Shown here: positions 1 through 64,000 of the stretch, in pieces | Layout of the letters: every line of letters begins with the position of its first letter | Numbering within the stretch: position 1 is the first letter of the stretch | From: Solwaraspora sp. WMMD792 | GTDB taxonomy: Bacteria > Actinomycetota > Actinomycetes > Mycobacteriales > Micromonosporaceae | NCBI RefSeq assembly: GCF_029626105.1 | Contig: NZ_JARUBH010000009.1 | Span: forward strand, 1,426,001 to 1,490,000 | Direction of reading: 5' to 3' | DNA: 64,000 nt | Notes under the pieces: model-generated | Told to the model about the DNA's origin: nothing | Seen by the model: only the letters and a program-made list of their open reading frames with translations | Databases searched by the model: none | Made by a program: the position numbers and the translations under genes

Positions 1-966
1 CGACTTCGGTGGTGCGGCACTCGGCAGCTCCGCCGGGTAGAGCGGCGACGTGGTGAACAGCAGGTTGATCGCCACGTAGCGGGTGATCAGAGCGAGGTCG
101 CCGGTGAGCGCGTCGGGGGAGCGGTAGCCGTCGGCGGCGTACTCCCAGACCGGCGGCATCCGGTAGTCCTCGACGCCGTTGCCGTCCAGATCGGGATCGT
201 CGACGTTCCAGTTCTCGGTCCACGACTCCGGCCCGGCCGACAGGTCGTGGAACCACACCCGGCGGGTGGAACCGAGACCGTTCTCCTCGTCGTCGGCGGT
301 GGTGCCGCCCCACGCGGAGATCTTCCGGCTGTCCCGCTCGGCGCCGAAGTTGTGCCCGGTGTCCGGATCAGGTTCGTCGGTCTTGGTGTAGACGTGGAAC
401 TTGAAGTCCGACCGGCCGAACCAGTTGATGAAGAACACGGTGTTGCGTCGGGTGTCGACGCCGGCCGGTGGGTTGAGGGCCAGCCACCGCTCCACGCTCG
501 GCGCGTCGATGTGGTGATTGTCGGTGATCGTGGCGACGTTGCCCTGCTGCTCGTTGTAGAGCTCCTGGTAGGCGGTGAGCGGTGCGGGTGTGGCCAGCCG
601 CTGCAACTCGGCGAAGAACCGGTCCTCGTACCGCTTGTTCGCGTACCGGACGTGGTAGTCGTAGGTGTAGGTCAGGCCCAGCTTCTCGACCTGGTCGTAC
701 CACAGCCGGGAGCGGACCACCGGCTCGTAGCGCTGTGGCAGTTCGTCGAGGTACGCCGACCGGTCCACCTGCGTCCGGCTGTAGCCGAGGAAGACCACGT
801 TGACCGGGACCTTCTCGGTGAGTGCCGGCGCACCGCCCGGATTGAGATGCGCGAAGTGCGGCGTCGCCGCCTGACTGGCGGGTGCCGCGGCGACGATCAT
901 CAGCAGTGCCGCCACCGCCGCTATCAGGGTTGCCGCTGTGGACCTCGTCGTTGTCCTTGTCGACAT
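1..966 (-). CDS. Secreted protein of unknown function, 3' end cut by the window edge
   Basis: The frame is open for 322 codons from the ATG at 966 to base 1 with no stop, so the C-terminus is outside the window. The start is preceded by GGAGGG. Residues 1-33 form an export signal: a basic, threonine-rich N-region, a hydrophobic core (LIAAVAALLMIVAAAP) and an AxA-type cleavage site near SQAAT. The mature part begins with a segment (PVNVVFLGYSRTQ) and is rich in Tyr, Asp and Trp, as in an extracellular enzyme. I do not recognise the family. The gene is divergent from the redox operon that starts at 1206. Confidence 0.75.
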   Translation of the reverse strand, partial: MSTRTTTRSTAATLIAAVAALLMIVAAAPASQAATPHFAHLNPGGAPALTEKVPVNVVFLGYSRTQVDRSAYLDELPQRYEPVVRSRLWYDQVEKLGLTYTYDYHVRYANKRYEDRFFAELQRLATPAPLTAYQELYNEQQGNVATITDNHHIDAPSVERWLALNPPAGVDTRRNTVFFINWFGRSDFKFHVYTKTDEPDPDTGHNFGAERDSRKISAWGGTTADDEENGLGSTRRVWFHDLSAGPESWTENWNVDDPDLDGNGVEDYRMPPVWEYAADGYRSPDALTGDLALITRYVAINLLFTTSPLYPAELPSAAPPKS

Positions 967-1205
967 CCAGTTTCCCTCCGTTGACGACAGGTGGTAGCCG
1001 GTCCGGCCAGCCACCCGTGGCAGGGGCGTTTGCCCTCCGCTGTGGACACGGTGTCATTGATCATCAGCGCTGTAAATCCGCCGCCGGTAAAACCTGACGA
1101 ACCCGCCGGGGGTGTGTGCCCAGTCGGTTGAACCGGGCATCCGTCGGAGCCGTATCCCGGGTTGACGGCGGGCGGTCCGCTGGGTACGGCGATTCGGGAG
1201 GCCAC

Positions 1206-1574
1206 GTGGGGGAGCGGGAGCTGGGGCTGCGGCGGGTCACGATGATCACCGGCGGGCTGGCCGTGGCGAGCATCGCCGGCACGCTCGGCGTCGCCGTGGT
1301 GGCGCACGCCGATCACACGGCGGACCAGGACGCGAACACTCCGGCGGGCAGCGTGCAGGGCGAAACCGCGCCGCAGCCGGCCGGTGCCGACGGGCAACCC
1401 GCCCCGGGTGAGGCGGGTACCGATGCGGCGGCGACGGCCGGCGACGGACAACCTGCCCCGGACGGCGCGGCCGAGCCGGACCAGCCGGTCGACCAGGCCC
1501 CGCCGACGGCGGAGTTTCCGCCGGTGACCGGCGGTGGTGGCGAACCCGGCCAGGCCACCTCCGGCGGGTCGTGA
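1206..1574 (+). CDS. Small membrane-anchored, Pro/Ala/Gly/Glu-rich protein
   Basis: 122 residues from a GTG preceded by GGGAGG. After a short charged N-region, residues 13-35 form one hydrophobic segment (MITGGLAVASIAGTLGVAVV), either a signal peptide or an anchor. The rest is low-complexity Ala/Gly/Pro/Asp/Glu/Gln with no catalytic motif. The stop is 4 bases before the apbE start, so it is probably the first gene of the ApbE/ferric-reductase operon. In related operons this position often holds an FMN-binding protein, but I see no FMN-attachment motif here. It may be a flexible exported partner; function is not assigned. Confidence 0.6.
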   Translation: MGERELGLRRVTMITGGLAVASIAGTLGVAVVAHADHTADQDANTPAGSVQGETAPQPAGADGQPAPGEAGTDAAATAGDGQPAPDGAAEPDQPVDQAPPTAEFPPVTGGGGEPGQATSGGS

Positions 1575-1578
1575 GGCG

Positions 1579-2517
1579 ATGCCGCTGCTGGAGACCATCC
1601 CGGTCGGGCCGGACTGCGCACAGTGGCAGGTGTGGGGGACGCTGGCCCGGGTGGTGGTGAGCGACCCTGCGGCGGTGCCGGCGGCCCGGACGATCGTCGA
1701 CGACGTGCTGGCCGCCGTCGACGCCGCCTGCAGCCGGTTCCGCGCCGACTCCGAACTGGTCCGGGCGTGCCGCAGCGGAGGAACGCCGGTGCGGATCAGT
1801 CCGCTGCTCGCCGGTCTGGTGTCGGTGGCGCTGCGGGCGGCCCGGGAGACCGACGGCGACGTCGACCCGACCGTCGGTTCGGCGCTGTGCCGACTGGGCT
1901 ACGACGAGGATCTGCGCTGGGTGACTCTGCATGGCCGGCCCGCCGTGGCGCGGACCGTTCCGCCGGCCGCGGACTGGCGTCAGGTCCGGCTCGACGGGAC
2001 CGAGCTGACCGTACCGGACGGGGTGCAGCTGGACCTGGGCGCGACCGCAAAGGCCTGGGCGGCCGACCGCTGCGCCCGGGACGTCGCCCGCCGGTGCCGG
2101 GTCGGTGTGCTGGTCGCCCTCGGCGGCGACATCGCCACTGCGGGGCCGGCCCCGGACGAGCGTTGGCGGATCCGGGTGCAGGACCGTCCGTCGGATCCGG
2201 CGTGCGTGATCGGTCTGCCGGCTGGTGGCGCGGTGGCCACCTCGAGCACGGTGAGCCGGCAGTGGACCGCCGGAGACGCCACGATGCACCACATCGTCGA
2301 CCCTCGCACCGGTACGCCGGCGGGCCGGGTGTGGCGCAGCGTCTCCGTGGCGGCGTACAGCTGCGTGCGGGCGAACACGCTGAGCACCGCGGCGCTGGTA
2401 CGCGGTGCGGCCGCCGATCGGTGGCTCGCAGGTCTCGGGGCACCGGCCCGGTTGGTGGCCGAGGACGGCACGGTGCGGACCGTCGGAGGCTGGTCCGCGG
2501 AGGAGGAGACACAGTGA
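1579..2517 (+). CDS. apbE: ApbE-family FAD:protein FMN transferase
   Basis: 312 residues. ApbE proteins move FMN from FAD onto a Thr or Ser of a target protein in a Mg-dependent reaction. Visible family motifs are RFRADSEL, DLGATAKAWAADR, LVALGGDIATAG, ATSSTVSRQW and HHIVDPRTGTPAG, which make up the FAD- and metal-binding core. There is no signal peptide, so it probably acts in the cytoplasm. The ATG at 1579 is chosen because it aligns with the family start and lies just after the preceding stop. The next gene (2514) overlaps by 4 bases, so the pair is coupled. The partner protein that would receive FMN is not obvious here. Confidence 0.88.
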   Translation: MPLLETIPVGPDCAQWQVWGTLARVVVSDPAAVPAARTIVDDVLAAVDAACSRFRADSELVRACRSGGTPVRISPLLAGLVSVALRAARETDGDVDPTVGSALCRLGYDEDLRWVTLHGRPAVARTVPPAADWRQVRLDGTELTVPDGVQLDLGATAKAWAADRCARDVARRCRVGVLVALGGDIATAGPAPDERWRIRVQDRPSDPACVIGLPAGGAVATSSTVSRQWTAGDATMHHIVDPRTGTPAGRVWRSVSVAAYSCVRANTLSTAALVRGAAADRWLAGLGAPARLVAEDGTVRTVGGWSAEEETQ

Positions 2518-3620
2518 CGGAGGCAGGGTGGTTCGTCGCGCGCGGCACCGGGGTGACGGCGCTCGTCCTGTTGTCGGTGGTCGTGGTGCTGGGGGTGGGC
2601 AGCCGGTCGGGCCGGCCGGTGTTCGGGCTGCCCCGGTTCGCGGTGAGCCTGGTCCACCGCAACGCGGCGCTGCTGGCGGTCGGGCTGCTGACGGTCCACG
2701 TGGTCACATTGCTCTTCGACCCGTACGCCAAGCTCCGGGTGTACGACCTGTTCGTGCCGTTCGGCGCCGAGTACCGTCCGCTGTACATGGGGCTGGGCAC
2801 GTTCGCCAGTGACGTGATGCTGGTGCTGGTGGTGACCAGTCTGCTGCGTCGGCGGATCGGCGTGCGGCTGTGGCGGGCGCTGCACTGGCTGGCGTACGCC
2901 GCCTGGCCGGCGGCGCTCGGCCACTCGGTCGGAACCGGCACGGACAGCGGCCAGACCTGGATGGCGGCGGTCAACGCCGGATGTCTGGCGGCCGTGCTGG
3001 GCGCGCTCGGCTGGCGCATGCTGCTGTGGGTGCGGCCCCGGTCGCGTCGGCCGGCCACCGACGACGCTCCTCGACCCGGGGGGCGGGCCCCCGGCGGATC
3101 GCACCGGCGTTCGGGACCCACAACCGACGAGGCAGCCGTCCGTCCGCCGACCGACTGGCTCCCCGCCGATCCGCCGGGCGCCCGCGCGCCTGCCGGCTAC
3201 CGACCTGCCGCTCCCGCCGGCTACCCACCCGCCGGCTACCAACCTGTCGGTCCTGCCGGCTACCAACCTGCCGAGTATCAGCCGACCGGGCCGATGTGGG
3301 ACCGTCCGCCTGCGGCAGCAGGTCAGACAGTGCACCCGGTCGGTTCCTACGTCGGCGGCCGGGCCGCCGCCTCCGTACCGTCCAGCCTGCTGGACATGTA
3401 CCGCAAGCCGGGATCGGTCTTCCAGCCAGCGGACCCGCCGGGCTGGCTGCCCGACGCTGGCGCCGACGGCGACTTCGTCGACCAGCGACCGCCCGAAGCC
3501 GGTGCCATCCCGTCGTACGGTGACTCCGACGGCTATCGGATCGCGGGCCAGCGTTCCGGCCCTCAGGGCGGGGGTGAGAGCCCGCGCTGGGCGGGCCGTC
3601 AGGCCCGAGTAGTGCCTTAA
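2514..3620 (+). CDS. Ferric-reductase-like transmembrane protein with a repetitive C-terminal tail
   Basis: 368 residues from a GTG overlapping the apbE stop (GTGA). About five membrane helices lie in residues 8-172. Two bis-His pairs fit the haem-binding pattern of ferric-reductase domains: one His in LVHRNAALL with one in TVHVV, and one in ALHWLAY with one in LGHSVG. The tail after about residue 190 is disordered and Pro/Gly/Tyr-rich with a tandem GY(Q/R/P)P repeat. The last 20 or so residues are encoded by hairpin-rich DNA that looks like an IS200/IS605 end, and the stop overlaps the tnpA stop. The native C-terminus may therefore have been replaced by the insertion. Role inferred: transmembrane electron transfer with the ferredoxin at 4157. 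Confidence 0.8.
   Translation: MTEAGWFVARGTGVTALVLLSVVVVLGVGSRSGRPVFGLPRFAVSLVHRNAALLAVGLLTVHVVTLLFDPYAKLRVYDLFVPFGAEYRPLYMGLGTFASDVMLVLVVTSLLRRRIGVRLWRALHWLAYAAWPAALGHSVGTGTDSGQTWMAAVNAGCLAAVLGALGWRMLLWVRPRSRRPATDDAPRPGGRAPGGSHRRSGPTTDEAAVRPPTDWLPADPPGARAPAGYRPAAPAGYPPAGYQPVGPAGYQPAEYQPTGPMWDRPPAAAGQTVHPVGSYVGGRAAASVPSSLLDMYRKPGSVFQPADPPGWLPDAGADGDFVDQRPPEAGAIPSYGDSDGYRIAGQRSGPQGGGESPRWAGRQARVVP
3192..3284 (+). repeat. Coding tandem repeat, GCCGGCTAC units
   Basis: The 9-mer GCCGGCTAC recurs at 3192, 3216, 3231 and 3255, giving units of 24, 15 and 24 bases followed by a partial copy. All stay in frame and encode the AGYxP repeats of the reductase tail. The mixed unit lengths suggest expansion or contraction by slippage. 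Confidence 0.85.
3580..3606. repeat. Overlapping hairpins at the probable IS200/IS605 end
   Basis: GCCCGC (3580-3585) pairs with GCGGGC (3591-3596) over a 5-base loop, and GGGCC (3593-3597) pairs with GGCCC (3602-3606) over GTCA. The two stems overlap and exclude each other. Subterminal imperfect hairpins recognised by TnpA are typical of this family. They could also act as a terminator for either convergent gene. Confidence 0.5.
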
Positions 3621-4033
3621 CCGGGGCGGTTCTGCTGCTCGATGTACTGCTGCACGACGCTGCGCGGTGCACCGCCCACGGACCCGGCGAAGTACGAGCC
3701 CGACCAGAGTTTGTTGGTCCGGTAATAGTGGCGTGCGAGGTCGGGAAACTCCTGCCGCAGGCGGCGCGAGGAGACGCCCTTGAGGCTGTTGACCAGCCGG
3801 GCCACGGCGACCTTGGGCGGGAAGTCGACCAGCAGATGGACATGGTTGTGTCCGCCGTTGAACTCGACCAGCTCCGTCTCGAAGTCGCGGCACACGTCCC
3901 GCATGACCGCCTCCATGCGGGCCAGGTGCCGATCGCCGAACACCTCGTGTCGGAACTTCGTCACGAAGACCAAATGGGCATGCATCGCGAAGACGCAATG
4001 TCTGCCGGTACGGATGCCTTCGTGTTCAGTCAT
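3617..4033 (-). CDS. tnpA: IS200/IS605 family transposase TnpA (Y1 HUH)
   Basis: 138 residues, the usual full length. The HUH metal motif is seen in GGHNHVHLLVDFPP, and the catalytic Tyr is in the C-terminal helix (QQYIEQQ). The conserved HLVFVTKFRHEVF and TNKLWSGSYF segments are present. The enzyme cuts and joins single-stranded transposon ends. No frameshift or internal stop is visible, so it may still be functional even though its partner tnpB is gone. The stop overlaps the convergent ferric-reductase stop by 4 bases. Confidence 0.93.
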   Translation of the reverse strand: MTEHEGIRTGRHCVFAMHAHLVFVTKFRHEVFGDRHLARMEAVMRDVCRDFETELVEFNGGHNHVHLLVDFPPKVAVARLVNSLKGVSSRRLRQEFPDLARHYYRTNKLWSGSYFAGSVGGAPRSVVQQYIEQQNRPG

Positions 4034-4058
4034 AGACCAACACGGTACAGTGTGTCTC

Positions 4059-4160
4059 GTGCAGCTCGTCCTTCAGCTTCAGGGCGGAGAGGATGCCAGC
4101 GTGAAGAGGATCCACACACGGCCTGCACCGGGTGGCGCCGTTAGGAGTGACGACAGGTGA
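4059..4160 (+). pseudogene. Possible 5' stub of tnpB (IS605 accessory nuclease)
   Basis: From a GTG 25 bases from the tnpA start and divergent from it, the frame reads VQLVLQLQ and then diverges into unrelated sequence before stopping at 4160. This N-terminus resembles the first beta strand of TnpB proteins (often K/Q-L-V-V-Q-V-K). Its position opposite tnpA supports the reading. Everything after about residue 9 is missing. The match is short, so the call is tentative. Confidence 0.35.
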
Positions 4161-4402
4161 ACGATCCGCACGGTGCACGGTTGCAGATCGACTGGGCTCG
4201 CTGTGACGGTCGGGGTCTCTGCATCGAGCTGCTGCCCGAGCTGCTGACCCGTGACGACTGGGGCTTTCCGATCTCCCGGGACGGCAGCCGGGAGCCGGCG
4301 GTGCCTGCGGAGCTGCGCCGGCACGCCGACCGTGCCGTGGCGAACTGTCCGGAGCTCGCGTTGCGGTTGACCTCCGCCCAGCCGGCGCGTCGGCGACGCT
4401 GA
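4157..4402 (+). CDS. Small ferredoxin, probable [3Fe-4S] type
   Basis: 81 residues from a GTG, with AGGAG nine bases upstream. Three cysteines are present: CDGRGLC near the N-terminus and NCPELAL near the C-terminus. The Cys-x5-Cys ... Cys-Pro pattern is that of the actinobacterial 3Fe-4S ferredoxins that serve P450s and oxidoreductases. The body (ELLPELLTRDDWGFP) matches their usual PEVF...DDxG region. It was probably the last gene of the ApbE/ferric-reductase operon before the IS insertion. Whether it still shares that transcript, or relies on a promoter in IS DNA, is unknown. Confidence 0.82.
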   Translation: MNDPHGARLQIDWARCDGRGLCIELLPELLTRDDWGFPISRDGSREPAVPAELRRHADRAVANCPELALRLTSAQPARRRR

Positions 4403-4518
4403 CCGCGTGCCGCTGTCGCCGCGCTGACCCACACGTACCGCCGCCGTCCACCCTTGGCCGACGGGCGTCTAGCATGGGCAGGCCTCGCCGGTCGCGGCGT
4501 GGCGAGGAAGCCAAGGAC

Positions 4519-5427
4519 ATGACCTTGACCAACGACGACGACGTCCGGGAGCCCTGGCTGCGCCCGGTTCTCAGCCTCGCGGAACACGCTGCGGGCGTTC
4601 GGCGCGGCGAGCTGTTCGACCGTGCCGGCTGTGTCATCGTGCCGGGCCGGCGACTCGGGCAGCTGGTGGGTGGACGTCCGCCGGGCGTCACCACCCGGCA
4701 GTGGAGTGTGGCCACTCGGGCCCGCTTCGATGTGGTGGTCTGTGGTGCCGACGACTACCGTCCGGTCTTCGTGGCCGACTTCGTCGACCCCGCCGTACGG
4801 ACCGTCGAGCAGCGCCGCGACGAACGAATGACCGACGCCGTGTGCGAGGCGGTGGGTCTGGCGGTGCTGCGGATCGAGTCGGCGGCGCTGACGGCGACCG
4901 GTCCGGGCCGGCGGGTGGTGGAGTACGTGCTCGACGCACGGACGTTCCAGCAGAGCGCGGCCGGGTTGCGGTCCGGCGAGATCGTGGGGGAAATCAGCTA
5001 CCGGGACATCGTCGGCCGGTTGCCGGACGGTCGGACCGGCCAGGTCAACGATCTGGGCGCGGTGGCACGCGTCCGGGCAGTGGAGGCCTTCGTCAGCCGG
5101 CAGCTGTCCGATCCGCTCCTACGTGGCCTACACGTCGAGTGGAAGGACGGCGGCGCGGAGGGCTGGGCCTGGCTGACTGCCGGCGAGGGTGGGCTGCTGT
5201 TCGAAAGGGTACGGCTCTGGCCGCACCGGCTGCACTGCGGGATAGCGCCCGGACGATTCGCTGAAGACCTGGCGGCGGCGGCCATTGGGGAGCGGTTGAC
5301 GACACTGGAGATCGGTGAGCCGCAGTTGCGTAAGCGTCACGAGCTGGCCGGCGAGTTGCGGGCCTTGCTGTCCCGCCGTGCCGAGATGAGTGGCGAGTTC
5401 GCGTTCGACCATGTGTCGTTCGACTGA
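4519..5427 (+). CDS. DUF2726-like protein
   Basis: 302 residues. The central segment (about residues 60-120) reads DVVVCGADDYRPVFVADF followed by RRDERMTDAVCEAVGLAVL. This beta-beta-helix-beta pattern, with conserved Asp/Arg and a last strand carrying RIES, is that of DUF2726/restriction-endonuclease-like folds. No activity is assigned. The ATG at 4519 is preferred because GAGGAAG lies about 9 bases upstream; a longer start at 4474 has no ribosome-binding site. The gene converges on lsr2. No membrane segment is visible, so it is probably cytoplasmic. Confidence 0.6.
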   Translation: MTLTNDDDVREPWLRPVLSLAEHAAGVRRGELFDRAGCVIVPGRRLGQLVGGRPPGVTTRQWSVATRARFDVVVCGADDYRPVFVADFVDPAVRTVEQRRDERMTDAVCEAVGLAVLRIESAALTATGPGRRVVEYVLDARTFQQSAAGLRSGEIVGEISYRDIVGRLPDGRTGQVNDLGAVARVRAVEAFVSRQLSDPLLRGLHVEWKDGGAEGWAWLTAGEGGLLFERVRLWPHRLHCGIAPGRFAEDLAAAAIGERLTTLEIGEPQLRKRHELAGELRALLSRRAEMSGEFAFDHVSFD

Positions 5428-5503
5428 TCGCGTGCCTCCCGGCCATCCGGCCAAGGGGGCGGTGGCGCCGGCGGATGTCCGCCCTGCCGCTGGACAAAAT
5501 CAT

Positions 5504-5519
5504 CCGGCGGCGCCGCCGG
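5504..5519. terminator. GC-rich palindrome between convergent genes, possible terminator
   Basis: A perfect 16-base palindrome (CCGGCGGCGCCGCCGG) lies in the 157-base gap between the DUF2726-like gene and lsr2. A second, imperfect GC-rich arm lies at about 5464-5476. There is no T-run, as is common in high-GC actinomycetes. It may serve both directions. Confidence 0.4.
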
Positions 5520-5584
5520 CGCCGATAACCTAGCTGCCCGAGTGACGCGTGGGCACCTCTGCCGGGAATGTGCCCGACGGGTGG

Positions 5585-5929
5585 TCAGCCCTTGTGGTAG
5601 GCGGCGATCACGTTTGCCGGGATGCGGCCGCGTTCGGAGACCGGGTAGCCGTTCTTGGCCGCCCATTCGCGGATGGCGCGGTTCTGCTCGCGGTCGGAGC
5701 GGGCCGGCGTGGCCGAGTAGCTCCCGCGGCCGCCTCGACCGCCGGCGCTGCTGCGGCTCACCCGGGTGCCGGCGGCGATGTACGTGTCCAGGGCTTTGCG
5801 CAGCTTGCCGGCGTTCTTCTCGGACAGATCTATGGTGTAAGTGACACCGTCCAGCGAGAACTCGACCGTCCGGTCGGCCTCGCTGCCGTCGAGGTCGTCG
5901 GTCAGCAGAGTAATGACTTTCTTGGCCAC
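5585..5929 (-). CDS. lsr2: Lsr2, nucleoid-associated xenogeneic silencer
   Basis: 114 residues, the family's usual length. Residues 1-60 form the dimerisation domain ([18 protein letters not shown], then [17 protein letters not shown]). A Gly/Arg/Ser linker follows. The C-terminal DNA-binding domain (about 77-114) holds [19 protein letters not shown], including the RGR that enters the minor groove of AT-rich DNA. Lsr2 bridges DNA and silences foreign, lower-GC genes. That is relevant to the scar at 39-43.7 kb, though no direct link is shown. Confidence 0.97.
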
Positions 5930-6329
5930 AGATGCTCACTCCTCGGGATACGGCCGTGTTCGGAATTGAGTCTGACGCATTGGCCATCGATTCCGCAACA
6001 CTTCGGCCATTGTCGGTGGTCAGGCGGTCGGCGTTCGCCGGCTCCGGATCTCGTTCCGGACACCATTTGGCGCTGGCCAGGGGGCGGTCGGTCGAGGAAA
6101 ACCGGCATCCGGGCGCGGCGGTCAATGCCTGCCCGACGGGGTCACTGATCATCCGGTCCGCGGGCACTGGCCGCCCCCGCCACGTGGGATGGCCCACAAT
6201 CCATTACCGAACCGACGGCGGCTCTCTAGGATAGAGGAGCAGTGACGATCGCCTGGTTCAGGCGACGACCGCAGGAGCGGTGAGCGTCCGGTTCGGATGC
6301 TCGGTAGCTGCCGTTTGATGGACGTGGGT
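5930..6329. other. Long intergenic region upstream of lsr2
   Basis: No convincing gene. It should hold the lsr2 promoter near 5930-6050. On the plus strand, a TAGGAT-like -10 (about 6228) and GAGGAG precede a 13-codon frame (GTG at 6242, stop 6281-6283) that leads towards the palindrome at 6330. This may be a short untranslated or leader transcript; support is weak. Confidence 0.3.
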
Positions 6330-6357
6330 GCCGGCTGCGGTGATCACCGCAGCCGGC
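6330..6357. repeat. Perfect 28-base palindrome
   Basis: Each 14-base arm is GCCGGCTGCGGTGA followed by its exact complement, with no loop and the centre at TGATCA. Symmetry of this length is rare by chance. It could terminate a short plus-strand transcript starting near 6235, or be a protein-binding site. There is no T-run. Confidence 0.7.
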
Positions 6358-6399
6358 GCTCATGTGCGTTCCCTGCCGTCGAATTGCGCGGACAGCGGT

Positions 6400-6429
6400 C
6401 GGCCCCGCTGAGTTCACTCAGCGGGGCCG
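6400..6429. terminator. Strong intrinsic-terminator-like hairpin downstream of the DoxX-like gene
   Basis: A 13-base-pair stem (CGGCCCCGCTGAG with CTCAGCGGGGCCG) closes a TTCA tetraloop. It lies 43 bases past the end of the minus-strand DoxX-like gene, where a terminator would be expected. Confidence 0.75.
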
Positions 6430-6471
6430 TGACGGTCGACCGACCCGGGTGGGTCAGCGGAGCTAGCGGGG

Positions 6472-7020
6472 TCAGCGGAGCCAGGCGTTGCGCCGTACCA
6501 GCGGCAGGCTCCGCCACCAGCTGGCCAGACCGTACCGAAGGCCGGCGCCCGTCGCGGCCAGACCGAGCAGCACCAGGCCGTAGACCAGGTGGTCGTCCAG
6601 GAACGGGTTGGTGGCGATCGGCAGTGACGCCAGCCACATCAGGGTCAGCAACAACGAGCCGGATACTGCGGCGACCCACATTCCGACGCCGAGGATCAAC
6701 GCCACGCCGATGCCGAGCAGGCCGACCATGAACAACCAGTCGGCCCAGGCCTGACCGGCCATGCCGCTGAAGAATCCGCTGAACGGGCCCTCCACGTTGC
6801 TGAGGTACCCGGTGGTCGGGGAGCCGCCATTGATCCAGGCGCGCTCACTGGGGGTCGACTTGCCAAGGCCGGCGAGTTTGTCGAGGAAAGCCCAGAGAAA
6901 GACGAATCCGAGGGCCAGTCTGGTCACTGCCCAGACGACCTCGCCGAACCGGGCCTCGGCTGGCGAGGCGGCGAATCCCCTGTCGGTGGTGGCTGGTGCC
7001 GGGTGTGTGGTGCGTGCCAT
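6472..7020 (-). CDS. DoxX-like membrane protein
   Basis: 182 residues from an ATG with GGGAGG 7 bases upstream. A cytoplasmic N-terminus of about 30 residues is followed by four hydrophobic segments: RLALGFVFLWAFLDKLAG, ADWLFMVGLLGIGVALILGV, AAVSGSLLLTLMWLASL and LVYGLVLLGLAATGAG. This is the DoxX/DoxD four-helix layout. The family is linked to thiosulfate:quinone oxidoreductase small subunits and to redox complexes, but most actinomycete members are uncharacterised. The gene follows the conservon in the same direction after a 150-base gap and ends at a strong hairpin. Confidence 0.8.
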   Translation of the reverse strand: MARTTHPAPATTDRGFAASPAEARFGEVVWAVTRLALGFVFLWAFLDKLAGLGKSTPSERAWINGGSPTTGYLSNVEGPFSGFFSGMAGQAWADWLFMVGLLGIGVALILGVGMWVAAVSGSLLLTLMWLASLPIATNPFLDDHLVYGLVLLGLAATGAGLRYGLASWWRSLPLVRRNAWLR

Positions 7021-7170
7021 CTCGATCCCTCCCCTGTCGTTGATCGGTGTCGGTGTCCGGCGCTCTCTCCGACACATCGATTGTCAGGGGATTTCCCGGC
7101 AGGGCGGCAGGGCCGGAAGTCCCGCCGGCCGGTGCCGGAGGTCGGCTGGGCCGAGGGCTGTCAGGGGCGG

Positions 7171-7773
7171 CTATCCGACTGCGGCCGACCGGCGCGAGTG
7201 ATCCCGGGCGTGTTCCAGCAGCTTCACCAGGACCTCCTTGCCGGACTGCCGTTGCCGGGCGTCGCAGAGCACCACCGGCACGTCCGGATCGAGGTTCAGC
7301 GCCAACTGGACCTCGCCGAGCGCGTACTGCCGGGCACCGTCGAAGCAGTTGACCGCGACGATGAACGGGGTGCCCCGCTGCTCAAAGTAGTCGATGGACG
7401 GAAAGCAGTCGGCCAGCCGCCGGGTATCGGCGAGAACCACCGCACCGAGCGCGCCCATCGCGAGCTCGTCCCAGACGAAGAGGAAGCGCTCCTGGCCGGG
7501 GGTGCCGAACAGGTAGAGAACCAGGTCCTCGCTGATGGTGATTCGGCCGAAGTCCATCGCCACCGTGGTGGTGGACTTCTCCTCCACGCCGGAGACGTCG
7601 TCGACGGCGACCCCGACCTCGGTGAGCAGTTCCTCGGTGCGCAGTGGCCGGGTTTCGCTGACCGAACCGACCAGGGTCGTCTTGCCCACCCCGAAACCGC
7701 CGGCGATGAGCACCTTCACCGCGGTCGGCGCGATCGGCCTGGTGCCGGCCGGGTCAGAGCGCTCGTAGTCCAT
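7171..7773 (-). CDS. Conservon GTPase, CvnD-like
   Basis: 200 residues with a P-loop (IAGGFGVGKTTLVGSVSE, residues 23-40), a DxxG-type switch (LFGTPGQERFLFVWDEL) and a VNCFDG base-recognition segment. This is the small Ras-like ATP/GTP-binding protein that ends actinomycete conservons. In Streptomyces such modules form membrane-associated complexes with the kinase, roadblock and DUF742 partners and affect development and metabolism. The start overlaps the DUF742 gene by 20 bases, which implies coupled translation. Confidence 0.92.
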   Translation of the reverse strand: MDYERSDPAGTRPIAPTAVKVLIAGGFGVGKTTLVGSVSETRPLRTEELLTEVGVAVDDVSGVEEKSTTTVAMDFGRITISEDLVLYLFGTPGQERFLFVWDELAMGALGAVVLADTRRLADCFPSIDYFEQRGTPFIVAVNCFDGARQYALGEVQLALNLDPDVPVVLCDARQRQSGKEVLVKLLEHARDHSRRSAAVG

Positions 7774-8140
7774 TGATAACCGCCTCGAATACGCTGTCGT
7801 CAGTCGGGTTCGACGCCGAACGGGGTTCCTGTACCTCGACCAGTGCGTGTTCGAGCAGGTCGCCGAGGAGGACCCGGACGGTGCCGAGGGGCAGATCCAG
7901 GTAGGCCGCGACCTCGGCCACCGACAGCGGCTCGCGGCAGCGGTCCAGGATCGCCAGGTGCTCCGGGCCGAGACCGGCTTCCCCCGGTGGGGTCCGTGGC
8001 CTGGCCAGCACCAACGAGATGAGGTCGAACCGGCCGCGGCGTGGCCGGGTGCGGCCGCCGGTCATCGCGTACGGCCGGACCACCGGCCCGGCGTGGTCGT
8101 CGATCCACCGGTCCTCACCGGATTCGTCGGACTGGCTCAT
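7754..8140 (-). CDS. Conservon DUF742 protein, CvnC-like
   Basis: 128 residues. The central and C-terminal part is a DUF742 winged-helix-like domain (RPYAMTGGRTRPR, then CREPLSVAEVAAYLDLPLG, then VRVLLGDLLEHALV). It is the third gene of the kinase-roadblock-DUF742-GTPase operon. It lies 10 bases after the roadblock gene and overlaps the GTPase gene. It is thought to bridge the other partners; direct DNA binding is not established for this family. Confidence 0.9.
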   Translation of the reverse strand: MSQSDESGEDRWIDDHAGPVVRPYAMTGGRTRPRRGRFDLISLVLARPRTPPGEAGLGPEHLAILDRCREPLSVAEVAAYLDLPLGTVRVLLGDLLEHALVEVQEPRSASNPTDDSVFEAVINGLRAL

Positions 8141-8150
8141 CGTCGCCGGG

Positions 8151-8567
8151 TCACTTCTCTGTGTGGATCTCGGCCGGGCGGGTGCGGGAGGCCAGGTACT
8201 TGCCGGCCCTGGTCACCAGCATCGCCATCTCGTAGGCGATCAGTCCCACGTCGGTCTCCTCGCTGGCCAGTACGGCGAGACAGGCACCATGCCCGGCCGC
8301 CGTGACGAACAGGAACGAGGACTCCATCTCGATGATGGTCTGTCGTACCGGTCCACCGCGGAACCGTTTGCCGGCGCCGCGGGCGAGGCTCTGGATTCCG
8401 GCGGCCAGTGCTGCGAGGTGCTCGCCGTCGTCGCGTCCCAGGCCGGCCGAGGCGGCCATCAACAGGCCGTCCACGGAAAGCACGATCGCATGCTCGGCCT
8501 GCTTGACCCGACCGACCAGATCGTCGAGCAACCAGGTGAGGTCCGCGATCGAGGCGGTCTGCTGCAT
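8151..8567 (-). CDS. Conservon roadblock/LC7 protein, CvnB-like
   Basis: 138 residues covering one roadblock/LC7 domain: LTWLLDDLVGRVKQAEHAIV, then LLMAASAGLGRDDGEHLAAL, then SSFLFVTAAGHGACLAVLAS. Such proteins act as GTPase regulators or scaffolds for the CvnD-type GTPase. It is the second gene of the conservon, 39 bases after the kinase gene. Confidence 0.92.
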   Translation of the reverse strand: MQQTASIADLTWLLDDLVGRVKQAEHAIVLSVDGLLMAASAGLGRDDGEHLAALAAGIQSLARGAGKRFRGGPVRQTIIEMESSFLFVTAAGHGACLAVLASEETDVGLIAYEMAMLVTRAGKYLASRTRPAEIHTEK

Positions 8568-8606
8568 CAGTGGTTCTCCTGTTCGTGCCAGCCCTAGCGC
8601 TGAGGC

Positions 8607-11150
8607 TCACGCCGATGGTGGGTTCCGGTCGTCGCTGACCGGTGCGGTGGCCGGTGACTGTCGTTGCGGCGCCGCCGCAGAGTCCTCGGGCGGCGGCGCG
8701 TCGGGCAGTCGCGCCGCGTCCGACCGACCTTGCCTCGTACCGCTCTGGTATGCGCTCATCATCCGCAGTACCTGCTCGGCCGGGCGGGCAGGGGGATCGG
8801 CCGGTTCGCCGTCCGGGTGCCTGTCCCGCTGCGGCGACCTGTCGGGCCGGTTCGCACCCGGTCCACCGGCGGACCCGGCGGCTGCGGAGCGTACCCGGAC
8901 CGGTAGCCCGGACGGGGTGTACGTCGAGGTGTGTGGCCCGGCTGGCGGGGCGGCCCGGACGCGGTCAGGCTGGGACTCGGGCTCCACCGGCCCGGCCGGA
9001 CGTCCCGCCGAGGCGGCCGTCTCCGTTGTCGGTGCGGTTGGCGGTGTCGCCCCGGTCGCCGTCGCCGGTGTGTCGCCGTCCGGTGCCGGGACGGGCTCGG
9101 AGCGGGCGGTGGCGGCCACCGGGGCGACCGCCCGCACGGTGGAACGCCGCTCGACGGCCCGACCCGGGCCGGCTGCGGCCGCCAGGGGCAGCGTCTCGAC
9201 GGTGTCGGACGCAGCAGGCACCGCCGCCGGGAGCCGGCCGCTGGAGCGCAGATCCGGGTCGGTGGCTTCGTCGCCCGGCACCACCAGTTCCCGTGGGATC
9301 AGCACGACAGCGGTGGATCCGCCGTACGGCGACTCCTTCAGGTGCACCCGGATGCCGGTGCGTTCGGTCAGCCGGCTGACTACGTACAGGCCGAGCCGGA
9401 CGGTGCTGGACAACCGGAACTCCGGATGCTCGGTGATCCGTTCGTTTGCGGCGGCCCGCTCGTCGTCGCTCATGCCCAGCCCGCGGTCCTCGATCTCCAG
9501 CACGTAGCCGTTGGCGACGAACTGTCCCTTGACCTGGACGGTGGTGTGCGGCGGGGAGAACGACAACGCGTTCTCGATGAGTTCGGCGAGCAGGTGGATC
9601 ACGTCGGCGACGGCCCGGCCGGCCAACGAGACCTGCCCGATCGGAGCGACGGTCACCCGGGTGTAGTCCTCGACCTCGGCGATGGCACCCCGGACTACGT
9701 CCACCATCGGCACGTCGCGGCGCCAGGTCCGGCCGGGGGTCGAGCCGGAGAGCACGATCAGATTCTCCGCGTTGCGCCGCATCCGGGTGGCCAGGTGGTC
9801 GACCCGGAAGAGCTCCTCCAGCTTGTCCGCGTCCTCCTCCCGGCGTTCCATCGAGTCGAGCAGGGTGAGCTGCCGGTGGACCAGTGCCTGGGTCCGGCGG
9901 GCCAGGCTGAGGAACACGTCGCGGACGCTGCGCCGCAGCTCGGCCTGTTCCACGGCGGTGCGCACGGCGGTTTCCTGCACCCGGTTGAACGCGCGGCCCA
10001 CTTGCCCGATCTCGTCGTTGCCGAACTCCAGCGGCGGTGCCTCGGCCGCCACGTCGACCTCCTCGCCCCGGCCGAGCCGGTCGACCACGCCCGGCAGCCG
10101 CTCCTCAGCCAGCCGGTGCGCCGCGTCCCGGAGCCGTTCGAGCTGGGCGACGATCGCCCGCGCGGTGGTGATCGACATGATGATCGACGCGACGACCGCG
10201 AGCATGCCGAGACCGGCCGCGAGTAGCAGCCGGAGCAGTACCAGCAGGGCCACCGGCACGGCCCGGTCGACGAGGTCGTCGCCGCCGGCCAGCACGATCG
10301 TGTGTAGATCGGACATGGTCGTGTCGGCCGCGGGCCGCCACTGCGCCTCGGTCAACGGTGCCGACGAGGAGGACGGCCCGCTCGCGACGATCCGCTGCTG
10401 CGCGTTCCGGAAACGTTCGTAGCTGTCGCTGTCGACCAGTTCCGCGTACCGGGCCCGGTCCGGTTCCGGCAGTTTCACCACGGTGGCGTCGACGAGGAAT
10501 TCCTGTGCGCCGACCAGCTGTACGAACCGGGTGTGCTCGGCTGCGGTGAACCGCTTCGCGACGATCACACCGGCGATCAGCGCATCCTGCTGGGCGACCA
10601 GTTCCTGGCTCCGGTTGAGATCGGTCAGGGTCGCCGTGTCGTCGGCGATGTCGCGTTCGTCGAGGTTGCCCAGCGCACCGAACAGTTGGAAGAACGCGGC
10701 GATCGTGTTGGTGTAGGCCTCGTGTGCGCTGCCCCGGTCGACTTCCCGTGCCTCGACGGCGTCGCGGGTGACGCGCAGCTCGGTCAGCCACCGCACGGTG
10801 TCGGCGACCTGCTGTTCCAGCTCGGCGCCGGCCGCGAGGTCCGCCCACCAGTGCTGGGCGGATGCCTGGAATTCGTCCGCGAGCCGTTCGTTCGCCTCAC
10901 GCAGCTCGACCAGTTCGCTGCGGCGTTCGTCGGTCGGCCCGGCCAGGTATTCCATCGCCAGGCGCCGCTCGGACTGCAGCCCGAGCAGCAGCGGCTCGCT
11001 CGGCTGGTAGATCTGGCTGTCGTAGGTCTGCACCCACAACAAATTCAGGCCGTCGCGCAGGGTCACCCATGCGGCGAATGCCCACAGCGCGCTGAGTGAC
11101 AGCAGCAGCGCGACAATCTTGGTACGCAGGTGAAATCCGCGTGACACCAT
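8607..11150 (-). CDS. Conservon sensor histidine kinase, CvnA-like
   Basis: 847 residues. TM1 is at about 11-31, followed by a large extracytoplasmic sensor region (about 32-300) of the nitrate/nitrite-sensing (NIT) type. TM2 is at about 305-330, then a HAMP linker (VAQLERLRDAAHRLAEERLP). A dimerisation segment with SLARRTQALVHRQLTLLDSM leads to a HATPase domain with N (LAELIENALSFSPPH) and G (EDRGLGMSDDE, SSTVRLGLYVVSRL) boxes. The last 200 residues are Pro/Ala/Thr-rich and disordered. It is the first gene of the conservon, 134 bases after the diterpene cyclase gene in the same direction. The usual response regulator is absent; signalling probably goes through the GTPase module. Confidence 0.92.
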   Translation of the reverse strand: MVSRGFHLRTKIVALLLSLSALWAFAAWVTLRDGLNLLWVQTYDSQIYQPSEPLLLGLQSERRLAMEYLAGPTDERRSELVELREANERLADEFQASAQHWWADLAAGAELEQQVADTVRWLTELRVTRDAVEAREVDRGSAHEAYTNTIAAFFQLFGALGNLDERDIADDTATLTDLNRSQELVAQQDALIAGVIVAKRFTAAEHTRFVQLVGAQEFLVDATVVKLPEPDRARYAELVDSDSYERFRNAQQRIVASGPSSSSAPLTEAQWRPAADTTMSDLHTIVLAGGDDLVDRAVPVALLVLLRLLLAAGLGMLAVVASIIMSITTARAIVAQLERLRDAAHRLAEERLPGVVDRLGRGEEVDVAAEAPPLEFGNDEIGQVGRAFNRVQETAVRTAVEQAELRRSVRDVFLSLARRTQALVHRQLTLLDSMERREEDADKLEELFRVDHLATRMRRNAENLIVLSGSTPGRTWRRDVPMVDVVRGAIAEVEDYTRVTVAPIGQVSLAGRAVADVIHLLAELIENALSFSPPHTTVQVKGQFVANGYVLEIEDRGLGMSDDERAAANERITEHPEFRLSSTVRLGLYVVSRLTERTGIRVHLKESPYGGSTAVVLIPRELVVPGDEATDPDLRSSGRLPAAVPAASDTVETLPLAAAAGPGRAVERRSTVRAVAPVAATARSEPVPAPDGDTPATATGATPPTAPTTETAASAGRPAGPVEPESQPDRVRAAPPAGPHTSTYTPSGLPVRVRSAAAGSAGGPGANRPDRSPQRDRHPDGEPADPPARPAEQVLRMMSAYQSGTRQGRSDAARLPDAPPPEDSAAAPQRQSPATAPVSDDRNPPSA

Positions 11151-11284
11151 TACACCGTCCCCGGCCTGACCTGCGAATGTCTCGTCATCTGCCTGCTACT
11201 CCTGGCCGTACATACGCGGACTGCGCCGCGCCTGTTCATGAGCGCATGGGCACGGCGCACGCTAGCAGCGTCGCGGTCCGGTGC

Positions 11285-13048
11285 TCAAGCGTGCCTGTTG
11301 ACGCCGGTGACGCGTGCCCGGTGAGCGAGTTTGCCGGCGGCCACGATCTCTGCCGCGACCACTGTGATCGGTTGGTAGAGGTCCTTGTCGTGCCAGAGGG
11401 CCGGCCCCTGGTCGGCGGTGGACGGTACGAGATGGGCGGCACCCCGGCGGGCGGCCCTCAGCATCCGGTCGCTGGGCGGGTCGGTGGTGGCGAGCAGGAT
11501 CCGTACCGCGTACGCGGTCTCTTCGGCGGTGCCGTGCCAGCACCCCCAGGAGCCGTCTGGCCGTTGGGTACGCAGCACCCAGTCCACCGCCCGCAGCACG
11601 GCGGCTGCCGGCCGGGCCCCGGTGCCGGCGGCGGACAACGCCAACGCGCAGGCGGCGGTCGCGTAGTACGGCGAGGCGTGCCAGCGGTCCTGCCAGGAGC
11701 CGTCGGGTTGCTGCTGGTCGCACAGCCAGGTGCTGATCGACCGGCGGAGTACATCCAGGTCGGCGGCGCGCCGGCCACCCCCGACCGCCTGGAGGGTGTC
11801 GAGGGCGTGCGCGTTGGTGGTCACCGAGGCGCCGTCCTCACCCGGCCAGGTGGCGATGTGGTCGCCGGCCCGGAAGCCGAGCAGCACCGCCGGATCGGCT
11901 GGCTGTCCGAGCAGCGCGAGACAGTGCAGGACCACGGCGGTGGTGTCGGCGTCCGGCGGCAGGCCCGCCCCGGTCGCCGCTCCGGCCGGGGTGAGCGCCG
12001 CACGCAGGGATCCAGGTAGTTCGGGCGGCACCAGCATGGCGACGTCGGCGCGCAGCAGGGTGGTCAGGGCCCAGGCCCGCTCGAACACGGCGACGGGCGT
12101 GGCACACGGCACCGGACCGTGGTGTTCGCGTACCACCGTTTCCAGGTAGTGGCGCGCGGGCGCCGGGTCGACCTCGGTGCGGATCGGGTCGATGGTGGCG
12201 AGCCAGGCTGCGGTGGCGGCCGGCGAACCGCCGACCGTGCCGGCCCGTTGGCCCGTCCCGGACCCCGCGAGTGGGTGGGCCGGCACGGGCGCCACCGCTG
12301 GACGGCTCTGCGGCGCCGCCTGGTGGGCGAAGGTCTCGTACGCGTGCAGCAGCTTCGTCGGCACCGGCCGGCCACCGGCGGACAGCCGGCGTACCGCGTC
12401 GAGCCGGCCGGAGTCGAGTTCACCCCGCAGCCGTAGTAGGGCGTCGGGTGCCGGGTCGTTCGCGGGCGGGCCGGGGCGGTGCCGTAGCCGTTGGTTGATC
12501 CGGTCGACCAGCGCCGGCACGATCAGGTCGGCGGCGGGGGTGTCGGGCAGTGTTCCGCCGGTCGTCGCGGCGAGGATCCGGTGCGCGGCGGTCAGCCCTC
12601 GCATCGTCGCGTCGGGCAGCCGCGTGGCAGTGGGCAGCGACTTGGCGGTGGGCAGCTGAGTGGCTTCGGGCAGTGGCGCGGCGGTGGACCGGACCGCCGT
12701 CGGTACGGCCGCGACGCCGAGCAGCGCCTCGACGGCGCTCAACGTCGGGACCAGCGCGTAGCCGCCCGGACCGCCCCAGCTGCCGTCCGGCTGCTGGCTG
12801 GCCAGCAGATGACGCACCCGGGCCCGGTGCCCGGTCAGCCAGGGGGCGAGGCTGACCAGTCGGGCGGTCTCGTAGACGGAGACGTCGGTGTGGCCCCAGG
12901 GCTGACCGGGCAGCCGATCCACGATCTCCTGCGCGGCCCGGTCCCAGCTGTCCGTGACGGGGCCGACGTACCGTCGGGCACGACCCGGGACCGGGTCGGT
13001 CGTGGCGGGCCCGCCACTGGGCGCGGCCCGGCTTCCGGTGACCGTCAC
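11285..13048 (-). CDS. Class II (protonation-initiated) diterpene cyclase
   Basis: 587 residues from a GTG overlapping the stop of the class I synthase gene (GTGA). Alpha-barrel cyclase repeats include QQPDGSWGGPGGYALVPTL, QQPDGSWQDRW and QRPDGSWGCWHG. The catalytic acid motif is D366-A-D-T-T, the DxDTT variant of DxDD in which the middle Asp protonates the terminal alkene of geranylgeranyl diphosphate. No class I DDxxD is present. The likely product is a copalyl- or halimadienyl-type diphosphate for the adjacent class I enzyme. A four-copy 18-base repeat encodes an LPxAxx insertion in the N-terminal half. Product identity cannot be read from sequence. Confidence 0.86.
   Translation of the reverse strand: MTVTGSRAAPSGGPATTDPVPGRARRYVGPVTDSWDRAAQEIVDRLPGQPWGHTDVSVYETARLVSLAPWLTGHRARVRHLLASQQPDGSWGGPGGYALVPTLSAVEALLGVAAVPTAVRSTAAPLPEATQLPTAKSLPTATRLPDATMRGLTAAHRILAATTGGTLPDTPAADLIVPALVDRINQRLRHRPGPPANDPAPDALLRLRGELDSGRLDAVRRLSAGGRPVPTKLLHAYETFAHQAAPQSRPAVAPVPAHPLAGSGTGQRAGTVGGSPAATAAWLATIDPIRTEVDPAPARHYLETVVREHHGPVPCATPVAVFERAWALTTLLRADVAMLVPPELPGSLRAALTPAGAATGAGLPPDADTTAVVLHCLALLGQPADPAVLLGFRAGDHIATWPGEDGASVTTNAHALDTLQAVGGGRRAADLDVLRRSISTWLCDQQQPDGSWQDRWHASPYYATAACALALSAAGTGARPAAAVLRAVDWVLRTQRPDGSWGCWHGTAEETAYAVRILLATTDPPSDRMLRAARRGAAHLVPSTADQGPALWHDKDLYQPITVVAAEIVAAGKLAHRARVTGVNRHA
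12602..12673 (-). repeat. In-frame minisatellite, 4 x 18 bases, in the cyclase gene
   Basis: Four consecutive 18-base units each begin CTGCCC on the coding strand and encode LPEATQ, LPTAKS, LPTATR and LPDATM. Unit boundaries are at 12602, 12620, 12638 and 12656. It adds a Pro/Thr-rich segment that the family does not need, so copy number may vary between strains. Confidence 0.9.
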
Positions 13049-13953
13049 AGCTCGCCCCAGAAATCGGTGACCCGGTAGAAGCCGCTGGTGTACCCCAGCT
13101 GCCGGGACAGGTAGGCGGCCTGGTTGGGGCAGCGGATCTCCAACGGCCGCAGCAGGTCGCGACACCGGTCCACCAGATGTCCGATCTGGTCCTCCACGAC
13201 ACCCCGGTCGGCGGTCAGCAGCAGCGCGTTGAGGTCACCCCAGGTGGTGTCCCGCTTGATCGAGGCGAGGTCGTTGACCAGTCGGAGCACCCGCTGCACC
13301 TCCCGACTGACGGTGATCAGCTCGGTCAGGTGCGCGAGCGTCGGGCCGTCGCCCAGACGCAGCCAGTGCGTCACGTTGACGAAGGTCGACCCGAAGTTGT
13401 CGGCGTTGTCGAGGTAGTCGGCGAAGGTCGGGCCGGCTTCCGCCGGGGCGGCACGGCGGGCCGCCTTCCACCGCCATTCCCGGTGCATGGCGGTGAGCGT
13501 CCGGTCCAGCTCGGCCCACCAGCGGTCCCGTCGGGCGGCGAAGGCGGGTGCCTGGTCGAGTTCGGCGACGATGTCGGCGAGGAACCGGCCGAGTTCGTCG
13601 TCGGGTCCGGCCGCGGTGCCGTGCGCCACCGCACGGCACCGGTCGACGAGGGCGACGATCTCGTCGTCGGTCGTGGCCCGGTAGTCGATCAACCAGTCGG
13701 CGGCGAACACCCACAGCGCGGCCCGGTTGGCCAGCCGTAGCTGCTCCGGGGTGCACCAGGGCGCGGCGAACGCGGTGGCCAGCGAGATCGCGGCGCTGAC
13801 CGCCGGGTCGAACGGGCGGGCCGGGAACAGACCGGGGTAGGCCCGGGTGTGTTCAGCCAGGTCACGCTGACCGTGGATCGCGATCGCGCAGATCCGGCCG
13901 TTCTCGGCCGCGCTCTGCAGGTTCGCCGCGGCCGATGAGGACACCGTGTGCAT
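13045..13953 (-). CDS. Class I terpene synthase
   Basis: 302 residues. The first metal motif is D86-W-L-I-D90 (DxxxD) instead of DDxxD. The second is N227-D-L-A-S231-I-K-R-D235, an NSE-type triad ending in Asp. The surrounding helices (RAALWVFAADWLIDYRA, LRLVNDLASIKRD) fit the class I fold. It should ionise the bicyclic diphosphate made by the neighbouring class II cyclase. The start ATG shares one base with the P450 stop (TGATG), and its stop overlaps the class II start, so the three genes are translationally coupled. Confidence 0.85.
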   Translation of the reverse strand: MHTVSSSAAANLQSAAENGRICAIAIHGQRDLAEHTRAYPGLFPARPFDPAVSAAISLATAFAAPWCTPEQLRLANRAALWVFAADWLIDYRATTDDEIVALVDRCRAVAHGTAAGPDDELGRFLADIVAELDQAPAFAARRDRWWAELDRTLTAMHREWRWKAARRAAPAEAGPTFADYLDNADNFGSTFVNVTHWLRLGDGPTLAHLTELITVSREVQRVLRLVNDLASIKRDTTWGDLNALLLTADRGVVEDQIGHLVDRCRDLLRPLEIRCPNQAAYLSRQLGYTSGFYRVTDFWGEL

Positions 13954-15374
13954 CAGACCGTCCGGGAGAGGGTGGCCGGTTCGATCCGGACCCGCACCGG
14001 GGCGTCGGTCCGTACCGACGCACCGGCCTGCGGCGTGGGTAGCCGGCCGTCCGTCACCCGCACCCGGAACCGGCTCAGGATCGTGGCGACGATCAGCGAC
14101 GCCTCCAGGTAGAACAGATACTGGCCGAGGCACTGGTGCGGCCCGCCGCCGAACGGGAAGTGGGCGTACCGCTGCCGGCGCCGTGCCGCCGCCGACGGAC
14201 CGGTGCCGGGGTCTTCCGTACCGTCGGGGTCGAACCGGTCGGGGTCGAACCGCTCCGGGTCCGGCCAGACCGTGGGCAGCCGGTGGGTCAGGTACGGGCT
14301 CGCCACCAGTTGCGCGCCCGCCTCGATGCGGACCCCGTCGATCACGTCGGCGGCGAGCGCGGTACGTGGGATCAGCCAGGCCACCGGGTACAGCCGCAGC
14401 AGCTCGTCCAGCACCATCCGGGTGTAGCGCAGCCGGGGCAGGTGGTCGCGGCGGACCGGTCCGGCGCCGACCACCTCGTCGATCTCCCGCTGCAGCCGGT
14501 CGGCGACCGCCGGGAGGCGGTGCAGTAGCGGCCAGAGCCAGGTCAGTACGCCGTAGGTGGTTTCGGTGCTGGTGGCGAACATGGCCACCGTGTCGTTGCG
14601 GATCTGCGCCTCGTCGAAGGCCCGGCCGTGACGGTCGCGGGCCCGGACCAGGGTCCCGACGACGTCGTCGGTGTCGTCGCCGTCGGCCCGGGCCTGTCGT
14701 ACCACCGGCAGCACGATGTCGTCGATGGTCCGTACGGCCTGACGGAACGCGCGGTCGCGGGGCAGCGGGACCGAGTTTGGCACGAACGGCAGGAGCAGCC
14801 TCGGCAGTACGGCGGTGGCGATGGTGTCCTGGGCTGCGGCGATCCGCAGCGCCTGGTCGGTGGTGAACCGGTCGGCGAACATGACCCGGACGATGGCGCG
14901 GCAGACCAGCCGGGCCAGTTCGGCGCCGATGTCGACGGTGTGTCCGTGCCGGGCCGCGTCGGCCAGCGGCCCGGTCGCGTCCGCGATCGCCGTGGCCAGG
15001 TCGTCGGTGAGGGCGTCCAGCCGTCGTGCGGTGAACAGCGGCTGCAGTGTACGGCGGCTGTCCGACCAGACCGGACCCTCGCTGAGGATGCCGTCGCCGA
15101 ACAATCGCAGGATGGGCCGCCAGAGCAGGCCCCGGCCGTCGCGCAGGTAGTTGGTCGCGTTGTCCCGCAGCACGTGCGCCACCTGGGCGGGATCACTGAC
15201 CAGGTAGAGCCGGGCCGGTCCGGCGGACAGCCGGACGATGCCGCCGTCGGCGTCGGTGGCGAGCCCGACGAGGGTCCGCAGCGGGTCGCGGACCAGACCA
15301 GGCAGGACGCGTAGCGCCGCGACCGGACGCATCGGGGCGGGAGAGGCACCCGGTCGGGGTGTCGGACCCGTCAT
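13953..15374 (-). CDS. Cytochrome P450
   Basis: 473 residues. The haem loop is FPFGGGPHQCLGQYL with the axial Cys at 415. The I-helix segment is FATSTETTYGVL, the ExxR motif is in DELLRLYP, and the PERF region is WPDPERFDPDRF. There is no N-terminal membrane anchor, so it is a soluble bacterial P450. As first gene of the P450-class I-class II operon it probably oxidises the diterpene skeleton. No ferredoxin is encoded beside it; the one at 4157 could serve but is distant. The start at 15374 is preferred because the upstream extension has no P450 features. Confidence 0.93.
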   Translation of the reverse strand: MTGPTPRPGASPAPMRPVAALRVLPGLVRDPLRTLVGLATDADGGIVRLSAGPARLYLVSDPAQVAHVLRDNATNYLRDGRGLLWRPILRLFGDGILSEGPVWSDSRRTLQPLFTARRLDALTDDLATAIADATGPLADAARHGHTVDIGAELARLVCRAIVRVMFADRFTTDQALRIAAAQDTIATAVLPRLLLPFVPNSVPLPRDRAFRQAVRTIDDIVLPVVRQARADGDDTDDVVGTLVRARDRHGRAFDEAQIRNDTVAMFATSTETTYGVLTWLWPLLHRLPAVADRLQREIDEVVGAGPVRRDHLPRLRYTRMVLDELLRLYPVAWLIPRTALAADVIDGVRIEAGAQLVASPYLTHRLPTVWPDPERFDPDRFDPDGTEDPGTGPSAAARRRQRYAHFPFGGGPHQCLGQYLFYLEASLIVATILSRFRVRVTDGRLPTPQAGASVRTDAPVRVRIEPATLSRTV

Positions 15375-15607
15375 GCGATCACCCTGCACACGATCTCCGT
15401 TCCGCCACCTGACCGCAGGGTCCACCGGGTCGATTGGTGACTGATTGAAAGCAAAGGACGACGTTCGGCTGATCATGCCATGATGAACACGGCCAATCTA
15501 GGTTCATAGATGTTAAGTTCTCCTTTGGTGCGCACACCTTTCCGCGCGCCAGCCGTACGGTCGTCTGTGCCGGCATTCGACATGGCCTGGTGTGGTATGA
15601 GTGCACG

Positions 15608-17713
15608 GTGACCCAGACGCAGCCCGGCGCCGGTGCCGACGACCCCAAGCCGGACCCCCGACGGGTGTCCGGCTGGTCCTACCTGGTGGAGTTGATCGCA
15701 CTCTGCGGGCTCGTGGTGGCCCAGCCGCTGCTCGACGTGATCGGTCGCAGCCCGGATTTCTTCTTCTTTCACGGTGCCGGACCGGCCGCCGTTCTCACCC
15801 TGGTCGCGGTGATCGTGCTGGTTCCGCCGGTGCTGTTGTGGGGTCTCGGCTGGCTGGCCGGGCTGGCCGGGCCGACGGCCCGGCGGTTGACCCATCTGGC
15901 CCAGCTCGGCGGTCTGACCGTGTTGTTCATCGTACAGATCGGAAAGACGCTGATCGATGTGCGGGGCCCGCTGCTGGTGGTGCTCGCCGTCGTCGTCGCC
16001 ACGGTGCTGCTCGCGGGGTTCGCCAGATCGACGGTCGCCCGGCAGGTACTGCGGGTCGCCGCGGTCGGTCCGCTGGCGTTCGTGCTGCTGTTCGTCTTCG
16101 CCTCGCCGTCGTCGGCGGTGCTGCTCGGCCGGGGGGCGTCCGGCTCGCCGGTGCGCAGCATCGGTCCCCACCCGCCGATCGTCATGATCATCCTCGACGA
16201 GTTCCCGCTGGTGTCGCTGCTCGACGAGCGAGGTGAGATCGACGCCGAGCTGGTGCCGAACTTCGCCCGGCTGGCGGCCGGCTCGACCTGGTACCGCAAC
16301 GCCACCACGGTGAGTGGCAAGACTGTCAACGCCGTGCCGGCGATGCTGACCGGGCGGTACCCGACCGGGGCGTTGACCCCGCACTACTCGCAGCACCCGG
16401 ACAACCTGTTCACCCTGCTCGGACCGGCCTACCAGATCGAGGCCTGGGAGAACGTCACCCAGCTGTGCCCACCGCAGCACTGCCGGGGGCGTCCCGGGCA
16501 GGACCGGGGCAGCCTGCCGGTGATGCTGCGGGAAACCGCGGCACTGTACGGCCAGTTGATCTCACCGGACGATTCGCTGGACGATCCGGCGGCGAGTTTC
16601 CGCGAGCCGACAGTGGCCGATGACATCCGGGCCAACGACAAGTCCCCGGACGTCGGCCCGGAGTTCCGGATGAGCCGGCTGAAGGAGAACCAGCCGGCCA
16701 GGTTCACCGAGTTCCTCGGTTCCCTGCAGCCCCGGGACACCCCGGCGCTGCACTTTCTGCATCTGCTGATGCCCCACTCGCCGTGGACCTATCTGCCGAG
16801 CGGAATGCGGTACGACGGTCCGGGCGGGCTGCCGTACGACGGACCCTGGTGGGCCCGGCTCACCCATCAGCGGCATCTGCAGCAGGTCGGCTACACGGAT
16901 CTGCTGCTCGGCGAGGCGCTGCACACGTTGCGTGCGAACGGCCTCTACGACGACGCGCTGATCGTGGTGACCTCCGACCACGGCGGCAGCTTCAGCGAGG
17001 GGATCACCGGCCGGGAGATAGACGACCAGTTCGCCGCCGCCGCCGAGCTCGCCTGGGTGCCGCTGTTCGTCAAGGAACCCGGCCAACAGGAGGGACGGAT
17101 CGACGACCGCAACTGGGAGCAGGTCGACCTGCTGCCGACCGTCGCCGACCACGCCGGGGTGCAGGTGCCGTGGCGTACCGATGGCATCTCCGCGCTGCGT
17201 GGCGAGCGGGAGACCACCGACAAGCGGTTCGATCCGCGACCGGGCGAACCAGTGACGATCGACGGTCCGGCCCACTTCGCCGCCGTACGGGCGGGTTCCA
17301 GTGCCCGGCCGGTGTTCCCGCCACTGCCGGCGGCCGACCTGATCGGCGCGGCGGTCGACGATCTGACGGTGGTCGGCACCGGCCCGCCGGCGACCGTGAC
17401 GAATCTGTCCGAGTACCAGGACGTCCGGGCGGAGCGCGGCAAGATCCCGGCGCTGGTGCACGGCACCCTGCCGGAGTCGGTGCCGGTCGGCGCCCCGGTC
17501 GCGGTCGCACTGAACGGGCAGGTCGGCACCGTGGTCCAGGCGGCCCGCGACGGTGCTGGTCAGCTCCGGTTCGTCGGGCTGATCCCGGACGAGCGACTGT
17601 TCGTCGCCGGCGCCAACCGGTTGGAGCTGTTCCTGGTGGTCGATCCGGGCCCGGTCAGCGGCGACCCGACTGGGGCCGCGCCGACCGTGCGTCGCCTGCC
17701 CATCACCGGCTGA
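15608..17713 (+). CDS. LtaS-like membrane sulfatase/phosphotransferase
   Basis: 701 residues from a GTG. Residues about 25-185 hold five membrane helices (LVELIALCGLVVAQPLL, AAVLTLVAVIVLVPPVLLW, LLVVLAVVVATVLLAGF and others). The extracytoplasmic alkaline-phosphatase/sulfatase domain follows. Its metal ligands include the Asp of VMIILDEFP and the DH of VVTSDHGGSF, and VSGKTVNAVPAMLTG should hold the nucleophilic Thr/Ser. The layout matches lipoteichoic-acid-synthase-like and phosphoglycerol transferases; actinomycete members are mostly uncharacterised. It is divergent from the P450. Whether it belongs to the terpenoid locus or to envelope metabolism is open. Confidence 0.8.
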   Translation: MTQTQPGAGADDPKPDPRRVSGWSYLVELIALCGLVVAQPLLDVIGRSPDFFFFHGAGPAAVLTLVAVIVLVPPVLLWGLGWLAGLAGPTARRLTHLAQLGGLTVLFIVQIGKTLIDVRGPLLVVLAVVVATVLLAGFARSTVARQVLRVAAVGPLAFVLLFVFASPSSAVLLGRGASGSPVRSIGPHPPIVMIILDEFPLVSLLDERGEIDAELVPNFARLAAGSTWYRNATTVSGKTVNAVPAMLTGRYPTGALTPHYSQHPDNLFTLLGPAYQIEAWENVTQLCPPQHCRGRPGQDRGSLPVMLRETAALYGQLISPDDSLDDPAASFREPTVADDIRANDKSPDVGPEFRMSRLKENQPARFTEFLGSLQPRDTPALHFLHLLMPHSPWTYLPSGMRYDGPGGLPYDGPWWARLTHQRHLQQVGYTDLLLGEALHTLRANGLYDDALIVVTSDHGGSFSEGITGREIDDQFAAAAELAWVPLFVKEPGQQEGRIDDRNWEQVDLLPTVADHAGVQVPWRTDGISALRGERETTDKRFDPRPGEPVTIDGPAHFAAVRAGSSARPVFPPLPAADLIGAAVDDLTVVGTGPPATVTNLSEYQDVRAERGKIPALVHGTLPESVPVGAPVAVALNGQVGTVVQAARDGAGQLRFVGLIPDERLFVAGANRLELFLVVDPGPVSGDPTGAAPTVRRLPITG

Positions 17714-17931
17714 CCCGGGCTGCCAGCAATCACAAAACGTTTGAGCTACGGGTCAATATGTCACATGTCGTATTCCCGTCACGTCAAAGCGTGTTGGGTC
17801 GGATCATCCCACTCAGGCGTCCTCATCATTCCATGAGAATTTCCTCAAGTTTCGGGCGAATCGGTTCCGTAGTCTGCTCCTGCCGTCGAGGGACGGGGCC
17901 GGGGCGTCGACCAACCGAGGAGGAGCCCGCC

Positions 17932-18942
17932 GTGCGAGGAATCACGGATCCGCCACCGACGTACGAGGCCCTGTCGGCGCAGCGGGCGGACGTCGTCGAG
18001 CAGACGACCGCGTTCGTCGACGAGGTGTGCAAGGACAATCCGCAGCTGGCGGGTTCGGTGATCCGGCTGCTGGAGGCCGACTACAAGAACGTCAGCATCC
18101 ATCGGCTGCTGCCGTTGCCGGTCCTCGGAACCATCACCGGCGACGCCCTTCCCGCGGTGCCGGTCTGCGTCCTGTCGCGGCTGTGGTGGACCGGTGCCGA
18201 CATCTTCGACGACCTCAACGACGGTCATTTCGATGCCGAGCGGGTCGGCATTTCTGCGAACGAAGCCATGATCGCGAGTATCGCCTGCCTGACCCTGCTG
18301 CCATCGGCGTTGATCGCGCGGCAGGACCTGACGGCGCAGGTGCGGATGGCGTGGATCGGTCACCTCACCGACGGCAACCTTGACGCCGCCAACGGCCAGC
18401 TGGCCGATATCTCCTCGGTCATTGATGCGGATTCGCTCACCGACGTGATGCGCAGCTACTCCGGCAAGTCCGGTTCCGCGTGTGGCCGGGACCTGGCGAT
18501 GACCGCCCTCCTGGCTGGCGCCGACGCTGCGGCGGTGGCCGGCTGGCGGGAGTTCGGACGCCGGTACGGTGTACTGCGGCAGTTGGCCAACGACTGCAGG
18601 TCGGTGCGCAAAGACGTCTGCGACGACGAGGATCTCGCCAACGGCACCCGGACCCTGCTGCTCGCCCACGCGCTCGTCGGCGCGCCAGCCGACCGCCAGG
18701 AACACATCCGCCGGCTGAGCGAGCGGGCCCGCCTCGACCTGGCCGCCCGCACCGAACTGCGGGGCGAGCTGACGCGTACGGCCGTAGCCGAACGGTACGA
18801 CTCGCACGTCACCGATCTGGGCCGACAGGCGAACCGGATGCTGTTCGATCTGGCCGCGCCGTCACCGTTCCGGGCGGCGGTCGAATGGATGGTCGACGTC
18901 TCCGTCGGGTCGGCCCTCATCGGTGGGCTAACTGTCGGATGA
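17932..18942 (+). CDS. Prenyl-diphosphate-synthase-like class I isoprenoid enzyme
   Basis: 336 residues from a GTG with GAGGAGGAG upstream. The first Asp-rich motif is D90-I-F-D-D94, followed by a later LANGTRTLLLAHALVG segment like the DxxxGKxTL region of polyprenyl synthases. The second metal motif is not DDxxD but N220-D-C-R-S224-V-R-K-D228, which reads as a terpene-synthase NSE-type triad. It may be a GGPP synthase supplying the cyclases, a ComQ-like prenyltransferase, or another class I terpene enzyme. It is the only candidate for the precursor-forming step nearby, but it lies across the sulfatase gene on the other strand. Confidence 0.75.
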   Translation: MRGITDPPPTYEALSAQRADVVEQTTAFVDEVCKDNPQLAGSVIRLLEADYKNVSIHRLLPLPVLGTITGDALPAVPVCVLSRLWWTGADIFDDLNDGHFDAERVGISANEAMIASIACLTLLPSALIARQDLTAQVRMAWIGHLTDGNLDAANGQLADISSVIDADSLTDVMRSYSGKSGSACGRDLAMTALLAGADAAAVAGWREFGRRYGVLRQLANDCRSVRKDVCDDEDLANGTRTLLLAHALVGAPADRQEHIRRLSERARLDLAARTELRGELTRTAVAERYDSHVTDLGRQANRMLFDLAAPSPFRAAVEWMVDVSVGSALIGGLTVG

Positions 18943-18973
18943 CCGGGCGCAGCGGGGCCCTCGACCGGCCCGG

Positions 18974-20326
18974 TCAGGCCGGTTCCTTCTCCGATACCGT
19001 CGGGCGTAGCTGGCGCGCTGCGGCCAGGCCACTGCGTACGGCGCCATCCAGGTAGGGTCCACCGAGGTAGTCGCCCGCGAACGCCAGGCCCGGCAGAGCC
19101 GGCTGCGCGTCGGTGAACTCCCGGGTGCGGCGGACGTGACCCACGTCGAAACGTGGCAGGGCGCGCTCCCAGCGCTGCACGTTGCGCAGTTCGGCACCGC
19201 GCAGCCAGTCGACCGGGCCCAACACCTCGCGGAGGCGGCCGACCACCGCCTCTGCCAGGATGTCGTCGGGCCGCCCGGCGTGCCGATCGAAACCCTCGCC
19301 CGACAGGTACACGTGCACGAGCCTCTCCTCATCCGCGCCGTCGGCCGGGGCCAGCCTGAGATAGGCGTTGACGGCCGCGATCTCGGGCGCCTCGGCGGCG
19401 GGGAACAGCACGGAACCATCGGGAAACGCCGCGCTGGCCGCCCTGACCGTGAACGTCAGTACGGCGGTGCGACCGTAGGAGATTGACCGGAGGTAGGCGA
19501 GGGCCGGCTCGGGCAGGTCCGGCAGGATCGTCGCCGCCTCGCCCGCCGTGGTGGCGCAGACGACCGCGGGCGCCCGGTACGTCGTGATCCCATCGCCGGT
19601 GTCGGCCTCGATGCTGAAGTCTCCCGAGGTCTCGCGCCTGATCCGCCGGACAGTGGTACCCGTTCGGACCTCCACCCCTGCGGCCAGTGCCTGCGGGAAC
19701 CGGGCCAGGCCACCACGCATGCGACGGGAGGCACCGGCGGTCGCGTGGGCCTTGAGGATCGCCAGCAGGACCGGATAGCTCGTCGTCTCCGCGTCCCAGT
19801 AGAGCATGCCCCGCAGCAGCGGCCCGAACAGGTATTCGAGGTTCTCGCTGCCGGCTCGCCGACGTAGAAAGTCCGCGCAGGACATTACGTCCAGGTGGTC
19901 GGCGCGGGCCAGGTCGGCGATGTCGAGGGCACGCCACCGGGCCGCGAGCCCGCCCGCGAAGCGGCACAGACGGAGCTTGGCCGACGCGCCGACGGCGCTG
20001 CCCGCCAGCAGCTTCGAGCCGGGAAGGATGGGGCGCAGCGTACCGTCGCGCACGACATAGGTGCCCTGGTTGTACTCGGACAGCTGCCCTGACACCCCGA
20101 GCTCATCCATCAGCCGCAGCGTCGATGCGTAGAAGGGTGTCACAAAGGCGGCCCCGGCCTCGACCACATGGCCGTTGACGGCCACGCTCCGGACCCGCCC
20201 GCCGATCTGCTCGCCACCCTCGAGAACCAGTACCCGCTGAACGGACCGACGGAGATCGTGTGCCGCGGTCAGACCCGCGACCCCACCGCCGACCACCACG
20301 ACGTCGGCGGATGTTCCGTGCACCAC
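18974..20326 (-). CDS. FAD-dependent amine-oxidase/protoporphyrinogen-oxidase-type oxidoreductase
   Basis: 450 residues. An N-terminal Rossmann FAD motif (VVVVGGGVAGLTAAHDLRR) is followed by GGRVRSVAVNG, and the C-terminal FAD motif is GLAFAGDYLGGPYLDGAV. This is the layout of flavin amine oxidases, HemY-like oxidases and phytoene desaturases. The central substrate domain (residues 85-270) gives no specific match that I can read. It converges on the prenyl-synthase-like gene with only 31 bases between them. A role in diterpenoid oxidation is plausible from position; haem synthesis is less likely because no hem genes are near. Confidence 0.78.
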   Translation of the reverse strand: MVHGTSADVVVVGGGVAGLTAAHDLRRSVQRVLVLEGGEQIGGRVRSVAVNGHVVEAGAAFVTPFYASTLRLMDELGVSGQLSEYNQGTYVVRDGTLRPILPGSKLLAGSAVGASAKLRLCRFAGGLAARWRALDIADLARADHLDVMSCADFLRRRAGSENLEYLFGPLLRGMLYWDAETTSYPVLLAILKAHATAGASRRMRGGLARFPQALAAGVEVRTGTTVRRIRRETSGDFSIEADTGDGITTYRAPAVVCATTAGEAATILPDLPEPALAYLRSISYGRTAVLTFTVRAASAAFPDGSVLFPAAEAPEIAAVNAYLRLAPADGADEERLVHVYLSGEGFDRHAGRPDDILAEAVVGRLREVLGPVDWLRGAELRNVQRWERALPRFDVGHVRRTREFTDAQPALPGLAFAGDYLGGPYLDGAVRSGLAAARQLRPTVSEKEPA

Positions 20327-20552
20327 CAGATCTCTCCCGCGTGAGTCCGTGTCGATCAGAGTGCACTGCCCGGGACGTCGGCCACCGCCGTGTCACCCGG
20401 CGACCGGCCTCTGTCGATGTCCAACCTATCGCGCGGCCGGCTCACCCGGGCGTTCGGGCGACCGCCGGTAATCGGGTCCGGGCCAGGCTTAGCGGAGCGG
20501 GCCGCTGGGTATGTGTCTGCCGGGTGCCGACGCCGGACCGAAGGAGGCGACC

Positions 20553-20738
20553 ATGGTCGGCAGGATGATCAAGCGCTGGGCGGTAGTCGCGGTCGCCGTG
20601 CCGCTGGCGGCAGCCGGGGCGCGCAAGCTCAGCTCGGTGGTGGAGTCCCGTAGGGGCCCGTCGTCGCGTACCTCGAAGCTGCTGCGGCAGGCGGGCGACG
20701 CGCTGCACCGGAACAAGCGGCACCGCGCCAGGCGGTGA
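20553..20738 (+). CDS. Small single-span membrane protein with a basic tail
   Basis: 61 residues from an ATG with AAGGAGG six bases upstream, a near-ideal ribosome-binding site. Residues 6-22 form one hydrophobic helix (IKRWAVVAVAVPLAAAG). The rest is rich in Arg, Lys and Ser and ends HRNKRHRARR. I do not recognise it. It is a monocistronic unit: divergent from the FAD oxidase and followed at once by a strong hairpin. Confidence 0.65.
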   Translation: MVGRMIKRWAVVAVAVPLAAAGARKLSSVVESRRGPSSRTSKLLRQAGDALHRNKRHRARR

Positions 20739-20748
20739 GCCGCGACAG

Positions 20749-20799
20749 GTTGCCCGGTCCGGAGCACGGTCGGGGTCCGTTGTCACCGGACCGGGCAAC
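20749..20799. terminator. Long-stem hairpin between convergent genes
   Basis: A 14-base arm (20749-20762, GTTGCCCGGTCCGG) is exactly complementary to 20786-20799, with a 23-base loop. It lies between the stops of two convergent genes (20738 plus, 20811 minus), so it probably terminates both. Confidence 0.75.
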
Positions 20800-20810
20800 C
20801 GCCTCTCAGG

Positions 20811-21326
20811 TCAGGACGGGCAGTCGCCGGCCGCGCGGCGTTCGGCGATCGCGTCGGCCGCTCCCGAGGCGTACTCGACCAGCATGCCGCCGCCCGGGTC
20901 GAACCGCCAGGCGTCCTGCTCCAACCGCAGTGAGCTGTTGCCCACCGTGTCGTCGCGGCGCCAGGTCAGGTCGACGGCCGTCTCGTTGACCGGGGTCACC
21001 TCCTGCAGCTGGAACTCGACGCCGTCCTGCACCGGGCACGTCTCGTTGGTCTCGACGAACACGTCCTCCGGCACCGACTGCTGGGCCTCGGCGGTCCACA
21101 ACTGCCAGGCACCCGACCAGTCGCCGCTGGCGATCAGGTCGAACTCCTGCTGGGCGACGTCGAGCGCCTCGGCGACGTTGACCTGGATCGGTTCGCGGGT
21201 CTCCGTCGGCGTGTCGACCCCTGGGACGGACGGGGTACCGGGGGACCCCGTCGGGGGCGGGGTGCAGCCGGCGACGAGTGTCAGGGCGGCCACCCCGACG
21301 AGTACGCTCGCGGTAGAGCGGCGCAT
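20811..21326 (-). CDS. Lipoprotein of unknown function
   Basis: 171 residues. A signal peptide (ASVLVGVAALTLVAGC) ends in a clear LVAGC lipobox with the Cys at 21. A Pro/Thr/Gly-rich linker follows, then a compact domain (about 50-165) with ALDVAQQEFDLIASGDWSGA and later TPVNETAVDLTWRRDD. This looks like an NTF2/DUF4878-type helix-plus-sheet domain found in actinomycete lipoproteins. Two further cysteines could form a disulfide. The gene stands alone, convergent with the small membrane protein. Confidence 0.8.
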   Translation of the reverse strand: MRRSTASVLVGVAALTLVAGCTPPPTGSPGTPSVPGVDTPTETREPIQVNVAEALDVAQQEFDLIASGDWSGAWQLWTAEAQQSVPEDVFVETNETCPVQDGVEFQLQEVTPVNETAVDLTWRRDDTVGNSSLRLEQDAWRFDPGGGMLVEYASGAADAIAERRAAGDCPS

Positions 21327-21707
21327 GACCGTTCCTCCTCTCGGTGCGCCTCCGGCAGGGGACGGCTTTGGGAGCGCTACCAGAGGTCAATCTGGCAGCT
21401 TAGGCCCAGCATCAACTTTTGTCGATCACCTGCGGGTGGTCGGATCGGTGCTGTGTATCAGGTGTGTGAAACCTTGTGAACAAAGTTGCGCTGGTGGCCT
21501 CGACCTTTTGGCTGCTCTGCCTCGCCACACGCCGAGATAGTCTCGGTGAACGGGTTTCACCTCTTGTTCACGAACGTTCAGCCTGATAGAACACGGGGGG
21601 TGGCGCGCCGTACTTCGCGGCCCGCTTCGTCGCTCGACCCGCTACCTGAACGCACAGCTACCTGAATGCAAGGTCACCCTCGCCGTTCACGACGGAGGAC
21701 TTCTCCC
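21327..21707. promoter_or_regulatory. Upstream control region of the ABC/Hyu operon
   Basis: 381 bases without a gene. A perfect 15-base dyad CCGAGA-TAG-TCTCGG lies at 21532-21546. Two related blocks with GTGAAACC and TTGTGAACAA-like elements face each other at 21463-21484 and 21552-21576 (the second reads TTTCACC and TTGTTCAC), so GTGAA/TTCAC half-sites occur four times. This suggests an operator for the long operon starting at 21708; the regulator is unknown. No -10/-35 pair is assigned with confidence. Confidence 0.5.
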
Positions 21708-23366
21708 ATGGCTGGTACCTCTCCGCGGGGCGGATCCGCCTCGCCCGCCCTCTCCCGCCGGTCGGTGCTCCAGATCGGGGGCATCGGCGCGTTCCTGTTC
21801 GCCACCGGCGCCTGTGCCTCCGGATCGGGCACCGACGGCTCCGACGACGCCTCCCCGGGCACCGCCGCCGACACCCTGCGGATCGCCGTCTCCAGCTACC
21901 TGAGCAGCTGGGACCAGGACTTCGTCGGCTTCGACCCGATCGCGCTCATGCTGTACAAGAACGTCTTCCCGTACATGATCGACTACGGGGTCACCGAGGT
22001 CGACGGCTCCCGGATCCTCGACACCGAGAACATCGTGGCGACCTTCGCCGAGTCGTTCGAACCCAACGAGGACCAGACCGTCTGGACCCTCAAGTTGCGC
22101 CGGGGCGTCACCTTCGCCAGCGGCAACGAGATGACCGCCGCCGACGTCAAGTGGTCCAAGGACCGGGCGTTCGCCGCCCAGGCCAACGTCGCCGGCATCT
22201 ACCGGACCATCGGCCTGACCGAGCCGGACCAGGTCACCGTGGTCGACGACTACACCGTGCAGTTCACCCAGGCGTTCCCCAGCGCGCTGACCCGGCAGAT
22301 CCAGGCGATCTCGCTGTACGTCTTCGACTCCGAGGAAGCCAAGAAGCACGCCACCGACGCCGACCCGTGGGCCACCGAGTGGTTCGCCAACAACGCCCCG
22401 ACCGGCGGCTACTTCAACGTCGAGCGGGCCGTGCAGGGCCAGGAGATCGTGCTCGCCGCCAACGAGGGCTACCCGGGCCCCGACCCGGCGCAGACCAAGA
22501 CCATCCGGATCTCGGTGGTTCCGGCCGCCGCCAACCAGCGACTCCAGCTGGAGGCCGGCGACATCGACGTGGCGCTGGGCATCGGCCAACGCGACATCGC
22601 CGACCTGAAGAACACCGACGGCGTCAAGGTCATCTCCGCGGCCAGCAACGAGCAGGTCGCCATCCAGATGTCGGTGACCACCGCGCCGTTCGACAACGTC
22701 GACGTCCGCAAGGCGCTCGCCCACGCGGTGCCGTACGACCAGATCATCAACAACGTGTACGGCGGCGACGCCCGCCCGACGAAGAGCCTGGTGCCGCTGG
22801 ACATGCCCGGCTACGACGAGCGCGGCTACCCGTACGGCTACGACCCGGACGCCGCCCGCGCCGCGCTCGCCGCCGCCGGGGTCGACCAGATCAGCTCCGA
22901 GCTGGTCTACGCCACCGACAACGACACCCAGCAGCAGATCGCGGTCCTGGTGCAGAGCGAGGCCCGCAAGGTCGGCATCGAGCTGGAACTGGTCCCGCTG
23001 GACCCGGCCACCCTGGCCGAGCGGCGGCAGCAGAAGAACATCCCGCTGCAGATCACCGCCGGCCAGCTGTGGGTCAACGACGTCGAGTACATGCTGGCCA
23101 CCAGCTTCGTCGAGGGCGCCAACCTCAACTACTCCAACTACGTCAACCCGGAGCTGGAGGAGATCTACGAGCGGTCGCACACCGTCGTCGACCCGGCCGA
23201 GCGCAACGAACTCTGGCTGCGGGTGCAGGAGATCCTGGCCGCCGACGTGCCCTGGGCGATCCTCTGCCAGCCCAACTTCAACCTGCCGGTACGCGAGGAG
23301 GTCAGTGGCTGGGTCCAGCCGATGGACGGGTTGGCCCGGCTGCGTTACCTGAGCGCTTCGGCCTGA
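21708..23366 (+). CDS. ABC transporter substrate-binding lipoprotein, family 5 (peptide/opine/nickel type)
   Basis: 552 residues. The N-terminus combines a twin-arginine motif (SRRSVLQIGG) with a lipobox (FATGAC), so the protein is probably exported folded and lipid-anchored. The mature domain is SBP_bac_5: DTLRIAVSSYLSSWDQ, LKLRRGVTFASGNEMTAADV and VDVRKALAHAVPYDQIINNV are the classic conserved segments. GGAGG lies upstream of the ATG. It is the first gene of an importer operon and should capture the ligand that the downstream enzymes degrade. Ligand class cannot be read from sequence. Confidence 0.93.
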   Translation: MAGTSPRGGSASPALSRRSVLQIGGIGAFLFATGACASGSGTDGSDDASPGTAADTLRIAVSSYLSSWDQDFVGFDPIALMLYKNVFPYMIDYGVTEVDGSRILDTENIVATFAESFEPNEDQTVWTLKLRRGVTFASGNEMTAADVKWSKDRAFAAQANVAGIYRTIGLTEPDQVTVVDDYTVQFTQAFPSALTRQIQAISLYVFDSEEAKKHATDADPWATEWFANNAPTGGYFNVERAVQGQEIVLAANEGYPGPDPAQTKTIRISVVPAAANQRLQLEAGDIDVALGIGQRDIADLKNTDGVKVISAASNEQVAIQMSVTTAPFDNVDVRKALAHAVPYDQIINNVYGGDARPTKSLVPLDMPGYDERGYPYGYDPDAARAALAAAGVDQISSELVYATDNDTQQQIAVLVQSEARKVGIELELVPLDPATLAERRQQKNIPLQITAGQLWVNDVEYMLATSFVEGANLNYSNYVNPELEEIYERSHTVVDPAERNELWLRVQEILAADVPWAILCQPNFNLPVREEVSGWVQPMDGLARLRYLSASA

Positions 23367-23388
23367 CTGTCGGCGGCGACCACCCCTC

Positions 23389-24399
23389 ATGCGTATCGCC
23401 CGCTTCGTCGCCCGCCGGCTGCTGCAGCTCGTACCGGTGCTGCTCGGCGTGATCGTCGCGACCTTCGTCCTGGTCCGGGTGCTCCCCGGGGATCCGATCC
23501 GGACCATCCTCGGCCCGAACGCCACCGAGGTCGAGGCCGCCGCCGCCCGGGCCCGCTACGGACTGGATCAGCCACTGTGGAAACAGTTCCTGGACTACCT
23601 GGGCGGGCTGCTCACCGGTGACCTCGGCACGTCGATCCAGAGCGGCAACGCGGTCGCCGGTGAGCTGGCCCTACGGGTCGGCCCCACCCTGCAACTGGTG
23701 GTGCTGGCGGTCGCCGTGGCGGTGCTCATCGCCGTGGTCGGCGGCATCTGGTCGGCGCGCCGCGCCGACCGGGCCGCCGACCACGGCATCCGGGTGCTGG
23801 CCCTGATCGGCAACTCGGTGCCGGAGTTCTGGCTCGGCCTGGTGCTGGTCCTGGTCGGCTACAGCATGCTCGGCTGGTTCCCGGCCCCCAGCGGCCGGGT
23901 CGACCCGGACACCAACCTCACCCCGATCACCGGCGCCGAGCTGATCGACGCCGCGCTGACCGCCAACGGACCGGCGTTCACCTCCGCGCTGGCCCACCTG
24001 GCGCTGCCGGTGGCCACCCTGGCGATCGTGGTGGTCGCCCCGCTGCTGCGCAGCGTGCGCGCTTCCGCGCTGGAGGTGCTGCACTCCGAGGCGTACACCG
24101 CCGCTGCCGCACACGGGCTGCGCGACCGGCTGCTGCGCCGCGGCTACCTGGTGCGCTCCGCGCTGGTCCGGCTGCCGTCGCTGGCCGCGCTGGTCTTCGG
24201 CACCGCGGTCGGGTCGACCGTGCTGATCGAGTACGTCTACTCGTGGCAGGGCTTCGGCCAGTGGGCGCTGCGCGGGCTGCTCTACCGCGACTTCCCGGTG
24301 GTGCAGGCCTCCGTGCTGCTCATCGCCGTCTGCTACGTCCTCGTCTTCCTGATCGCCGACGTGGTGCACGCGATCCTCGACCCGAGAGTGAAGATCTGA
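23389..24399 (+). CDS. ABC transporter permease, DppB/OppB type
   Basis: 336 residues with about six membrane helices. The N-terminal signature is RRLLQLVPVLLGVIVATFVL, followed by RVLPGDPIRTILGPNAT and a periplasmic loop. The EAA-like coupling loop is in SEAYTAAAAHGLRDRLLRRG, with a C-terminal RDFPVVQASVLL. This is typical of the first permease in dipeptide-type importers. It follows the binding protein by 22 bases and overlaps the second permease by one base (TGATG). Confidence 0.93.
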   Translation: MRIARFVARRLLQLVPVLLGVIVATFVLVRVLPGDPIRTILGPNATEVEAAAARARYGLDQPLWKQFLDYLGGLLTGDLGTSIQSGNAVAGELALRVGPTLQLVVLAVAVAVLIAVVGGIWSARRADRAADHGIRVLALIGNSVPEFWLGLVLVLVGYSMLGWFPAPSGRVDPDTNLTPITGAELIDAALTANGPAFTSALAHLALPVATLAIVVVAPLLRSVRASALEVLHSEAYTAAAAHGLRDRLLRRGYLVRSALVRLPSLAALVFGTAVGSTVLIEYVYSWQGFGQWALRGLLYRDFPVVQASVLLIAVCYVLVFLIADVVHAILDPRVKI

Positions 24400-25295
24400 T
24401 GGTTGACCTGCGCGCGGCCGGCGGACCGGCGGACGGCGCCGACGACGCCGCCCCGGTGGTGGCCACCGGCACCGCCCGGGGCGGCCGGTTCGCCACCGTA
24501 CTGATCTCCGTCGGCGCGACGATCCTCGCCGTGGTGGCCCTGGCCGCGATCGCCGCGCCGCTGCTGTCGTCCTGGGGCCCGCAGGAGATCGACCCGGCCG
24601 GCACCCTGCTGCCGCCCGGCGGCAGCCACCTGCTCGGCACCGACATCAACGGGATGGACGTGTGGAGCCGGCTGCTGCACGCTGGCCGGCTCGACCTGGG
24701 CATCGCGGTCGCCGCGGTCGCCCTCGCCGTGCTCGCCGGCACCACCCTCGGCCTGGTCGCCGGCTACTTCGGCGGCTGGATCGACGACGTGCTGATGCGG
24801 CTGCTCGACATCTTCCAGGCGTTCCCCACCTTCATCCTGGCCCTCGCGGTGGCCGCCCTGCTCGGCGGCGGCACGGTCAACCTGATCCTGACCATCGCCC
24901 TGGTCAACGCGCCCGGCTACGCCCGGCTGGTGCGGGCCGAGGTCCGCTCGGTACGGGAGCTGCCGTTCATCGACGCCGCCGTCACCTCCGGCGCGTCGCA
25001 CCTCGGGGTGCTGTGGCGGCACGTGCTGCCGAACAGTCTCACCCCGGTGCGGGTGATCGCCCCGCTGGGCTGCGGGTGGGCGATGCTTACCCTGGCCGGG
25101 CTGTCCTTCCTCGGGCTGGGCATCTCGGTGCCGACCGCCGAATGGGGGTCGATGATCAGTCTCGGTTCGCCGGACGTGGTCGCCGGCCGCTGGTGGACCT
25201 CGGTGCCGCCCGGTCTGTTCCTGCTGATCAGCGTGTTCGGCTTCAGCCTGCTCGGCGAAGGGCTGCAGGAACGCGCGGAAGCGAAACGGCGGTGA
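24399..25295 (+). CDS. ABC transporter permease, DppC/OppC type
   Basis: 298 residues. An extended cytoplasmic N-terminus (about 30 residues, Asp/Ala-rich) precedes TM1. The LLGTDINGMDVWSRLLHAGR segment and the EAA loop (LPFIDAAVTSGASHLGVLWRHVLPN) are characteristic of the second permease of dipeptide-type importers. It is coupled to both neighbours by overlapping starts and stops. Confidence 0.93.
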   Translation: MVDLRAAGGPADGADDAAPVVATGTARGGRFATVLISVGATILAVVALAAIAAPLLSSWGPQEIDPAGTLLPPGGSHLLGTDINGMDVWSRLLHAGRLDLGIAVAAVALAVLAGTTLGLVAGYFGGWIDDVLMRLLDIFQAFPTFILALAVAALLGGGTVNLILTIALVNAPGYARLVRAEVRSVRELPFIDAAVTSGASHLGVLWRHVLPNSLTPVRVIAPLGCGWAMLTLAGLSFLGLGISVPTAEWGSMISLGSPDVVAGRWWTSVPPGLFLLISVFGFSLLGEGLQERAEAKRR

Positions 25296-27505
25296 CCGCG
25301 ATGGACCCGACGACGATCACCCGGGACCTGCTCGCCATTGAGAACCTGTCGGTGCTGATCCGCCGGCCCGGCCGGCAGGTCGCCGCGCTCAGCGGGGTCA
25401 GCCTGCACGTCGACCGGGGCGAGGTGGTCGGCCTGGTCGGCGAGAGCGGCGGCGGCAAGTCCATGGTGGCCCGCTCGATCGTCGGCCTGCTGCCCGGCGG
25501 CGCGCAGGCCACCGGTCGGGTCCGTTTCCACGGCGGCGACGCCACCGCCGACCCCGGCGGCGGGCCGGGGGACGGTGCCGGCGACACCGGCGGGCCGGTC
25601 GACGTGCTGCGGCTCGGCCCGGAGCAGCTGCGCCGCCACCGCGGCCACGGCGCGGCGATCTGCTTCCAGAACCCGCGCGGCGCGCTCAGCCCCACCCGTA
25701 CCGTCGGTCGGCAGTTGACCGACCGGCTCACCACCCACCAGGGGATGACCCGGCAGCAGGCCCGTCAGGCGGCCGGGGAACTGTTCGCGGCGGTCGGTAT
25801 CCGCAGCCCGCAGCGGCGACTCGACGCCTACCCGCACGAACTGTCCGGCGGGATGGCGCAGCGGGTGATGATCTCGCTGGCCACCGGCTGCGCGCCCGGC
25901 CTGCTGATCGCCGACGAGCCGACCACCGGCCTGGACGTCACCCTGGCCCGGGAGATCCTGCGGCAGTTCCGCCAGGCCGCCGACGCCGACCGGCGCGGGG
26001 TGCTGCTCATCTCGCACGACCTGGCCTCGATCGCCGAGGTCTGCGACCGGGTGGTGGTGCTCTACGCCGGCACCGTCGTGGAGAGCGGGCCGGCGGCGCA
26101 GGTGCTGCGGGCCCCGGCCCACCCGTACACCCGGGCGTTGCTCGCCTCGGTGCCCGACGTGGACGGCCGCCCGGTGCGGGCCACCGCCGGTGGGATGCCG
26201 CTGCTGACCGCCCCGCCCGACGACTGCCCGTTCGTCTCCCGGTGCGCGCATGCCACCGACCGCTGCGCCGCGCAGCGTCCGCCGACCGGCGCCGTGCCGG
26301 CAGCCGCGTCGGACCGCGCCGCCGGCCGTACGACTGCGTCGGACCCTGCAGTGTCGGACCCGGCCGCGTCGGACCGTACAGCCGTCGGCGGTACGGCCGG
26401 TTGGACGCTGGCCTGCTTCCACCCGCAGACCGGGCCGTTGGTCACCGATCCGGCCGTCGTCGCACCGCCGGTGCGCACCGCGACGAGGGCCGACGCGACG
26501 AGGGCCGACGCCGGGCCGGCCGGCGCAGCCGAGCGGACCGTGCTGCGCATCGACGACGCGCACGTGGTCTACCGCAGCCGGTTCGGCCGCGGCGGGCACC
26601 ACGCGCTGCGCGGTGTCGACCTGACCGTCGCCGCCGGCGAAACCCTCGGCGTGGTCGGGGAGAGCGGCTGCGGCAAGTCGACGCTAGCCAAGCTGATCCT
26701 CGGTCTGGTCGAGCCGGCCAGCGGCACCGTGGAGATCGGCGGCGCCCGGATGGCCGAGCTGCGCGGTCGGGCGCTGCGCACCCTGCGGACCCGCGCCCAG
26801 ATGGTGTTCCAGGATCCGTTCGGCGCGCTCAGCCCGCGCCGCACCGTCGCCGACGCCATCGCCGAACCGCTGCGCGCGCTCGGCGTACCGGCCCAGCAGC
26901 GGGCCGAACGGGTCGGTGCCGCGCTGGACCGGATGGAGCTGGACCGGTCGATCCTCGCCCGCCGCCCGCATGAACTCTCCGGCGGGCAGGCGCAGCGGGT
27001 CGGCATCGCCCGCGCCCTGGTCGGCGACCCCGACCTGATCGTCTTCGACGAGCCGACGTCGGCGCTGGACGTCACCGTGCAGGCGCAGATCCTGGAAGTG
27101 ATCCGCGACGTCGCCGCCGACCGGGACCGGGGCAGCGTGTTCATCTCCCACGACCTGGCCACGGTACGCGGCTTCGCCGACCGGGTGATCGTGCTCTACC
27201 TGGGCCGGATCGTCGAGGAAGGGCCGGTCGACGAGGTTTTCACCAGCCCGGCGCACCCGTACACCCGGGCGTTGCTGTCCAGCGCGCCCAGCCTCGGCGC
27301 CGGGTTCGGCGGTGGCCGGGTCGACCTGCTCAAGGACCTGGACGAGACCGACGCCGCCGCCGGCTGCCCGCTCGCCGCCCGCTGCCCGTTCGTCACCCCC
27401 CGGTGCCGCACCGAACAGCAGCAGCTGCGGCCGTACGGGCGCAGCCGGGCGGCCTGCTGGCGGGCCCCGGAGATCCCCGACCTGCTGACCGAATCCGAAA
27501 GGTGA
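25292..27505 (+). CDS. Fused double ATPase of a dipeptide-type ABC importer (DppD-DppF fusion)
   Basis: 737 residues from a GTG overlapping the permease stop (an ATG at 25301 is the alternative). Two complete nucleotide-binding domains are present. The first has Walker A GESGGGKSM, signature LSGGMAQRV and Walker B LLIADEPTTGLD. The second has GESGCGKST, LSGGQAQRV and LIVFDEPTSALD. Each ends with the oligopeptide ABC C-terminal segment, including Cys-rich motifs (CPFVSRCAHATDRC; CPLAARCPFVTPRC). The joining linker (about residues 335-415) holds degenerate SDxAAS-type repeats. One polypeptide thus replaces the usual DppD plus DppF pair. Confidence 0.93.
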   Translation: MTAMDPTTITRDLLAIENLSVLIRRPGRQVAALSGVSLHVDRGEVVGLVGESGGGKSMVARSIVGLLPGGAQATGRVRFHGGDATADPGGGPGDGAGDTGGPVDVLRLGPEQLRRHRGHGAAICFQNPRGALSPTRTVGRQLTDRLTTHQGMTRQQARQAAGELFAAVGIRSPQRRLDAYPHELSGGMAQRVMISLATGCAPGLLIADEPTTGLDVTLAREILRQFRQAADADRRGVLLISHDLASIAEVCDRVVVLYAGTVVESGPAAQVLRAPAHPYTRALLASVPDVDGRPVRATAGGMPLLTAPPDDCPFVSRCAHATDRCAAQRPPTGAVPAAASDRAAGRTTASDPAVSDPAASDRTAVGGTAGWTLACFHPQTGPLVTDPAVVAPPVRTATRADATRADAGPAGAAERTVLRIDDAHVVYRSRFGRGGHHALRGVDLTVAAGETLGVVGESGCGKSTLAKLILGLVEPASGTVEIGGARMAELRGRALRTLRTRAQMVFQDPFGALSPRRTVADAIAEPLRALGVPAQQRAERVGAALDRMELDRSILARRPHELSGGQAQRVGIARALVGDPDLIVFDEPTSALDVTVQAQILEVIRDVAADRDRGSVFISHDLATVRGFADRVIVLYLGRIVEEGPVDEVFTSPAHPYTRALLSSAPSLGAGFGGGRVDLLKDLDETDAAAGCPLAARCPFVTPRCRTEQQQLRPYGRSRAACWRAPEIPDLLTESER

Positions 27506-27514
27506 CCTGAGACG

Positions 27515-29584
27515 ATGCCCGCACCGCACATCCGGCTCGCCGTCGACATCGGCGGCACCTTCGTTGACGCGATGGAGCTGGACACCCGCACCAACCAGGT
27601 CCGGTTCCGCAAGGCGTCGACCACCCCGGCCCGCCCCTGGGAGGGGGTGCTGGACGCGGTGACCGCGCTCGGCACCGACCTGTCCCAGGTGGAGCTGTTC
27701 ATCCACGGCACCACGCTCGGGCTCAACGCGGTGCTGGAGCGCCGGGGCGGGGCCACCGGCATCATCACCAACGAGGGCTTCCGGGACGTCTTCCTGCTCG
27801 GCCGGGGCAACGTGCCCGCCGACCACATGTACGACTTCCAGTACCAGCGGCCGGAGAGCCTGGTCAAACGGCGGTACACCGCCGGGGTGACCGGCCGGCT
27901 GGACTACCGGGGTCGGGTGGTGACCGAACTGGACCCGGACAGTGTCCGGGCCGCCGCCCGCACCCTGGTCGAGGAGCAGGGGGTCGGGTCGATCGCGGTC
28001 TGCTTCCTGCACTCGTTCGTCGACCCGAGCCACGAACGCGCCGCCGCCGCGCTCATCCGCGAGGCGTACCCGCAGGTCAGCGTCTCGGTGTCGACGGACA
28101 TCGTGCGCGAGCACCGCGAGTACGAGCGGACCAGCACCACCGTGCTGGAGGCGTACATCCGGCCGATCTTCGAACGCTACGTCGACGAGCTGGAGTCCGG
28201 GCTGGCCGCCCGGGGCTTCGCCGGCCGGTTCCTGATCATGCGGTCCGGCGGCGGGTCGATGACCTCGACGACGGCCAAGAAGTCGCCGACGCACACCGTG
28301 CTGTCCGGCCCGGCCGGCGGCATCGTCGGCGCCGCCTACCTGGCCGGCGCGCTGGGCCGGGACAATCTGCTCACCTTCGACATCGGCGGGACGTCGCTGG
28401 ACGCCTGCGTGATCGAGGCCGGCAGCCCGGTCGCCGCGTACGAGGCGCAGCTGGAACACTTCCCGCTGCTGATCCCGACGTACGACATCCGCACCATCGG
28501 CGCCGGCGGTGGCTCCATCGCCTGGCTGGACCGAGGGCTGCTGAAGGTGGGCCCGCAGAGCGCCGGCGCCGACCCGGGGCCGGTCTGCTACGGCCGGGGC
28601 GGGCAGCGGCCGACCGTCACCGACGCCTCGGTGGTGCTCGGCTACGTCGACCCGGACCGGTTCCTCGCCGGCACCATGGGTCTGCAGGCCAAGGCGGCGC
28701 AGGCGGCGCTCGACGAGCAGATCGCCACCCCGCTGGGGCTGAGCCCGACGGCCGCCGCGGCCGGAATCTACGACGTGTTGCTGGCCCGCACCGTCGGCGC
28801 GGTCCGGCAGATCACCGTGGAACGTGGCCACGACCCCCGGGTCTTCTCGCTGCTCGCCTTCGGTGGCGCCGGCCCGCTGCTGGCCCCGCTGCTGGCCCGC
28901 GAAATGGGCATCCGGGAGGTGGTGGTGCCGTTCGCCCCGTCCGGCTTCTCCGCCTGGGGGATGCTGTCGGCCGACATCGTCGACGACTTCTCCCGTACGG
29001 TGCTGGCCACCCTGGACGCCGACGCCCCGGAGGGCAGCGTCGGCCTGGCCGCGCTGGAGGCGATGTTCGTCGAGGTCGAGGCCGAGGCGGTCGGCTCCCT
29101 GGTGGAGCAGGGCGTCGACGCCGGCTCGGCGGTGCTGGAACGCCAGCTGGAGCTGCGCTACCTCGGTCAGGAACACACCCTGATCGTCACCGTCGGCGCC
29201 GAGCTGGACCGCGACGCGGTCCGGGCCGCGTTCGAGGAGTTGCACCGCACCCGGTACGGCCACGCGATGAGCAACCGGCTGCAGATCCTCAACCTGCGGG
29301 TGCGCGGCATCGGGCGGACCACCCGCCCGGAGCTGGTCCGCCCGCCGGCCGGCGACGGCGACCCGACCCGGGCGCTGCTCGGCCGCCGCGACGCCTTCGA
29401 CTTCGGCACCCGTGAGGTGGCGTCGTTCGCCGTCTACGACCGGGCGAAGCTGGCCCCGGGGGACCGGTTCGCCGGGCCGGCCCTGGTCGACGAGGGCACC
29501 TCCACCACGGTGGTGCCCAGCGGGCAGCACATCGAGGTCGACCCGCACGGCTACCTGCTGGTGACCCTGGAGGAGGCGAAGTGA
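27515..29584 (+). CDS. Hydantoinase/oxoprolinase family protein, HyuA-type subunit
   Basis: 689 residues. Two actin-like ATPase motifs are visible: VDIGGTFVDAMELD near residue 8 and FDIGGTSLDACVIEAG near 288. HGTTLGLNAVLERRG and the RSGGGSMTS region are also conserved. Family members use ATP to open cyclic amides (5-oxoproline, N-methylhydantoin, caprolactam) or to carboxylate ketones, always with a HyuB-type partner. Two HyuB-type genes follow directly. The order transporter-HyuA-HyuB-HyuB suggests uptake and ring opening or carboxylation of one substrate class, not yet identifiable. Confidence 0.88.
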   Translation: MPAPHIRLAVDIGGTFVDAMELDTRTNQVRFRKASTTPARPWEGVLDAVTALGTDLSQVELFIHGTTLGLNAVLERRGGATGIITNEGFRDVFLLGRGNVPADHMYDFQYQRPESLVKRRYTAGVTGRLDYRGRVVTELDPDSVRAAARTLVEEQGVGSIAVCFLHSFVDPSHERAAAALIREAYPQVSVSVSTDIVREHREYERTSTTVLEAYIRPIFERYVDELESGLAARGFAGRFLIMRSGGGSMTSTTAKKSPTHTVLSGPAGGIVGAAYLAGALGRDNLLTFDIGGTSLDACVIEAGSPVAAYEAQLEHFPLLIPTYDIRTIGAGGGSIAWLDRGLLKVGPQSAGADPGPVCYGRGGQRPTVTDASVVLGYVDPDRFLAGTMGLQAKAAQAALDEQIATPLGLSPTAAAAGIYDVLLARTVGAVRQITVERGHDPRVFSLLAFGGAGPLLAPLLAREMGIREVVVPFAPSGFSAWGMLSADIVDDFSRTVLATLDADAPEGSVGLAALEAMFVEVEAEAVGSLVEQGVDAGSAVLERQLELRYLGQEHTLIVTVGAELDRDAVRAAFEELHRTRYGHAMSNRLQILNLRVRGIGRTTRPELVRPPAGDGDPTRALLGRRDAFDFGTREVASFAVYDRAKLAPGDRFAGPALVDEGTSTTVVPSGQHIEVDPHGYLLVTLEEAK

Positions 29585-31275
29585 GCACGCTGGACGGAGC
29601 CACCGCCGAGGTGGTGCGCAGCTACCTGATCTCCGCCGCCGAGGAGATGCGGGCCACGTTGATCCGTACCTCGTTCAACCCGGTGATCTACGAGGTGCAC
29701 GACTTCGGCATGTCGATGTACGACGCCGACCTGCGGCTGATCGCCGAAGCGACCGGATTGACGTTCTTTCTCGGCGCCAACGACTTCTCCCTCGCCAAGG
29801 GCGTCGAGTACGTCGGCCGGGAGAACCTGCACCGGGGCGACATCGTGCTGCTCAACTACCCGTACTGGAACGCGGCGCACGCCTCGGACGCCACCCTGTT
29901 CGCCCCGGTGTTCATGCCGGACCCGGCCGACGCCGACCCGGACGCCGACGGCGACCTGGTCGGGTTTCTCTGCGTCCGGGCGCACTGGATGGACCTGGGC
30001 GCCAAGGATCCGGGGTACGTGCTCGACTCCACCGACATGCACCAGGAAGGGCTGATCTTCCCCGGTACGAAGGTGGTGTCCCGGGGTGAGCCGGTGCACG
30101 AGATCCACGAGCTGATCCGGTTCAACTCGCGGATGCCGGCCGAGGTCCTTGGTGACCTGCACGCGCAGATCGCCGCGCTGCGCACCGGCGAGCGGCGGTT
30201 CCTGGAGATCCTGGCGAAGTTCGGCCGGCCCACGGTGGCCGCCGCCGTCGAGGCGATCATCGCCGACGGCGAGGCCCGCAGCCGGGCCGCCCTCGCCGCG
30301 CTGCCGCAGGGCTCGTGGACCGCCACCGACTGGGTCGACGACGACGGCATCACCGAGGAGCCGGTGAAGATGCAGGTCACCGTCACCATCGCCAACGGCA
30401 CTTTCACCGTCGACTTCGCCGGGTCGTCGCCAGCGGTGCCCGGCCCGATCAACATGCCGTACGGGGCGACCGAGGCGATCTGCAAGGTGATCCTGAAGTC
30501 GTTGACCTCACCGGACCAGCCGTCGAACGCCGGCACCATCGCGCCGCTGCGGGTCAAGGCCGAGCCGGGCACGCTGTTCCACGCCGTCTACCCGCAGCCG
30601 ACGTTCACCTTGTGGACCGGCATCGTCGCCGTCGAGCTGATTCTCAAGGCACTCGCCCAGGGCATGCCGGACCGGCTGCCGGCCTCGTCCGGCGGGGACG
30701 TGCCCGGGTTCATGATGGTCGGCATCCACCCGGACACCGGCCAGCTCTTCGCGGTCAGCAACAACGACCCGGTCGGCTGGGGTGGAACCCGGGAACACGA
30801 CGGGATGAACGCCGCCACCCACGTCTCCGGCAGCACCGGGCGGATGACCCCGATCGAGGTTCTGGAAGCCCGGACCGGGATGTTCTTCGAACGGTTCGAG
30901 ATGCGCACCGACTCCGGCGGCGCCGGTCGGCACCGGGGCGGCGTGGGACTGCGGCGTGACATCCGGTTCGTCACCCCGGGCGAGTTCCTGTCGGTGATCA
31001 AGAAGACGAAGTCGGCGCCCTGGGCGCTCGACGGCGGCGCGCAGCCGGACCCGAACCAGGTGATCGTCTTCTCGGGCACCGACCGGGAACGGCGGGTCAG
31101 CACGAAACGGACACCGGTGGTGCCCGGTGACCGGGTCACCCTGCTCACCGCCGGTGGCGGCGGGCACGGCGACCCGCGCGACCGCGACCCCGAGGCGGTC
31201 CGCGCCGACGTCGCCGAAGGCTACGTGTCGCCGGCCGCCGCCCGCGAGGTGTACGGGGTCGACGTCGATGACTGA
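29581..31275 (+). CDS. Hydantoinase B/oxoprolinase family protein, HyuB-type subunit (copy 1)
   Basis: 564 residues from a GTG overlapping the HyuA stop (GTGA). Family features include an N-terminal AAEEMRATLIRTSFNPVIYE, a metal-binding region with HWMDLGAKDPG, and the DSGGAGRHRGGVGLRRD glycine-rich segment. The C-terminus ends in GGGGHGDPRDRDPEAVRADV. It pairs with HyuA to form the catalytic complex. It is closely similar in sequence to the next gene over its whole length. Confidence 0.88.
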   Translation: MSTLDGATAEVVRSYLISAAEEMRATLIRTSFNPVIYEVHDFGMSMYDADLRLIAEATGLTFFLGANDFSLAKGVEYVGRENLHRGDIVLLNYPYWNAAHASDATLFAPVFMPDPADADPDADGDLVGFLCVRAHWMDLGAKDPGYVLDSTDMHQEGLIFPGTKVVSRGEPVHEIHELIRFNSRMPAEVLGDLHAQIAALRTGERRFLEILAKFGRPTVAAAVEAIIADGEARSRAALAALPQGSWTATDWVDDDGITEEPVKMQVTVTIANGTFTVDFAGSSPAVPGPINMPYGATEAICKVILKSLTSPDQPSNAGTIAPLRVKAEPGTLFHAVYPQPTFTLWTGIVAVELILKALAQGMPDRLPASSGGDVPGFMMVGIHPDTGQLFAVSNNDPVGWGGTREHDGMNAATHVSGSTGRMTPIEVLEARTGMFFERFEMRTDSGGAGRHRGGVGLRRDIRFVTPGEFLSVIKKTKSAPWALDGGAQPDPNQVIVFSGTDRERRVSTKRTPVVPGDRVTLLTAGGGGHGDPRDRDPEAVRADVAEGYVSPAAAREVYGVDVDD

Positions 31276-33043
31276 TACTTCCAGGGTGGACGGTGCGGCG
31301 ACCGAGGTGGTGCGCAGCTACCTGGTGGCCGCTGCCGAGGAGATGCGCTCCGCGCTGGTGCGCACCGCGTTCAACCCGGTCATCTACGAGGTGTACGACT
31401 TCGGCATCTCCATCTACGACGCCCGGCTGCGGCTGGTCGCCGAGTCCACCGGGCTGAGCCGGTTCCTGGGCGCCAACGACTACTCGATCCGCAAGGGCGT
31501 CGAGTACGTCGGCCGGGAGAACCTGCACCCCGGCGATATCGTGCTGCTGAACTACCCGTACTGGAACGCGGCGCACGCCTACGACGCCACCCTGTTCGCC
31601 CCGGTCTTCCTGCCAGACAGTTCCGGTGGGGACGGCCCGCTGATCGGGTTCCTGTGCGTGCGCGCGCACTGGATGGACCTCGGGGCCAAGGACCCGGGCT
31701 ACGTGCTCGACTCCACCGACATGCATCAGGAAGGCGTCATCTTCCCCGGCACCAAAGTGTTCCGCCGGGGCGAGCCGGTGCCCGAGATCATCGAGCTGAT
31801 CCGCTTCAACTCGCGGATGCCGGAACTGGTCATCGGCGACCTGCACGCCCAGGTCGCGGCGCTGCGCACCGGCGAGCGCCGGCTGATCGAGCTGGTCGAA
31901 CGGTTCGGCCCGGCCACCGTCGCCACGGTCGTCGACACCGCGATCGCCGCTGCCGAAGCGTCCACCGCCGACGCGCTCGCCGCGCTGCCGCAGGGCTCCT
32001 GGACCGCCGTCGACTGGCTCGACGACGACGGCATCACCGACGATCCGATCCGGATGCAGGTCACCGTCACCATCGCCGACGGCACCTGCACGGTGGACTT
32101 CACCGGGTCGTCACCCGCCGTCGCCGGACCGGTCAACCTGCCGTACGGGTCGACCATCGCCACCGCCCGGGTCGCGTTCAAGGCGCTCACCACACCGACC
32201 GAGCAGACCAACGCCGGGCACTTCACCGCGCTGCGGGTGGTCGCCGAACCGGGCAGCCTGTTCCACGCCGTCTACCCGGCCGCCACGTTCACCCAGTGGA
32301 CCGGCACGGTGGCGATGGAGCTGATCTACCGGGCGCTGGCCCAGGGCATGCCGGACCGGCTGGCCGCCTCGTCCGGTGGCGACGTGCCCGGGTTCATGAT
32401 GGTCGGCACCCACCCCGACACCGGCCAGCTCTACGCGGTCAGCAACAACGACCCGGTCGGCTGGGGTGCCTCGCCCGACCACGACGGCATCGGCCCGGCC
32501 AACCATCTGTGCCAGACCCAGGCCCGCAACACCCCGGTCGAGGTGCTCGAGGCCCGGACCGGGATGTTCTTCGAACGGCTGGAGATCCGCACCGACTCCG
32601 GCGGCGCCGGCCGGCACCGGGGCGGACCCGGGCTGCGCCGCGACATCCGGTTCGCCACCGCCGGCGAATTCCTGTCCGTGGTGAAGAAGACCAGGTCGGC
32701 GCCGTGGGCGTTGGACGGCGGCGGGCGTCCCGACCCGATCCAGGTGATCGTCCACCCGGGCACCGACCGGGAACGGCGGGTCAGCACCAGACGCACGCCG
32801 GTCGCACCCGGCGACCGGGTCACGCTGCTCACCGCCGGTGGCGGCGGGCACGGTGACCCGCGCCGACGCGACCCGGAAGCGGTCCGCGCCGACGTCGCCG
32901 AAGGCTACGTGTCACCGGCGGCCGCCCGCGACGTCTACGGCTACGTGCCACCGGCCGCCGCCCGCGACGTCGACGGCGTCCCCGTCCCCGCACCCGCAGA
33001 GAGGCCCGCGATGACCACCCCCGATGACCGGACGCCGGCATGA
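31268..33043 (+). CDS. Hydantoinase B/oxoprolinase family protein, HyuB-type subunit (copy 2, paralogue)
   Basis: 591 residues from an ATG overlapping copy 1 by 8 bases. Nearly every block of copy 1 recurs (EEMRSALVRTAFNPVIYE, HWMDLGAKDPGYVLDSTDM, DSGGAGRHRGGPGLRRD), so this is a tandem duplication that has diverged modestly. The C-terminus is longer: after EGYVSPAAARDVYG the motif is repeated in degenerate form (YVPPAAARDVDG) and followed by a Pro-rich tail. Two HyuB with one HyuA could give alternative or mixed complexes with different substrate ranges. Confidence 0.86.
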   Translation: MTDTSRVDGAATEVVRSYLVAAAEEMRSALVRTAFNPVIYEVYDFGISIYDARLRLVAESTGLSRFLGANDYSIRKGVEYVGRENLHPGDIVLLNYPYWNAAHAYDATLFAPVFLPDSSGGDGPLIGFLCVRAHWMDLGAKDPGYVLDSTDMHQEGVIFPGTKVFRRGEPVPEIIELIRFNSRMPELVIGDLHAQVAALRTGERRLIELVERFGPATVATVVDTAIAAAEASTADALAALPQGSWTAVDWLDDDGITDDPIRMQVTVTIADGTCTVDFTGSSPAVAGPVNLPYGSTIATARVAFKALTTPTEQTNAGHFTALRVVAEPGSLFHAVYPAATFTQWTGTVAMELIYRALAQGMPDRLAASSGGDVPGFMMVGTHPDTGQLYAVSNNDPVGWGASPDHDGIGPANHLCQTQARNTPVEVLEARTGMFFERLEIRTDSGGAGRHRGGPGLRRDIRFATAGEFLSVVKKTRSAPWALDGGGRPDPIQVIVHPGTDRERRVSTRRTPVAPGDRVTLLTAGGGGHGDPRRRDPEAVRADVAEGYVSPAAARDVYGYVPPAAARDVDGVPVPAPAERPAMTTPDDRTPA

Positions 33044-34308
33044 GCGCCGCCACCCGCCCCGGACCGGTCGACACCGTCCTGACCAACTGCACCGTCGTCG
33101 ACGCCCGCGTCCTCGACGGCGTCGGCCCGGTCACCGACGCCGCCGTCTGGGTACGCGGCGACCGGATCGCCGCCGTCGGACCGGCCGCCGAGGTGACCAA
33201 CGCCGCCCGCGCCGAAACCGACGTCACCGAGATCGACCTCGGCGGTGCGTACCTGACCCCCGGGCTGACCAACATGCACACCCACCTGTCGCTGTCGCTG
33301 CCCGGTGCCGGCGGGCAGAGCGTCAAGGACCTGACCCCGCACGAGCTGGCCCTCTACATGGCCGACGGGGCCCGGCGCACCCTGCTCTGCGGGGTGACCA
33401 CGGTCCGCTGCGTGGCAGAGAAGGACCACGCCGACTTCGCGCTGCGCCGGGCGATCACCTCCGGCCGGGTCACCGGGCCACGGATCTTCACCGCCGGCCG
33501 CGCCCTGGTCTGCACCGGCGGGCACGGCCACGAGAGCACCGACACCCTGGAATGCGACGGGGCCGACGGGTTCCGGCGCGGCGTACGCAGCCAGATCAGG
33601 GCCGGTGCCGACCTGATCAAGGTGATGATCTCCGGCGGGATCGCCGGCGAACACGAGTCGATCCACACCCGGCAGCTGTTCCCCGACGAGATGGCCGCCG
33701 TCATCGACACCGCGCACGCCTGGGGGCGCAAGGTCACCGCGCACGCCGGCCCGGCACCGGTCATCGGCGAGGCCGTCGAGCTGGGGCTGGACTGCGTCGA
33801 ACACGGCTACCAGCTCACCGAGGAGGTGGCGGCGCGGATGGCGCAGCGGGGAACCGCGCTGGTGCCGACCCTGCTGGTCACCCGGTGCAAGGAGTTCTTC
33901 GACGAACTCGGCGTACCGGAATGGATGCAGTGCCGCTCGCTCGGTGCCGGCCCCCGGCACCTGGAGAGCTACGCGATGGCCCTCGCCGCCGGGGTGGAGG
34001 TGCTGCTCGGCAGCGACATGCCGCCGTTCTGGTCCTTCGAGGGCACCAACGCCTCGGTGCGGGAGCTGGAATACCTGTCGGAGAGCGGCATCGGACCGGC
34101 CCGTGCCCTGTACGCGGGCACCCTCGGCCCGGTCCGTTGGCTCGGCGCCGAGGCCGACCTCGGCACCGTCGAGACCGGCAAGTACGCCGACCTGGTGGCG
34201 ATGGACGCCGACCCGGTCGCCGACACGTCGGCGTTCCGTGGGGTGCGCTGGGTGATGTCCGGCGGCCGGGTGGTCCGGGACGACCGCGCCGGCTGGACCG
34301 CCTGGTGA
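33040..34308 (+). CDS. Metal-dependent amidohydrolase, imidazolonepropionase/prolidase-like
   Basis: 422 residues from an ATG overlapping the previous stop (ATGA). Amidohydrolase landmarks occur in order: LTPGLTNMHTHLSL (HxH), DLIKVMISGG (bridging Lys), KVTAHAG (His), CVEHGYQ (His) and LLGSDMPPF (Asp). This is the binuclear metal site of the subgroup containing imidazolone-propionases and Xaa-Pro/arginine-carboxypeptidase-type hydrolases. It probably cleaves a C-N bond in the product or side chain of the imported substrate. Confidence 0.87.
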   Translation: MSAATRPGPVDTVLTNCTVVDARVLDGVGPVTDAAVWVRGDRIAAVGPAAEVTNAARAETDVTEIDLGGAYLTPGLTNMHTHLSLSLPGAGGQSVKDLTPHELALYMADGARRTLLCGVTTVRCVAEKDHADFALRRAITSGRVTGPRIFTAGRALVCTGGHGHESTDTLECDGADGFRRGVRSQIRAGADLIKVMISGGIAGEHESIHTRQLFPDEMAAVIDTAHAWGRKVTAHAGPAPVIGEAVELGLDCVEHGYQLTEEVAARMAQRGTALVPTLLVTRCKEFFDELGVPEWMQCRSLGAGPRHLESYAMALAAGVEVLLGSDMPPFWSFEGTNASVRELEYLSESGIGPARALYAGTLGPVRWLGAEADLGTVETGKYADLVAMDADPVADTSAFRGVRWVMSGGRVVRDDRAGWTAW

Positions 34309-34325
34309 ACGACGTGAGGAGCAGA

Positions 34326-34757
34326 ATGTCCGAGCAGGAGACCGCCGCGATCGCCGCCGCGATCGGCGACATGTACGACGCGTTCCTCGCCGGCGACCGG
34401 GTTCGCTTCGACCGGCACCTGCACGCCGACGTGACCACCTGGGAGACCCACCTGCCTGGCCCGCTGCGCACCCGCGACCAGCTGGACGCCTACCGGTCCC
34501 AGCGCGACGCCGCCGGAGCCCGGCCGGTGCTGGACCGGCTGGCCCCCGAGGACCTGCGGATCGACGTGTGGGGCGATGCCGCAGTGGCCCGCTACGTGCT
34601 GGTCGCGGTGCCGACCGGTGGCGGCCCAGCCGAACACAGCCGGGTCACCGACGTGCTGCGCCGCACCGACGACGGCTGGCGGATCGTGCACCACCACTCC
34701 GAACTGGTCCGCCACCCGACGGGACCGGCTCTCGAACCGGCCGGCGGTCCGGCATGA
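34326..34757 (+). CDS. NTF2-like (SnoaL/DUF4440-type) protein
   Basis: 143 residues from an ATG with GAGGAG seven bases upstream. The pattern AAIGDMYDAFLAGDRVRFDR, then THLPGPLRTRDQLDAY, then WRIVHHHSELVR is that of the cone-shaped NTF2 fold with a terminal HHHS. Members are small enzymes (isomerases, hydrolases, cyclases) or binding proteins. In this operon it may handle a reactive intermediate. The next gene overlaps by 4 bases. Confidence 0.78.
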   Translation: MSEQETAAIAAAIGDMYDAFLAGDRVRFDRHLHADVTTWETHLPGPLRTRDQLDAYRSQRDAAGARPVLDRLAPEDLRIDVWGDAAVARYVLVAVPTGGGPAEHSRVTDVLRRTDDGWRIVHHHSELVRHPTGPALEPAGGPA

Positions 34758-35755
34758 GACGGCTGATCGCCACCGGGTACGGCGAACCCGACCAGGTGCT
34801 CACCGTCGCCGACCTGCCCGACGACCCGCCACCCGGCCCTGGCCAGGTCCGGATCGCCGTCGCCACGGTCGGGCTGAACTTCCTCGACGTGATGCTCTGC
34901 CGGGGCAGCTACCCGGTGCGCCCGGCGCCGCCGTTCACTCCCGGGGTCGAGCTGGCCGGCCGGGTCGTGGCCACCGGCGCCGGCGCCGAAGCGCTCGCCG
35001 ACACCGACGTGGTGGCCTGCCCGGCGCTGCCGCACGGCGCGCTCGGCGAGACCGTCACCATCGACGCGGCGCTCGCCGTACCGCGTCCGGCGGAGATCGA
35101 CCCGGTCGTGGCCGCCGCCGTCCCGGTCACCTACCAGACCGCCTGGTTCGCACTGGACCGCGCCGCGGTCCGGCCTGGTGAGACGGTGCTGGTGCACGCC
35201 GGAGCCGGTGGCGTCGGCGTCGCCGCCACCCAGCTGGCCGCCGCCCGTGGTGCCCGGGTGATCTGCACCGCCGGCGGGCCGGCGAAGACCGCGCTGTGCC
35301 GCGACAACGGCGCCGACGTCGCGATCGACTACCTGGCCGGCGACTTCGTCGAGGCGGTACGCGACGCCACCGGCGGCGCCGGCGCGGACGTCGTCGTCGA
35401 CCCGGTCGGCGGTGACGTGTTCACCCGGTCGCTGGACTGCCTGGCGTTCGAGGGCCGGCTCGTCGCGGTCGGCGCCGCCGGTGGCGACCCGCCGCCGGTG
35501 GACCCGATGCGGCTGATCGCCGGCAACCACACCTTGGTCGGGCTCTCCTGGGGCTCGACGTACCCGTGGACCCGCCCGGACGCGGTCGCCCAGGCGTACC
35601 AGCGGATCTTCGAGCTGATCGCGGCCGGCACGGTCCGGCCCCCGGTGAACCGGGTCGTCGACCTGGCCGGCACCCCGGCCGCGCTCGCCGACCTGGCCGA
35701 CCGGCGCACCACCGGAAAGATCATCGTCCGGATCGACCCGAGGGAGCAACGATGA
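34754..35755 (+). CDS. Zinc-independent quinone oxidoreductase (MDR superfamily)
   Basis: 333 residues. An N-terminal GroES-like domain (VGLNFLDVMLCRGSYP, FTPGVELAGRVVATG) is followed by a Rossmann domain with VHAGAGGVGVAATQLAAARG. The catalytic zinc ligands of alcohol dehydrogenases are absent, and the sequence resembles NADPH:quinone oxidoreductases and enoyl reductases. It probably reduces an activated C=C or quinone-like intermediate. Coupled at both ends by 4-base overlaps. Confidence 0.88.
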   Translation: MRRLIATGYGEPDQVLTVADLPDDPPPGPGQVRIAVATVGLNFLDVMLCRGSYPVRPAPPFTPGVELAGRVVATGAGAEALADTDVVACPALPHGALGETVTIDAALAVPRPAEIDPVVAAAVPVTYQTAWFALDRAAVRPGETVLVHAGAGGVGVAATQLAAARGARVICTAGGPAKTALCRDNGADVAIDYLAGDFVEAVRDATGGAGADVVVDPVGGDVFTRSLDCLAFEGRLVAVGAAGGDPPPVDPMRLIAGNHTLVGLSWGSTYPWTRPDAVAQAYQRIFELIAAGTVRPPVNRVVDLAGTPAALADLADRRTTGKIIVRIDPREQR

Positions 35756-36111
35756 GCGACCAGACTGCCGGCACCGACGGCGGTGACATGACCGGCGGCG
35801 GTGACATGGAGGTCTACGACCTGCGGGTCAGTGTGGACCGGATCGCCGGCCGGTCGGTCTGCGGGATGGCCGTCGGCGATCACTTCGACCTGACCGACAG
35901 CGCGCACCTGAAGATCCCGGAAGGGAAGCACTTCTGCGTGTACGCGCTCGCGTCGGTGCTGCCGTTCCTGGCCGCCAAGCAGCGCGACATGCCGCCGGGG
36001 GACTGGCTGGAACGCGACACCCTGTTCGCCTGCCCGGACCCGGAGGAGGGCCTGGTCATGCGGGTCGAACGGACCTGCAAGCGACGGATGAACTCGGCCG
36101 ACCTGACCTGA
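35752..36111 (+). CDS. TIGR04076 family protein
   Basis: 119 residues. Characteristic segments are GHF-like AVGDHFDLTD, the Cys-containing IPEGKHFCVYALASVLPFLA, and LFACPDPEEGLVMRVERT. Conserved cysteines in CVYALAS and CPDP are retained. The family has no established function; members often sit in catabolic operons. The start overlaps the quinone oxidoreductase stop. The position between two oxidoreductase genes suggests a small accessory protein. Confidence 0.75.
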   Translation: MSDQTAGTDGGDMTGGGDMEVYDLRVSVDRIAGRSVCGMAVGDHFDLTDSAHLKIPEGKHFCVYALASVLPFLAAKQRDMPPGDWLERDTLFACPDPEEGLVMRVERTCKRRMNSADLT

Positions 36112-36127
36112 ATCATCGGAGGCTCGC

Positions 36128-37138
36128 GTGGCTGTGGAAATTGGACTCGGACTGCAGAGCGACAAACGCGCCGGCGACTACGCCCGGCTGGCCAGCGCCG
36201 CCGAGGCGTACGGCTTCGACGTGCTGAGCGTCTTCGGTGACCTGATGTACCAGCCGCCGATCTTCCCGCTGCTGGAGATGGCCGCCGCCACCGAGCGCGT
36301 CCGGCTCGGCACCGCCTGCCTCAACCCGTACTCGATGGCGCCGTACGAGATCGCCGGCCAGCTCGCCGCGCTCGACCTGGCCTCGCACGGGCGGGCCTAC
36401 CTGGGGCTGGCCCGTGGCACCTGGCTCGGTGCGGTCGGCATCGAGCAGCCGCGTCCGCTGACCGTGCTCGCCGAGGCCGCCGAGGTGATCCGTCGGTTGC
36501 TGCGCGGCGACCGGTCCGGGTTCGACGGCAGGGTGTTCCGGCTGGCCCCGGACACCGCCCTGCGGTACGCGGTGCACCGCCCGGACCCGCCGCTGCTGCT
36601 CGGCGCCTGGGGGCCACGGGGTGCCGCGCTCGCCGGCCGGATCGCCGACGAGATCAAGGTCGGTGGCAGCGCCAACCCGGACATGGTGCCGGTGATCCGC
36701 GACCGGCTGCGCCCCGGTGCCGACGCCGCCGGCCGGTCCGTCGACGACGTCGGCATCGTGTTCGGAGCGGTGACCGTGGTGGACACCGACGGCGCGGCGG
36801 CCCGGGCGAAGGCCCGCACCGAGGTGGCGATGTACCTGGCGGTGGTCGCCGACCTGGACCCGACGGTGACCGTGCCGGACGAGCTGCTGACGCGGGTGAA
36901 GTCGCTGGTGGCGGCCGGCCGCGACGTCGACGCCGGCCGGCTGGTGCCCGACGACCTGCTGGACCGGTTCGCCTTCTCCGGCACCCCGGAGCAGGTCGCC
37001 GCCCAGGCGCAGGCGCTGATCGACGCCGGGGTGCGCCGGGTCGAGTTCGGCACCCCGCACGGGCTGACCGACGACCGTGGCGTGGAGCTGCTCGGCAGCG
37101 CGGTGCTGCCGCTGCTACGTAGGGAGGCTTCCCGATGA
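36128..37138 (+). CDS. LLM class flavin-dependent (probably F420-dependent) oxidoreductase
   Basis: 336 residues from a GTG with GGAGG upstream. It has the luciferase-like TIM barrel: EIGLGLQSDKRAGDYARLAS, VRLGTACLNPYSMAPYEIAG, GRAYLGLARGTWLG and PPLLLGAWGPRGAALAGR. The ending GVRRVEFGTPHGLTDDRG resembles F420-dependent methylene-tetrahydromethanopterin reductase-like members. It probably performs a hydride transfer in the degradation route. The last bases overlap the hydrolase start. Confidence 0.85.
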   Translation: MAVEIGLGLQSDKRAGDYARLASAAEAYGFDVLSVFGDLMYQPPIFPLLEMAAATERVRLGTACLNPYSMAPYEIAGQLAALDLASHGRAYLGLARGTWLGAVGIEQPRPLTVLAEAAEVIRRLLRGDRSGFDGRVFRLAPDTALRYAVHRPDPPLLLGAWGPRGAALAGRIADEIKVGGSANPDMVPVIRDRLRPGADAAGRSVDDVGIVFGAVTVVDTDGAAARAKARTEVAMYLAVVADLDPTVTVPDELLTRVKSLVAAGRDVDAGRLVPDDLLDRFAFSGTPEQVAAQAQALIDAGVRRVEFGTPHGLTDDRGVELLGSAVLPLLRREASR

Positions 37139-38283
37139 CAGTCGACGGTGTACTGGTCGTCGCCGGCCCGGGGCTGACCGTCGACCCGGAACTGCTGCGG
37201 GGCCTGGTCGTCGCCGAGACGGCCGGCCTCGGCGTGGTCGGCGACTTCGTGGTCGCCGCCGACGCCGCCGAGGTCCGCGGCCTGCTCGACGGGGCCGGCA
37301 GCGTCGGCGGGCGCGCGGTGGTGCTGCTGCCCGGCCCGGACCCGGCGGTACGGGCGCTGCTGACCGCCGACGGCCGCTGGGCGGGACGCACCGTCCACTA
37401 CGACCCGCAGGTGACCGACCCGCAGCCGACCGGTCCTGGCTCGGTCCATCTGTCGGGTCGGGGCGTGTGGGGGCTGGCCTGGGCGATCCGGCACGCCGTG
37501 CACCGGCTGCGCCGCCCGGCGCGACGGATCGCGTACGGGCAGGACCCGGAGCAGTGGGGCGAGCTGCGGCTACCGGCCGATGCGCCTGATGTGTCCGCCG
37601 GGCCGTTGCCGGTGGCGGTGCTGCTGCACGGCGGTTTCTGGCGGTCGATCTGGGCGGCGGACCTGATGGACGCGCTCGCCGTCGACCTGGCCGACCGGGG
37701 CTACGCGGCGTGGAACCTGGAGTACCGCCGGCCGGACCGGCACGGCTGGCCGGCCACCACCGCCGACGTGGCGACCGGGCTGGCGGTGCTGGCCAACCTG
37801 CCCGAGCTGACCGGCGGCGCGGTGCCGGACGGTCTGCTCGACCTGGACCGGGTCGCGGTGTTCGGCCACTCCGCCGGCGGGCAGTTGGCGGTGCGGCTGG
37901 CCGCCGACGGCGGCCCGGTGCCGGTGGCGTTGGCGGTCTCCCTGGCCGGGGTGCTGGACCTGGCCGAAGGGGACCGGCGGCAGGTCGGCACCGGCGCGGT
38001 CGCCGCCGCGCTCGGCGGTGGCCGCGACACTGTGCCGCAGGTGTACGCCGCCTCGGATCCGATGGCCCGGCTGCCGATCAGGGTGCCGCAGCTGATCGTC
38101 CAGGGTGCCGGCGACGACCTCGACCTGATCGACTTCAACCGCCGGTACGTGGCGGCGGCGCGGGCCGCCGGGGAAGACCCGGGCTGGCTGGAGCAGCCGG
38201 GCGACCACTTCTCGGTGATCGACCCGGCCGCCCCGATCTGGCAGGCGACGATGACGCAGGTGGACCGGGTCCTGGGCCGGTGA
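37135..38283 (+). CDS. Alpha/beta hydrolase with a dehydroquinase-like N-terminal region; possible amidase or kynurenine formamidase
   Basis: 382 residues. The C-terminal domain (about 135-382) is an esterase/amidase-type hydrolase. It has the oxyanion motif H165-GGFW, the nucleophile elbow FGHS246AGG, an Asp in GAGDDLD and a final His in GDHFSV. HGGxW hydrolases include bacterial and eukaryotic kynurenine formamidases. Residues 1-130 resemble a degenerate type II dehydroquinase (VVAGPGLTVDP start, SVHLSGRGVWGLAWAI end) without its catalytic residues. The gene is the last of the Hyu operon and is followed by a terminator. Confidence 0.7.
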   Translation: MTVDGVLVVAGPGLTVDPELLRGLVVAETAGLGVVGDFVVAADAAEVRGLLDGAGSVGGRAVVLLPGPDPAVRALLTADGRWAGRTVHYDPQVTDPQPTGPGSVHLSGRGVWGLAWAIRHAVHRLRRPARRIAYGQDPEQWGELRLPADAPDVSAGPLPVAVLLHGGFWRSIWAADLMDALAVDLADRGYAAWNLEYRRPDRHGWPATTADVATGLAVLANLPELTGGAVPDGLLDLDRVAVFGHSAGGQLAVRLAADGGPVPVALAVSLAGVLDLAEGDRRQVGTGAVAAALGGGRDTVPQVYAASDPMARLPIRVPQLIVQGAGDDLDLIDFNRRYVAAARAAGEDPGWLEQPGDHFSVIDPAAPIWQATMTQVDRVLGR

Positions 38284-38309
38284 CGGGCCGGATCCGGTCA
38301 GCCGGCCCG
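38284..38309 (+). terminator. Terminator of the ABC/Hyu operon
   Basis: CGGGCCGG (38284-38291) pairs with CCGGCCCG (38302-38309) over a 10-base loop, directly after the hydrolase stop and followed by an AT-rich run (AAATTATTA). A separate perfect 16-base palindrome, TGCCCACTAGTGGGCA, follows at 38336-38351, just past the end of the convergent regulator gene, and may stop transcription from that side. Confidence 0.7.
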
Positions 38310-38360
38310 AAATTATTACGTGTCAGTGAACATGTTGCCCACTAGTGGGCAGTGCGGCGG

Positions 38361-38978
38361 TCAGAACAGCCGTGGGGTGACCACCGACACGACAGTGGTC
38401 ACCTGGTCGGTGTCGTTGTACAGCCGGTGCGGGGTGCTGGACCGCAGGTGCAGGCTGTCGCCCGGGTAGAGCCGGTGCTCCACCCCGTCGACCTCGTACA
38501 GCAACTCGCCGCTGACCACGTACGCGAACTCCTCGCCGAAGTGCCCGTACGCCTCCTCGCGGCGCCCGCCCGGCGCGATGTGCACCAGCATCGGCTCCAG
38601 CACCAGGTTGGGGCCACGGTCGGAGAGCATCCGGTAGGTCTGCTGGCCGGAGACGTACTCGGTGGCGCCGTTGTCGGCCCGGGTGAGGGTGAAGTGCACC
38701 GGCAGGCTGCCCTGCGGGTCCTCGGCGGTTTCGGTCGGCTCCGCGCTGAAGAACTCGGCGACCGGCCGGTCCAGGGCGGCGGCGACGCTGTTGAGCGCGG
38801 TCAGCCCGATCGACGAGACACCCCGCTCGACCTGGGACAGGAACCCGATCGACAGGTTGGCGCGGCTGGCCAGACCGCGCAGGGTCAGCCCCTGCTCCTT
38901 GCGGAACTGGCGCATCCGGGCGCCGACCAGATCCTGGCGTGCGTCGCCGTCGGCGACGACGCGATCAGACCTGCGCAC
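38361..38978 (-). CDS. XRE-family transcriptional regulator with C-terminal cupin
   Basis: 205 residues from a GTG with GGGAGG upstream. Residues about 20-75 form the helix-turn-helix (MRQFRKEQGLTLRGLASRAN, then SIGFLSQVERG). Residues about 125-195 form a cupin sensor domain (HFGEEFAYVVSGELLYEVDG, then LYPGDSLHLRSSTPHRLYND). Such regulators usually sense a small molecule through the cupin and control a neighbouring catabolic operon. It converges on the Hyu operon, the best candidate target, and may autoregulate through the dyad at 39033. Confidence 0.9.
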   Translation of the reverse strand: MRRSDRVVADGDARQDLVGARMRQFRKEQGLTLRGLASRANLSIGFLSQVERGVSSIGLTALNSVAAALDRPVAEFFSAEPTETAEDPQGSLPVHFTLTRADNGATEYVSGQQTYRMLSDRGPNLVLEPMLVHIAPGGRREEAYGHFGEEFAYVVSGELLYEVDGVEHRLYPGDSLHLRSSTPHRLYNDTDQVTTVVSVVTPRLF

Positions 38979-39032
38979 CGGACCTCCCGTGACCCCCCGC
39001 GCGGACCGCCCGCCGGGCCGCGCCGATTCTTG

Positions 39033-39047
39033 TTCGATGGTATCGAA
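39033..39047. promoter_or_regulatory. Probable operator of the XRE-cupin regulator
   Basis: A perfect dyad TTCGAT-GGT-ATCGAA lies 55 bases upstream of the regulator start, where autoregulation would act. XRE-cupin proteins commonly bind such short palindromes. No second copy was noticed upstream of the ABC operon at 21708. Confidence 0.5.
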
Positions 39048-39230
39048 CTAACCGCCCCAACTGGAACCCCGACCGGACCTCGTGGAGGAGGGCTTCGGGG
39101 TCGTAGCGCTGTGTAGTTGTTCGTTGTGCTCACTGTTCGTTACCCGTTGGCGTCGGATGGGTGCGCCGTGTCCGCTTTGTGGTTGCAGCTTGTGACGGGC
39201 ATTTACGCCGATCGTTCAAAGCCCTTATAG

Positions 39231-40067
39231 TTCGGTCGACTTCGCGGTGGCGGACCGCTGTCTGAGCAACCGGACAAATGCGAAACGGGGAACAGCTTCG
39301 TCCCAGGTACGCTCGTGTTGTTGGCGGACGGTTCGCATAAGCCGATCGAGGACGTCGAAATCGGCGACCGGGTGGTGGCGAGCGACCCGGAGACCGGTGA
39401 GACAGCAGTCAAGGCTGTAACCGCGACGATCGAGGGCACCGGCGACAAGGACCTGGTCGAGATCACCGTCGCGGTCGGCGACGGACAAGAGTCTCAGGCC
39501 ATTACCGCTACCGACGGCCACCCGTTCTGGGTGGCCAGCCAGGCGACGTGGCGTGACGCCAGCACGTTGCGGCCTGGTGACGAGCTACTGGCTCCGGACG
39601 GCTCCCGCCTGCGGGTCATCGACATCCTCGCCTACCAGCAGCCCGCCACGGTCCACAACCTCACCGTCGCCGACATCCACACGTACTATGTGCTCGCCGG
39701 CAACGTGCCGGTGTTGGTACACAACTGCACCGCTAGCCCAGATGATCTCAGGCCAACTCATCCAATTTCTGGGGACTCGTCTTCGAAGAAGGTTGCGAGT
39801 ATGCGGAACCAGATGCGTGACGGCACCTTTGATTGGGAAGAAAGCGGCCCGATTTCTATCGCGAGGAACGGTGACGAAATGTATGTGGTTGACGGCCATC
39901 ACCGTCTCGATGCGGCTAGGCGGGCTGGCCTGGGGAGGGTTCCGATCCAGGATGTCACGGATCAGCTCGCGACCGGAGGATTTAGGGGTTATGCCGATAT
40001 GGACGACGTGATTCGTTCTGCGCAGTCCTTTATGGGGAATCGTCTCAATCCATACAAGTTGAGGTAG
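39231..40067 (+). CDS. Orphan C-terminal toxin module: Hint (intein-like) domain plus ParB-like toxin domain, no start codon
   Basis: The frame opens after a stop at 39228 and has no ATG or GTG before the Hint Cys (39279), so the N-terminal delivery part of a polymorphic toxin is missing. The Hint domain runs from C-E-T-G-N-S-F-V-P-G-T to TYYVLAGNVPVLVHNC, with TDGHPFWV and LTVADIHTYYVL. It should self-cleave and release the tail. The toxin domain (from about 39730) has the ParB/sulfiredoxin-like core MYVVDGHHRLDAARRAGLG. A GTG at 39315 would lose the catalytic Cys. This is either a silent reserve cassette or a relic. Confidence 0.75.
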   Translation, partial: FGRLRGGGPLSEQPDKCETGNSFVPGTLVLLADGSHKPIEDVEIGDRVVASDPETGETAVKAVTATIEGTGDKDLVEITVAVGDGQESQAITATDGHPFWVASQATWRDASTLRPGDELLAPDGSRLRVIDILAYQQPATVHNLTVADIHTYYVLAGNVPVLVHNCTASPDDLRPTHPISGDSSSKKVASMRNQMRDGTFDWEESGPISIARNGDEMYVVDGHHRLDAARRAGLGRVPIQDVTDQLATGGFRGYADMDDVIRSAQSFMGNRLNPYKLR

Positions 40068-40075
40068 GGGCGGTT

Positions 40076-40504
40076 ATGGCTATCGAGGTCCGAGAGGCCG
40101 TGGTGCGCGTTCTGGCCTCGTTTGTGCAGGCCAAGCAGGAAATCGAGCGCACCTTCGCAGTTGCTTCCGCGGCAGATATCGTCTCTGCCGTACTGAGGGG
40201 ACGAAACGCTCGCGAGGGTCGCACGCTGAGTGGGTTGGAATACTTCGTCCACGGAATCGGCTACACGGTAGTGGTTCAGTCTGGAGGTCAGGCGCATTTC
40301 GACAGCGGTGATACCGGCCAAGGCGACGTCTTTTCCGCTCACGACGTATTGCTATTTATGGAGACGTCCGGCCATATGCAGCTACCGGCAGTGTCGGCTG
40401 TGAAGTCCGTCTTGAATGACTTGAGTTCCGAGGGGGCGCTAATGCGATTCGGTAACCGTTATGGCGTCCAAAACCCGTCCCTTCTCGTGCCCACCGGTGG
40501 CTGA
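40076..40504 (+). CDS. Probable immunity protein for the Hint-ParB toxin
   Basis: 142 residues starting 8 bases after the toxin stop, the normal place for an immunity gene. The N-terminal half is helical (REAVVRVLASFVQAKQEIER), followed by a beta-rich segment (YFVHGIGYTVVVQSGGQAHFD) that recalls DUF6896-type proteins. No signal peptide or membrane helix is present, fitting cytoplasmic neutralisation. Codon use is less GC-biased than in flanking genes, as for the toxin. The assignment rests mainly on position. Confidence 0.55.
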   Translation: MAIEVREAVVRVLASFVQAKQEIERTFAVASAADIVSAVLRGRNAREGRTLSGLEYFVHGIGYTVVVQSGGQAHFDSGDTGQGDVFSAHDVLLFMETSGHMQLPAVSAVKSVLNDLSSEGALMRFGNRYGVQNPSLLVPTGG

Positions 40505-40863
40505 TCGAGTCATGGGTTTGTGCGGCAGGGCAGCCACCTGAGCGGCACCCGTTCCTGTGCGGAGAGTTGCCGTTGGGTTTACAGGTCTGTTGTGGTACAC
40601 TTGGGTTGCCGTCAAGCCATGCACGCATGTTGACAACTATCGATGACATTCTCGGCGGCTTCGCTGGGCGGGATTAACCTGCTCGGTGGCGTGCCGCGTA
40701 GCGGTGCGGCGTCGATCCCCGGAACAAACACTTGCGGGTGTGTACAACTACTTGACACTCCCGCCGCCGGCAGCCCCTGGATTCCCACAACCGCCTGACC
40801 CACCTCGCGCGCTTGCGGTATTCCAAGGTCCCACGCACCTATCCAGTCACGTTCCAGGTTCGG
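40505..40863. other. 359-base stretch without a recognisable gene
   Basis: Intermediate GC content and no frame with convincing coding features on either strand. A TGGTACACTT sequence near 40592 resembles a -10 element, but no unit is assigned. It is probably degenerate accessory DNA. Confidence 0.4.
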
Positions 40864-40917
40864 CATGCCTGACAAGATTCGTAGCCTAATCAATGCGAAG
40901 ACCGAAAGTGAGTTCAG

Positions 40918-41899
40918 TGAAGTTATCTCAACGAGATATGTATCCATGTTCAAAGTGGAGTAGCACGAGGGCCGCTCTGGCTATATCGCCGATCTTCGTC
41001 GGCGGGGTGGTGACGCCCTGCAGGACACGCCATCTCTGGCTCAACAGCGCGAATCCGCGTTCGCCGAGGCACCGCATCGCCCGCAGGAGCGTGTTGTAGG
41101 TGCGGTTGTCGACGTGGAGCCGGTGCCCACCGGCCGGGTTCTTCACCGGGGTGTGGACGCCGCGACCTGCTCCTTCGTACCCGGAGTCCGCGAGGGTGGG
41201 CAGGCCGCGGGCGGCCGCCGCGTAGAGCGCGCCGAGGACGGTCTCCTGAGCGGCACGCAGGTCGTGGACCGAGCCGGGAGCGACACCGGAGACCCATATC
41301 GGGAAACTGTCGGGGCGTATCAGCGCCTGGATGTTGCCGCCGAAGCCGTGGGTCTTTCCGGAGTAGTAGGCGTCGATGGTCTCGCCCTTGCGGCTGACCG
41401 TCTTCTCCGCGTACCGGTCGCTGTCGACGATCTTGCCGTCCAGGATCAGGTGGGACCAGCCCTCGGCCTCGACCCGGTCGAGGGCGGTGTTCAGGTCCGG
41501 CGCCTGCGCGGACAGCACCGTCAGGACCTCGTTGTGGTAGCGGTAGGAGGTTGGCCGGGACAGCCCGAATCCGGTGCCGAGTTGGGGGATGTCCACGCCA
41601 CGGTCACGGAACCAGACCAGGCCGAACACCGCTTGCCGCCAGCAGGTGAGCAGGCGGGTGCCCTTGCATGTTCCCAGGGTGCATCGGTGGGCGCGGAGCA
41701 GGCTCGCCACGTAGGCGACGAGTTCCCTCGGGACGTCGAGTGCGGCACGATAAGTGATCACGTGGGGTCCTTCTGGTGACGGATTCTTGTGGTGAGACCG
41801 GTTTATCGGAGGACCTCACGTCCTACAAGAATCGTCGCTTTTGCCTCTTATGCGCGTGTCGCACCATTCAACAACCAATTCGTTGTTGAGATAACTTCA
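40918..41899 (-). mobile_element. IS5-type insertion sequence A (about 982 bases)
   Basis: Exact 15-base terminal inverted repeats, TGAAGTTATCTCAAC at 40918-40932 and its complement at 41885-41899, flank one DDE transposase gene. I see no obvious target duplication. The element interrupts a small gene next to the toxin cassette. Confidence 0.88.
40928..41761 (-). CDS. IS5-type DDE transposase
   Basis: 277 residues, apparently intact. An N-terminal helix-turn-helix (GFGLSRPTSYRYHNEVLTVL) is followed by a DDE_Tnp_4-type domain: LILDGKIVDSDRY (first Asp), YSGKTHGFGGNIQAL, GSVHDLRAAQE (second Asp) and LADSGYEGAGRGV. The stop codon lies inside the left inverted repeat. The catalytic Glu should be in the C-terminal ERGFALLSQRW segment. 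Confidence 0.9.
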   Translation of the reverse strand: MITYRAALDVPRELVAYVASLLRAHRCTLGTCKGTRLLTCWRQAVFGLVWFRDRGVDIPQLGTGFGLSRPTSYRYHNEVLTVLSAQAPDLNTALDRVEAEGWSHLILDGKIVDSDRYAEKTVSRKGETIDAYYSGKTHGFGGNIQALIRPDSFPIWVSGVAPGSVHDLRAAQETVLGALYAAAARGLPTLADSGYEGAGRGVHTPVKNPAGGHRLHVDNRTYNTLLRAMRCLGERGFALLSQRWRVLQGVTTPPTKIGDIARAALVLLHFEHGYISR

Positions 41900-42442
41900 A
41901 TGGTCACTCAAGTCTACCGCTTGTTGGTCGACTGTCCTCGTGTGGCAGCCGACGTCGAGGGGTGGCTTGAGTGGCCGGCGGCGCGCCTGAGCGTGATTGT
42001 GTGGAGTGGATCGCCGTTCCATCTTTGGGTGCTGACCCGCAAATCCCGATGCCGTGGAGCTTTGGGGCCCTCGGTGACCTTCTCTGGCTTGCGATGCCAT
42101 TCTGTCGTCCCAGTCTAGTGGAGTTGGCTTGCCGGCACCTCCACTCGTCACTTCCTGTGCTGGAGCCACTCGATAGAGTCAGTGACTTCGATTTGATGAT
42201 CCAGGTGGCACTGCCCTGGACGCAGCGAGTGTTGTTCGATCCTGATCTGACTACTGAGCGTGATCGACTGGCTGGATTCTTGGAGGCGCTTATCGAACAC
42301 GGGCCTATGTTCGAGTATGCGATCGATATGTACTATCTTGATGGACTTCGGTATCCTCGATACCGATTCCAGTGCCCTGAGCCTTTTCCAAGCTGATCTT
42401 GCAGCTCAGGGCGGATGCGGTAGGCCCGCTGATCGATGGGTG

Positions 42443-42515
42443 CGAGGCTCCAGGTAGGACAGCTGTCGACCAAGACTCGAAGCCCCGACCGGGAGCCTCG
42501 CCATGCTGTCCTACC
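42443..42515 (+). promoter_or_regulatory. Mutually exclusive hairpins masking the IS-B transposase start
   Basis: CGAGGCTCC (42443-42451) can pair with GGAGCCTCG (42492-42500), which contains the GGGAG ribosome-binding site. GGTAGGACAGC (42453-42463) can pair with GCTGTCCTACC (42505-42515), which overlaps the ATG at 42503. The stems interleave, so only one forms at a time, and either would block initiation. Confidence 0.55.
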
Positions 42516-43285
42516 CCGCCACGATCTCGTTGTCCAGCCGCACCCTGAACCACCTGGCCGAACGCATCCGCAGCCACCGTAAGCAGCGCCGATCGCGGTG
42601 GCGGCGCCTCGAACCCGGCCGGCAGGCGCTGCTCGCCCTGGCCCATCTGCGCAACGGCGACACCTACACCCGACTCGCGGCCGGCTTCGAGATCGGCGTC
42701 GCCACCGCCTGGCGCTACGTCCAGGAAGCGATAGCCCTGCTCGCGACGGCCGCCGATGACCTGGCCACCGCCATGGTACGGATCCGCCGACTGGCGTACG
42801 CGATCCTGGACGGCACCCTGATTCCGATCGATCGGGTCGCCGACCAGCGACCCTACTACTCTGGGAAACACAAGCACCACGGCGTGAATGTGCAGGTCAT
42901 CGCCGATGCCGCTGGCCGGCTCGTCTGGGCTTCACCGGCGCTGCCCGGTTCGGTTCATGACCTGACCGCAGCCAGGACCTACGGCATTATCGATGCGCTG
43001 ACCAGGGCGGACGTGATGACCTTCGCCGATAAGGGCTACCAAGGAGCCCGCGGCAGCGTGCGCACTCCGTTCAAGCGACGCCGCTTCCGCCCGAAGCTGT
43101 CACGCCGGCAGAAGGCCATCAACCGCGCCCACGCGAAGATCCGCGCCCGCGGTGAACGCGCAATCGCCACCCTCAAGGCCTGGAAGATCCTGGCCAAGCT
43201 GCGCTGCTGTCCACGGCGAGCGACCGCGATCGTGCAGGCCATCCTCGTTCTGCACCACGTCGAGACCGACCGCTACGCAGCATGA
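42503..43285 (+). CDS. IS5-type DDE transposase
   Basis: 260 residues, apparently intact. The N-terminal part (NHLAERIRSHRKQRRSRWRR) leads to a helix-turn-helix (DTYTRLAAGFEIGVATAWRY). The DDE core has LDGTLIPIDRVA (Asp), YYSGKHKHHGVNVQVI, GSVHDLTAAR (Asp) and FADKGYQGARG. The C-terminal RGERAIATLKAWKIL should hold the catalytic Glu. It is clearly different from the IS-A transposase, so the two elements are independent insertions. Confidence 0.9.
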   Translation: MLSYPATISLSSRTLNHLAERIRSHRKQRRSRWRRLEPGRQALLALAHLRNGDTYTRLAAGFEIGVATAWRYVQEAIALLATAADDLATAMVRIRRLAYAILDGTLIPIDRVADQRPYYSGKHKHHGVNVQVIADAAGRLVWASPALPGSVHDLTAARTYGIIDALTRADVMTFADKGYQGARGSVRTPFKRRRFRPKLSRRQKAINRAHAKIRARGERAIATLKAWKILAKLRCCPRRATAIVQAILVLHHVETDRYAA

Positions 43286-43434
43286 AAAGGGCTCCCTGAT
43301 CATAAACTTTCACCATCCTGGAAAGTGCCCAGCTCGCGATCACGGTTTCCGTTGCGCCGAGGCGTAGGGGGGAGTCTACGCTCGGTAGAATGTGGACTTT
43401 TCGCCCTGCGGTAGGGTGTGGGGATGTCGACGCC

Positions 43435-43711
43435 GGTGACTGTTGTTGGTCTTGTGGTGGGAGGCCCGGTCACCGGAACGTCAACCAGCGCTTTGGCCTC
43501 GCGTACCGCTGGGTCGGAGGCACAGGCGACGGCGATCGCGTCGAAACCGTCGTCGGCGCCGGCGCACACCTCGCCGAGCAGCGGGCTGTAGAGCAGGTCG
43601 TCGGCGGCGATGTACGCACTCGGCGGCACCCCGCGCAGGTTGCGGACCACGATCTCGGTGTCCGGGCCGACCGCCTGCTGCGCTGCCTGCCGGTCGCTAC
43701 CAGATCCGCAC
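43435..43711 (-). pseudogene. Broken hydantoin/Asp-Glu racemase gene
   Basis: The body reads TEIVVRNLRGVPPSAYIAAD and AGADDGFDAIAVACASDPAV, then LVDVPVTGP, the N-terminal half of an Asp/Glu/hydantoin racemase including its first catalytic Cys region. A GTG at 43711 starts VRIW in another frame and hits a stop at once. Inserting about five bases there would give the family's VRIWYQS start fused to the body, so a small deletion has broken the gene. The 3' half is absent; sequence after VTGP is unrelated. Hydantoin racemases work with Hyu-type enzymes. Confidence 0.65.
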
Positions 43712-43842
43712 CCGTGCTGAGCTGCGAAAATGGGTAACACAAAGCCTTGGTCGCCGCCCGCGTGGTCGGGCGTTCCGCACCGGCGGTGACGCCGGCCCGG
43801 AACGTCCGGATCGATGATCGACTGCGGTCGACGCTCAGCCGG

Positions 43843-44616
43843 TCAGCTCGGCGTCGACATCAGGATCGGCAGCACCGCCCGCGCCTCGGCGTGGCTGGTG
43901 TTGCGCATCGCGGTGGCGGTGGTCCCGGGGATGTCCCACGGGTTGCTGGTCGGCGGGTAGTACATCTTCTTGGTCGTGACCGCGACGACATTGTTGTAGG
44001 CCACGCACCGGGTCTCCCACCGGTAGATCTTGCCGGACTGCGGGATGCCGGTGAGCCCGAGCAGGTTGGTGGTGCAGTTCGGGGCGAGAGCGGACAGCAC
44101 CGTGTTGTTGCTGCCGATCGTCAGTTCGAGCAGCCCTCTGGTGCTCAGCCCGGCGTGCGCCCGGGCGGTCAGGGCCAGCGGGCCGACCGTGTTGAGGGTG
44201 AAGCCGAGCTGGTCGGCGGAGGCTTCGTCGGTGACGACTTCGAGCAGACTGTCGATCAGGGTGACGCAGGCGGTGGTGTCCCGGGCGTACGCCTGAAGGT
44301 TGTCCCGGGTGAAGGTCTTGATGTCGTCGAAGTCGATGATGGCGCTGCGCGCGCAGGCCTTGGCCTGTGCGGTGGCGATCCGGTCGATCTGGGCGAGGAT
44401 CTCCACCTTGGCGCCGTTGATGGTGTTGATGATCTTGGTGGTGGACTGGTCGAGCGACGCCCCCTGCTTGTACTCCTTGTACAGCTCGTAGGCGCTCTTG
44501 GCGGCGGCGATGACCGACGAGATGTCGAACGCCTGTGCCGGTCGGGCCCCCAGCGGCACGGTGACCACGACCGCGGCGGCCGCGGCCAACCAACGGCGGT
44601 AGCGCATCTGTTTCAA
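43843..44616 (-). CDS. Secreted protein of unknown function
   Basis: About 257 residues. The signal peptide (YRRWLAAAAAVVVTVPLGA) ends at an ARPAQA site. The mature N-terminal part is helical with AAKSAYELYKEYKQGAS and ILAQIDRIATAQAKACARSA. The C-terminal part is more beta-like, with several Cys and TKKMYYPPTSNPWD. I do not recognise the family. AAGGAG is correctly spaced for a TTG at 44616; the ATG at 44607 is the alternative. It lies downstream of the AfsR-type gene in the same direction, and two 20-base repeats separate them. Confidence 0.65.
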   Translation of the reverse strand: MKQMRYRRWLAAAAAVVVTVPLGARPAQAFDISSVIAAAKSAYELYKEYKQGASLDQSTTKIINTINGAKVEILAQIDRIATAQAKACARSAIIDFDDIKTFTRDNLQAYARDTTACVTLIDSLLEVVTDEASADQLGFTLNTVGPLALTARAHAGLSTRGLLELTIGSNNTVLSALAPNCTTNLLGLTGIPQSGKIYRWETRCVAYNNVVAVTTKKMYYPPTSNPWDIPGTTATAMRNTSHAEARAVLPILMSTPS

Positions 44617-44737
44617 CAGGATCTCCTTCAACTGGCGGCCAGGGTGGCCAGCGGTGACCCCGCAGGTCAGCGGAGCGCGGCCAGTCTGGCGAGATCGTCT
44701 GGACCACGGTTGGACCACGACTGGATCCATGGCGCGC

Positions 44738-44777
44738 GCTCACGGATCACGGCGGACGCTCACGGATCACGGTGGAC
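44738..44777. repeat. Tandem 20-base direct repeat
   Basis: GCTCACGGATCACGGCGGAC is followed at once by a copy with one mismatch (CGG to TGG). The second copy includes the AfsR-type gene's stop. It lies upstream of the secreted-protein gene and could be a binding site or a simple duplication. Confidence 0.7.
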
Positions 44778-47676
44778 GTCGTGGCGGTTCCGCCGACAAC
44801 CGGGCGCTGATCGCCGCCGCCTCTGGAGCGCCCAACTCGGTGAAGATCGCCAGCGCGCGACGCCAGTAGCCGTGCGCCTGCGCCCGCTGCCCGGCCGCGT
44901 GCGCCGCCGCACCGAGCCCGTCGAACGCCAGCGCCTCGACGCCACGCGACCCGGTGTCGGCGGCGATCGACCGGGCCAGGGCATGGCAGCGGGCCGCAGC
45001 ACGGTGGGCGCCACGGCGGTTGTGCAGCTGACCGGCGTAGTTCAGCAGCATCGCCTCGCCGACCCGGTCGCCGGTGCGGCGGCACAACACCAGCCCTTCG
45101 CGCAGCTGCCCGGCGGCGTCGCCGAGCCGGCCCTCGACCGTGAACAGCTGACCCAGGCTGCCGAGCGCCCGGACCACCCCGTGATGCTCACCGAGCCTAC
45201 GCAGTAGCGCCAGTGCCCGGCCGATGTAACAGATCGCCGAACGCCGGTCGCCCAGCTCACCCAGCACCACACCCAGGTTGCCCAGGGTCCGCGCCTCACC
45301 GGCCGGCTCGTCGACGTCGCGGTAGAGCGCCAACGCCTGCCGGAGGTGCGCCACCGCCTGCTGGCGGCGCCCCTGATGGTCGTGCACGACGGCCAGGTTG
45401 GTCAGCAGGTTCGCCTCACCGGCCAGGTCAGCTGCCGCGCGGGCGGCAGCGATCCCGTGACCCTGCATGGTGATCGCGTCCGGATAGTGGCCGCCGCATT
45501 CCAGATGCCGGTAGAGCAGCGCGGTCAGCCGTACGGCGTGCCGGGCCCGGCCGTGCCGCGCACCGTACGCGGTGACCGCCATCAGGTTGGCCCGCTCCAC
45601 CTCCAACCAGACCCGCGCGGCCCCCGGGGCACCGCCCGGCGTGGTCGGCGGCGCGGTTCGCACCTCCGTCAGATCACCGTCCGGACCGGTCGGCGGCACC
45701 GTCGGCCGCAGGTGACGTTCGGCCGGGTGCACCGCGTCCATCGCCGTGGCGGCGGTACGCAGGTAGTAGTCGAACAACCGGGTCACGGCAGCGTCGCGGA
45801 CCTCCGGCGGGTCGACGTCGGCGGCAAGCTCCGCCGCGTACGCCCGGAGCAGGTCGTGCATGCCGTACCGGTCCGGCCCGGCCGGCTCCACCAGGTGCGC
45901 CCGGCACAGCCGGTCGACCAGCCGATCCGCCGTCACCGGATCCGTTCCGGCCAGCGCGGCCACCGCCGCCGCGTCGACGTCCGCCCCGGGATGCAGCCCG
46001 AGCAGCCGGAACGCGCGCGCCGCGTCGGCCGGCAGATACTGGTACGACCAGGACAGGATCGCCCGTACGCCGGTGCGCCGGTCGCCGCCGGCGTCCAACA
46101 TGTCCAGCCGTCGCCGCCGGTCGGTGAGCCCGTCAACCAGCCGGGTCAGGCTCAGCTCGGCGCGGGCGGTCGCCAACTCGGCGGCGACCCGCAACGCCAA
46201 CGGCAGCTGGGCGCACTGCGTTGCCAGCGTCACCGCGGCCTGCGGCTCGGCGTCGACCCGGTCGCCGACCAGCCGCCGCAGCAGCGCCACCGCGTCGTCG
46301 ATCGGCAGGAGGCCGAGCCCACGCCTGCCGGCTCCCTCCCGGGCGACCAGCCCGGCCAACGGATCCCGGCTGGTCACCAGCACCGGGCAGGAGGCGGCAC
46401 CGGGCAGCAGCGGCCGTACCTGCTCGACCGACGCCGCGTTGTCGAGTACCACCAGCATCCGGCGGCCGTCCATCAGGCTGCGGTAGTGGGCGGCGCGTTC
46501 GTCGACGTCCAACGCCATGTCGGCGTCCGCCACGCCGAGCGCCCGCAGGAACCGGGCCAGTGCCGCACCGGGCTCGACCGGCTGCTCCGGGTCGTATCCG
46601 CGCAGGTCGATGTAGAGCTGCCCGTCCGGGAACCGGTCGCGGGCCCGGTGCGCCCACCACACCGCCAGCGCGGTCTTGCCCACCCCCGGGGTGCCGGACA
46701 GCACGCAGATCACCGCGCCCGGATCGGCGTCGCCGCGTCCGGCGGCCCTCATCGTCCGGTCGAGCCAGCGGAGCTCGGCGGCGCGGCCGGTGAACCCGGC
46801 GACGTCGGCCGGCAACTGCGCCGGCACCGGCGCGATCGCGTCCAGGCGCCGGCCCCGGCGCGGCCAGACCTGCTCGCTGGCGGTACGCGCCCCGGCCGGC
46901 GCGTCGGCCCGCAGCAGATCGGTGTACGCGGCGACCAGCTCGGGGCCGGGATCGACACCGAGTTCGTCGGCGAGCCGGTCCCGGGTGTCGTGGAAGACGG
47001 TGAACGCCTCGGCCCGCTGCCCACTGGCCCGGTACGCGCGGATCAGCTGCGCCTGGCGGGCCTCGTCGAGTGGCTTCGCGGCGGCGGCCTGCGTCAGCCA
47101 GGGCAGTGCGGCGCTCGCCCGGCCGCAGGCGATCATCAGGTCGCCGTACCGGGTCAACGTAGCCTGCAGTTCACCGTCGAGGGCCACCACCTTCGGATGA
47201 CCGGCCAACGTGGGCACGTCGACCAGTGGCGGCCCCTGCCACAGCCGCAGCGCCTCGCCGAGCAGTTCGGCGTCGCGCTGCGGGGCGGCTGCGCCGGGCC
47301 GCGCGGCGGCGACCAGGTGCCGGAACCGCAGCAGGTCGACCGTGACGGCCGAGGTCCGCAGCAGGTATCCGTCACCGATCTGGGGCAGCAGCAGGCTCGG
47401 GGCCCGGGACGGGCGGTCCGGTTCGAACAGTCGGCGCAGGTGTTTGACGTGGGTCTGAATGACGTTGGTCGACGTCGCCGGCGGCGGTTGGTCCGGCCAG
47501 AGCGCGTTGACCAGCTCCGAGCGGGGCAGCGGCTGCCCGCCGGCGAGCGCGAGCAGCCCGAGCACCGCCCGGCGGGCGGTCGGCCCGGGGTCGAGTGCCT
47601 GCTGCTCGCGCCATACCCGTACCGGGCCCAGCACCTGCACCCGCAACGGAACTCCACCTCGTGACCGCTGTGCCAC
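44767..47676 (-). CDS. AfsR/SARP family transcriptional regulator (wHTH-BTAD-NB-ARC-TPR)
   Basis: 969 residues. An N-terminal OmpR-like DNA-binding domain (about 10-105, LRVQVLGPVRVWREQQAL) is followed by a bacterial transcriptional activation domain (about 110-260). Next is an NB-ARC NTPase with Walker A VLSGTPGVGKTALAVWWA and Walker B RRMLVVLDNAAS. The C-terminal 250 residues are tetratricopeptide repeats (EANLLTNLAVVHDHQGRRQQ and similar). Such regulators control secondary metabolism and secreted proteins. No biosynthetic cluster is directly adjacent; the diterpenoid locus is 30 kb away. Confidence 0.93.
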   Translation of the reverse strand: MAQRSRGGVPLRVQVLGPVRVWREQQALDPGPTARRAVLGLLALAGGQPLPRSELVNALWPDQPPPATSTNVIQTHVKHLRRLFEPDRPSRAPSLLLPQIGDGYLLRTSAVTVDLLRFRHLVAAARPGAAAPQRDAELLGEALRLWQGPPLVDVPTLAGHPKVVALDGELQATLTRYGDLMIACGRASAALPWLTQAAAAKPLDEARQAQLIRAYRASGQRAEAFTVFHDTRDRLADELGVDPGPELVAAYTDLLRADAPAGARTASEQVWPRRGRRLDAIAPVPAQLPADVAGFTGRAAELRWLDRTMRAAGRGDADPGAVICVLSGTPGVGKTALAVWWAHRARDRFPDGQLYIDLRGYDPEQPVEPGAALARFLRALGVADADMALDVDERAAHYRSLMDGRRMLVVLDNAASVEQVRPLLPGAASCPVLVTSRDPLAGLVAREGAGRRGLGLLPIDDAVALLRRLVGDRVDAEPQAAVTLATQCAQLPLALRVAAELATARAELSLTRLVDGLTDRRRRLDMLDAGGDRRTGVRAILSWSYQYLPADAARAFRLLGLHPGADVDAAAVAALAGTDPVTADRLVDRLCRAHLVEPAGPDRYGMHDLLRAYAAELAADVDPPEVRDAAVTRLFDYYLRTAATAMDAVHPAERHLRPTVPPTGPDGDLTEVRTAPPTTPGGAPGAARVWLEVERANLMAVTAYGARHGRARHAVRLTALLYRHLECGGHYPDAITMQGHGIAAARAAADLAGEANLLTNLAVVHDHQGRRQQAVAHLRQALALYRDVDEPAGEARTLGNLGVVLGELGDRRSAICYIGRALALLRRLGEHHGVVRALGSLGQLFTVEGRLGDAAGQLREGLVLCRRTGDRVGEAMLLNYAGQLHNRRGAHRAAARCHALARSIAADTGSRGVEALAFDGLGAAAHAAGQRAQAHGYWRRALAIFTELGAPEAAAISARLSAEPPRRPP

Positions 47677-47748
47677 CGCCCGGTGCCGGACGGTGATCGA
47701 AGTTCCCGCATATCGACCGAGCGGAGTATAGGTGCTGGTCAGTCGTCG

Positions 47749-48597
47749 TCAGTGGGTTGCGGTGACCGGATGGAGGACGGCGTCGAGAGCCTTGAGGTAG
47801 CCGTCGGTGTAGCCGGCGAGGTTCGGGTGGAACGCGTCGTCGATGGCGGTGATGCCGTTGAGCCATGGATCGTCGTCGCAGACCCGGTGCCTGTCGAACA
47901 GGGCGTCGACCGGGACGAACACCCCGTACGTCTTCGCCGTGTCCCCGATGGCCTCGTTGAGCTGCACCGCCGCGTGGTTGATCCACCCCCGTCGGTTAGC
48001 GTCCAGCGGCGCTTCGAAGCAGAACGACGGGGCGAACAACTGCGGGTAGCCGAGGACCACCAGCTTGGCGTTCGGGGCGGCGGCGAGAATGTCGCCGTAC
48101 ACCTGCTTCAGCTTGCCCGGCAACGTCGTCTTGATGTACTCGCGGGCCTTGTTCACAGCGTCCTCGCAGGTGCTGTCGAGCAGCGCCTCGATGCATTTCC
48201 TCAATGTCGTCGTGAAGCCGAGGTTGTCGCCGCCGACGGTGATGGTCACCAGCATCGTGTCCGGCCCGAGGAAGCCGAGCTGGTGCGCGATCACGTCGTC
48301 GGTGGTGGCGCCGCTGCACGCCGAGAAGCCGAACGACAGGCGCGGGTTGTTCCGGGCGTACTGGGCGGCGTACGAGTGGGCGCTCTGGTCGCAGTCGCCG
48401 TCGGTGTACGGCGGGGCGCCCACCCCGGACGAGTACGAGTCACCCAGCGCGACATACTGCCGGTCGTCGGCGGCGGATGTGTCGCCGGCCGTACCGGCGG
48501 CGTTGGCGGCGGCGGGCACGGCGGCGATGGTGATCAGCAGCGTCGCCGCGACGGGCAACGCGAGGGCGGGCCGGAGCTTTCGGGCACGGCTCAGCAT
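47749..48597 (-). CDS. Secreted SGNH/GDSL hydrolase
   Basis: 282 residues from an ATG with GGAGG upstream. The signal peptide (LALPVAATLLITIAAVPAAA) is followed by block I YVALGDSYSSGVG with the nucleophile Ser, an oxyanion Gly (SACSGATTDDV), block III TITVGGDNLGF with Asn, and block V DAFHPNLAGY with the Asp-His pair. Cysteines in CDQSAHS, CSGAT, CIEALLDSTC, FCFEAP and VCDDDP suggest disulfides. This is the layout of actinomycete extracellular lipases/esterases of the SGNH type. Confidence 0.92.
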   Translation of the reverse strand: MLSRARKLRPALALPVAATLLITIAAVPAAANAAGTAGDTSAADDRQYVALGDSYSSGVGAPPYTDGDCDQSAHSYAAQYARNNPRLSFGFSACSGATTDDVIAHQLGFLGPDTMLVTITVGGDNLGFTTTLRKCIEALLDSTCEDAVNKAREYIKTTLPGKLKQVYGDILAAAPNAKLVVLGYPQLFAPSFCFEAPLDANRRGWINHAAVQLNEAIGDTAKTYGVFVPVDALFDRHRVCDDDPWLNGITAIDDAFHPNLAGYTDGYLKALDAVLHPVTATH

Positions 48598-48709
48598 GGT
48601 GACGCCTCCTTCGATGGTGGAGACGCTCCGGCCGGGGCGGCCGTCGTCTCCAAAGTGGAAGTGAGCATGCGCCGCCGATAGCCGGTAATCAATCGAAGCG
48701 TCGGAAACC

Positions 48710-49597
48710 CTACTGTCGACTGAGCCGCTGATCACCCTTCGTCGGTCGTAGACCGAACCGGTCGGCGAAACCGGACAGGTCGTCCCGCTGCTCGGCCAGG
48801 GTGTCGGCGCCGCTGCCGACCACGATCCGGGTCACCCCCTGCGCCGCGTACGCCTCGACCCGTTGCGCCGAAAGCTCAGTCGACCCCCACCGGGTGTACT
48901 CCAGCGCGTCAGGGTCACGGCCGGCCTCCGTCGCGACCGACCGAGCAAGCTTCCACTGTGCCGCCCGCTCGTCCGGGGTCAACAGCCCACCGGGGAAGTA
49001 GCCGTCGCCACGTAGCCCGACCCGCCGGGCCGCCGCCCGGCTCGAACCACCCACGTGAATCGGCAACGCGGTGGCGCCGTGCGGCTTCGGAAAGCTGCAC
49101 ACCCGCTCGAAGTCGAAGAACTCGCCGTGGAACGACACACCGTCGGCGTCACCGCCCCACAGCAGCCGTAGCACGTCGATCGCCTCGTCGGCACGTCGGC
49201 CACGGGAACGGAAGTCGACCCCCACCGCCGTCGCCTCACCGGGCAGGCCGCCCAGTCCGACGGTCAGCAGCCGCATCCGGCCCTTCGACAGGACGTCGAT
49301 CGTCGCCAGCCGCTTGGCGAGCACCACCGGATGGTGGTACGGCAGCAGCAGCACCCCGGTGCCGAGCAGCAGCCGGTCGGTTGCCGCCGCCACGAAGGCC
49401 AGCAGGTCCAACGGATCCGCGTACGGCAGCGACGGCGGCATCTCGACCGCCCCGACCGTCGCACCTGGATACAGCACCACGTGTTCCGGCACGTACAACC
49501 CCTCGAACCCGCATGCCTCGGCGTGCTGGGCGTACCCGATGAGCCGGTCCGGGTCGGTGCCGTGCAGCGGGGTGCTGTAACTGACCGCGAACCTCAC
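48710..49597 (-). CDS. LLM class F420-dependent oxidoreductase
   Basis: 295 residues from a GTG that overlaps the MerR stop (GTGA), so the two are coupled. Luciferase-like barrel segments: RFAVSYSTPLHGTDPDRL, LYVPEHVVLYPG, LLLGTGVLLLPYHHPVVLAK, LTVGLGGLPGEATAVGV and LPIHVGGSSRAAARRVG. The PEH and PYHHP motifs are typical of F420-dependent members. Together with the MerR gene it forms a small regulated redox unit. Confidence 0.88.
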   Translation of the reverse strand: MRFAVSYSTPLHGTDPDRLIGYAQHAEACGFEGLYVPEHVVLYPGATVGAVEMPPSLPYADPLDLLAFVAAATDRLLLGTGVLLLPYHHPVVLAKRLATIDVLSKGRMRLLTVGLGGLPGEATAVGVDFRSRGRRADEAIDVLRLLWGGDADGVSFHGEFFDFERVCSFPKPHGATALPIHVGGSSRAAARRVGLRGDGYFPGGLLTPDERAAQWKLARSVATEAGRDPDALEYTRWGSTELSAQRVEAYAAQGVTRIVVGSGADTLAEQRDDLSGFADRFGLRPTKGDQRLSRQ

Positions 49598-49959
49598 CGC
49601 CGCCGCCGATCCGCCCGCGCCCGGTCGAGCTGGCACCGCAGCTGTTCCCGGACACCTGCCAACCGTGCCAGTCCGACATCGACCTCGGCCAGCTTGCGCC
49701 GCAGCACCGAGATCGAGTCGGGGCAGACGTCGCCGGACGGATTCCCGGCCCGCAGGCAGGTCACGAACGGGCGGATGTCCTCCAGATCGAAACCGACCGC
49801 GAGCAACGACCGGATCTCGCCCACCACCCGCAGCTCCGTATCGTCGTAGTCGCGGTAGCCGTTGGCGCATCGCCGGGGCCGGACCAGCCCCTGCGCCTCG
49901 TAGTAGCGCAGCGTCCGGGCGCTCGTCCCGGCCTGCCGCGCCAGCTCACCGATCAACAT
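49594..49959 (-). CDS. MerR-family transcriptional regulator
   Basis: 121 residues. The winged helix (MLIGELARQAGTSARTLRYY, then GLVRPRRCANGYRDYDD) is canonical. The dimerisation helix follows, with two cysteines (VTCLRAGNPSGDVCPDS) that could sense metal, thiol or redox state. It shares a transcript with the LLM oxidoreductase. A dyad with MerR-type spacing lies upstream (50001-50020). Confidence 0.92.
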   Translation of the reverse strand: MLIGELARQAGTSARTLRYYEAQGLVRPRRCANGYRDYDDTELRVVGEIRSLLAVGFDLEDIRPFVTCLRAGNPSGDVCPDSISVLRRKLAEVDVGLARLAGVREQLRCQLDRARADRRRR

Positions 49960-50000
49960 GTGACCTCCCCGGCCAGCCTCGGACCCACCGTGACGCTAAA

Positions 50001-50020
50001 CCTTGACGTCGGTGTCAGGG
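50001..50020. promoter_or_regulatory. Probable MerR operator and stretched-spacer promoter
   Basis: An imperfect dyad, CCTTGAC-N6-GTCAGGG, lies 42 bases upstream of merR. On the minus strand, TTGCCC and TAGCGT are separated by 19 bases spanning the dyad, the long spacer that MerR proteins twist into register. Confidence 0.55.
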
Positions 50021-50046
50021 CAACGAGCCGGCGGTCCTGGCGACGG

Positions 50047-51237
50047 TCAGCCGAGGGCGGCAGCCATCCGGCGTACCGCCTCGGTGATCGTCTCCGGCGC
50101 GGCGGCCAGGTTGAACCGGGCGTGCCCGGCCCCGCCCGCGCCGAAGTCCAGCCCGGCGCTCAGCGCCACCCGCCCCCGGTCGAGGAACACCGCCGCCGGG
50201 TCGTCGCCGAGCCCCAACGCCCGGCAGTCCAGCCAGGCCAGGAAGGTCGCCTGACCGGGTGCGTACCCGATCTGTGGCAACCGGTCCGCCAGCAGGTCGG
50301 CCAGCAGCCGCCGGTTCGCGTCGACCGCCGACCGTACGGTGTCCAGCCAGTCGCCGCCGTCACGGAACGCCGCCGTGTGCGCGATCACCCCGAGATGGTT
50401 GACCCCGTGGCCGACCTCCTCCGGCAGCCGGGCCAGGTCGGCAGCGGCGGCCGGCCCGGCGACCGCGAGGGCGGCCTTCAAGCCGGCCAGGTTCCAGCCC
50501 TTCGAGCCGGAGATCAGCGTCAGGCCGTCGTCCGTGCCGGGCACCGACAGGTACGGCACGAACGTCACTCCGGACGCGGTCATCGGGGCGTGGATCTCGT
50601 CGACCACCACCCGTACGCCGTGCCGGCCGGCCAGCTCCGCGACGGCGGCCAGCTCGTCGGCGGTGTGCACCGTCCCGGTCGGGTTGTGCGGACTGCACAG
50701 CAGGTACGCCGCCCGGCGGCCACCCGCGCGGGCGGCGGTGAACGCCTCGGCCAGCGAGTCGAGGTCCAGCCGGCCGTCCCGACCGAGCGGGGCCTCCCGC
50801 ACCGGCCGGTCCAGGTTGCGCAGGAACCCGTAGAACGGCGGGTACACCGGCGGGTTGATCACGACCGTGTCGCCCGGCCCGGTCACCAGCTTCAGCATCT
50901 CGACCGCGCCGAGCATCACGTCCGGCACGGTCGCGGTCCGCGCCGGGTCCAGACCGTCCCACCCCCACCGCGTCGCCGCGAACCCGGCGACCGCCTCGGC
51001 GTAGCCGGCCCCGGTGGCGTACCCGATGTCCCCGGCTCGCACTGCCGCGTCGATCGCCTCGACGACCGGTCCGGCCGGCTCGACGTCCATCTCCGCCACC
51101 CACACCGGCAGCACGTCAGCTGGGTACACCCGCCACTTGATGCTGGTCCGCTGCCGGGCCCGGTCCAGCGGCACCCACGCCCCGTCGCCATACCGAACAT
51201 TCGTCACGAGAACTCCAAACTTCTCGTCGGTGGTCAC
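50047..51237 (-). CDS. MalY/PatB-type pyridoxal-phosphate aminotransferase or C-S lyase
   Basis: 396 residues. The N-terminal [18 protein letters not shown] is the hallmark of the MalY/PatB subgroup. [19 protein letters not shown] and [10 protein letters not shown] lead to the PLP lysine in [13 protein letters not shown]. Members are cystathionine beta-lyases or aminotransferases. Standing between the MerR unit and the Lrp gene near the kynurenine operon, it could also transaminate kynurenine or tryptophan, but nothing in the sequence proves this. Confidence 0.88.
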
Positions 51238-51253
51238 CTCGGGGAGCTTAAGG

Positions 51254-51697
51254 TCAGTCGGCAGCGGTGACCGGACGCCAGCCCAGCGGGGTGGAGAGCA
51301 CCATCGTGCTGGACGGCTGACCGTACGGGGCGAGCCGGTCGATCACGTCCTCGAAGGCGTCCATCGATGCCGCCGCCACCTTCAACATCGAGCAGGCGTC
51401 CCCGGTGATCCGGTGGATCTCCAGGATCTCCGGCCAGGTCGGCACCTGCGGGTCCCGCAGGATGCAGTGCGACCCGTAGCAGGACATCCGGATCAGCGCG
51501 ATCACCGTCCAGCCGGCCCGGGTCAGGTCGACGTGCGCGTGGTAGCCGCTGACGACCCCGGACTCCTCCAGCCGGCGTACCCGCTCGGCGACGGCCGGCG
51601 GCGACAGATGCACCCGGCGGGACAGTTCGCTGAAGGAAAGTCGGGCATCGGCCTGCAACTCACGCAGCAGCGCCCAATCCATCTCGTCCACGGACAC
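51254..51697 (-). CDS. Lrp/AsnC-family transcriptional regulator
   Basis: 147 residues from a GTG with GAAGGG upstream. Helix-turn-helix at about 5-60 ([20 protein letters not shown], then [18 protein letters not shown]). A RAM effector domain follows ([31 protein letters not shown]). The gene is divergent from the tryptophan-degradation operon with 137 bases between starts. Lrp-type regulators often sense amino acids, so control of that operon by tryptophan or kynurenine is likely. Confidence 0.92.
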
Positions 51698-51727
51698 TTT
51701 CCCTTCGTTAACCGACCACCCAAATCT

Positions 51728-51797
51728 AGCCACGGACCTGCGGGTCGCGACCCCGTACCGCCGTTGATCCGGTATTCAGCCACGGACCGCAAGTCGG
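51728..51797. promoter_or_regulatory. Two matching repeats between lrp-type gene and kynurenine operon
   Basis: AGCCACGGACC occurs at 51728-51738 and 51778-51788. Each is followed by a GC-N2-GTCG-like arm that partly mirrors GGACC. The copies are 50 bases apart, about five helical turns, so both sit on the same DNA face. This fits binding sites for an Lrp oligomer. Confidence 0.5.
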
Positions 51798-51834
51798 CAA
51801 TCATGGGCGACACAGCAAAGGGAGGGCAGCCGAC

Positions 51835-52728
51835 GTGAACAGCACCGACGTGGCCAGCCCACCGGCCGTGCGGCCGGTGGACGCCGCCGAACGCGACGCC
51901 CGCGCCGCCGCGAACGCCGGCGAGCCGACCCTGGAGTTCGGCGACCGGGTGCCGTACGACGCCTACGTGCACGCCAGCACCCTGCACAGTTTGCAGCGCA
52001 CCCTGAGCGACGACCCCGGCGAGATGTCGTTCCTGATGGTCAGCCAGATCATGGAGCTGTACTTCGGGCTGACCCGCCACGAGCTGCGCCACGCCCAACG
52101 GCTGATCCGCGCCGACCGGGTGTGGGAGGCGCTCGCCCCGCTGCGCCGCGCAGCCCTGCATTTGGAAGGCCTCAACGCCTCCTGGCAGACGCTGCGTTGG
52201 ATGACCCCGGCCGACTTCAACCGGTTCCGCAACCTGCTGGGTGAGGGTTCCGGGTTCCAGTCGGCGATGTACCGGCAACTGGAGTTCATCCTCGGCGTCC
52301 GGACCCCGTCGCTGATCCGCCCGTTCCGCCGCCAACCCGAGGTGTACGCCGAGCTGGAGCAGGCCCTGCACGCGCCGAGTCTGTGGGACGACGTGATCGC
52401 CCTGCTGGCCCGCGCCGGCCACGACATCCCGGCCGACCTGCTGGGCCGCGACGTCGCCACCGAACACGAACCGCACCCGTCGGTCGAGGCCGCCTGGGTC
52501 GAGGTCTACCGGGTCAACGGCCCGGACAACCACCTGCGGCAGCTCGGCGAGGCGCTGACCGAGGTCGCCGAACAGTTCGGTGACTGGCGGTACAAGCATC
52601 TCAAGGCGGTGCAGCGCACCATGGGCGCCAAGGTCGGCAGCGGCGGCTCCGCCGGGCTGGCCTGGCTGCAGCGCAGCATGAACCGGGTGGTGTTCCCCGA
52701 GATCTGGTCCGCCCGGACCAGCATGTGA
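51835..52728 (+). CDS. Tryptophan 2,3-dioxygenase
   Basis: 297 residues from a GTG with GGGAGG upstream. It opens the indole ring of L-tryptophan with O2 to give N-formylkynurenine. Visible family segments are LHSLQRTLSDDPGEMSFLMV, QIMELYFGLTRHELRHAQ and the C-terminal WRYKHLKAVQRTMGAKVGSG, whose His should ligate the haem. First gene of the kynurenine operon. Confidence 0.93.
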   Translation: MNSTDVASPPAVRPVDAAERDARAAANAGEPTLEFGDRVPYDAYVHASTLHSLQRTLSDDPGEMSFLMVSQIMELYFGLTRHELRHAQRLIRADRVWEALAPLRRAALHLEGLNASWQTLRWMTPADFNRFRNLLGEGSGFQSAMYRQLEFILGVRTPSLIRPFRRQPEVYAELEQALHAPSLWDDVIALLARAGHDIPADLLGRDVATEHEPHPSVEAAWVEVYRVNGPDNHLRQLGEALTEVAEQFGDWRYKHLKAVQRTMGAKVGSGGSAGLAWLQRSMNRVVFPEIWSARTSM

Positions 52729-52739
52729 GAGGCTGCCGC

Positions 52740-54029
52740 ATGTTCACTGAGGACGACGCCCGTCGCCGCGACGCCGCCGACCCCGGGCACCGCGACCTGT
52801 TCCACATCCCGCCGGCCACCGGCGGCGACCACCCCGACGTCGCCTACTTCGCCGGCAACTCCCTCGGCCTGCAGCCGAAGGCCACCCGCGCCGAGCTGCT
52901 CGACGACCTCGACGACTGGGCCCGGCTCGGCGTCGAAGGCCACCTGGAAGCCGGCCGGCCGTGGCTGCCGTACCACGAACTGCTCACCGAGACCGTCGCG
53001 CGACTGGTCGGCGCCCTGCCCAGCGAGGCCGTGGTGATGAACTCGCTGACGGTCAACCTGCACCTGCTGATGGTGTCGTTCTACCGGCCGACCGGCGACC
53101 GCACCCGGATCGTCATCGAGGACTCGGCATTCCCGTCGGACAGCTACGCGGTGCGCAGCCAGGCCGTCTTCCACGGCCTCGACCCCGACCGTACGGTGGT
53201 CCGACTGCGGCCGCGCCCCGGCGAGGACACGCTGCGCACCGCCGACGTCGTCGACTACCTGCGCGCCGACGGTGACCGGGTGGCGCTGGTGCTGCTCGGC
53301 GGGGTCAACTACCTCACCGGCGAACTGCTCGACATCCCGACGATCACCGAGGCGGGCCGGGCCGCCGGCGCGATCGTCGGCTGGGACCTGGCGCACGCCG
53401 CGGGCAACGTGCCGCTGCGGCTGCACGACTGGGGTGTCGACTTCGCCGCCTGGTGCTCCTACAAGTACCTCAACTCGGGGCCGGGTGCCCTCGCCGGCGC
53501 GTACGTGCACGAACGCCACCACGGCGATCCGACGCTGGCCCGCTTCGAAGGCTGGTGGAGCACCGAGCCGGCCACCCGCTTCGAGATGACCCCGGTGTCA
53601 CGGCCACCGGCCAGCGCCGACGCCTGGCAGATCTCCAACCCGCCGATCTTCGCCATGGGCCCGGTCCGTACCTCGCTGCAGATCTTCGACAAGGTCGGCA
53701 TGGCGGCGCTGCGCGAGCGCAGCGAACGGCTCACCGGCTACCTGGAACAGCTGCTCGACGAGACCCTGGCGGGCCGGCCGGTCAGCGTCGTCACCCCCCG
53801 CGACCCGGCCCGGCGCGGCTGCCAGCTGTCGCTGCGGATCGGCGGCGGGGCGGGGGCGCACGCGCTGACCGCCCGGCTGCGCCACGAACACGGGGTGATC
53901 GCCGACGCCCGGGAACCGGACATCGTCCGGCTCGCCCCGGTGCCGCTGTACTCCACGTACCACGACTGCTGGCGGGCCGCCCGGGCGCTCGCCGCGACCC
54001 TCCCGACGCAAGGCGGCGACGATGTCTGA
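52740..54029 (+). CDS. kynU: Kynureninase
   Basis: 429 residues. This PLP enzyme cleaves (3-hydroxy)kynurenine to (3-hydroxy)anthranilate and alanine. Conserved segments: YFAGNSLGLQPKATRAEL, IEDSAFPSDSYAV, GWDLAHAAGNVPL and the PLP lysine in WCSYKYLNSGPG. The ATG at 52740 has GAGAGG upstream; a GTG at 52725 overlapping the dioxygenase stop is the alternative. The end overlaps the monooxygenase gene by 8 bases. Confidence 0.95.
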   Translation: MFTEDDARRRDAADPGHRDLFHIPPATGGDHPDVAYFAGNSLGLQPKATRAELLDDLDDWARLGVEGHLEAGRPWLPYHELLTETVARLVGALPSEAVVMNSLTVNLHLLMVSFYRPTGDRTRIVIEDSAFPSDSYAVRSQAVFHGLDPDRTVVRLRPRPGEDTLRTADVVDYLRADGDRVALVLLGGVNYLTGELLDIPTITEAGRAAGAIVGWDLAHAAGNVPLRLHDWGVDFAAWCSYKYLNSGPGALAGAYVHERHHGDPTLARFEGWWSTEPATRFEMTPVSRPPASADAWQISNPPIFAMGPVRTSLQIFDKVGMAALRERSERLTGYLEQLLDETLAGRPVSVVTPRDPARRGCQLSLRIGGGAGAHALTARLRHEHGVIADAREPDIVRLAPVPLYSTYHDCWRAARALAATLPTQGGDDV

Positions 54030-55365
54030 ACGTGCACCCGTCGCGGTGGTCGGCGCCGGCCTGGCCGGCAGCCTGCTCGCCTGCTTCCTGGCCCGCCGCG
54101 GCCTGCCGGTCACCCTCTACGAGCGCCGACCCGACCCGCGACGCGGCACCGCCGAACGCGGGCGGTCGATCAACCTGGCGCTGTCCGAACGCGGCCTGGA
54201 CGCGCTGCGCCGCATCGGCCTGGCCGACCAGGTGCTCGCCGACGCGCTGCCGATGCCCGGCCGGATGATCCACCCGGTCGACGGCGAGCTCGACTTCCAG
54301 CCCTACAGCGCCGACGGGCAGCGGGCGATCAACTCGATCAGCCGGGGCGCGCTCAACAACGCCCTGCTCGACGCGGCTGAGGCCGCGCCCGGCGTCACCG
54401 TCGTCTTCGACCACCGGCTCGTCGGCCTCGACCCGGCCACCGGCGAGGCGACCTTCGACACCCCGCAGGGCACGGTCCGCGCGCCGGCGCAGGTCGTGCT
54501 CGGCGCCGACGGCGCCGGTTCGGCGGTACGCGGCCAACTGCTCGCCCACGGCCTGGTCGACGAGAGTCTCGACTTCCTCGACTACGGCTACAAGGAGCTG
54601 ACCATCCCGGCGGTCGGCGGCGACTACGCCCTCGATCCGGGCGCGTTGCACATCTGGCCGCGCGGCACGTCGATGATGATCGCCCTGCCGAACCCGGACC
54701 GCTCCTTCACCTGCACCCTGTTCTGGCCGACCGGCGGCACGTCGAGTTTCGCCTCGTTGAGCAGCCCGGCCGCGATCGAGCGGCACTTCCGCGAGCACTA
54801 CCCGGACGTGCCGCCGCTGGCGCCGGACCTGGTCGACGAATACCAGCACAACCCGGTCGGTCTGCTCGGCACGGTGCGTTGCGACCCGTGGCAGGTCGGC
54901 GGCCGGGTGGCGCTGATCGGCGACGCCGCCCATGCGGTCGTGCCGTTCTACGGTCAGGGCGCCAACTGTGCCTTCGAGGACGTCGTCGAGCTGGACCGCT
55001 GCCTCGACGACACCGGCGGAGACTGGGCGGCGGCGCTGCCGCTGTACCAGTCCCGCCGCCAGGACAACGCCGAGGCGATCGCCCAGATGGCGCTGGCGAA
55101 CTTCGTCGAGATGCGCGACAAGGTCGCCTCCCCGACGTTCCAGACCTTCCGCAAGGTCGAACACGCCCTGGAACGGGCGTTGCCGGGGCGCTACGTGTCC
55201 CGCTACGAAATGGTCTCCTTCACCACCATCCCGTACGCCGAGGTCAGGCGTCGGGTCCGCCGCCAGCACCAGCTGCTGGCGGCGGCGGTGGCCGGGACGG
55301 CGGCGCTGTCAGTAGGGGCACTCGGCGCCGCCGTCCACCGGCTCGTCCGGAAGGGACGCTCATGA
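54022..55365 (+). CDS. kmo: Kynurenine 3-monooxygenase
   Basis: 447 residues. FAD hydroxylase that converts kynurenine to 3-hydroxykynurenine with NADPH and O2. The dinucleotide motif is VAVVGAGLAGSLLACFLARR, followed by GRSINLALSERGL. The second FAD motif is LIGDAAHAVVPFYGQGANC, and FEDVVELDRCL follows. A C-terminal hydrophobic segment (about residues 413-435) resembles the membrane anchor of eukaryotic enzymes. Its ATG overlaps kynU; its stop overlaps the next start (ATGA). Confidence 0.95.
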   Translation: MSERAPVAVVGAGLAGSLLACFLARRGLPVTLYERRPDPRRGTAERGRSINLALSERGLDALRRIGLADQVLADALPMPGRMIHPVDGELDFQPYSADGQRAINSISRGALNNALLDAAEAAPGVTVVFDHRLVGLDPATGEATFDTPQGTVRAPAQVVLGADGAGSAVRGQLLAHGLVDESLDFLDYGYKELTIPAVGGDYALDPGALHIWPRGTSMMIALPNPDRSFTCTLFWPTGGTSSFASLSSPAAIERHFREHYPDVPPLAPDLVDEYQHNPVGLLGTVRCDPWQVGGRVALIGDAAHAVVPFYGQGANCAFEDVVELDRCLDDTGGDWAAALPLYQSRRQDNAEAIAQMALANFVEMRDKVASPTFQTFRKVEHALERALPGRYVSRYEMVSFTTIPYAEVRRRVRRQHQLLAAAVAGTAALSVGALGAAVHRLVRKGRS

Positions 55366-56870
55366 CCCTGTGGCACCCCGACCTGTACGTCGGCCGGCCG
55401 GCCGCCGACGGTCCCGGCCTGCTGCGCAACTTCGTCCACGGCCGGTTCGTCGATACCGGGAAGCGGTTTGCGAAGGTGTCGCCGGTGACCGGGGAGACGG
55501 TGTTCGAGGTGGCGGAGGCCGATTCTGCGACGGTGGACGCGGCGGTGGCGGCGGCCCGTGCGGCGTTGCGTGGTCCGTGGGGTGGCTTGGGTGAGCGGGA
55601 CCGGGCGGCGGTGTTGCGGGCGGTCGCCGATGAGTTGGACCGCCGCTTCGATGATCTGGTGGCGGCCGAGGTCGCCGACACCGGTAAGCCGGTCGGTCAG
55701 GCCCGGACGTTGGACATTCCGCGTGGGGCGGCGAACTTCCGGGCGTTCGCGGAGATCGCCGCGACCGCGCCGACGGAGTCGTTCACCACGGTCACCCCGA
55801 CCGGTGGCCGGGCGCTGAACTACGCCGTCCGCAAACCCGTCGGCGTCGTCGCGGTCATCGTGCCGTGGAACCTGCCGCTGCTGCTGCTGACCTGGAAGGT
55901 CGCCCCGGCGCTGGCCTGCGGCAACGCGGTCGTCGTCAAGCCGAGTGAGGAAACCCCGGCGTCGGCGACGCTGCTGGCGGAGGTGATGGCGGCGGCCGGC
56001 GTACCCGACGGGGTGTTCAACCTGGTGCACGGCTTCGGGCCGGGCGCGGCGGGGGAGTGGCTGACCACCCATCCCGGCGTGGACGCGATCACGTTTACGG
56101 GTGAGTCGGCGACCGGGTCGGCGATCATGCGGGCCGCCGCCGACGGGGTGAAGGCGGTGTCGTTCGAGCTGGGCGGTAAGAACGCCGGTCTGGTGTTCGC
56201 CGATGCCGACCTGGACGCCGCCGTCGCTGGTTCGGTGCGGTCGTCGTTCACCAACGGCGGACAGGTGTGCCTGTGCACCGAGCGGCTGTACGTGCAGCGG
56301 CCGGTCTTCGACTCCTTCGTCGACCGGTTGGCGGCCGCCGCCCGCGACGCCCGGTACGGCTGGCCCGCCGACGAGACGATCTCGACGATGCCGCTGATCT
56401 CGCGGGCGCATCGGGACAAGGTGCTGGGCTTCTACGACCTGGCCCGCGCCGAAGGCGCGCAGGTCCTCGCCGGTGGCGGCGTGCCGACCTTCGGCGACGC
56501 CCGCGACGGCGGCGCGTACGTCGCACCGACCGTGTTGACCGGGCTCGACTCCTCGGCGCGGCTGCTGCGCGAGGAGGTGTTCGGCCCGGTCTGCCACATC
56601 GCCCCGTTCGACACCGAGGAGGAGGCGTTCGCGCTGGCCAACGACTCCGACTACGGCCTCGCGGCGACGGTGTGGACCCGCGACGTGGGGCGGGCGCACC
56701 GGGCCGGTGCCCGACTGGACGCCGGCATCGTCTGGGTCAACACCTGGTTCCTGCGGGACCTGCGCACCCCGTTCGGCGGGGTCAAGGCCTCCGGCGTCGG
56801 CCGGGAGGGCGGCGTGCACTCGCTGGACTTCTACTCCGAACTGACCAACGTCTGCGTGGACCTGACATGA
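55362..56870 (+). CDS. Aldehyde dehydrogenase, probable 2-aminomuconate 6-semialdehyde dehydrogenase
   Basis: 502 residues. ALDH landmarks: VPWNLPLLLLTWKVAPALAC, VVVKPSEETPASA, the general-base Glu in SFELGGKNAGLVF, and the catalytic Cys in NGGQVCLCTERLYV. The end FGGVKASGVGREGG is typical of hydroxymuconic/aminomuconic semialdehyde dehydrogenases. It oxidises 2-aminomuconate semialdehyde, made by the decarboxylase at 61394, to 2-aminomuconate. Synonymous codon choice switches in patches along this gene. Confidence 0.9.
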   Translation: MTLWHPDLYVGRPAADGPGLLRNFVHGRFVDTGKRFAKVSPVTGETVFEVAEADSATVDAAVAAARAALRGPWGGLGERDRAAVLRAVADELDRRFDDLVAAEVADTGKPVGQARTLDIPRGAANFRAFAEIAATAPTESFTTVTPTGGRALNYAVRKPVGVVAVIVPWNLPLLLLTWKVAPALACGNAVVVKPSEETPASATLLAEVMAAAGVPDGVFNLVHGFGPGAAGEWLTTHPGVDAITFTGESATGSAIMRAAADGVKAVSFELGGKNAGLVFADADLDAAVAGSVRSSFTNGGQVCLCTERLYVQRPVFDSFVDRLAAAARDARYGWPADETISTMPLISRAHRDKVLGFYDLARAEGAQVLAGGGVPTFGDARDGGAYVAPTVLTGLDSSARLLREEVFGPVCHIAPFDTEEEAFALANDSDYGLAATVWTRDVGRAHRAGARLDAGIVWVNTWFLRDLRTPFGGVKASGVGREGGVHSLDFYSELTNVCVDLT

Positions 56871-57697
56871 GCGTGACAGTGGACATCGAGGCGGCCGTCG
56901 CGGCGCTGGCTGGGGCGTACGACACGGGGGTGCCGTGTCCGCCGCTGCGGAACGGCCTGTTGCCGGTTGGTGACGTGGCCGCCGCGTACGCGGTGCAGCG
57001 GGAGTTGGTGGCCGGCTGGACAGGCGCGGGCCGCCGCCGGGTCGGCGCGAAGATCGGTTTGACGTCGCCGGCGGTGCAGGCCGCGTTCGGCGTCTACCAG
57101 CCCGACTTCGGGGTGCTGTTCGCCGACATGGCGGTGCCCGACGGCGACGAGGTGGATTTGGCCGGGCTGATCCAGCCCAGGGTGGAGGCCGAGGTGGCGT
57201 TCGTGTTCGGCGCCGATTTGCCGGACGGGCCGGCGACGGTGGTGGATGTGCTGCGGGCCACCGACTTCCTGCTGCCGGCGGTCGAGATCGTCGACTCCCG
57301 GATCACCGACTGGGACATCTCTATCGTGGACACGGTGGCGGACAACGCGTCGTCGGGGCTGTTCGTGCTCGGTGACCGGCCGGTGCCGCCCGCCTCGGTG
57401 GACCTGCGGGAGTGCGGCATGGTGCTGGAGTCGGCCGGTGTGCCGGTGTCGGTGGGTGCCGGTGCGGCCTGTCTCGGCAATCCGGTGCACGCCGTCGCCT
57501 GGCTGGCCACGACGCTCGCGGCGGCGGGGGATCCGCTGCGGGCCGGTGACGTGGTGCTCTCGGGGGCGCTGGGCCCGATGGTGCCGGTCACTCCGGGGGC
57601 GGCGTACGAGGCGCGGATCGCCGGGCTCGGTTCGGTGCGGACCAGGTTCAGCGCGAAACCGGCCGACCGGTCGGGTGAGTCAGGGGAGGGGTCGTGA
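56867..57697 (+). CDS. 2-Oxopent-4-enoate hydratase
   Basis: 276 residues of the MhpD/XylJ/decarboxylase fold. Conserved segments: [33 protein letters not shown] (metal-binding Glu pair) and [13 protein letters not shown]. It adds water to 2-oxopent-4-enoate to give 4-hydroxy-2-oxovalerate. It is paralogous to the gene at 59642; the pair divides hydratase and decarboxylase roles, as in meta-cleavage operons. Which is which is inferred from order: this one is next to the aldehyde dehydrogenase and aldolase genes. Confidence 0.82.
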
Positions 57698-58635
57698 CGG
57701 GTGTCGGGGTGGCGGTGATCGGGTCGGGCAACATCGGTACCGACCTGATGATCAAGGTGCTGCGGTTGTCGGAGTCGCTGCGGATGGTGGCGATGGTCGG
57801 TATCGACCCCGGGTCGGACGGGCTGGCCCGTGCCCGCCGGTTGGGTGTGGCGACCACGAGTGATGGGGTCGACGGCCTGGTCGGGATGCCTGAGTTCGCC
57901 GACGTCGGGTTGGTGTTCGACGCCACGTCGGCCGGTGCGCACCGGCGCAACAACGAGGTCCTGCAGGCTTACGGGCGGACGGTGGTCGATTTGACTCCGG
58001 CCGCGGTCGGCCCGTACGTGGTGCCGCCAGTGAATCTGGACGCGCATTTGGCCGAGCGCAACGTCAACATGGTGACCTGTGGTGGGCAGGCGACGGTGCC
58101 GGTCGTCGCCGCCGTCGCGGCGGTGGCGCCGGTGGCGTACGCGGAGATCGTGGCGTCGATCGCGTCCCGTTCGGCCGGCCCCGGGACGCGGGCGAACATT
58201 GACGAGTTCACCCAGACCACCGCCCGCGCCCTGGAGGTCGTCGGCGGCGCCGGCAAAGGCAAGGCGGTCATCGTGTTGAACCCGGCGGACCCGCCGCTGC
58301 TGATGCGCGACACCGTCTACTGCCTGATCCCGGCCGGCGTCGACACCGGCCGGGTGGCTGACTCGGTGGCGGCCATGGTGGCGTCGGTCGCCGGGTACGT
58401 GCCCGGCTACCGGCTCAAGCAGCGGGTTCAGTTCGATCCGGTCGACACGTACGTGCCGGCGCTGGGTGGCCATTTCACCGGTATCCAGGTGTCGGTGTTC
58501 CTGGAGGTCTCCGGTGCCGGGCACTACCTGCCCGCGTACGCCGGCAACCTGGACATCATGACGTCGGCCGCGCTGCGTACCGCCGAACGTCTGGTCGCCG
58601 TCCGGGCCGAGCAGCAGGAAGGGGCACGGTCATGA
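57694..58635 (+). CDS. Acetaldehyde dehydrogenase (acylating)
   Basis: 313 residues. NAD site [19 protein letters not shown], catalytic Cys in [16 protein letters not shown], and [15 protein letters not shown] are hallmarks of the MhpF/DmpF family. It turns acetaldehyde and CoA into acetyl-CoA and forms a channelling complex with the aldolase encoded next. Starts with GTG and overlaps both neighbours by 4 bases. Confidence 0.95.
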
Positions 58636-59645
58636 CCCGGCTGTACGTGCAGGACGTGACGTTGCGCGACGGCATGCACGCCATCAGGCACCGGTACACC
58701 GTCGAGGAGGTCCGGCAGGTCGCCGCCGCGTTGGACGCGGCCGGCGTGGACGCGATCGAGGTCGCTCACGGCGACGGCCTGGCCGGCTCGTCCGTCACCT
58801 ACGGCCACGGGGCGGCGTCGGACGCCGACTGGATCATCGCCGCCGCCGAGTCGATCAGCAATGCCCGACTGACCACGCTGCTGCTGCCGGGCATCGGCAC
58901 CATCGACGACCTGAAAGCGGCCCGGGACCTCGGGGTCACCAGCGTGCGGATCGCGACCCACTGCACCGAGGCCGACGTCGCCGCCCAGCACATCGGCTGG
59001 GCCCGCGACCAGGGTATGGACGTCGCCGGGTTCCTGATGATGGCGCACATGAACACCCCGGAAGGGCTCGCGGCCCAGGCCAAGCTGATGGAGTCGTACG
59101 GGGCGCACTGCGTCTACGTCACCGACTCCGGCGGCCGGCTGCTGATGACGGATGTCGCCGCCCGGGTCGACGCCTACCGGGCCGTGCTCGACCCGCAAAC
59201 GCAGATCGGTATCCACGCCCACCACAACCTGTCCCTCGGGGTGGCGAACAGCGTCGTCGCCGTGCAGCACGGCACCACCCGGGTCGACGCCTCCCTCGCC
59301 GGGATGGGCGCCGGGGCCGGCAACGCCCCCCTCGAGGTCTTCACCGCCGTCGCGGACCTGCACGGCTGGGAACACGGCTGCGACACGTTCGCGCTGATGG
59401 ACGCCGCCGAGGACCTGGTCCGCCCGTTGCAGGACCGGCCGGTGCGGGTCGACCGGGAAACCCTGTCGCTGGGCTACGCCGGCGTCTACTCCAGCTTCCT
59501 GCGCCACGCCGAACGCGCCGCCGACCGCTACAACCTGGACGTGCGGTCCATCCTGGTCGAACTCGGCCGCCGGCGGATGGTCGGCGGCCAGGAGGACATG
59601 ATCACCGACGTCGCCCTCGACCTCGTCAACGGAGAGCGCCCGTGA
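58632..59645 (+). CDS. 4-Hydroxy-2-oxovalerate aldolase
   Basis: 337 residues. TIM-barrel aldolase of the HMG-CoA-lyase type: [17 protein letters not shown] at the N-terminus holds the catalytic Arg and metal Asp, and [16 protein letters not shown] supplies the metal His pair. [11 protein letters not shown] and the C-terminal dimerisation domain are present. It splits 4-hydroxy-2-oxovalerate to pyruvate and acetaldehyde and hands the latter to the partner dehydrogenase. Confidence 0.95.
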
Positions 59646-60427
59646 CCGCCACCAGTATCGACACCGCAGACCTGGCCGCCCGACTCGACAACGCGGCCGT
59701 CACCGGCACCCCGATCGAGCAGCTCGCCGACGCCCACGGCATCGACGTCGACGCCGCGTACCGGGTGCAGCAGGCCCTGATCGCCCGCCGCACCGACCGG
59801 GGCGAACGCCTCGCCGGCGTCAAGATGGGGCTGACCAGCCAGGCCAAGATGGCGCAGGTCGGCGTCGATGAGCCGATCCTCGGCCAACTCACCGACACCA
59901 CGCAGGTGCCCGACGGCGGCAGCGTCGACATCTCCGGGCTGATCCACCCCCGGGTCGAACCGGAGATCGCCTTCCTCCTCGACAGGCCGCCGACACCCGG
60001 GATGCCGTTCACCGACGCGGTCCGCGCCGTCGCCCCCGCCCTGGAGGTCATCGACTCCCGCTACCGCGACTTCACCTTCTCGCTGCCCGACGTGATCGCC
60101 GACAACACCTCCGCCGCCCTGTACGTCGTCGGGCCGTGGCAGCCGGTCCCCGACGGCGTCGACAACCTCGGCGTACTCCTCGACATCGACGGACACACGG
60201 TGCAGACCGGGTCGACCGCCGCGATCCTCGGCGACCCCCGCCGGGCCCTCGCCGCCGGAGTCGCCCTCGCCGACCGGCACGGCCCCACCCTACAAGCCGG
60301 CTGGATCTTCCTCGCCGGCGCGGCCACCGCCGCCGTCCCCCTCCCACCCGGCGCCCACGTCCGGGCCACCGTCCACGGGCTCGGCGCCGCCGCCTTCACC
60401 ACCACCGCAGGAGGTGACCGGTCATGA
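59642..60427 (+). CDS. 4-Oxalocrotonate (2-oxo-3-hexenedioate) decarboxylase
   Basis: 261 residues of the same fold as 56867-57697: [36 protein letters not shown] and [17 protein letters not shown]. In meta-cleavage and 3-hydroxyanthranilate routes the second family member decarboxylates 4-oxalocrotonate to 2-oxopent-4-enoate. Its position beside the deaminase supports this role. The KMGLTS and PEIAFLL variants match decarboxylases better than hydratases, as judged by eye. Confidence 0.82.
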
Positions 60428-60855
60428 CCGCGCACCTGGTCACCGGCAAAGCCACCCCACGCGGCAAGTTTCCACACGTCAAAACAGCTGGCGGGTTCAT
60501 CTTCGTCTCCGGCACCTCCAGCCGCCGCCCCGACAACACCATCGCCGGCGCCACCGTCGACGAATACGGCACCACCACACTCGACATCCGGGAACAGACC
60601 CGCGCGGTGATCGCCAACATCGCCGACCTGCTCGCCGCCGCCGGCGCCGGCCTGACCGACCTGGTCTCGGTCACCACCTACCTGGTCAACATGAACGACT
60701 TCGGCGGCTACAACCAGGTCTGGGCGCAACACTTCGACCACACCGGACCCACCCGCACCACCGTCGCCGTGCACCAACTCCCGCACCCGCACCTGCTCAT
60801 CGAGATCCAGGCCGTCGCCGTGGCACCGGCCGACGCCCCCACCCGGAAGGAGTGA
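60424..60855 (+). CDS. RidA-family 2-aminomuconate deaminase
   Basis: 143 residues with the RidA/YjgF fold: [40 protein letters not shown] and the C-terminal [16 protein letters not shown]. In the 3-hydroxyanthranilate route a RidA-like enzyme hydrolyses 2-aminomuconate to 4-oxalocrotonate and ammonia. Context, between the dioxygenase and decarboxylase genes, supports this over a general imine-hydrolase role. Confidence 0.88.
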
Positions 60856-60860
60856 CACCC

Positions 60861-61385
60861 GTGAGCGACATTGCCGAACCGGTCAACTTCCCCAACTGGA
60901 TCAGCGAGAACGAGCACCTGCTCAAGCCGCCGGTGAACAACAAGCAGATGTTCCCCACTGGCAACGACTTCATCGTGCAGGTCGTCGGCGGCCCCAACCA
61001 GCGCACCGACTTCCACGTCGACCCGTACGAGGAGTTCTTCTACCAGGTCAAAGGGAACATGCACGTCAACCTGATGACCGACGACGGGCCGCAGACCGTG
61101 CACATCCGGGAAGGCCAGATGTGGGTGCTGCCCGGCTTCGTGCCGCACTCCCCGCAACGACCCGAAGCCGGCTCGATCGGGGTGGTCATCGAACGGGTCC
61201 GCGAGGAGGGCACCCTGGAGAAGTTCCAGTGGTACTGCCTGGACTGCGGCAACCTGCTGCACGAGGTGGAGCTGCAGGTCCGTGACATCGTCGCCGACCT
61301 GCCGCCGGTCTTCACCGCCTTCTACGCCGACGAGTCCGCGCGTACCTGCGACAAGTGCGGTGCCCTGCACCCGGGCAAGGGCTGA
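60861..61385 (+). CDS. 3-Hydroxyanthranilate 3,4-dioxygenase
   Basis: 174 residues from a GTG with AAGGAG upstream. The cupin iron site has His and Glu in DFHVDPYEEFFYQVKG and the second His in LPGFVPHSPQRP. A C-terminal rubredoxin-like second iron site has two Cys pairs, WYCLDCGN and TCDKCGAL, as in bacterial homologues. It cleaves 3-hydroxyanthranilate to 2-amino-3-carboxymuconate semialdehyde. Confidence 0.96.
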   Translation: MSDIAEPVNFPNWISENEHLLKPPVNNKQMFPTGNDFIVQVVGGPNQRTDFHVDPYEEFFYQVKGNMHVNLMTDDGPQTVHIREGQMWVLPGFVPHSPQRPEAGSIGVVIERVREEGTLEKFQWYCLDCGNLLHEVELQVRDIVADLPPVFTAFYADESARTCDKCGALHPGKG

Positions 61386-61393
61386 ACCTCGCC

Positions 61394-62401
61394 GTGACCG
61401 ACGCCGGGCAGACCATCGACGTCCACACCCATCTGGTGCCCAAGGGCTGGCCGGATCTCGCCGCCGCCTGTGGCGGGACCGGCTGGCCGTGGCTGCGGAT
61501 CGACTCCGAACGTGCCGCCATGATCATGGTGGGCCAGACGGAGTTCCGGCCGGTCGGCCCGCAGACCTGGGACCCGGCCGCCCGGCTGGCCGACATGGCT
61601 GCCGACGGAGTGGACGTGCAGGTGGTCTCCCCGACGCCGGTGTTCTTCGCCTACGACCGGCCGGCAGACCAGGCGGTCAAGGTGGCCCGGATCTTCAACG
61701 ACCTGACCCTGGAGGTCACCGCCGCCGGTGGTGGCCGGCTGGTGCCGTTCTGCCAGGTGCCGTTGCAGGACCCGGACGCCGCCTGCGCCGAGCTGGACCG
61801 TTGCCTGGCCGCCGGCCACGCCGGGGTGGAGATCGGCAACCACGTCGGCGACCGTGACCTCGACGACGCCGGCATCGTCGCCTTCCTGCGGCACTGCGCC
61901 GACGTCGGCGCGCCGGTGTTCGTCCACCCGTGGGACATGCCGGACGGGCCACGGCTGGACCGGTGGATGGCCCGCTGGCTGTCCGGTATGCCCGCCGAGA
62001 CCCACCTGTCGATCCTGGCGCTGATCCTCGGCGGCGGCTTCGACCAGCTGCCCCGTACGTTGCGGATCTGCTTCGCCCACGGCGGCGGCAGCTTCCCGTT
62101 CTGGCTGGGCCGCGCCGACAACGCCTGGCACCGGCGGGGCGACGTGGTACGCGGCCGGTCGGCACACCCGCCGAGCCACTACCTGGACCGGTTCTACGTC
62201 GACTCGGTGGTGTTCGACCCGGCGGCGTTGCGGCTGCTGGTCGACACGATGGGTGCCGACCGGGTGCTGCTGGGCAGCGACTACCCGTACCCGCTGGGGG
62301 AGCGGCCGGTCGGCGCGGTGCTCGACAAGGCGGACTTCCTCACCGCCGACCAGCGGGCTGCCCTGCGCGGCGGCAACGCCCACCGCTTCCTCACCGGCTG
62401 A
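61394..62401 (+). CDS. 2-Amino-3-carboxymuconate 6-semialdehyde decarboxylase (ACMSD)
   Basis: 335 residues from a GTG 8 bases after the dioxygenase stop. Amidohydrolase-type Zn site: IDVHTHLVPKGW, VFVHPWDMP, ICFAHGGGSFPFWLGR and LLGSDYPYPLGERP. It decarboxylates the dioxygenase product to 2-aminomuconate semialdehyde, which diverts flux away from quinolinate/NAD and towards catabolism. It is the last gene of the operon, and its 3' end overlaps the convergent marR-type gene by 11 bases. Confidence 0.95.
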   Translation: MTDAGQTIDVHTHLVPKGWPDLAAACGGTGWPWLRIDSERAAMIMVGQTEFRPVGPQTWDPAARLADMAADGVDVQVVSPTPVFFAYDRPADQAVKVARIFNDLTLEVTAAGGGRLVPFCQVPLQDPDAACAELDRCLAAGHAGVEIGNHVGDRDLDDAGIVAFLRHCADVGAPVFVHPWDMPDGPRLDRWMARWLSGMPAETHLSILALILGGGFDQLPRTLRICFAHGGGSFPFWLGRADNAWHRRGDVVRGRSAHPPSHYLDRFYVDSVVFDPAALRLLVDTMGADRVLLGSDYPYPLGERPVGAVLDKADFLTADQRAALRGGNAHRFLTG

Positions 62402-62816
62402 CACCGGCCGCGACCTGCCGGAGCAGGGTGGCGAGTTCGTGCAGCAGCTGCGGTGGGCAGTCGGCGAAGGGGCTCGCCTCCAGCGTCGCCGCGATGATCT
62501 CCTGGCGTACCTGTCGGCCCTTGTCGGTGAGGGCGAGCACCCGGCCGCGTCGGTCGGTGGGGTCGACGCTGCGTTCGACCAGTCCGCGCTCGATCAGCTG
62601 GTTGGCGATGAAGCTGAGGTTGGGGGCGTTGCAGTACAGGCGCTCGGCGAGCGCCTTCATCGACGGTGCCGGCGCGGTCGGGTCGATCGCCCACAGCGCC
62701 TGCGCGGTCGCGTTGGTCAGCCCGTGGGCGGCCAGGGCGGGTTCGAGCCGGTCGCTGGTCGTCATGAAGATCTCGTGGTTCGCGCGGATGGCGTCGACGA
62801 GGTCCGTGTGGTTCAC
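62391..62816 (-). CDS. MarR-family transcriptional regulator
   Basis: 141 residues. Winged helix with LAAHGLTNATAQALWAID, SMKALAERLYCNAPNLSFIA and the wing DPTDRRGRVLALTDKG. A Cys in the recognition region (LYCNAPN) may be redox-sensitive. It is divergent from the Old Yellow Enzyme gene with two matching palindromes between them, which are its likely operators. Convergence with the kynurenine operon suggests independence from it. Confidence 0.92.
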   Translation of the reverse strand: MNHTDLVDAIRANHEIFMTTSDRLEPALAAHGLTNATAQALWAIDPTAPAPSMKALAERLYCNAPNLSFIANQLIERGLVERSVDPTDRRGRVLALTDKGRQVRQEIIAATLEASPFADCPPQLLHELATLLRQVAAGVSR

Positions 62817-62838
62817 CCGTCGACGGTACCACTTGCGC

Positions 62839-62884
62839 TTCGAGTCTCGAACTATTACGGTCTGAAACGCTTCGAGACTCGAAG
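62839..62884. promoter_or_regulatory. Paired operators between marR-type and Old Yellow Enzyme genes
   Basis: TTCGAGTCTCGAA (62839-62851) and TTCGAGACTCGAA (62871-62883) are near-identical 13-base palindromes whose centres are 32 bases apart, about three helical turns. They lie in the 91-base divergent gap, where a MarR protein would control both promoters. Confidence 0.75.
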
Positions 62885-62907
62885 TATGACGGCTGAGGAG
62901 TCACACC

Positions 62908-64000
62908 ATGTCCCAACTGGCCGAACCGCTGGCACTGCGCAGCGGACAGGTCCTGCCGAACCGGATCGCAAAGGCGGCGATGGAGGAGTTCCTGGCCGTC
63001 GACGGCCAGCTCCCTGGGCCCGAACTCGTCACGCTCTACCGGCGGTGGGGTGGTGGCGGAGCCGGGCTGCTGATCACCGGGCACGTCATGGTCGACGAGC
63101 GGGCCCTCGCCGACCCCTCCGACGTCGTACTCGCGGACCGTACCCCGCTGGAACCGTTCCGACGCTGGGCGGCGGCGGCGACCGCCGGCGGCGCCCGCGC
63201 CTGGATGCAGATCAACCACCCCGGCCGGGTCGTCTACGCGGACATGCCGGGGCTGGCCTGGTCGGCGTCGGACATACCGGTCAGCATCGGGCGGCTGTCC
63301 CGCTTCTTCGCCCAGCCCACCGCGATGACGCCCGAGCAGATTGACGAAGTCGTCAACCGGTTCGCCCGCACGGCGCAGCGCGCCGTCGAAGCCGGATTCG
63401 ACGGGGTGGAGATCCACGCCGCCCACGGCTACCTGATCAGCCAGTTCCTCTCCCCGCTGACCAACCGGCGGACCGACCGCTGGGGCGGTGACCTGGCCAA
63501 CCGTGCCCGGCTGCTGATCGACGTGGTCACCGAGGTCCGGCGTCGACTGCCCGGCGGCGCGGCGGTCGCGGTCAAACTCAACACCGCCGACTTCCAGCGC
63601 GGCGGGTTCGCCCCGGACGACGCCAGGCAGGTGGTCGGCATGCTCGCCGACGCTGGCGTCGACCTGGTCGAACTCTCCGGTGGCTCGGTGGAGAGCCTGG
63701 CCACCAACGGCTACCCGGCGGACGGACACACCCTCGCCCGGGAGGCGTACTTCCTGGACGCCGCCGCGACGATCATCCCGCAGGCGCCGGTGCCGGTGAT
63801 GCTGACCGGCGGCGTGCGACGCCGCGCCGTCGCCGAGCGGGTACGCACCCAGGGTGCGGCGGTGGTCGGGGTGGCCACCGCTCTCGCTCTCGACCCGGAG
63901 CTGCCGCAGCGCTGGCTGCGCGGCGAGGAAGCAGCGGTCGCGGTGCCGGGTCCGCGCTGGAAGAACAAGCACCTGGCCTCGGCGGCCACCCAGGCCGTCG
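62908..64000 (+). CDS. Old Yellow Enzyme-type NADH:flavin oxidoreductase, cut by the window edge
   Basis: The frame is open for 364 codons from an ATG with GAGGAG upstream to the last base, without a stop. The FMN-barrel features are clear: the N-terminal LPNRIAKAAMEEFLAVDG, WMQINHPGRVVYAD, the substrate/FMN segment GVEIHAAHGYLISQFLSPLT followed by NRRTDRWGG, and PVPVMLTGGVRRR. Members reduce activated alkenes with NAD(P)H. It is probably repressed by the divergent MarR-type protein and induced by an electrophile or aromatic compound. Confidence 0.93.
   Translation, partial: MSQLAEPLALRSGQVLPNRIAKAAMEEFLAVDGQLPGPELVTLYRRWGGGGAGLLITGHVMVDERALADPSDVVLADRTPLEPFRRWAAAATAGGARAWMQINHPGRVVYADMPGLAWSASDIPVSIGRLSRFFAQPTAMTPEQIDEVVNRFARTAQRAVEAGFDGVEIHAAHGYLISQFLSPLTNRRTDRWGGDLANRARLLIDVVTEVRRRLPGGAAVAVKLNTADFQRGGFAPDDARQVVGMLADAGVDLVELSGGSVESLATNGYPADGHTLAREAYFLDAAATIIPQAPVPVMLTGGVRRRAVAERVRTQGAAVVGVATALALDPELPQRWLRGEEAAVAVPGPRWKNKHLASAATQAV

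Follow-up and report, generated by a model that had tools for sequence, protein, structure and literature searches.

The window, a stretch of 64,000 nucleotides from the genome of Solwaraspora sp. WMMD792, carries on its minus strand a row of seven genes, which begins with a cytochrome P450 gene, continues with genes for a class I diterpene synthase (TS1) and a class II diterpene cyclase (TS2), and runs on into cvnA, cvnB, cvnC and cvnD (Table 1). The last four are histidine-kinase-like, roadblock, DUF742 and GTPase genes in that order, the arrangement of a conservon, a G-protein system of actinobacteria (AGPS). Comparison of homologous loci placed the conserved unit between 7171 and about 15476. 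Gene calls were made by a simple codon-usage script, so the start codons are approximate.

Table 1. Features of the diterpene and conservon locus and of its neighbours, in window coordinates.
Feature	Position	Strand	Evidence or remark
Cytochrome P450	13953..15476	-	Opens the unit; start with the best score at 15332; Pfam p450, E 7e-64
Class I diterpene synthase, Sat1646 family, 302 aa	13045..13953	-	phmmer to 7e4n, E 2.6e-90
Class II diterpene cyclase (copalyl-diphosphate-synthase type), DADTT, 587 aa	11285..13048	-	phmmer to 5bp8, E 6.1e-90
Gap between class II gene and cvnA, 134 bp	11151..11284	-	
cvnA, sensor-histidine-kinase-like, NIT + HAMP + HATPase domains	8607..11150	-	Pfam NIT 123.7 bits, HATPase_c, HAMP
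cvnB, roadblock/LC7 protein	8151..8567	-	Pfam Robl_LC7, E 4.9e-27
cvnC, DUF742 protein	7754..8140	-	Pfam DUF742, E 7.1e-36
cvnD, small GTPase of conservon	7171..7773	-	Pfam ATP_bind_1, E 1.8e-32
Membrane sulfatase-superfamily protein, outside the unit	15608..17713	+	
Prenyl-synthase-like gene, trans-IDS fold, outside the unit	17932..18942	+	DDLND, NDCRSVRKD; without GGKxxR and RRG
FAD-dependent amine-oxidase/HemY-like oxidoreductase, outside the unit	18974..20326	-	

The earlier note on this DNA had taken positions 11285-20326 for one candidate diterpenoid cluster. The implied extent fails, as the sulfatase, prenyl-like and amine-oxidase genes fall outside the conserved unit. The same note had likened the locus to the diterpenoid operon of Salinispora, and rightly so: the same three enzyme families are present, and the class I enzyme is 52% identical to Sat1646.

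Within the unit, the P450 gene overlaps TS1 and TS1 overlaps TS2 by a median of 4 nt (65-71 loci with both neighbours called). The distance from the class II gene to cvnA has a median of 138 bp over 69 loci and a minimum of 73 bp, and no terminator-like site was listed on the minus strand of this gap in the window. Against the sister genome G114, dN/dS was 0.12 for the class I gene, 0.34 for class II, 0.24 for the P450, 0.26 for the prenyl-like gene and 0.31 for the amine oxidase. All five genes are thus under purifying selection. Because of this, and of the E values to Sat1646 and 5bp8, the genes and motifs of the window are not products of chance.

Genes beside the conserved unit

The sulfatase gene adjoins the operon only in the genus of the window (7 of 85 loci). 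The prenyl-like gene is missing from 83 of the 85 class I loci, including that of the sister genome G093, whose class I enzyme is 98% identical, and its supposed membership in the cluster as a second class I enzyme is not supported on these counts. No relative of the amine oxidase at E 1e-30 was found in 60 other genomes.

The prenyl-like protein passes the cut-off of the polyprenyl-synthase family narrowly (27.8 against 27 bits). Of the features of a canonical trans-IDS it has the fold and lacks GGKxxR, RRG and the DDxxD of the second motif; in the latter place stands NDCRSVRKD, just as the earlier note had read the letters, after a first motif DDLND. Its AlphaFold2 model has a pLDDT of 86.6, and the top 20 Foldseek matches (TM 0.62-0.80 by query length) are prenyl synthases and one ACP-HEPS2 model. 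Alignment of 12 family members with three IDS proteins of the same genome showed that GGKxxR and RRG of the IPP site are lost in all 12; it is therefore plausible that the protein is not a chain-elongating synthase. A tryptophan-type prenyltransferase fits it as well as a terpene synthase does. As a cargo prenyltransferase of encapsulins (NF041169) it was rejected, since it scored 37 bits where the cut-off is 450.

Similar features are reported for the trans-IDS-like prenyltransferases Ord1, ComQ and PalQ, which have the IDS fold, a conserved first Asp-rich motif and an altered second one (PMC13290415, PMC10853753); the likeness concerns this one gene (17932-18942). Ord1 is described as farnesylating free tryptophan (PMC13290415). 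It is quite possible, at somewhat less than even odds, that the prenyl-like gene belongs with the FAD oxidase to a small separate pathway, in which a prenyltransferase of the Ord1/ComQ type (acting on tryptophan or another acceptor) or a stand-alone terpene synthase would work together with the oxidase. In the seven loci of the genus either both genes occur or neither does, Ord1 (9v4g) appeared among both sequence and fold matches, and the loss of IPP-site residues agrees with such a role. However, Ord1 is a weak match (E 0.002, about 22% identity), and no relative of the oxidase lies near the prenyl-like relatives of Nocardia, Dactylosporangium and Actinomadura in the stretches read. These relatives were sought in named genomes by short patterns, which can miss some of them. 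By eye, no convincing precursor peptide was seen beside the prenyl-like gene in the window or in Nocardia.

That this protein is instead a second class I terpene synthase of the diterpene pathway is very improbable: NDxxSxxxD does look like the second motif of class I enzymes and is also present in the Nocardia stercoris relative (64% identity), and the 12 aligned members share the loss of GGKxxR and RRG, but the gene adjoins just 2 of the 85 class I loci (the window counted), the operon is complete without it, the Nocardia relative has no gene of this operon alongside, the nearest folds are trans-prenyl synthases, and other family members have NDxxD or, in one case, DDxxD.

Where, then, would the pathway obtain its GGPP? 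The earlier note had seen no canonical GGPP synthase, and a family profile search of the window agreed, giving no polyprenyl-synthase match there other than the prenyl-like gene. Five clear members of the family are encoded elsewhere in the same genome. The absence is no sign of novelty, as had been supposed, since the stretches read around 104 class I loci yielded no IDS or GGPP synthase at any of them (five IDS queries from the same genome, with a positive control). GGPP would be supplied by prenyl synthases encoded elsewhere in the genome.

Linkage of the diterpene genes to a conservon

Of the 85 Micromonosporaceae loci, 70 have the complete order P450-TS1-TS2-cvnA-B-C-D, and nine of the ten genera hold one or more of these. 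A second family (f19) shows it at nine of its 11 loci. In G644, a genome of the Salinispora type with a class I enzyme 98% identical to Sat1646, the seven genes also lie in this order. Is the conservon a part of the unit or a passive neighbour, beside whose old locus the diterpene operon was once inserted and with which it has been co-inherited without any functional connection? The second answer is possible, but we hold it to be the less probable one, and the evidence bears on it from both sides.

In its favour, genome G003 (locus L261) has the orthologous conservon at the same place, between the same flanks, with the three biosynthetic genes missing. Conversely, no conservon lies within 20 kb of the three biosynthetic genes at L080 or of the two synthase genes at L141. 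The upstream flanks are likewise common to the largest genus, inside which common ancestry could be enough to account for the synteny, and the gap of at least 73 bp before cvnA leaves room for a separate promoter. Of 13 genomes whose CvnA ortholog scores at least 676 bits, a cut chosen here for closeness, only ten have the class I gene, and G032 and G058 are among those that lack it.

Against passive neighbourhood speaks first of all the flank control. Among the flanking gene families, even the best kept extend to no more than 44 of 85 loci and three of ten genera, and a single genus accounts for 41 to 44 of these loci, whereas the operon gene families occur in 67 to 85 loci and in 9 or 10 genera (the clustering put the P450 and cvnA families into one group). 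Secondly, the linkage was kept through four rearranged arrangements: the conservon is flipped in L267 and L268, TS1 has moved beyond cvnD in L199, the row is split in L220, and TS1 is inverted in place in L155. Thirdly, the paralogous conservons L269 and L270 have no relative of the class I, class II or P450 genes of this operon within 20 kb. On the same side of the balance, L134 has a different class I enzyme next to a conservon. In L197, a locus that is also cut by a contig end, the class II gene lies on the opposite side of the class I gene. The TS1 and CvnA trees disagree, the latter built by a quick method from 40 chosen rows without bootstrap. This disagreement suggests an exchange of biosynthetic genes that left the linkage intact.

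The conservons of Streptomyces coelicolor (CvnA-D) have the same four core domains in the same order; the one in the window differs in being joined to a diterpene pathway. The accessory CvnE is reported to accompany a CvnA that has no extracellular sensory domain (PMC13343842). The P450 of the window is unlike this accessory and is not supported as a CvnE, as the CvnA encoded beside it has a NIT domain. This domain was also present in all six other CvnA proteins scanned: three of this operon, one from G003 without the triplet, one beside another synthase and one paralog. In the clusters of the indole prenyltransferase IptA, a conservon is reported beside small-molecule genes in all clusters found, and a signalling role was suggested (PMC3617294). 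Their product is a prenylated indole, in contrast to the cyclic diterpene made through class II and class I synthases that is expected here. The passages on terp1/sat consulted here name the class I, class II and P450 genes only and no conservon. In the open-licence papers searched, which do not include the original terp1 paper, we met no description of a terpene-synthase or diterpene operon linked to a conservon.

Diterpene synthases and their predicted product

The class II enzyme is homologous to the ent-CPP synthase 5bp8 (Table 1) and has the DxD-type acid motif, DxDTT, where the earlier note had placed it (GLPPDADTTAVV). Judged by its family, it would protonate its substrate at DADTT and give a stereoisomer of copalyl diphosphate (CPP).

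The class I match to Sat1646 covers residues 12-301 of 302. Sat1646 is the isopimara-8,15-diene synthase of Salinispora, and its crystal structure is reported to bind Mg2+ through DxxxD (PMC9814573). Both Sat1646-type metal motifs, DxxxD (Asp88, Asp92) and NDxxSxxRD, occur in the window enzyme: the first as D86-W-L-I-D90, again where claimed (an eight-row alignment shows no variation at D86 or D90), and the second as a normal NDLASIKRD. The earlier note had called the metal motifs of the cluster unusual. They proved to be the family norm, since 80 of 85 homologous loci have DxxxD (alignment columns) and 75 of 82 class II enzymes have DADTT. For the same reason neither DxxxD nor DxDTT can be taken as a mark of new chemistry.

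The window enzyme differs from Sat1646 in the catalytic dyad. Of the pair Tyr183-Tyr288 it has Tyr at 288 and Phe at 183. In the class I tree (102 rows kept; L190, L201 and L223 left out for broken or cut frames) Tyr183 occurs in a single clade only, which has 20 rows (Y 19, F 1) and includes Sat1646. The window enzyme is, by alignment and tree, a Sat1646 homolog outside the clade with the Tyr dyad. The variants Y183F and Y183F/Y288F of Sat1646 are reported to give isopimara-8(14),15-diene, and Y183F to abolish the 8,15-diene (PMC9814573). With Phe at 183 the 8(14),15-isomer is therefore predicted for the window enzyme, rather than the Salinispora hydrocarbon, and we give this product about an even chance. 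Here, Mg2+ held by D86/D90 and NDLASIKRD would ionise CPP, which would be cyclised to an isopimarane; with Phe in place of the catalytic base Tyr183 the C-9 proton would be retained and the cation would most likely end as isopimara-8(14),15-diene. The prediction extrapolates from a point mutant to a protein that is 48% different, in which Leu58, Ser81, Thr85 and Ala185 of Sat1646 are also replaced, by Ile, Ala, Phe and Ser.

It is unlikely that the enzyme makes isopimara-8,15-diene and the operon isopimara-8,15-dien-19-ol as in Salinispora, with Tyr288 or another residue substituting for Tyr183. The operon and the enzyme family are the same, Tyr288 is kept, and a small amount of 8,15-diene is reported to be still made by Sat1646 Y183A (PMC9814573). 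However, Y183F lost the 8,15-diene and gave the 8(14),15-isomer (PMC9814573), and Tyr183 is restricted to the Sat1646-containing clade. Of the earlier expectation of a new product, one part stands with the 8(14),15-diene prediction, as residue 183 points to another double-bond isomer than that of Salinispora; the other part falls, as the predicted hydrocarbon is already known.

P450 proteins that share more than 40% identity belong by convention to the same CYP family. The P450 of the window is 52% identical over 452 aa (blastp) to that of the Salinispora-type locus L260, and so belongs to the same CYP family. This CYP1051-like enzyme would oxidise the diene, perhaps at C-19 as in Salinispora. 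The terp1/sat operon (SaCPS, SaDTS/Sat1646 and CYP1051A1, leading to isopimara-8,15-dien-19-ol) thus has its three enzyme families and the DxxxD motif in common with the window, and the differences lie in the class I identity given above, Phe for Tyr 183, Phe for Thr 85 and the predicted 8(14),15 isomer.

What the linkage may mean

Taken as a whole, we read the locus as a seven-gene unit in which a pathway to an isopimarane diterpenoid is coupled to a conservon, with the prenyl-like and amine-oxidase genes as an unrelated neighbouring pair, and assign this reading a probability of about 0.65. The gene row continues into the conservon, and we can ask: What would the conservon do there? A CvnA of the NIT type presumably senses an extracellular cue, and the conservon would most likely either switch the diterpene pathway on or sense its diterpenoid product. 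On the conserved gene order we lean slightly towards a functional coupling of the two. That CvnA senses the diterpenoid directly is doubtful. The linkage itself hints at a possible part in signalling for the orphan diterpene.

A further and still less probable proposal is that the seven genes make up one hormone circuit, in which the diterpenoid would be sensed through the NIT domain of CvnA and residue 183 with its neighbours would set a clade-specific signal. If true, terpenoid/G-protein signalling would be spread over no fewer than two families of actinobacteria, and this would go some way to explaining why the Salinispora diterpene was unseen in pure culture. Residue 183, a product switch in one member, makes the family a natural set of variants for reading product from sequence. 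The link between pathway and conservon, traceable in two families and surviving rearrangements, makes questions about both the orphan diterpene and the conservon testable.

Gene order and conservation of the operon

On the strand that carries the P450, class I and class II genes, the class II gene is followed 3′ by genes for a NIT-HAMP-HATPase kinase, a roadblock protein, a DUF742 protein and a GTPase. These four genes are a conservon (cvnA to cvnD), and the real unit extends on that side. The P450-class I and class I-class II junctions have a median overlap of 4 nt, the median gap is 138 bp between class II and cvnA (69 loci) and 74 bp between cvnA and cvnB, and the remaining cvn junctions are short gaps or overlaps. 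In the window's 134-bp class II/cvnA gap, the minus strand had no listed terminator-like site.

Class I matches (E 1e-5 or better) were detected in 86 of 250 genomes from the host's family, Micromonosporaceae. Three distant ones (G104, G236, G044) were excluded, and all close loci, 84 plus the window, form the set of 85. The complete order P450-class I-class II-cvnA-B-C-D lies on one strand in 70 of them, representing 9 of 10 genera (g4 51/57, g32 5/6, g1 4/7, g11 3/3, g44 2/4, g25 2/3, g2, g36 and g28 1/1 each, g43 0/2). Among the 15 incomplete loci, three reach a contig end (L158, L177, L198), L197 has class II on the opposite side of class I with the contig end 298 bp further, three are without class II (L171, L188, L191), three are decayed (L070-L072), two are rearranged (L155, L199), and L147 is without the P450, L080 without the conservon and L141 without both. 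The change in L155 (9602-10345) is a lone inversion of the class I gene within an otherwise complete locus. L171, L188 and L191, from the Tyr183 clade described below, keep P450, class I and conservon but have no class II at the locus, although class I is expected to need its product.

As a control, blastp was used to sort the genes surrounding the 85 loci into families. Operon families occur at 67 to 85 loci in 9 or 10 of the 10 genera; the best-kept flanking families occur at 44 loci in no more than 3 genera, with 41 to 44 of the loci in g4 alone. Given these counts, synteny within g4 may be explained by shared descent, and across genera only the seven operon genes stay together.

Outside Micromonosporaceae, the class-level search (296 genomes) found class I in 11 genomes, all of a second family, f19. 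Nine of these loci have all seven genes, L220 is rearranged and L223 meets a contig end. A Salinispora-type genome (G644), whose class I is 98% identical to the Salinispora synthase Sat1646, also carries all seven. It is therefore very probable that the published terp1/sat operon is directly followed by a conservon. At L267 and L268 the conservon sits, flipped, on the opposite side of the P450, still adjacent. The link between triplet and conservon is not absolute: G003 (L261) has the orthologous conservon and the same flanks without the triplet, and a close CvnA ortholog without a class I gene was found in 3/13 genomes. G044, probably Dactylosporangium siamense, offers a further case (L134:2659-10423): there a conservon adjoins another class I synthase (about 30%) together with a P450 (47% to that of the window), and no class II relative was found within 20 kb.

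The f19 rows stand at two places in the class I tree, one within a Micromonosporaceae group, whereas 9 of 10 group together in a 40-row CvnA tree. This difference suggests that biosynthetic genes may have been exchanged beside a more stable conservon, a tentative reading because the CvnA tree was made by a quick method with no bootstrap.

Diterpene synthases and their predicted product

The reading frames and motifs described in the earlier note are in place, and Pfam agrees with the gene assignments (Terpene_syn_C_2, SQHop_cyclase_C, p450, polyprenyl_synt).

Terpenoid and neighbouring genes in the window
Gene	Position	Strand	Motifs
Class II diterpene cyclase	11285-13048	-	DADTT
Class I diterpene synthase	13045-13953	-	D86-W-L-I-D90; NDLASIKRD
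Sulfatase	15608-17713	+	
Prenyl-synthase-like gene	17932-18942	+	DDLND; NDCRSVRKD
Amine oxidase	18974-20326	-	

The best match of class I is Sat1646 (structure 7e4n; E 2.6e-90), with Stt4548 matched far more weakly. Sat1646 converts CPP to isopimara-8,15-diene and has the motifs EDWQVD (87-92) and NDLASYERD (223-231), Asp88 and Asp92 binding Mg2+ (PMC9814573). The metal motifs, taken for unusual in the earlier note, are thus ordinary for the family: both DxxxD Asp positions are conserved in 80/85 loci (a count that does not cover L190 and L201, with broken frames) and DADTT in 75 of the 82 class II genes found.

The DxxxD Asp is absent in three sister loci from same-genus genomes (L070:9539-11478, L071:9331-11228, L072:9496-11432). 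There the class I frame is open and overlaps a shortened class II by 4 nt, catalytic motifs are gone from both, and a search of the 20 kb found neither a P450 nor a cvnA relative. The two closest give dN/dS values of 0.14 in class I and 0.49 in class II; a non-catalytic protein under selective retention is possible.

In the class I tree (102 rows) Tyr183 is limited to one 20-row clade including Sat1646 (19 Y, 1 F), with Leu, Phe, Thr, Ser, His and others elsewhere and 14 state changes in total. Over 103 sequences the counts at this residue are L 50, Y 18, F 16, T 6, S 5, I 3, H 2 and V, C and R 1 each. In Sat1646, Y183F and Y183F/Y288F stopped isopimara-8,15-diene and formed isopimara-8(14),15-diene, and V84G added the 7(8),15-isomer (PMC9814573). 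The window enzyme has V84, F183 and Y288 in the aligned columns; because F183 is as in Y183F, the direct prediction is isopimara-8(14),15-diene. This diene would then be oxidised by the operon P450, which is 52% identical to the P450 of the Salinispora-type locus. Among the compounds in PMC10301674, a 2-hydroxy-8(14),15-pimaradiene-dioic acid comes from Microbispora hainanensis, a member of Streptosporangiaceae, and the entries for Micromonospora and Salinispora are 8,15-dienes. These compounds would fit the prediction if f19 were Streptosporangiaceae and if they were products of the operon. With its enzyme set the window joins the Salinispora type as a new relative, matching terp1/sat in the kind of enzymes and differing in the predicted isomer.

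Precursor supply and neighbouring genes

The missing GGPP synthase, another supposed oddity, is also the norm: tblastn (E 1e-3) with five own-genome synthases found none near the operon in 104 loci (the 85, 11 of f19 and 8 further near Sat1646; stretches of <=20 kb per locus, some ended by contig ends). As a positive control, the same queries recovered the synthase present in L133. The strain's own genome (7.4 Mb) has six polyprenyl synthetase family matches, five strong and all outside the window, the sixth being the window's prenyl-synthase-like gene, barely above cut-off. L133 (7087-11996; G104, another genus of Micromonosporaceae) is a diterpene locus separate from the operon, where class I and class II genes are accompanied by P450s and a GGPP-synthase-like gene of their own; no conservon relative was found within 20 kb.

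The prenyl-synthase-like gene, previously counted into the cluster, is a neighbour of the operon rather than a member. The sister genome G093 has a class I gene 98% identical and keeps the sulfatase and the transporter genes downstream, but between these the prenyl-synthase-like gene and the amine oxidase are absent. Both are present in G114 (93-94%), and the pair occurs in 2/85 loci, the window counted. The divergent sulfatase, a membrane protein of the sulfatase superfamily, lies beside the operon only in the window's genus (7/85 loci).

Among the 250 family genomes the only close relative of the prenyl-synthase-like protein is in G114 (93%), two genomes (G106, G044) have relatives of 33-35%, and 24 more have weaker matches. 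A profile of this protein's family matches 40/394 genomes of the class (E 1e-12), with strong matches in the window and three others. In named genomes, relatives are found in Nocardia stercoris (64%) and in Actinomadura and Dactylosporangium (34-38%). Within 10 kb of the Nocardia gene no relative of the window operon was found other than two P450 genes. The Dactylosporangium gene is grouped with UbiA-like, P450, PEP-synthase-like and AfsA-like genes, and the sets also hold nitroreductase-like and methyltransferase-like genes (all named by eye from translations). These Dactylosporangium and Actinomadura sets with an IDS-like gene (L073:9442-17486; L074:2793-10349; L088-L095) are an unassigned isoprenoid pathway.

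The confident model of the window protein (pLDDT 86.6) matches trans-prenyl synthases in Foldseek. GGKxxR and the RRG that follows the first motif, seen in three own-genome synthases, are absent in 12 aligned family members; NDxxS(xxxD) was found only in sequences from the window, G114 and Nocardia, and the remaining members have NDxxD, with one DDxxD. Because these elements are lost and the second motif is altered, the protein is probably not a chain elongator. Candidate functions are a terpene synthase or an Ord1/ComQ-like prenyltransferase (PMC13290415, PMC10853753).

The conservon as a possible partner of the diterpene genes

Published work presents conservons as sensor-GTPase systems. One of them, cvn8, governs specialised metabolism when species come into contact and acts as a repressor of an adjacent lanthipeptide cluster (PMC8510531, PMC13343842). 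A conservon was reported in all the indole-prenyltransferase clusters of one study (PMC3617294). The operon P450 could be considered a CvnE accessory, but CvnE P450s are overwhelmingly paired with CvnA without a sensory domain (PMC13343842), and a NIT domain is present in the window CvnA and in 6/6 other CvnA scanned, which speaks against it. The P450 is therefore best interpreted as a biosynthetic enzyme, with the conservon as a sensing partner that may control the operon or sense its product.

In the open-licence literature searched we found no description of a conserved join between a diterpene pathway and a conservon.
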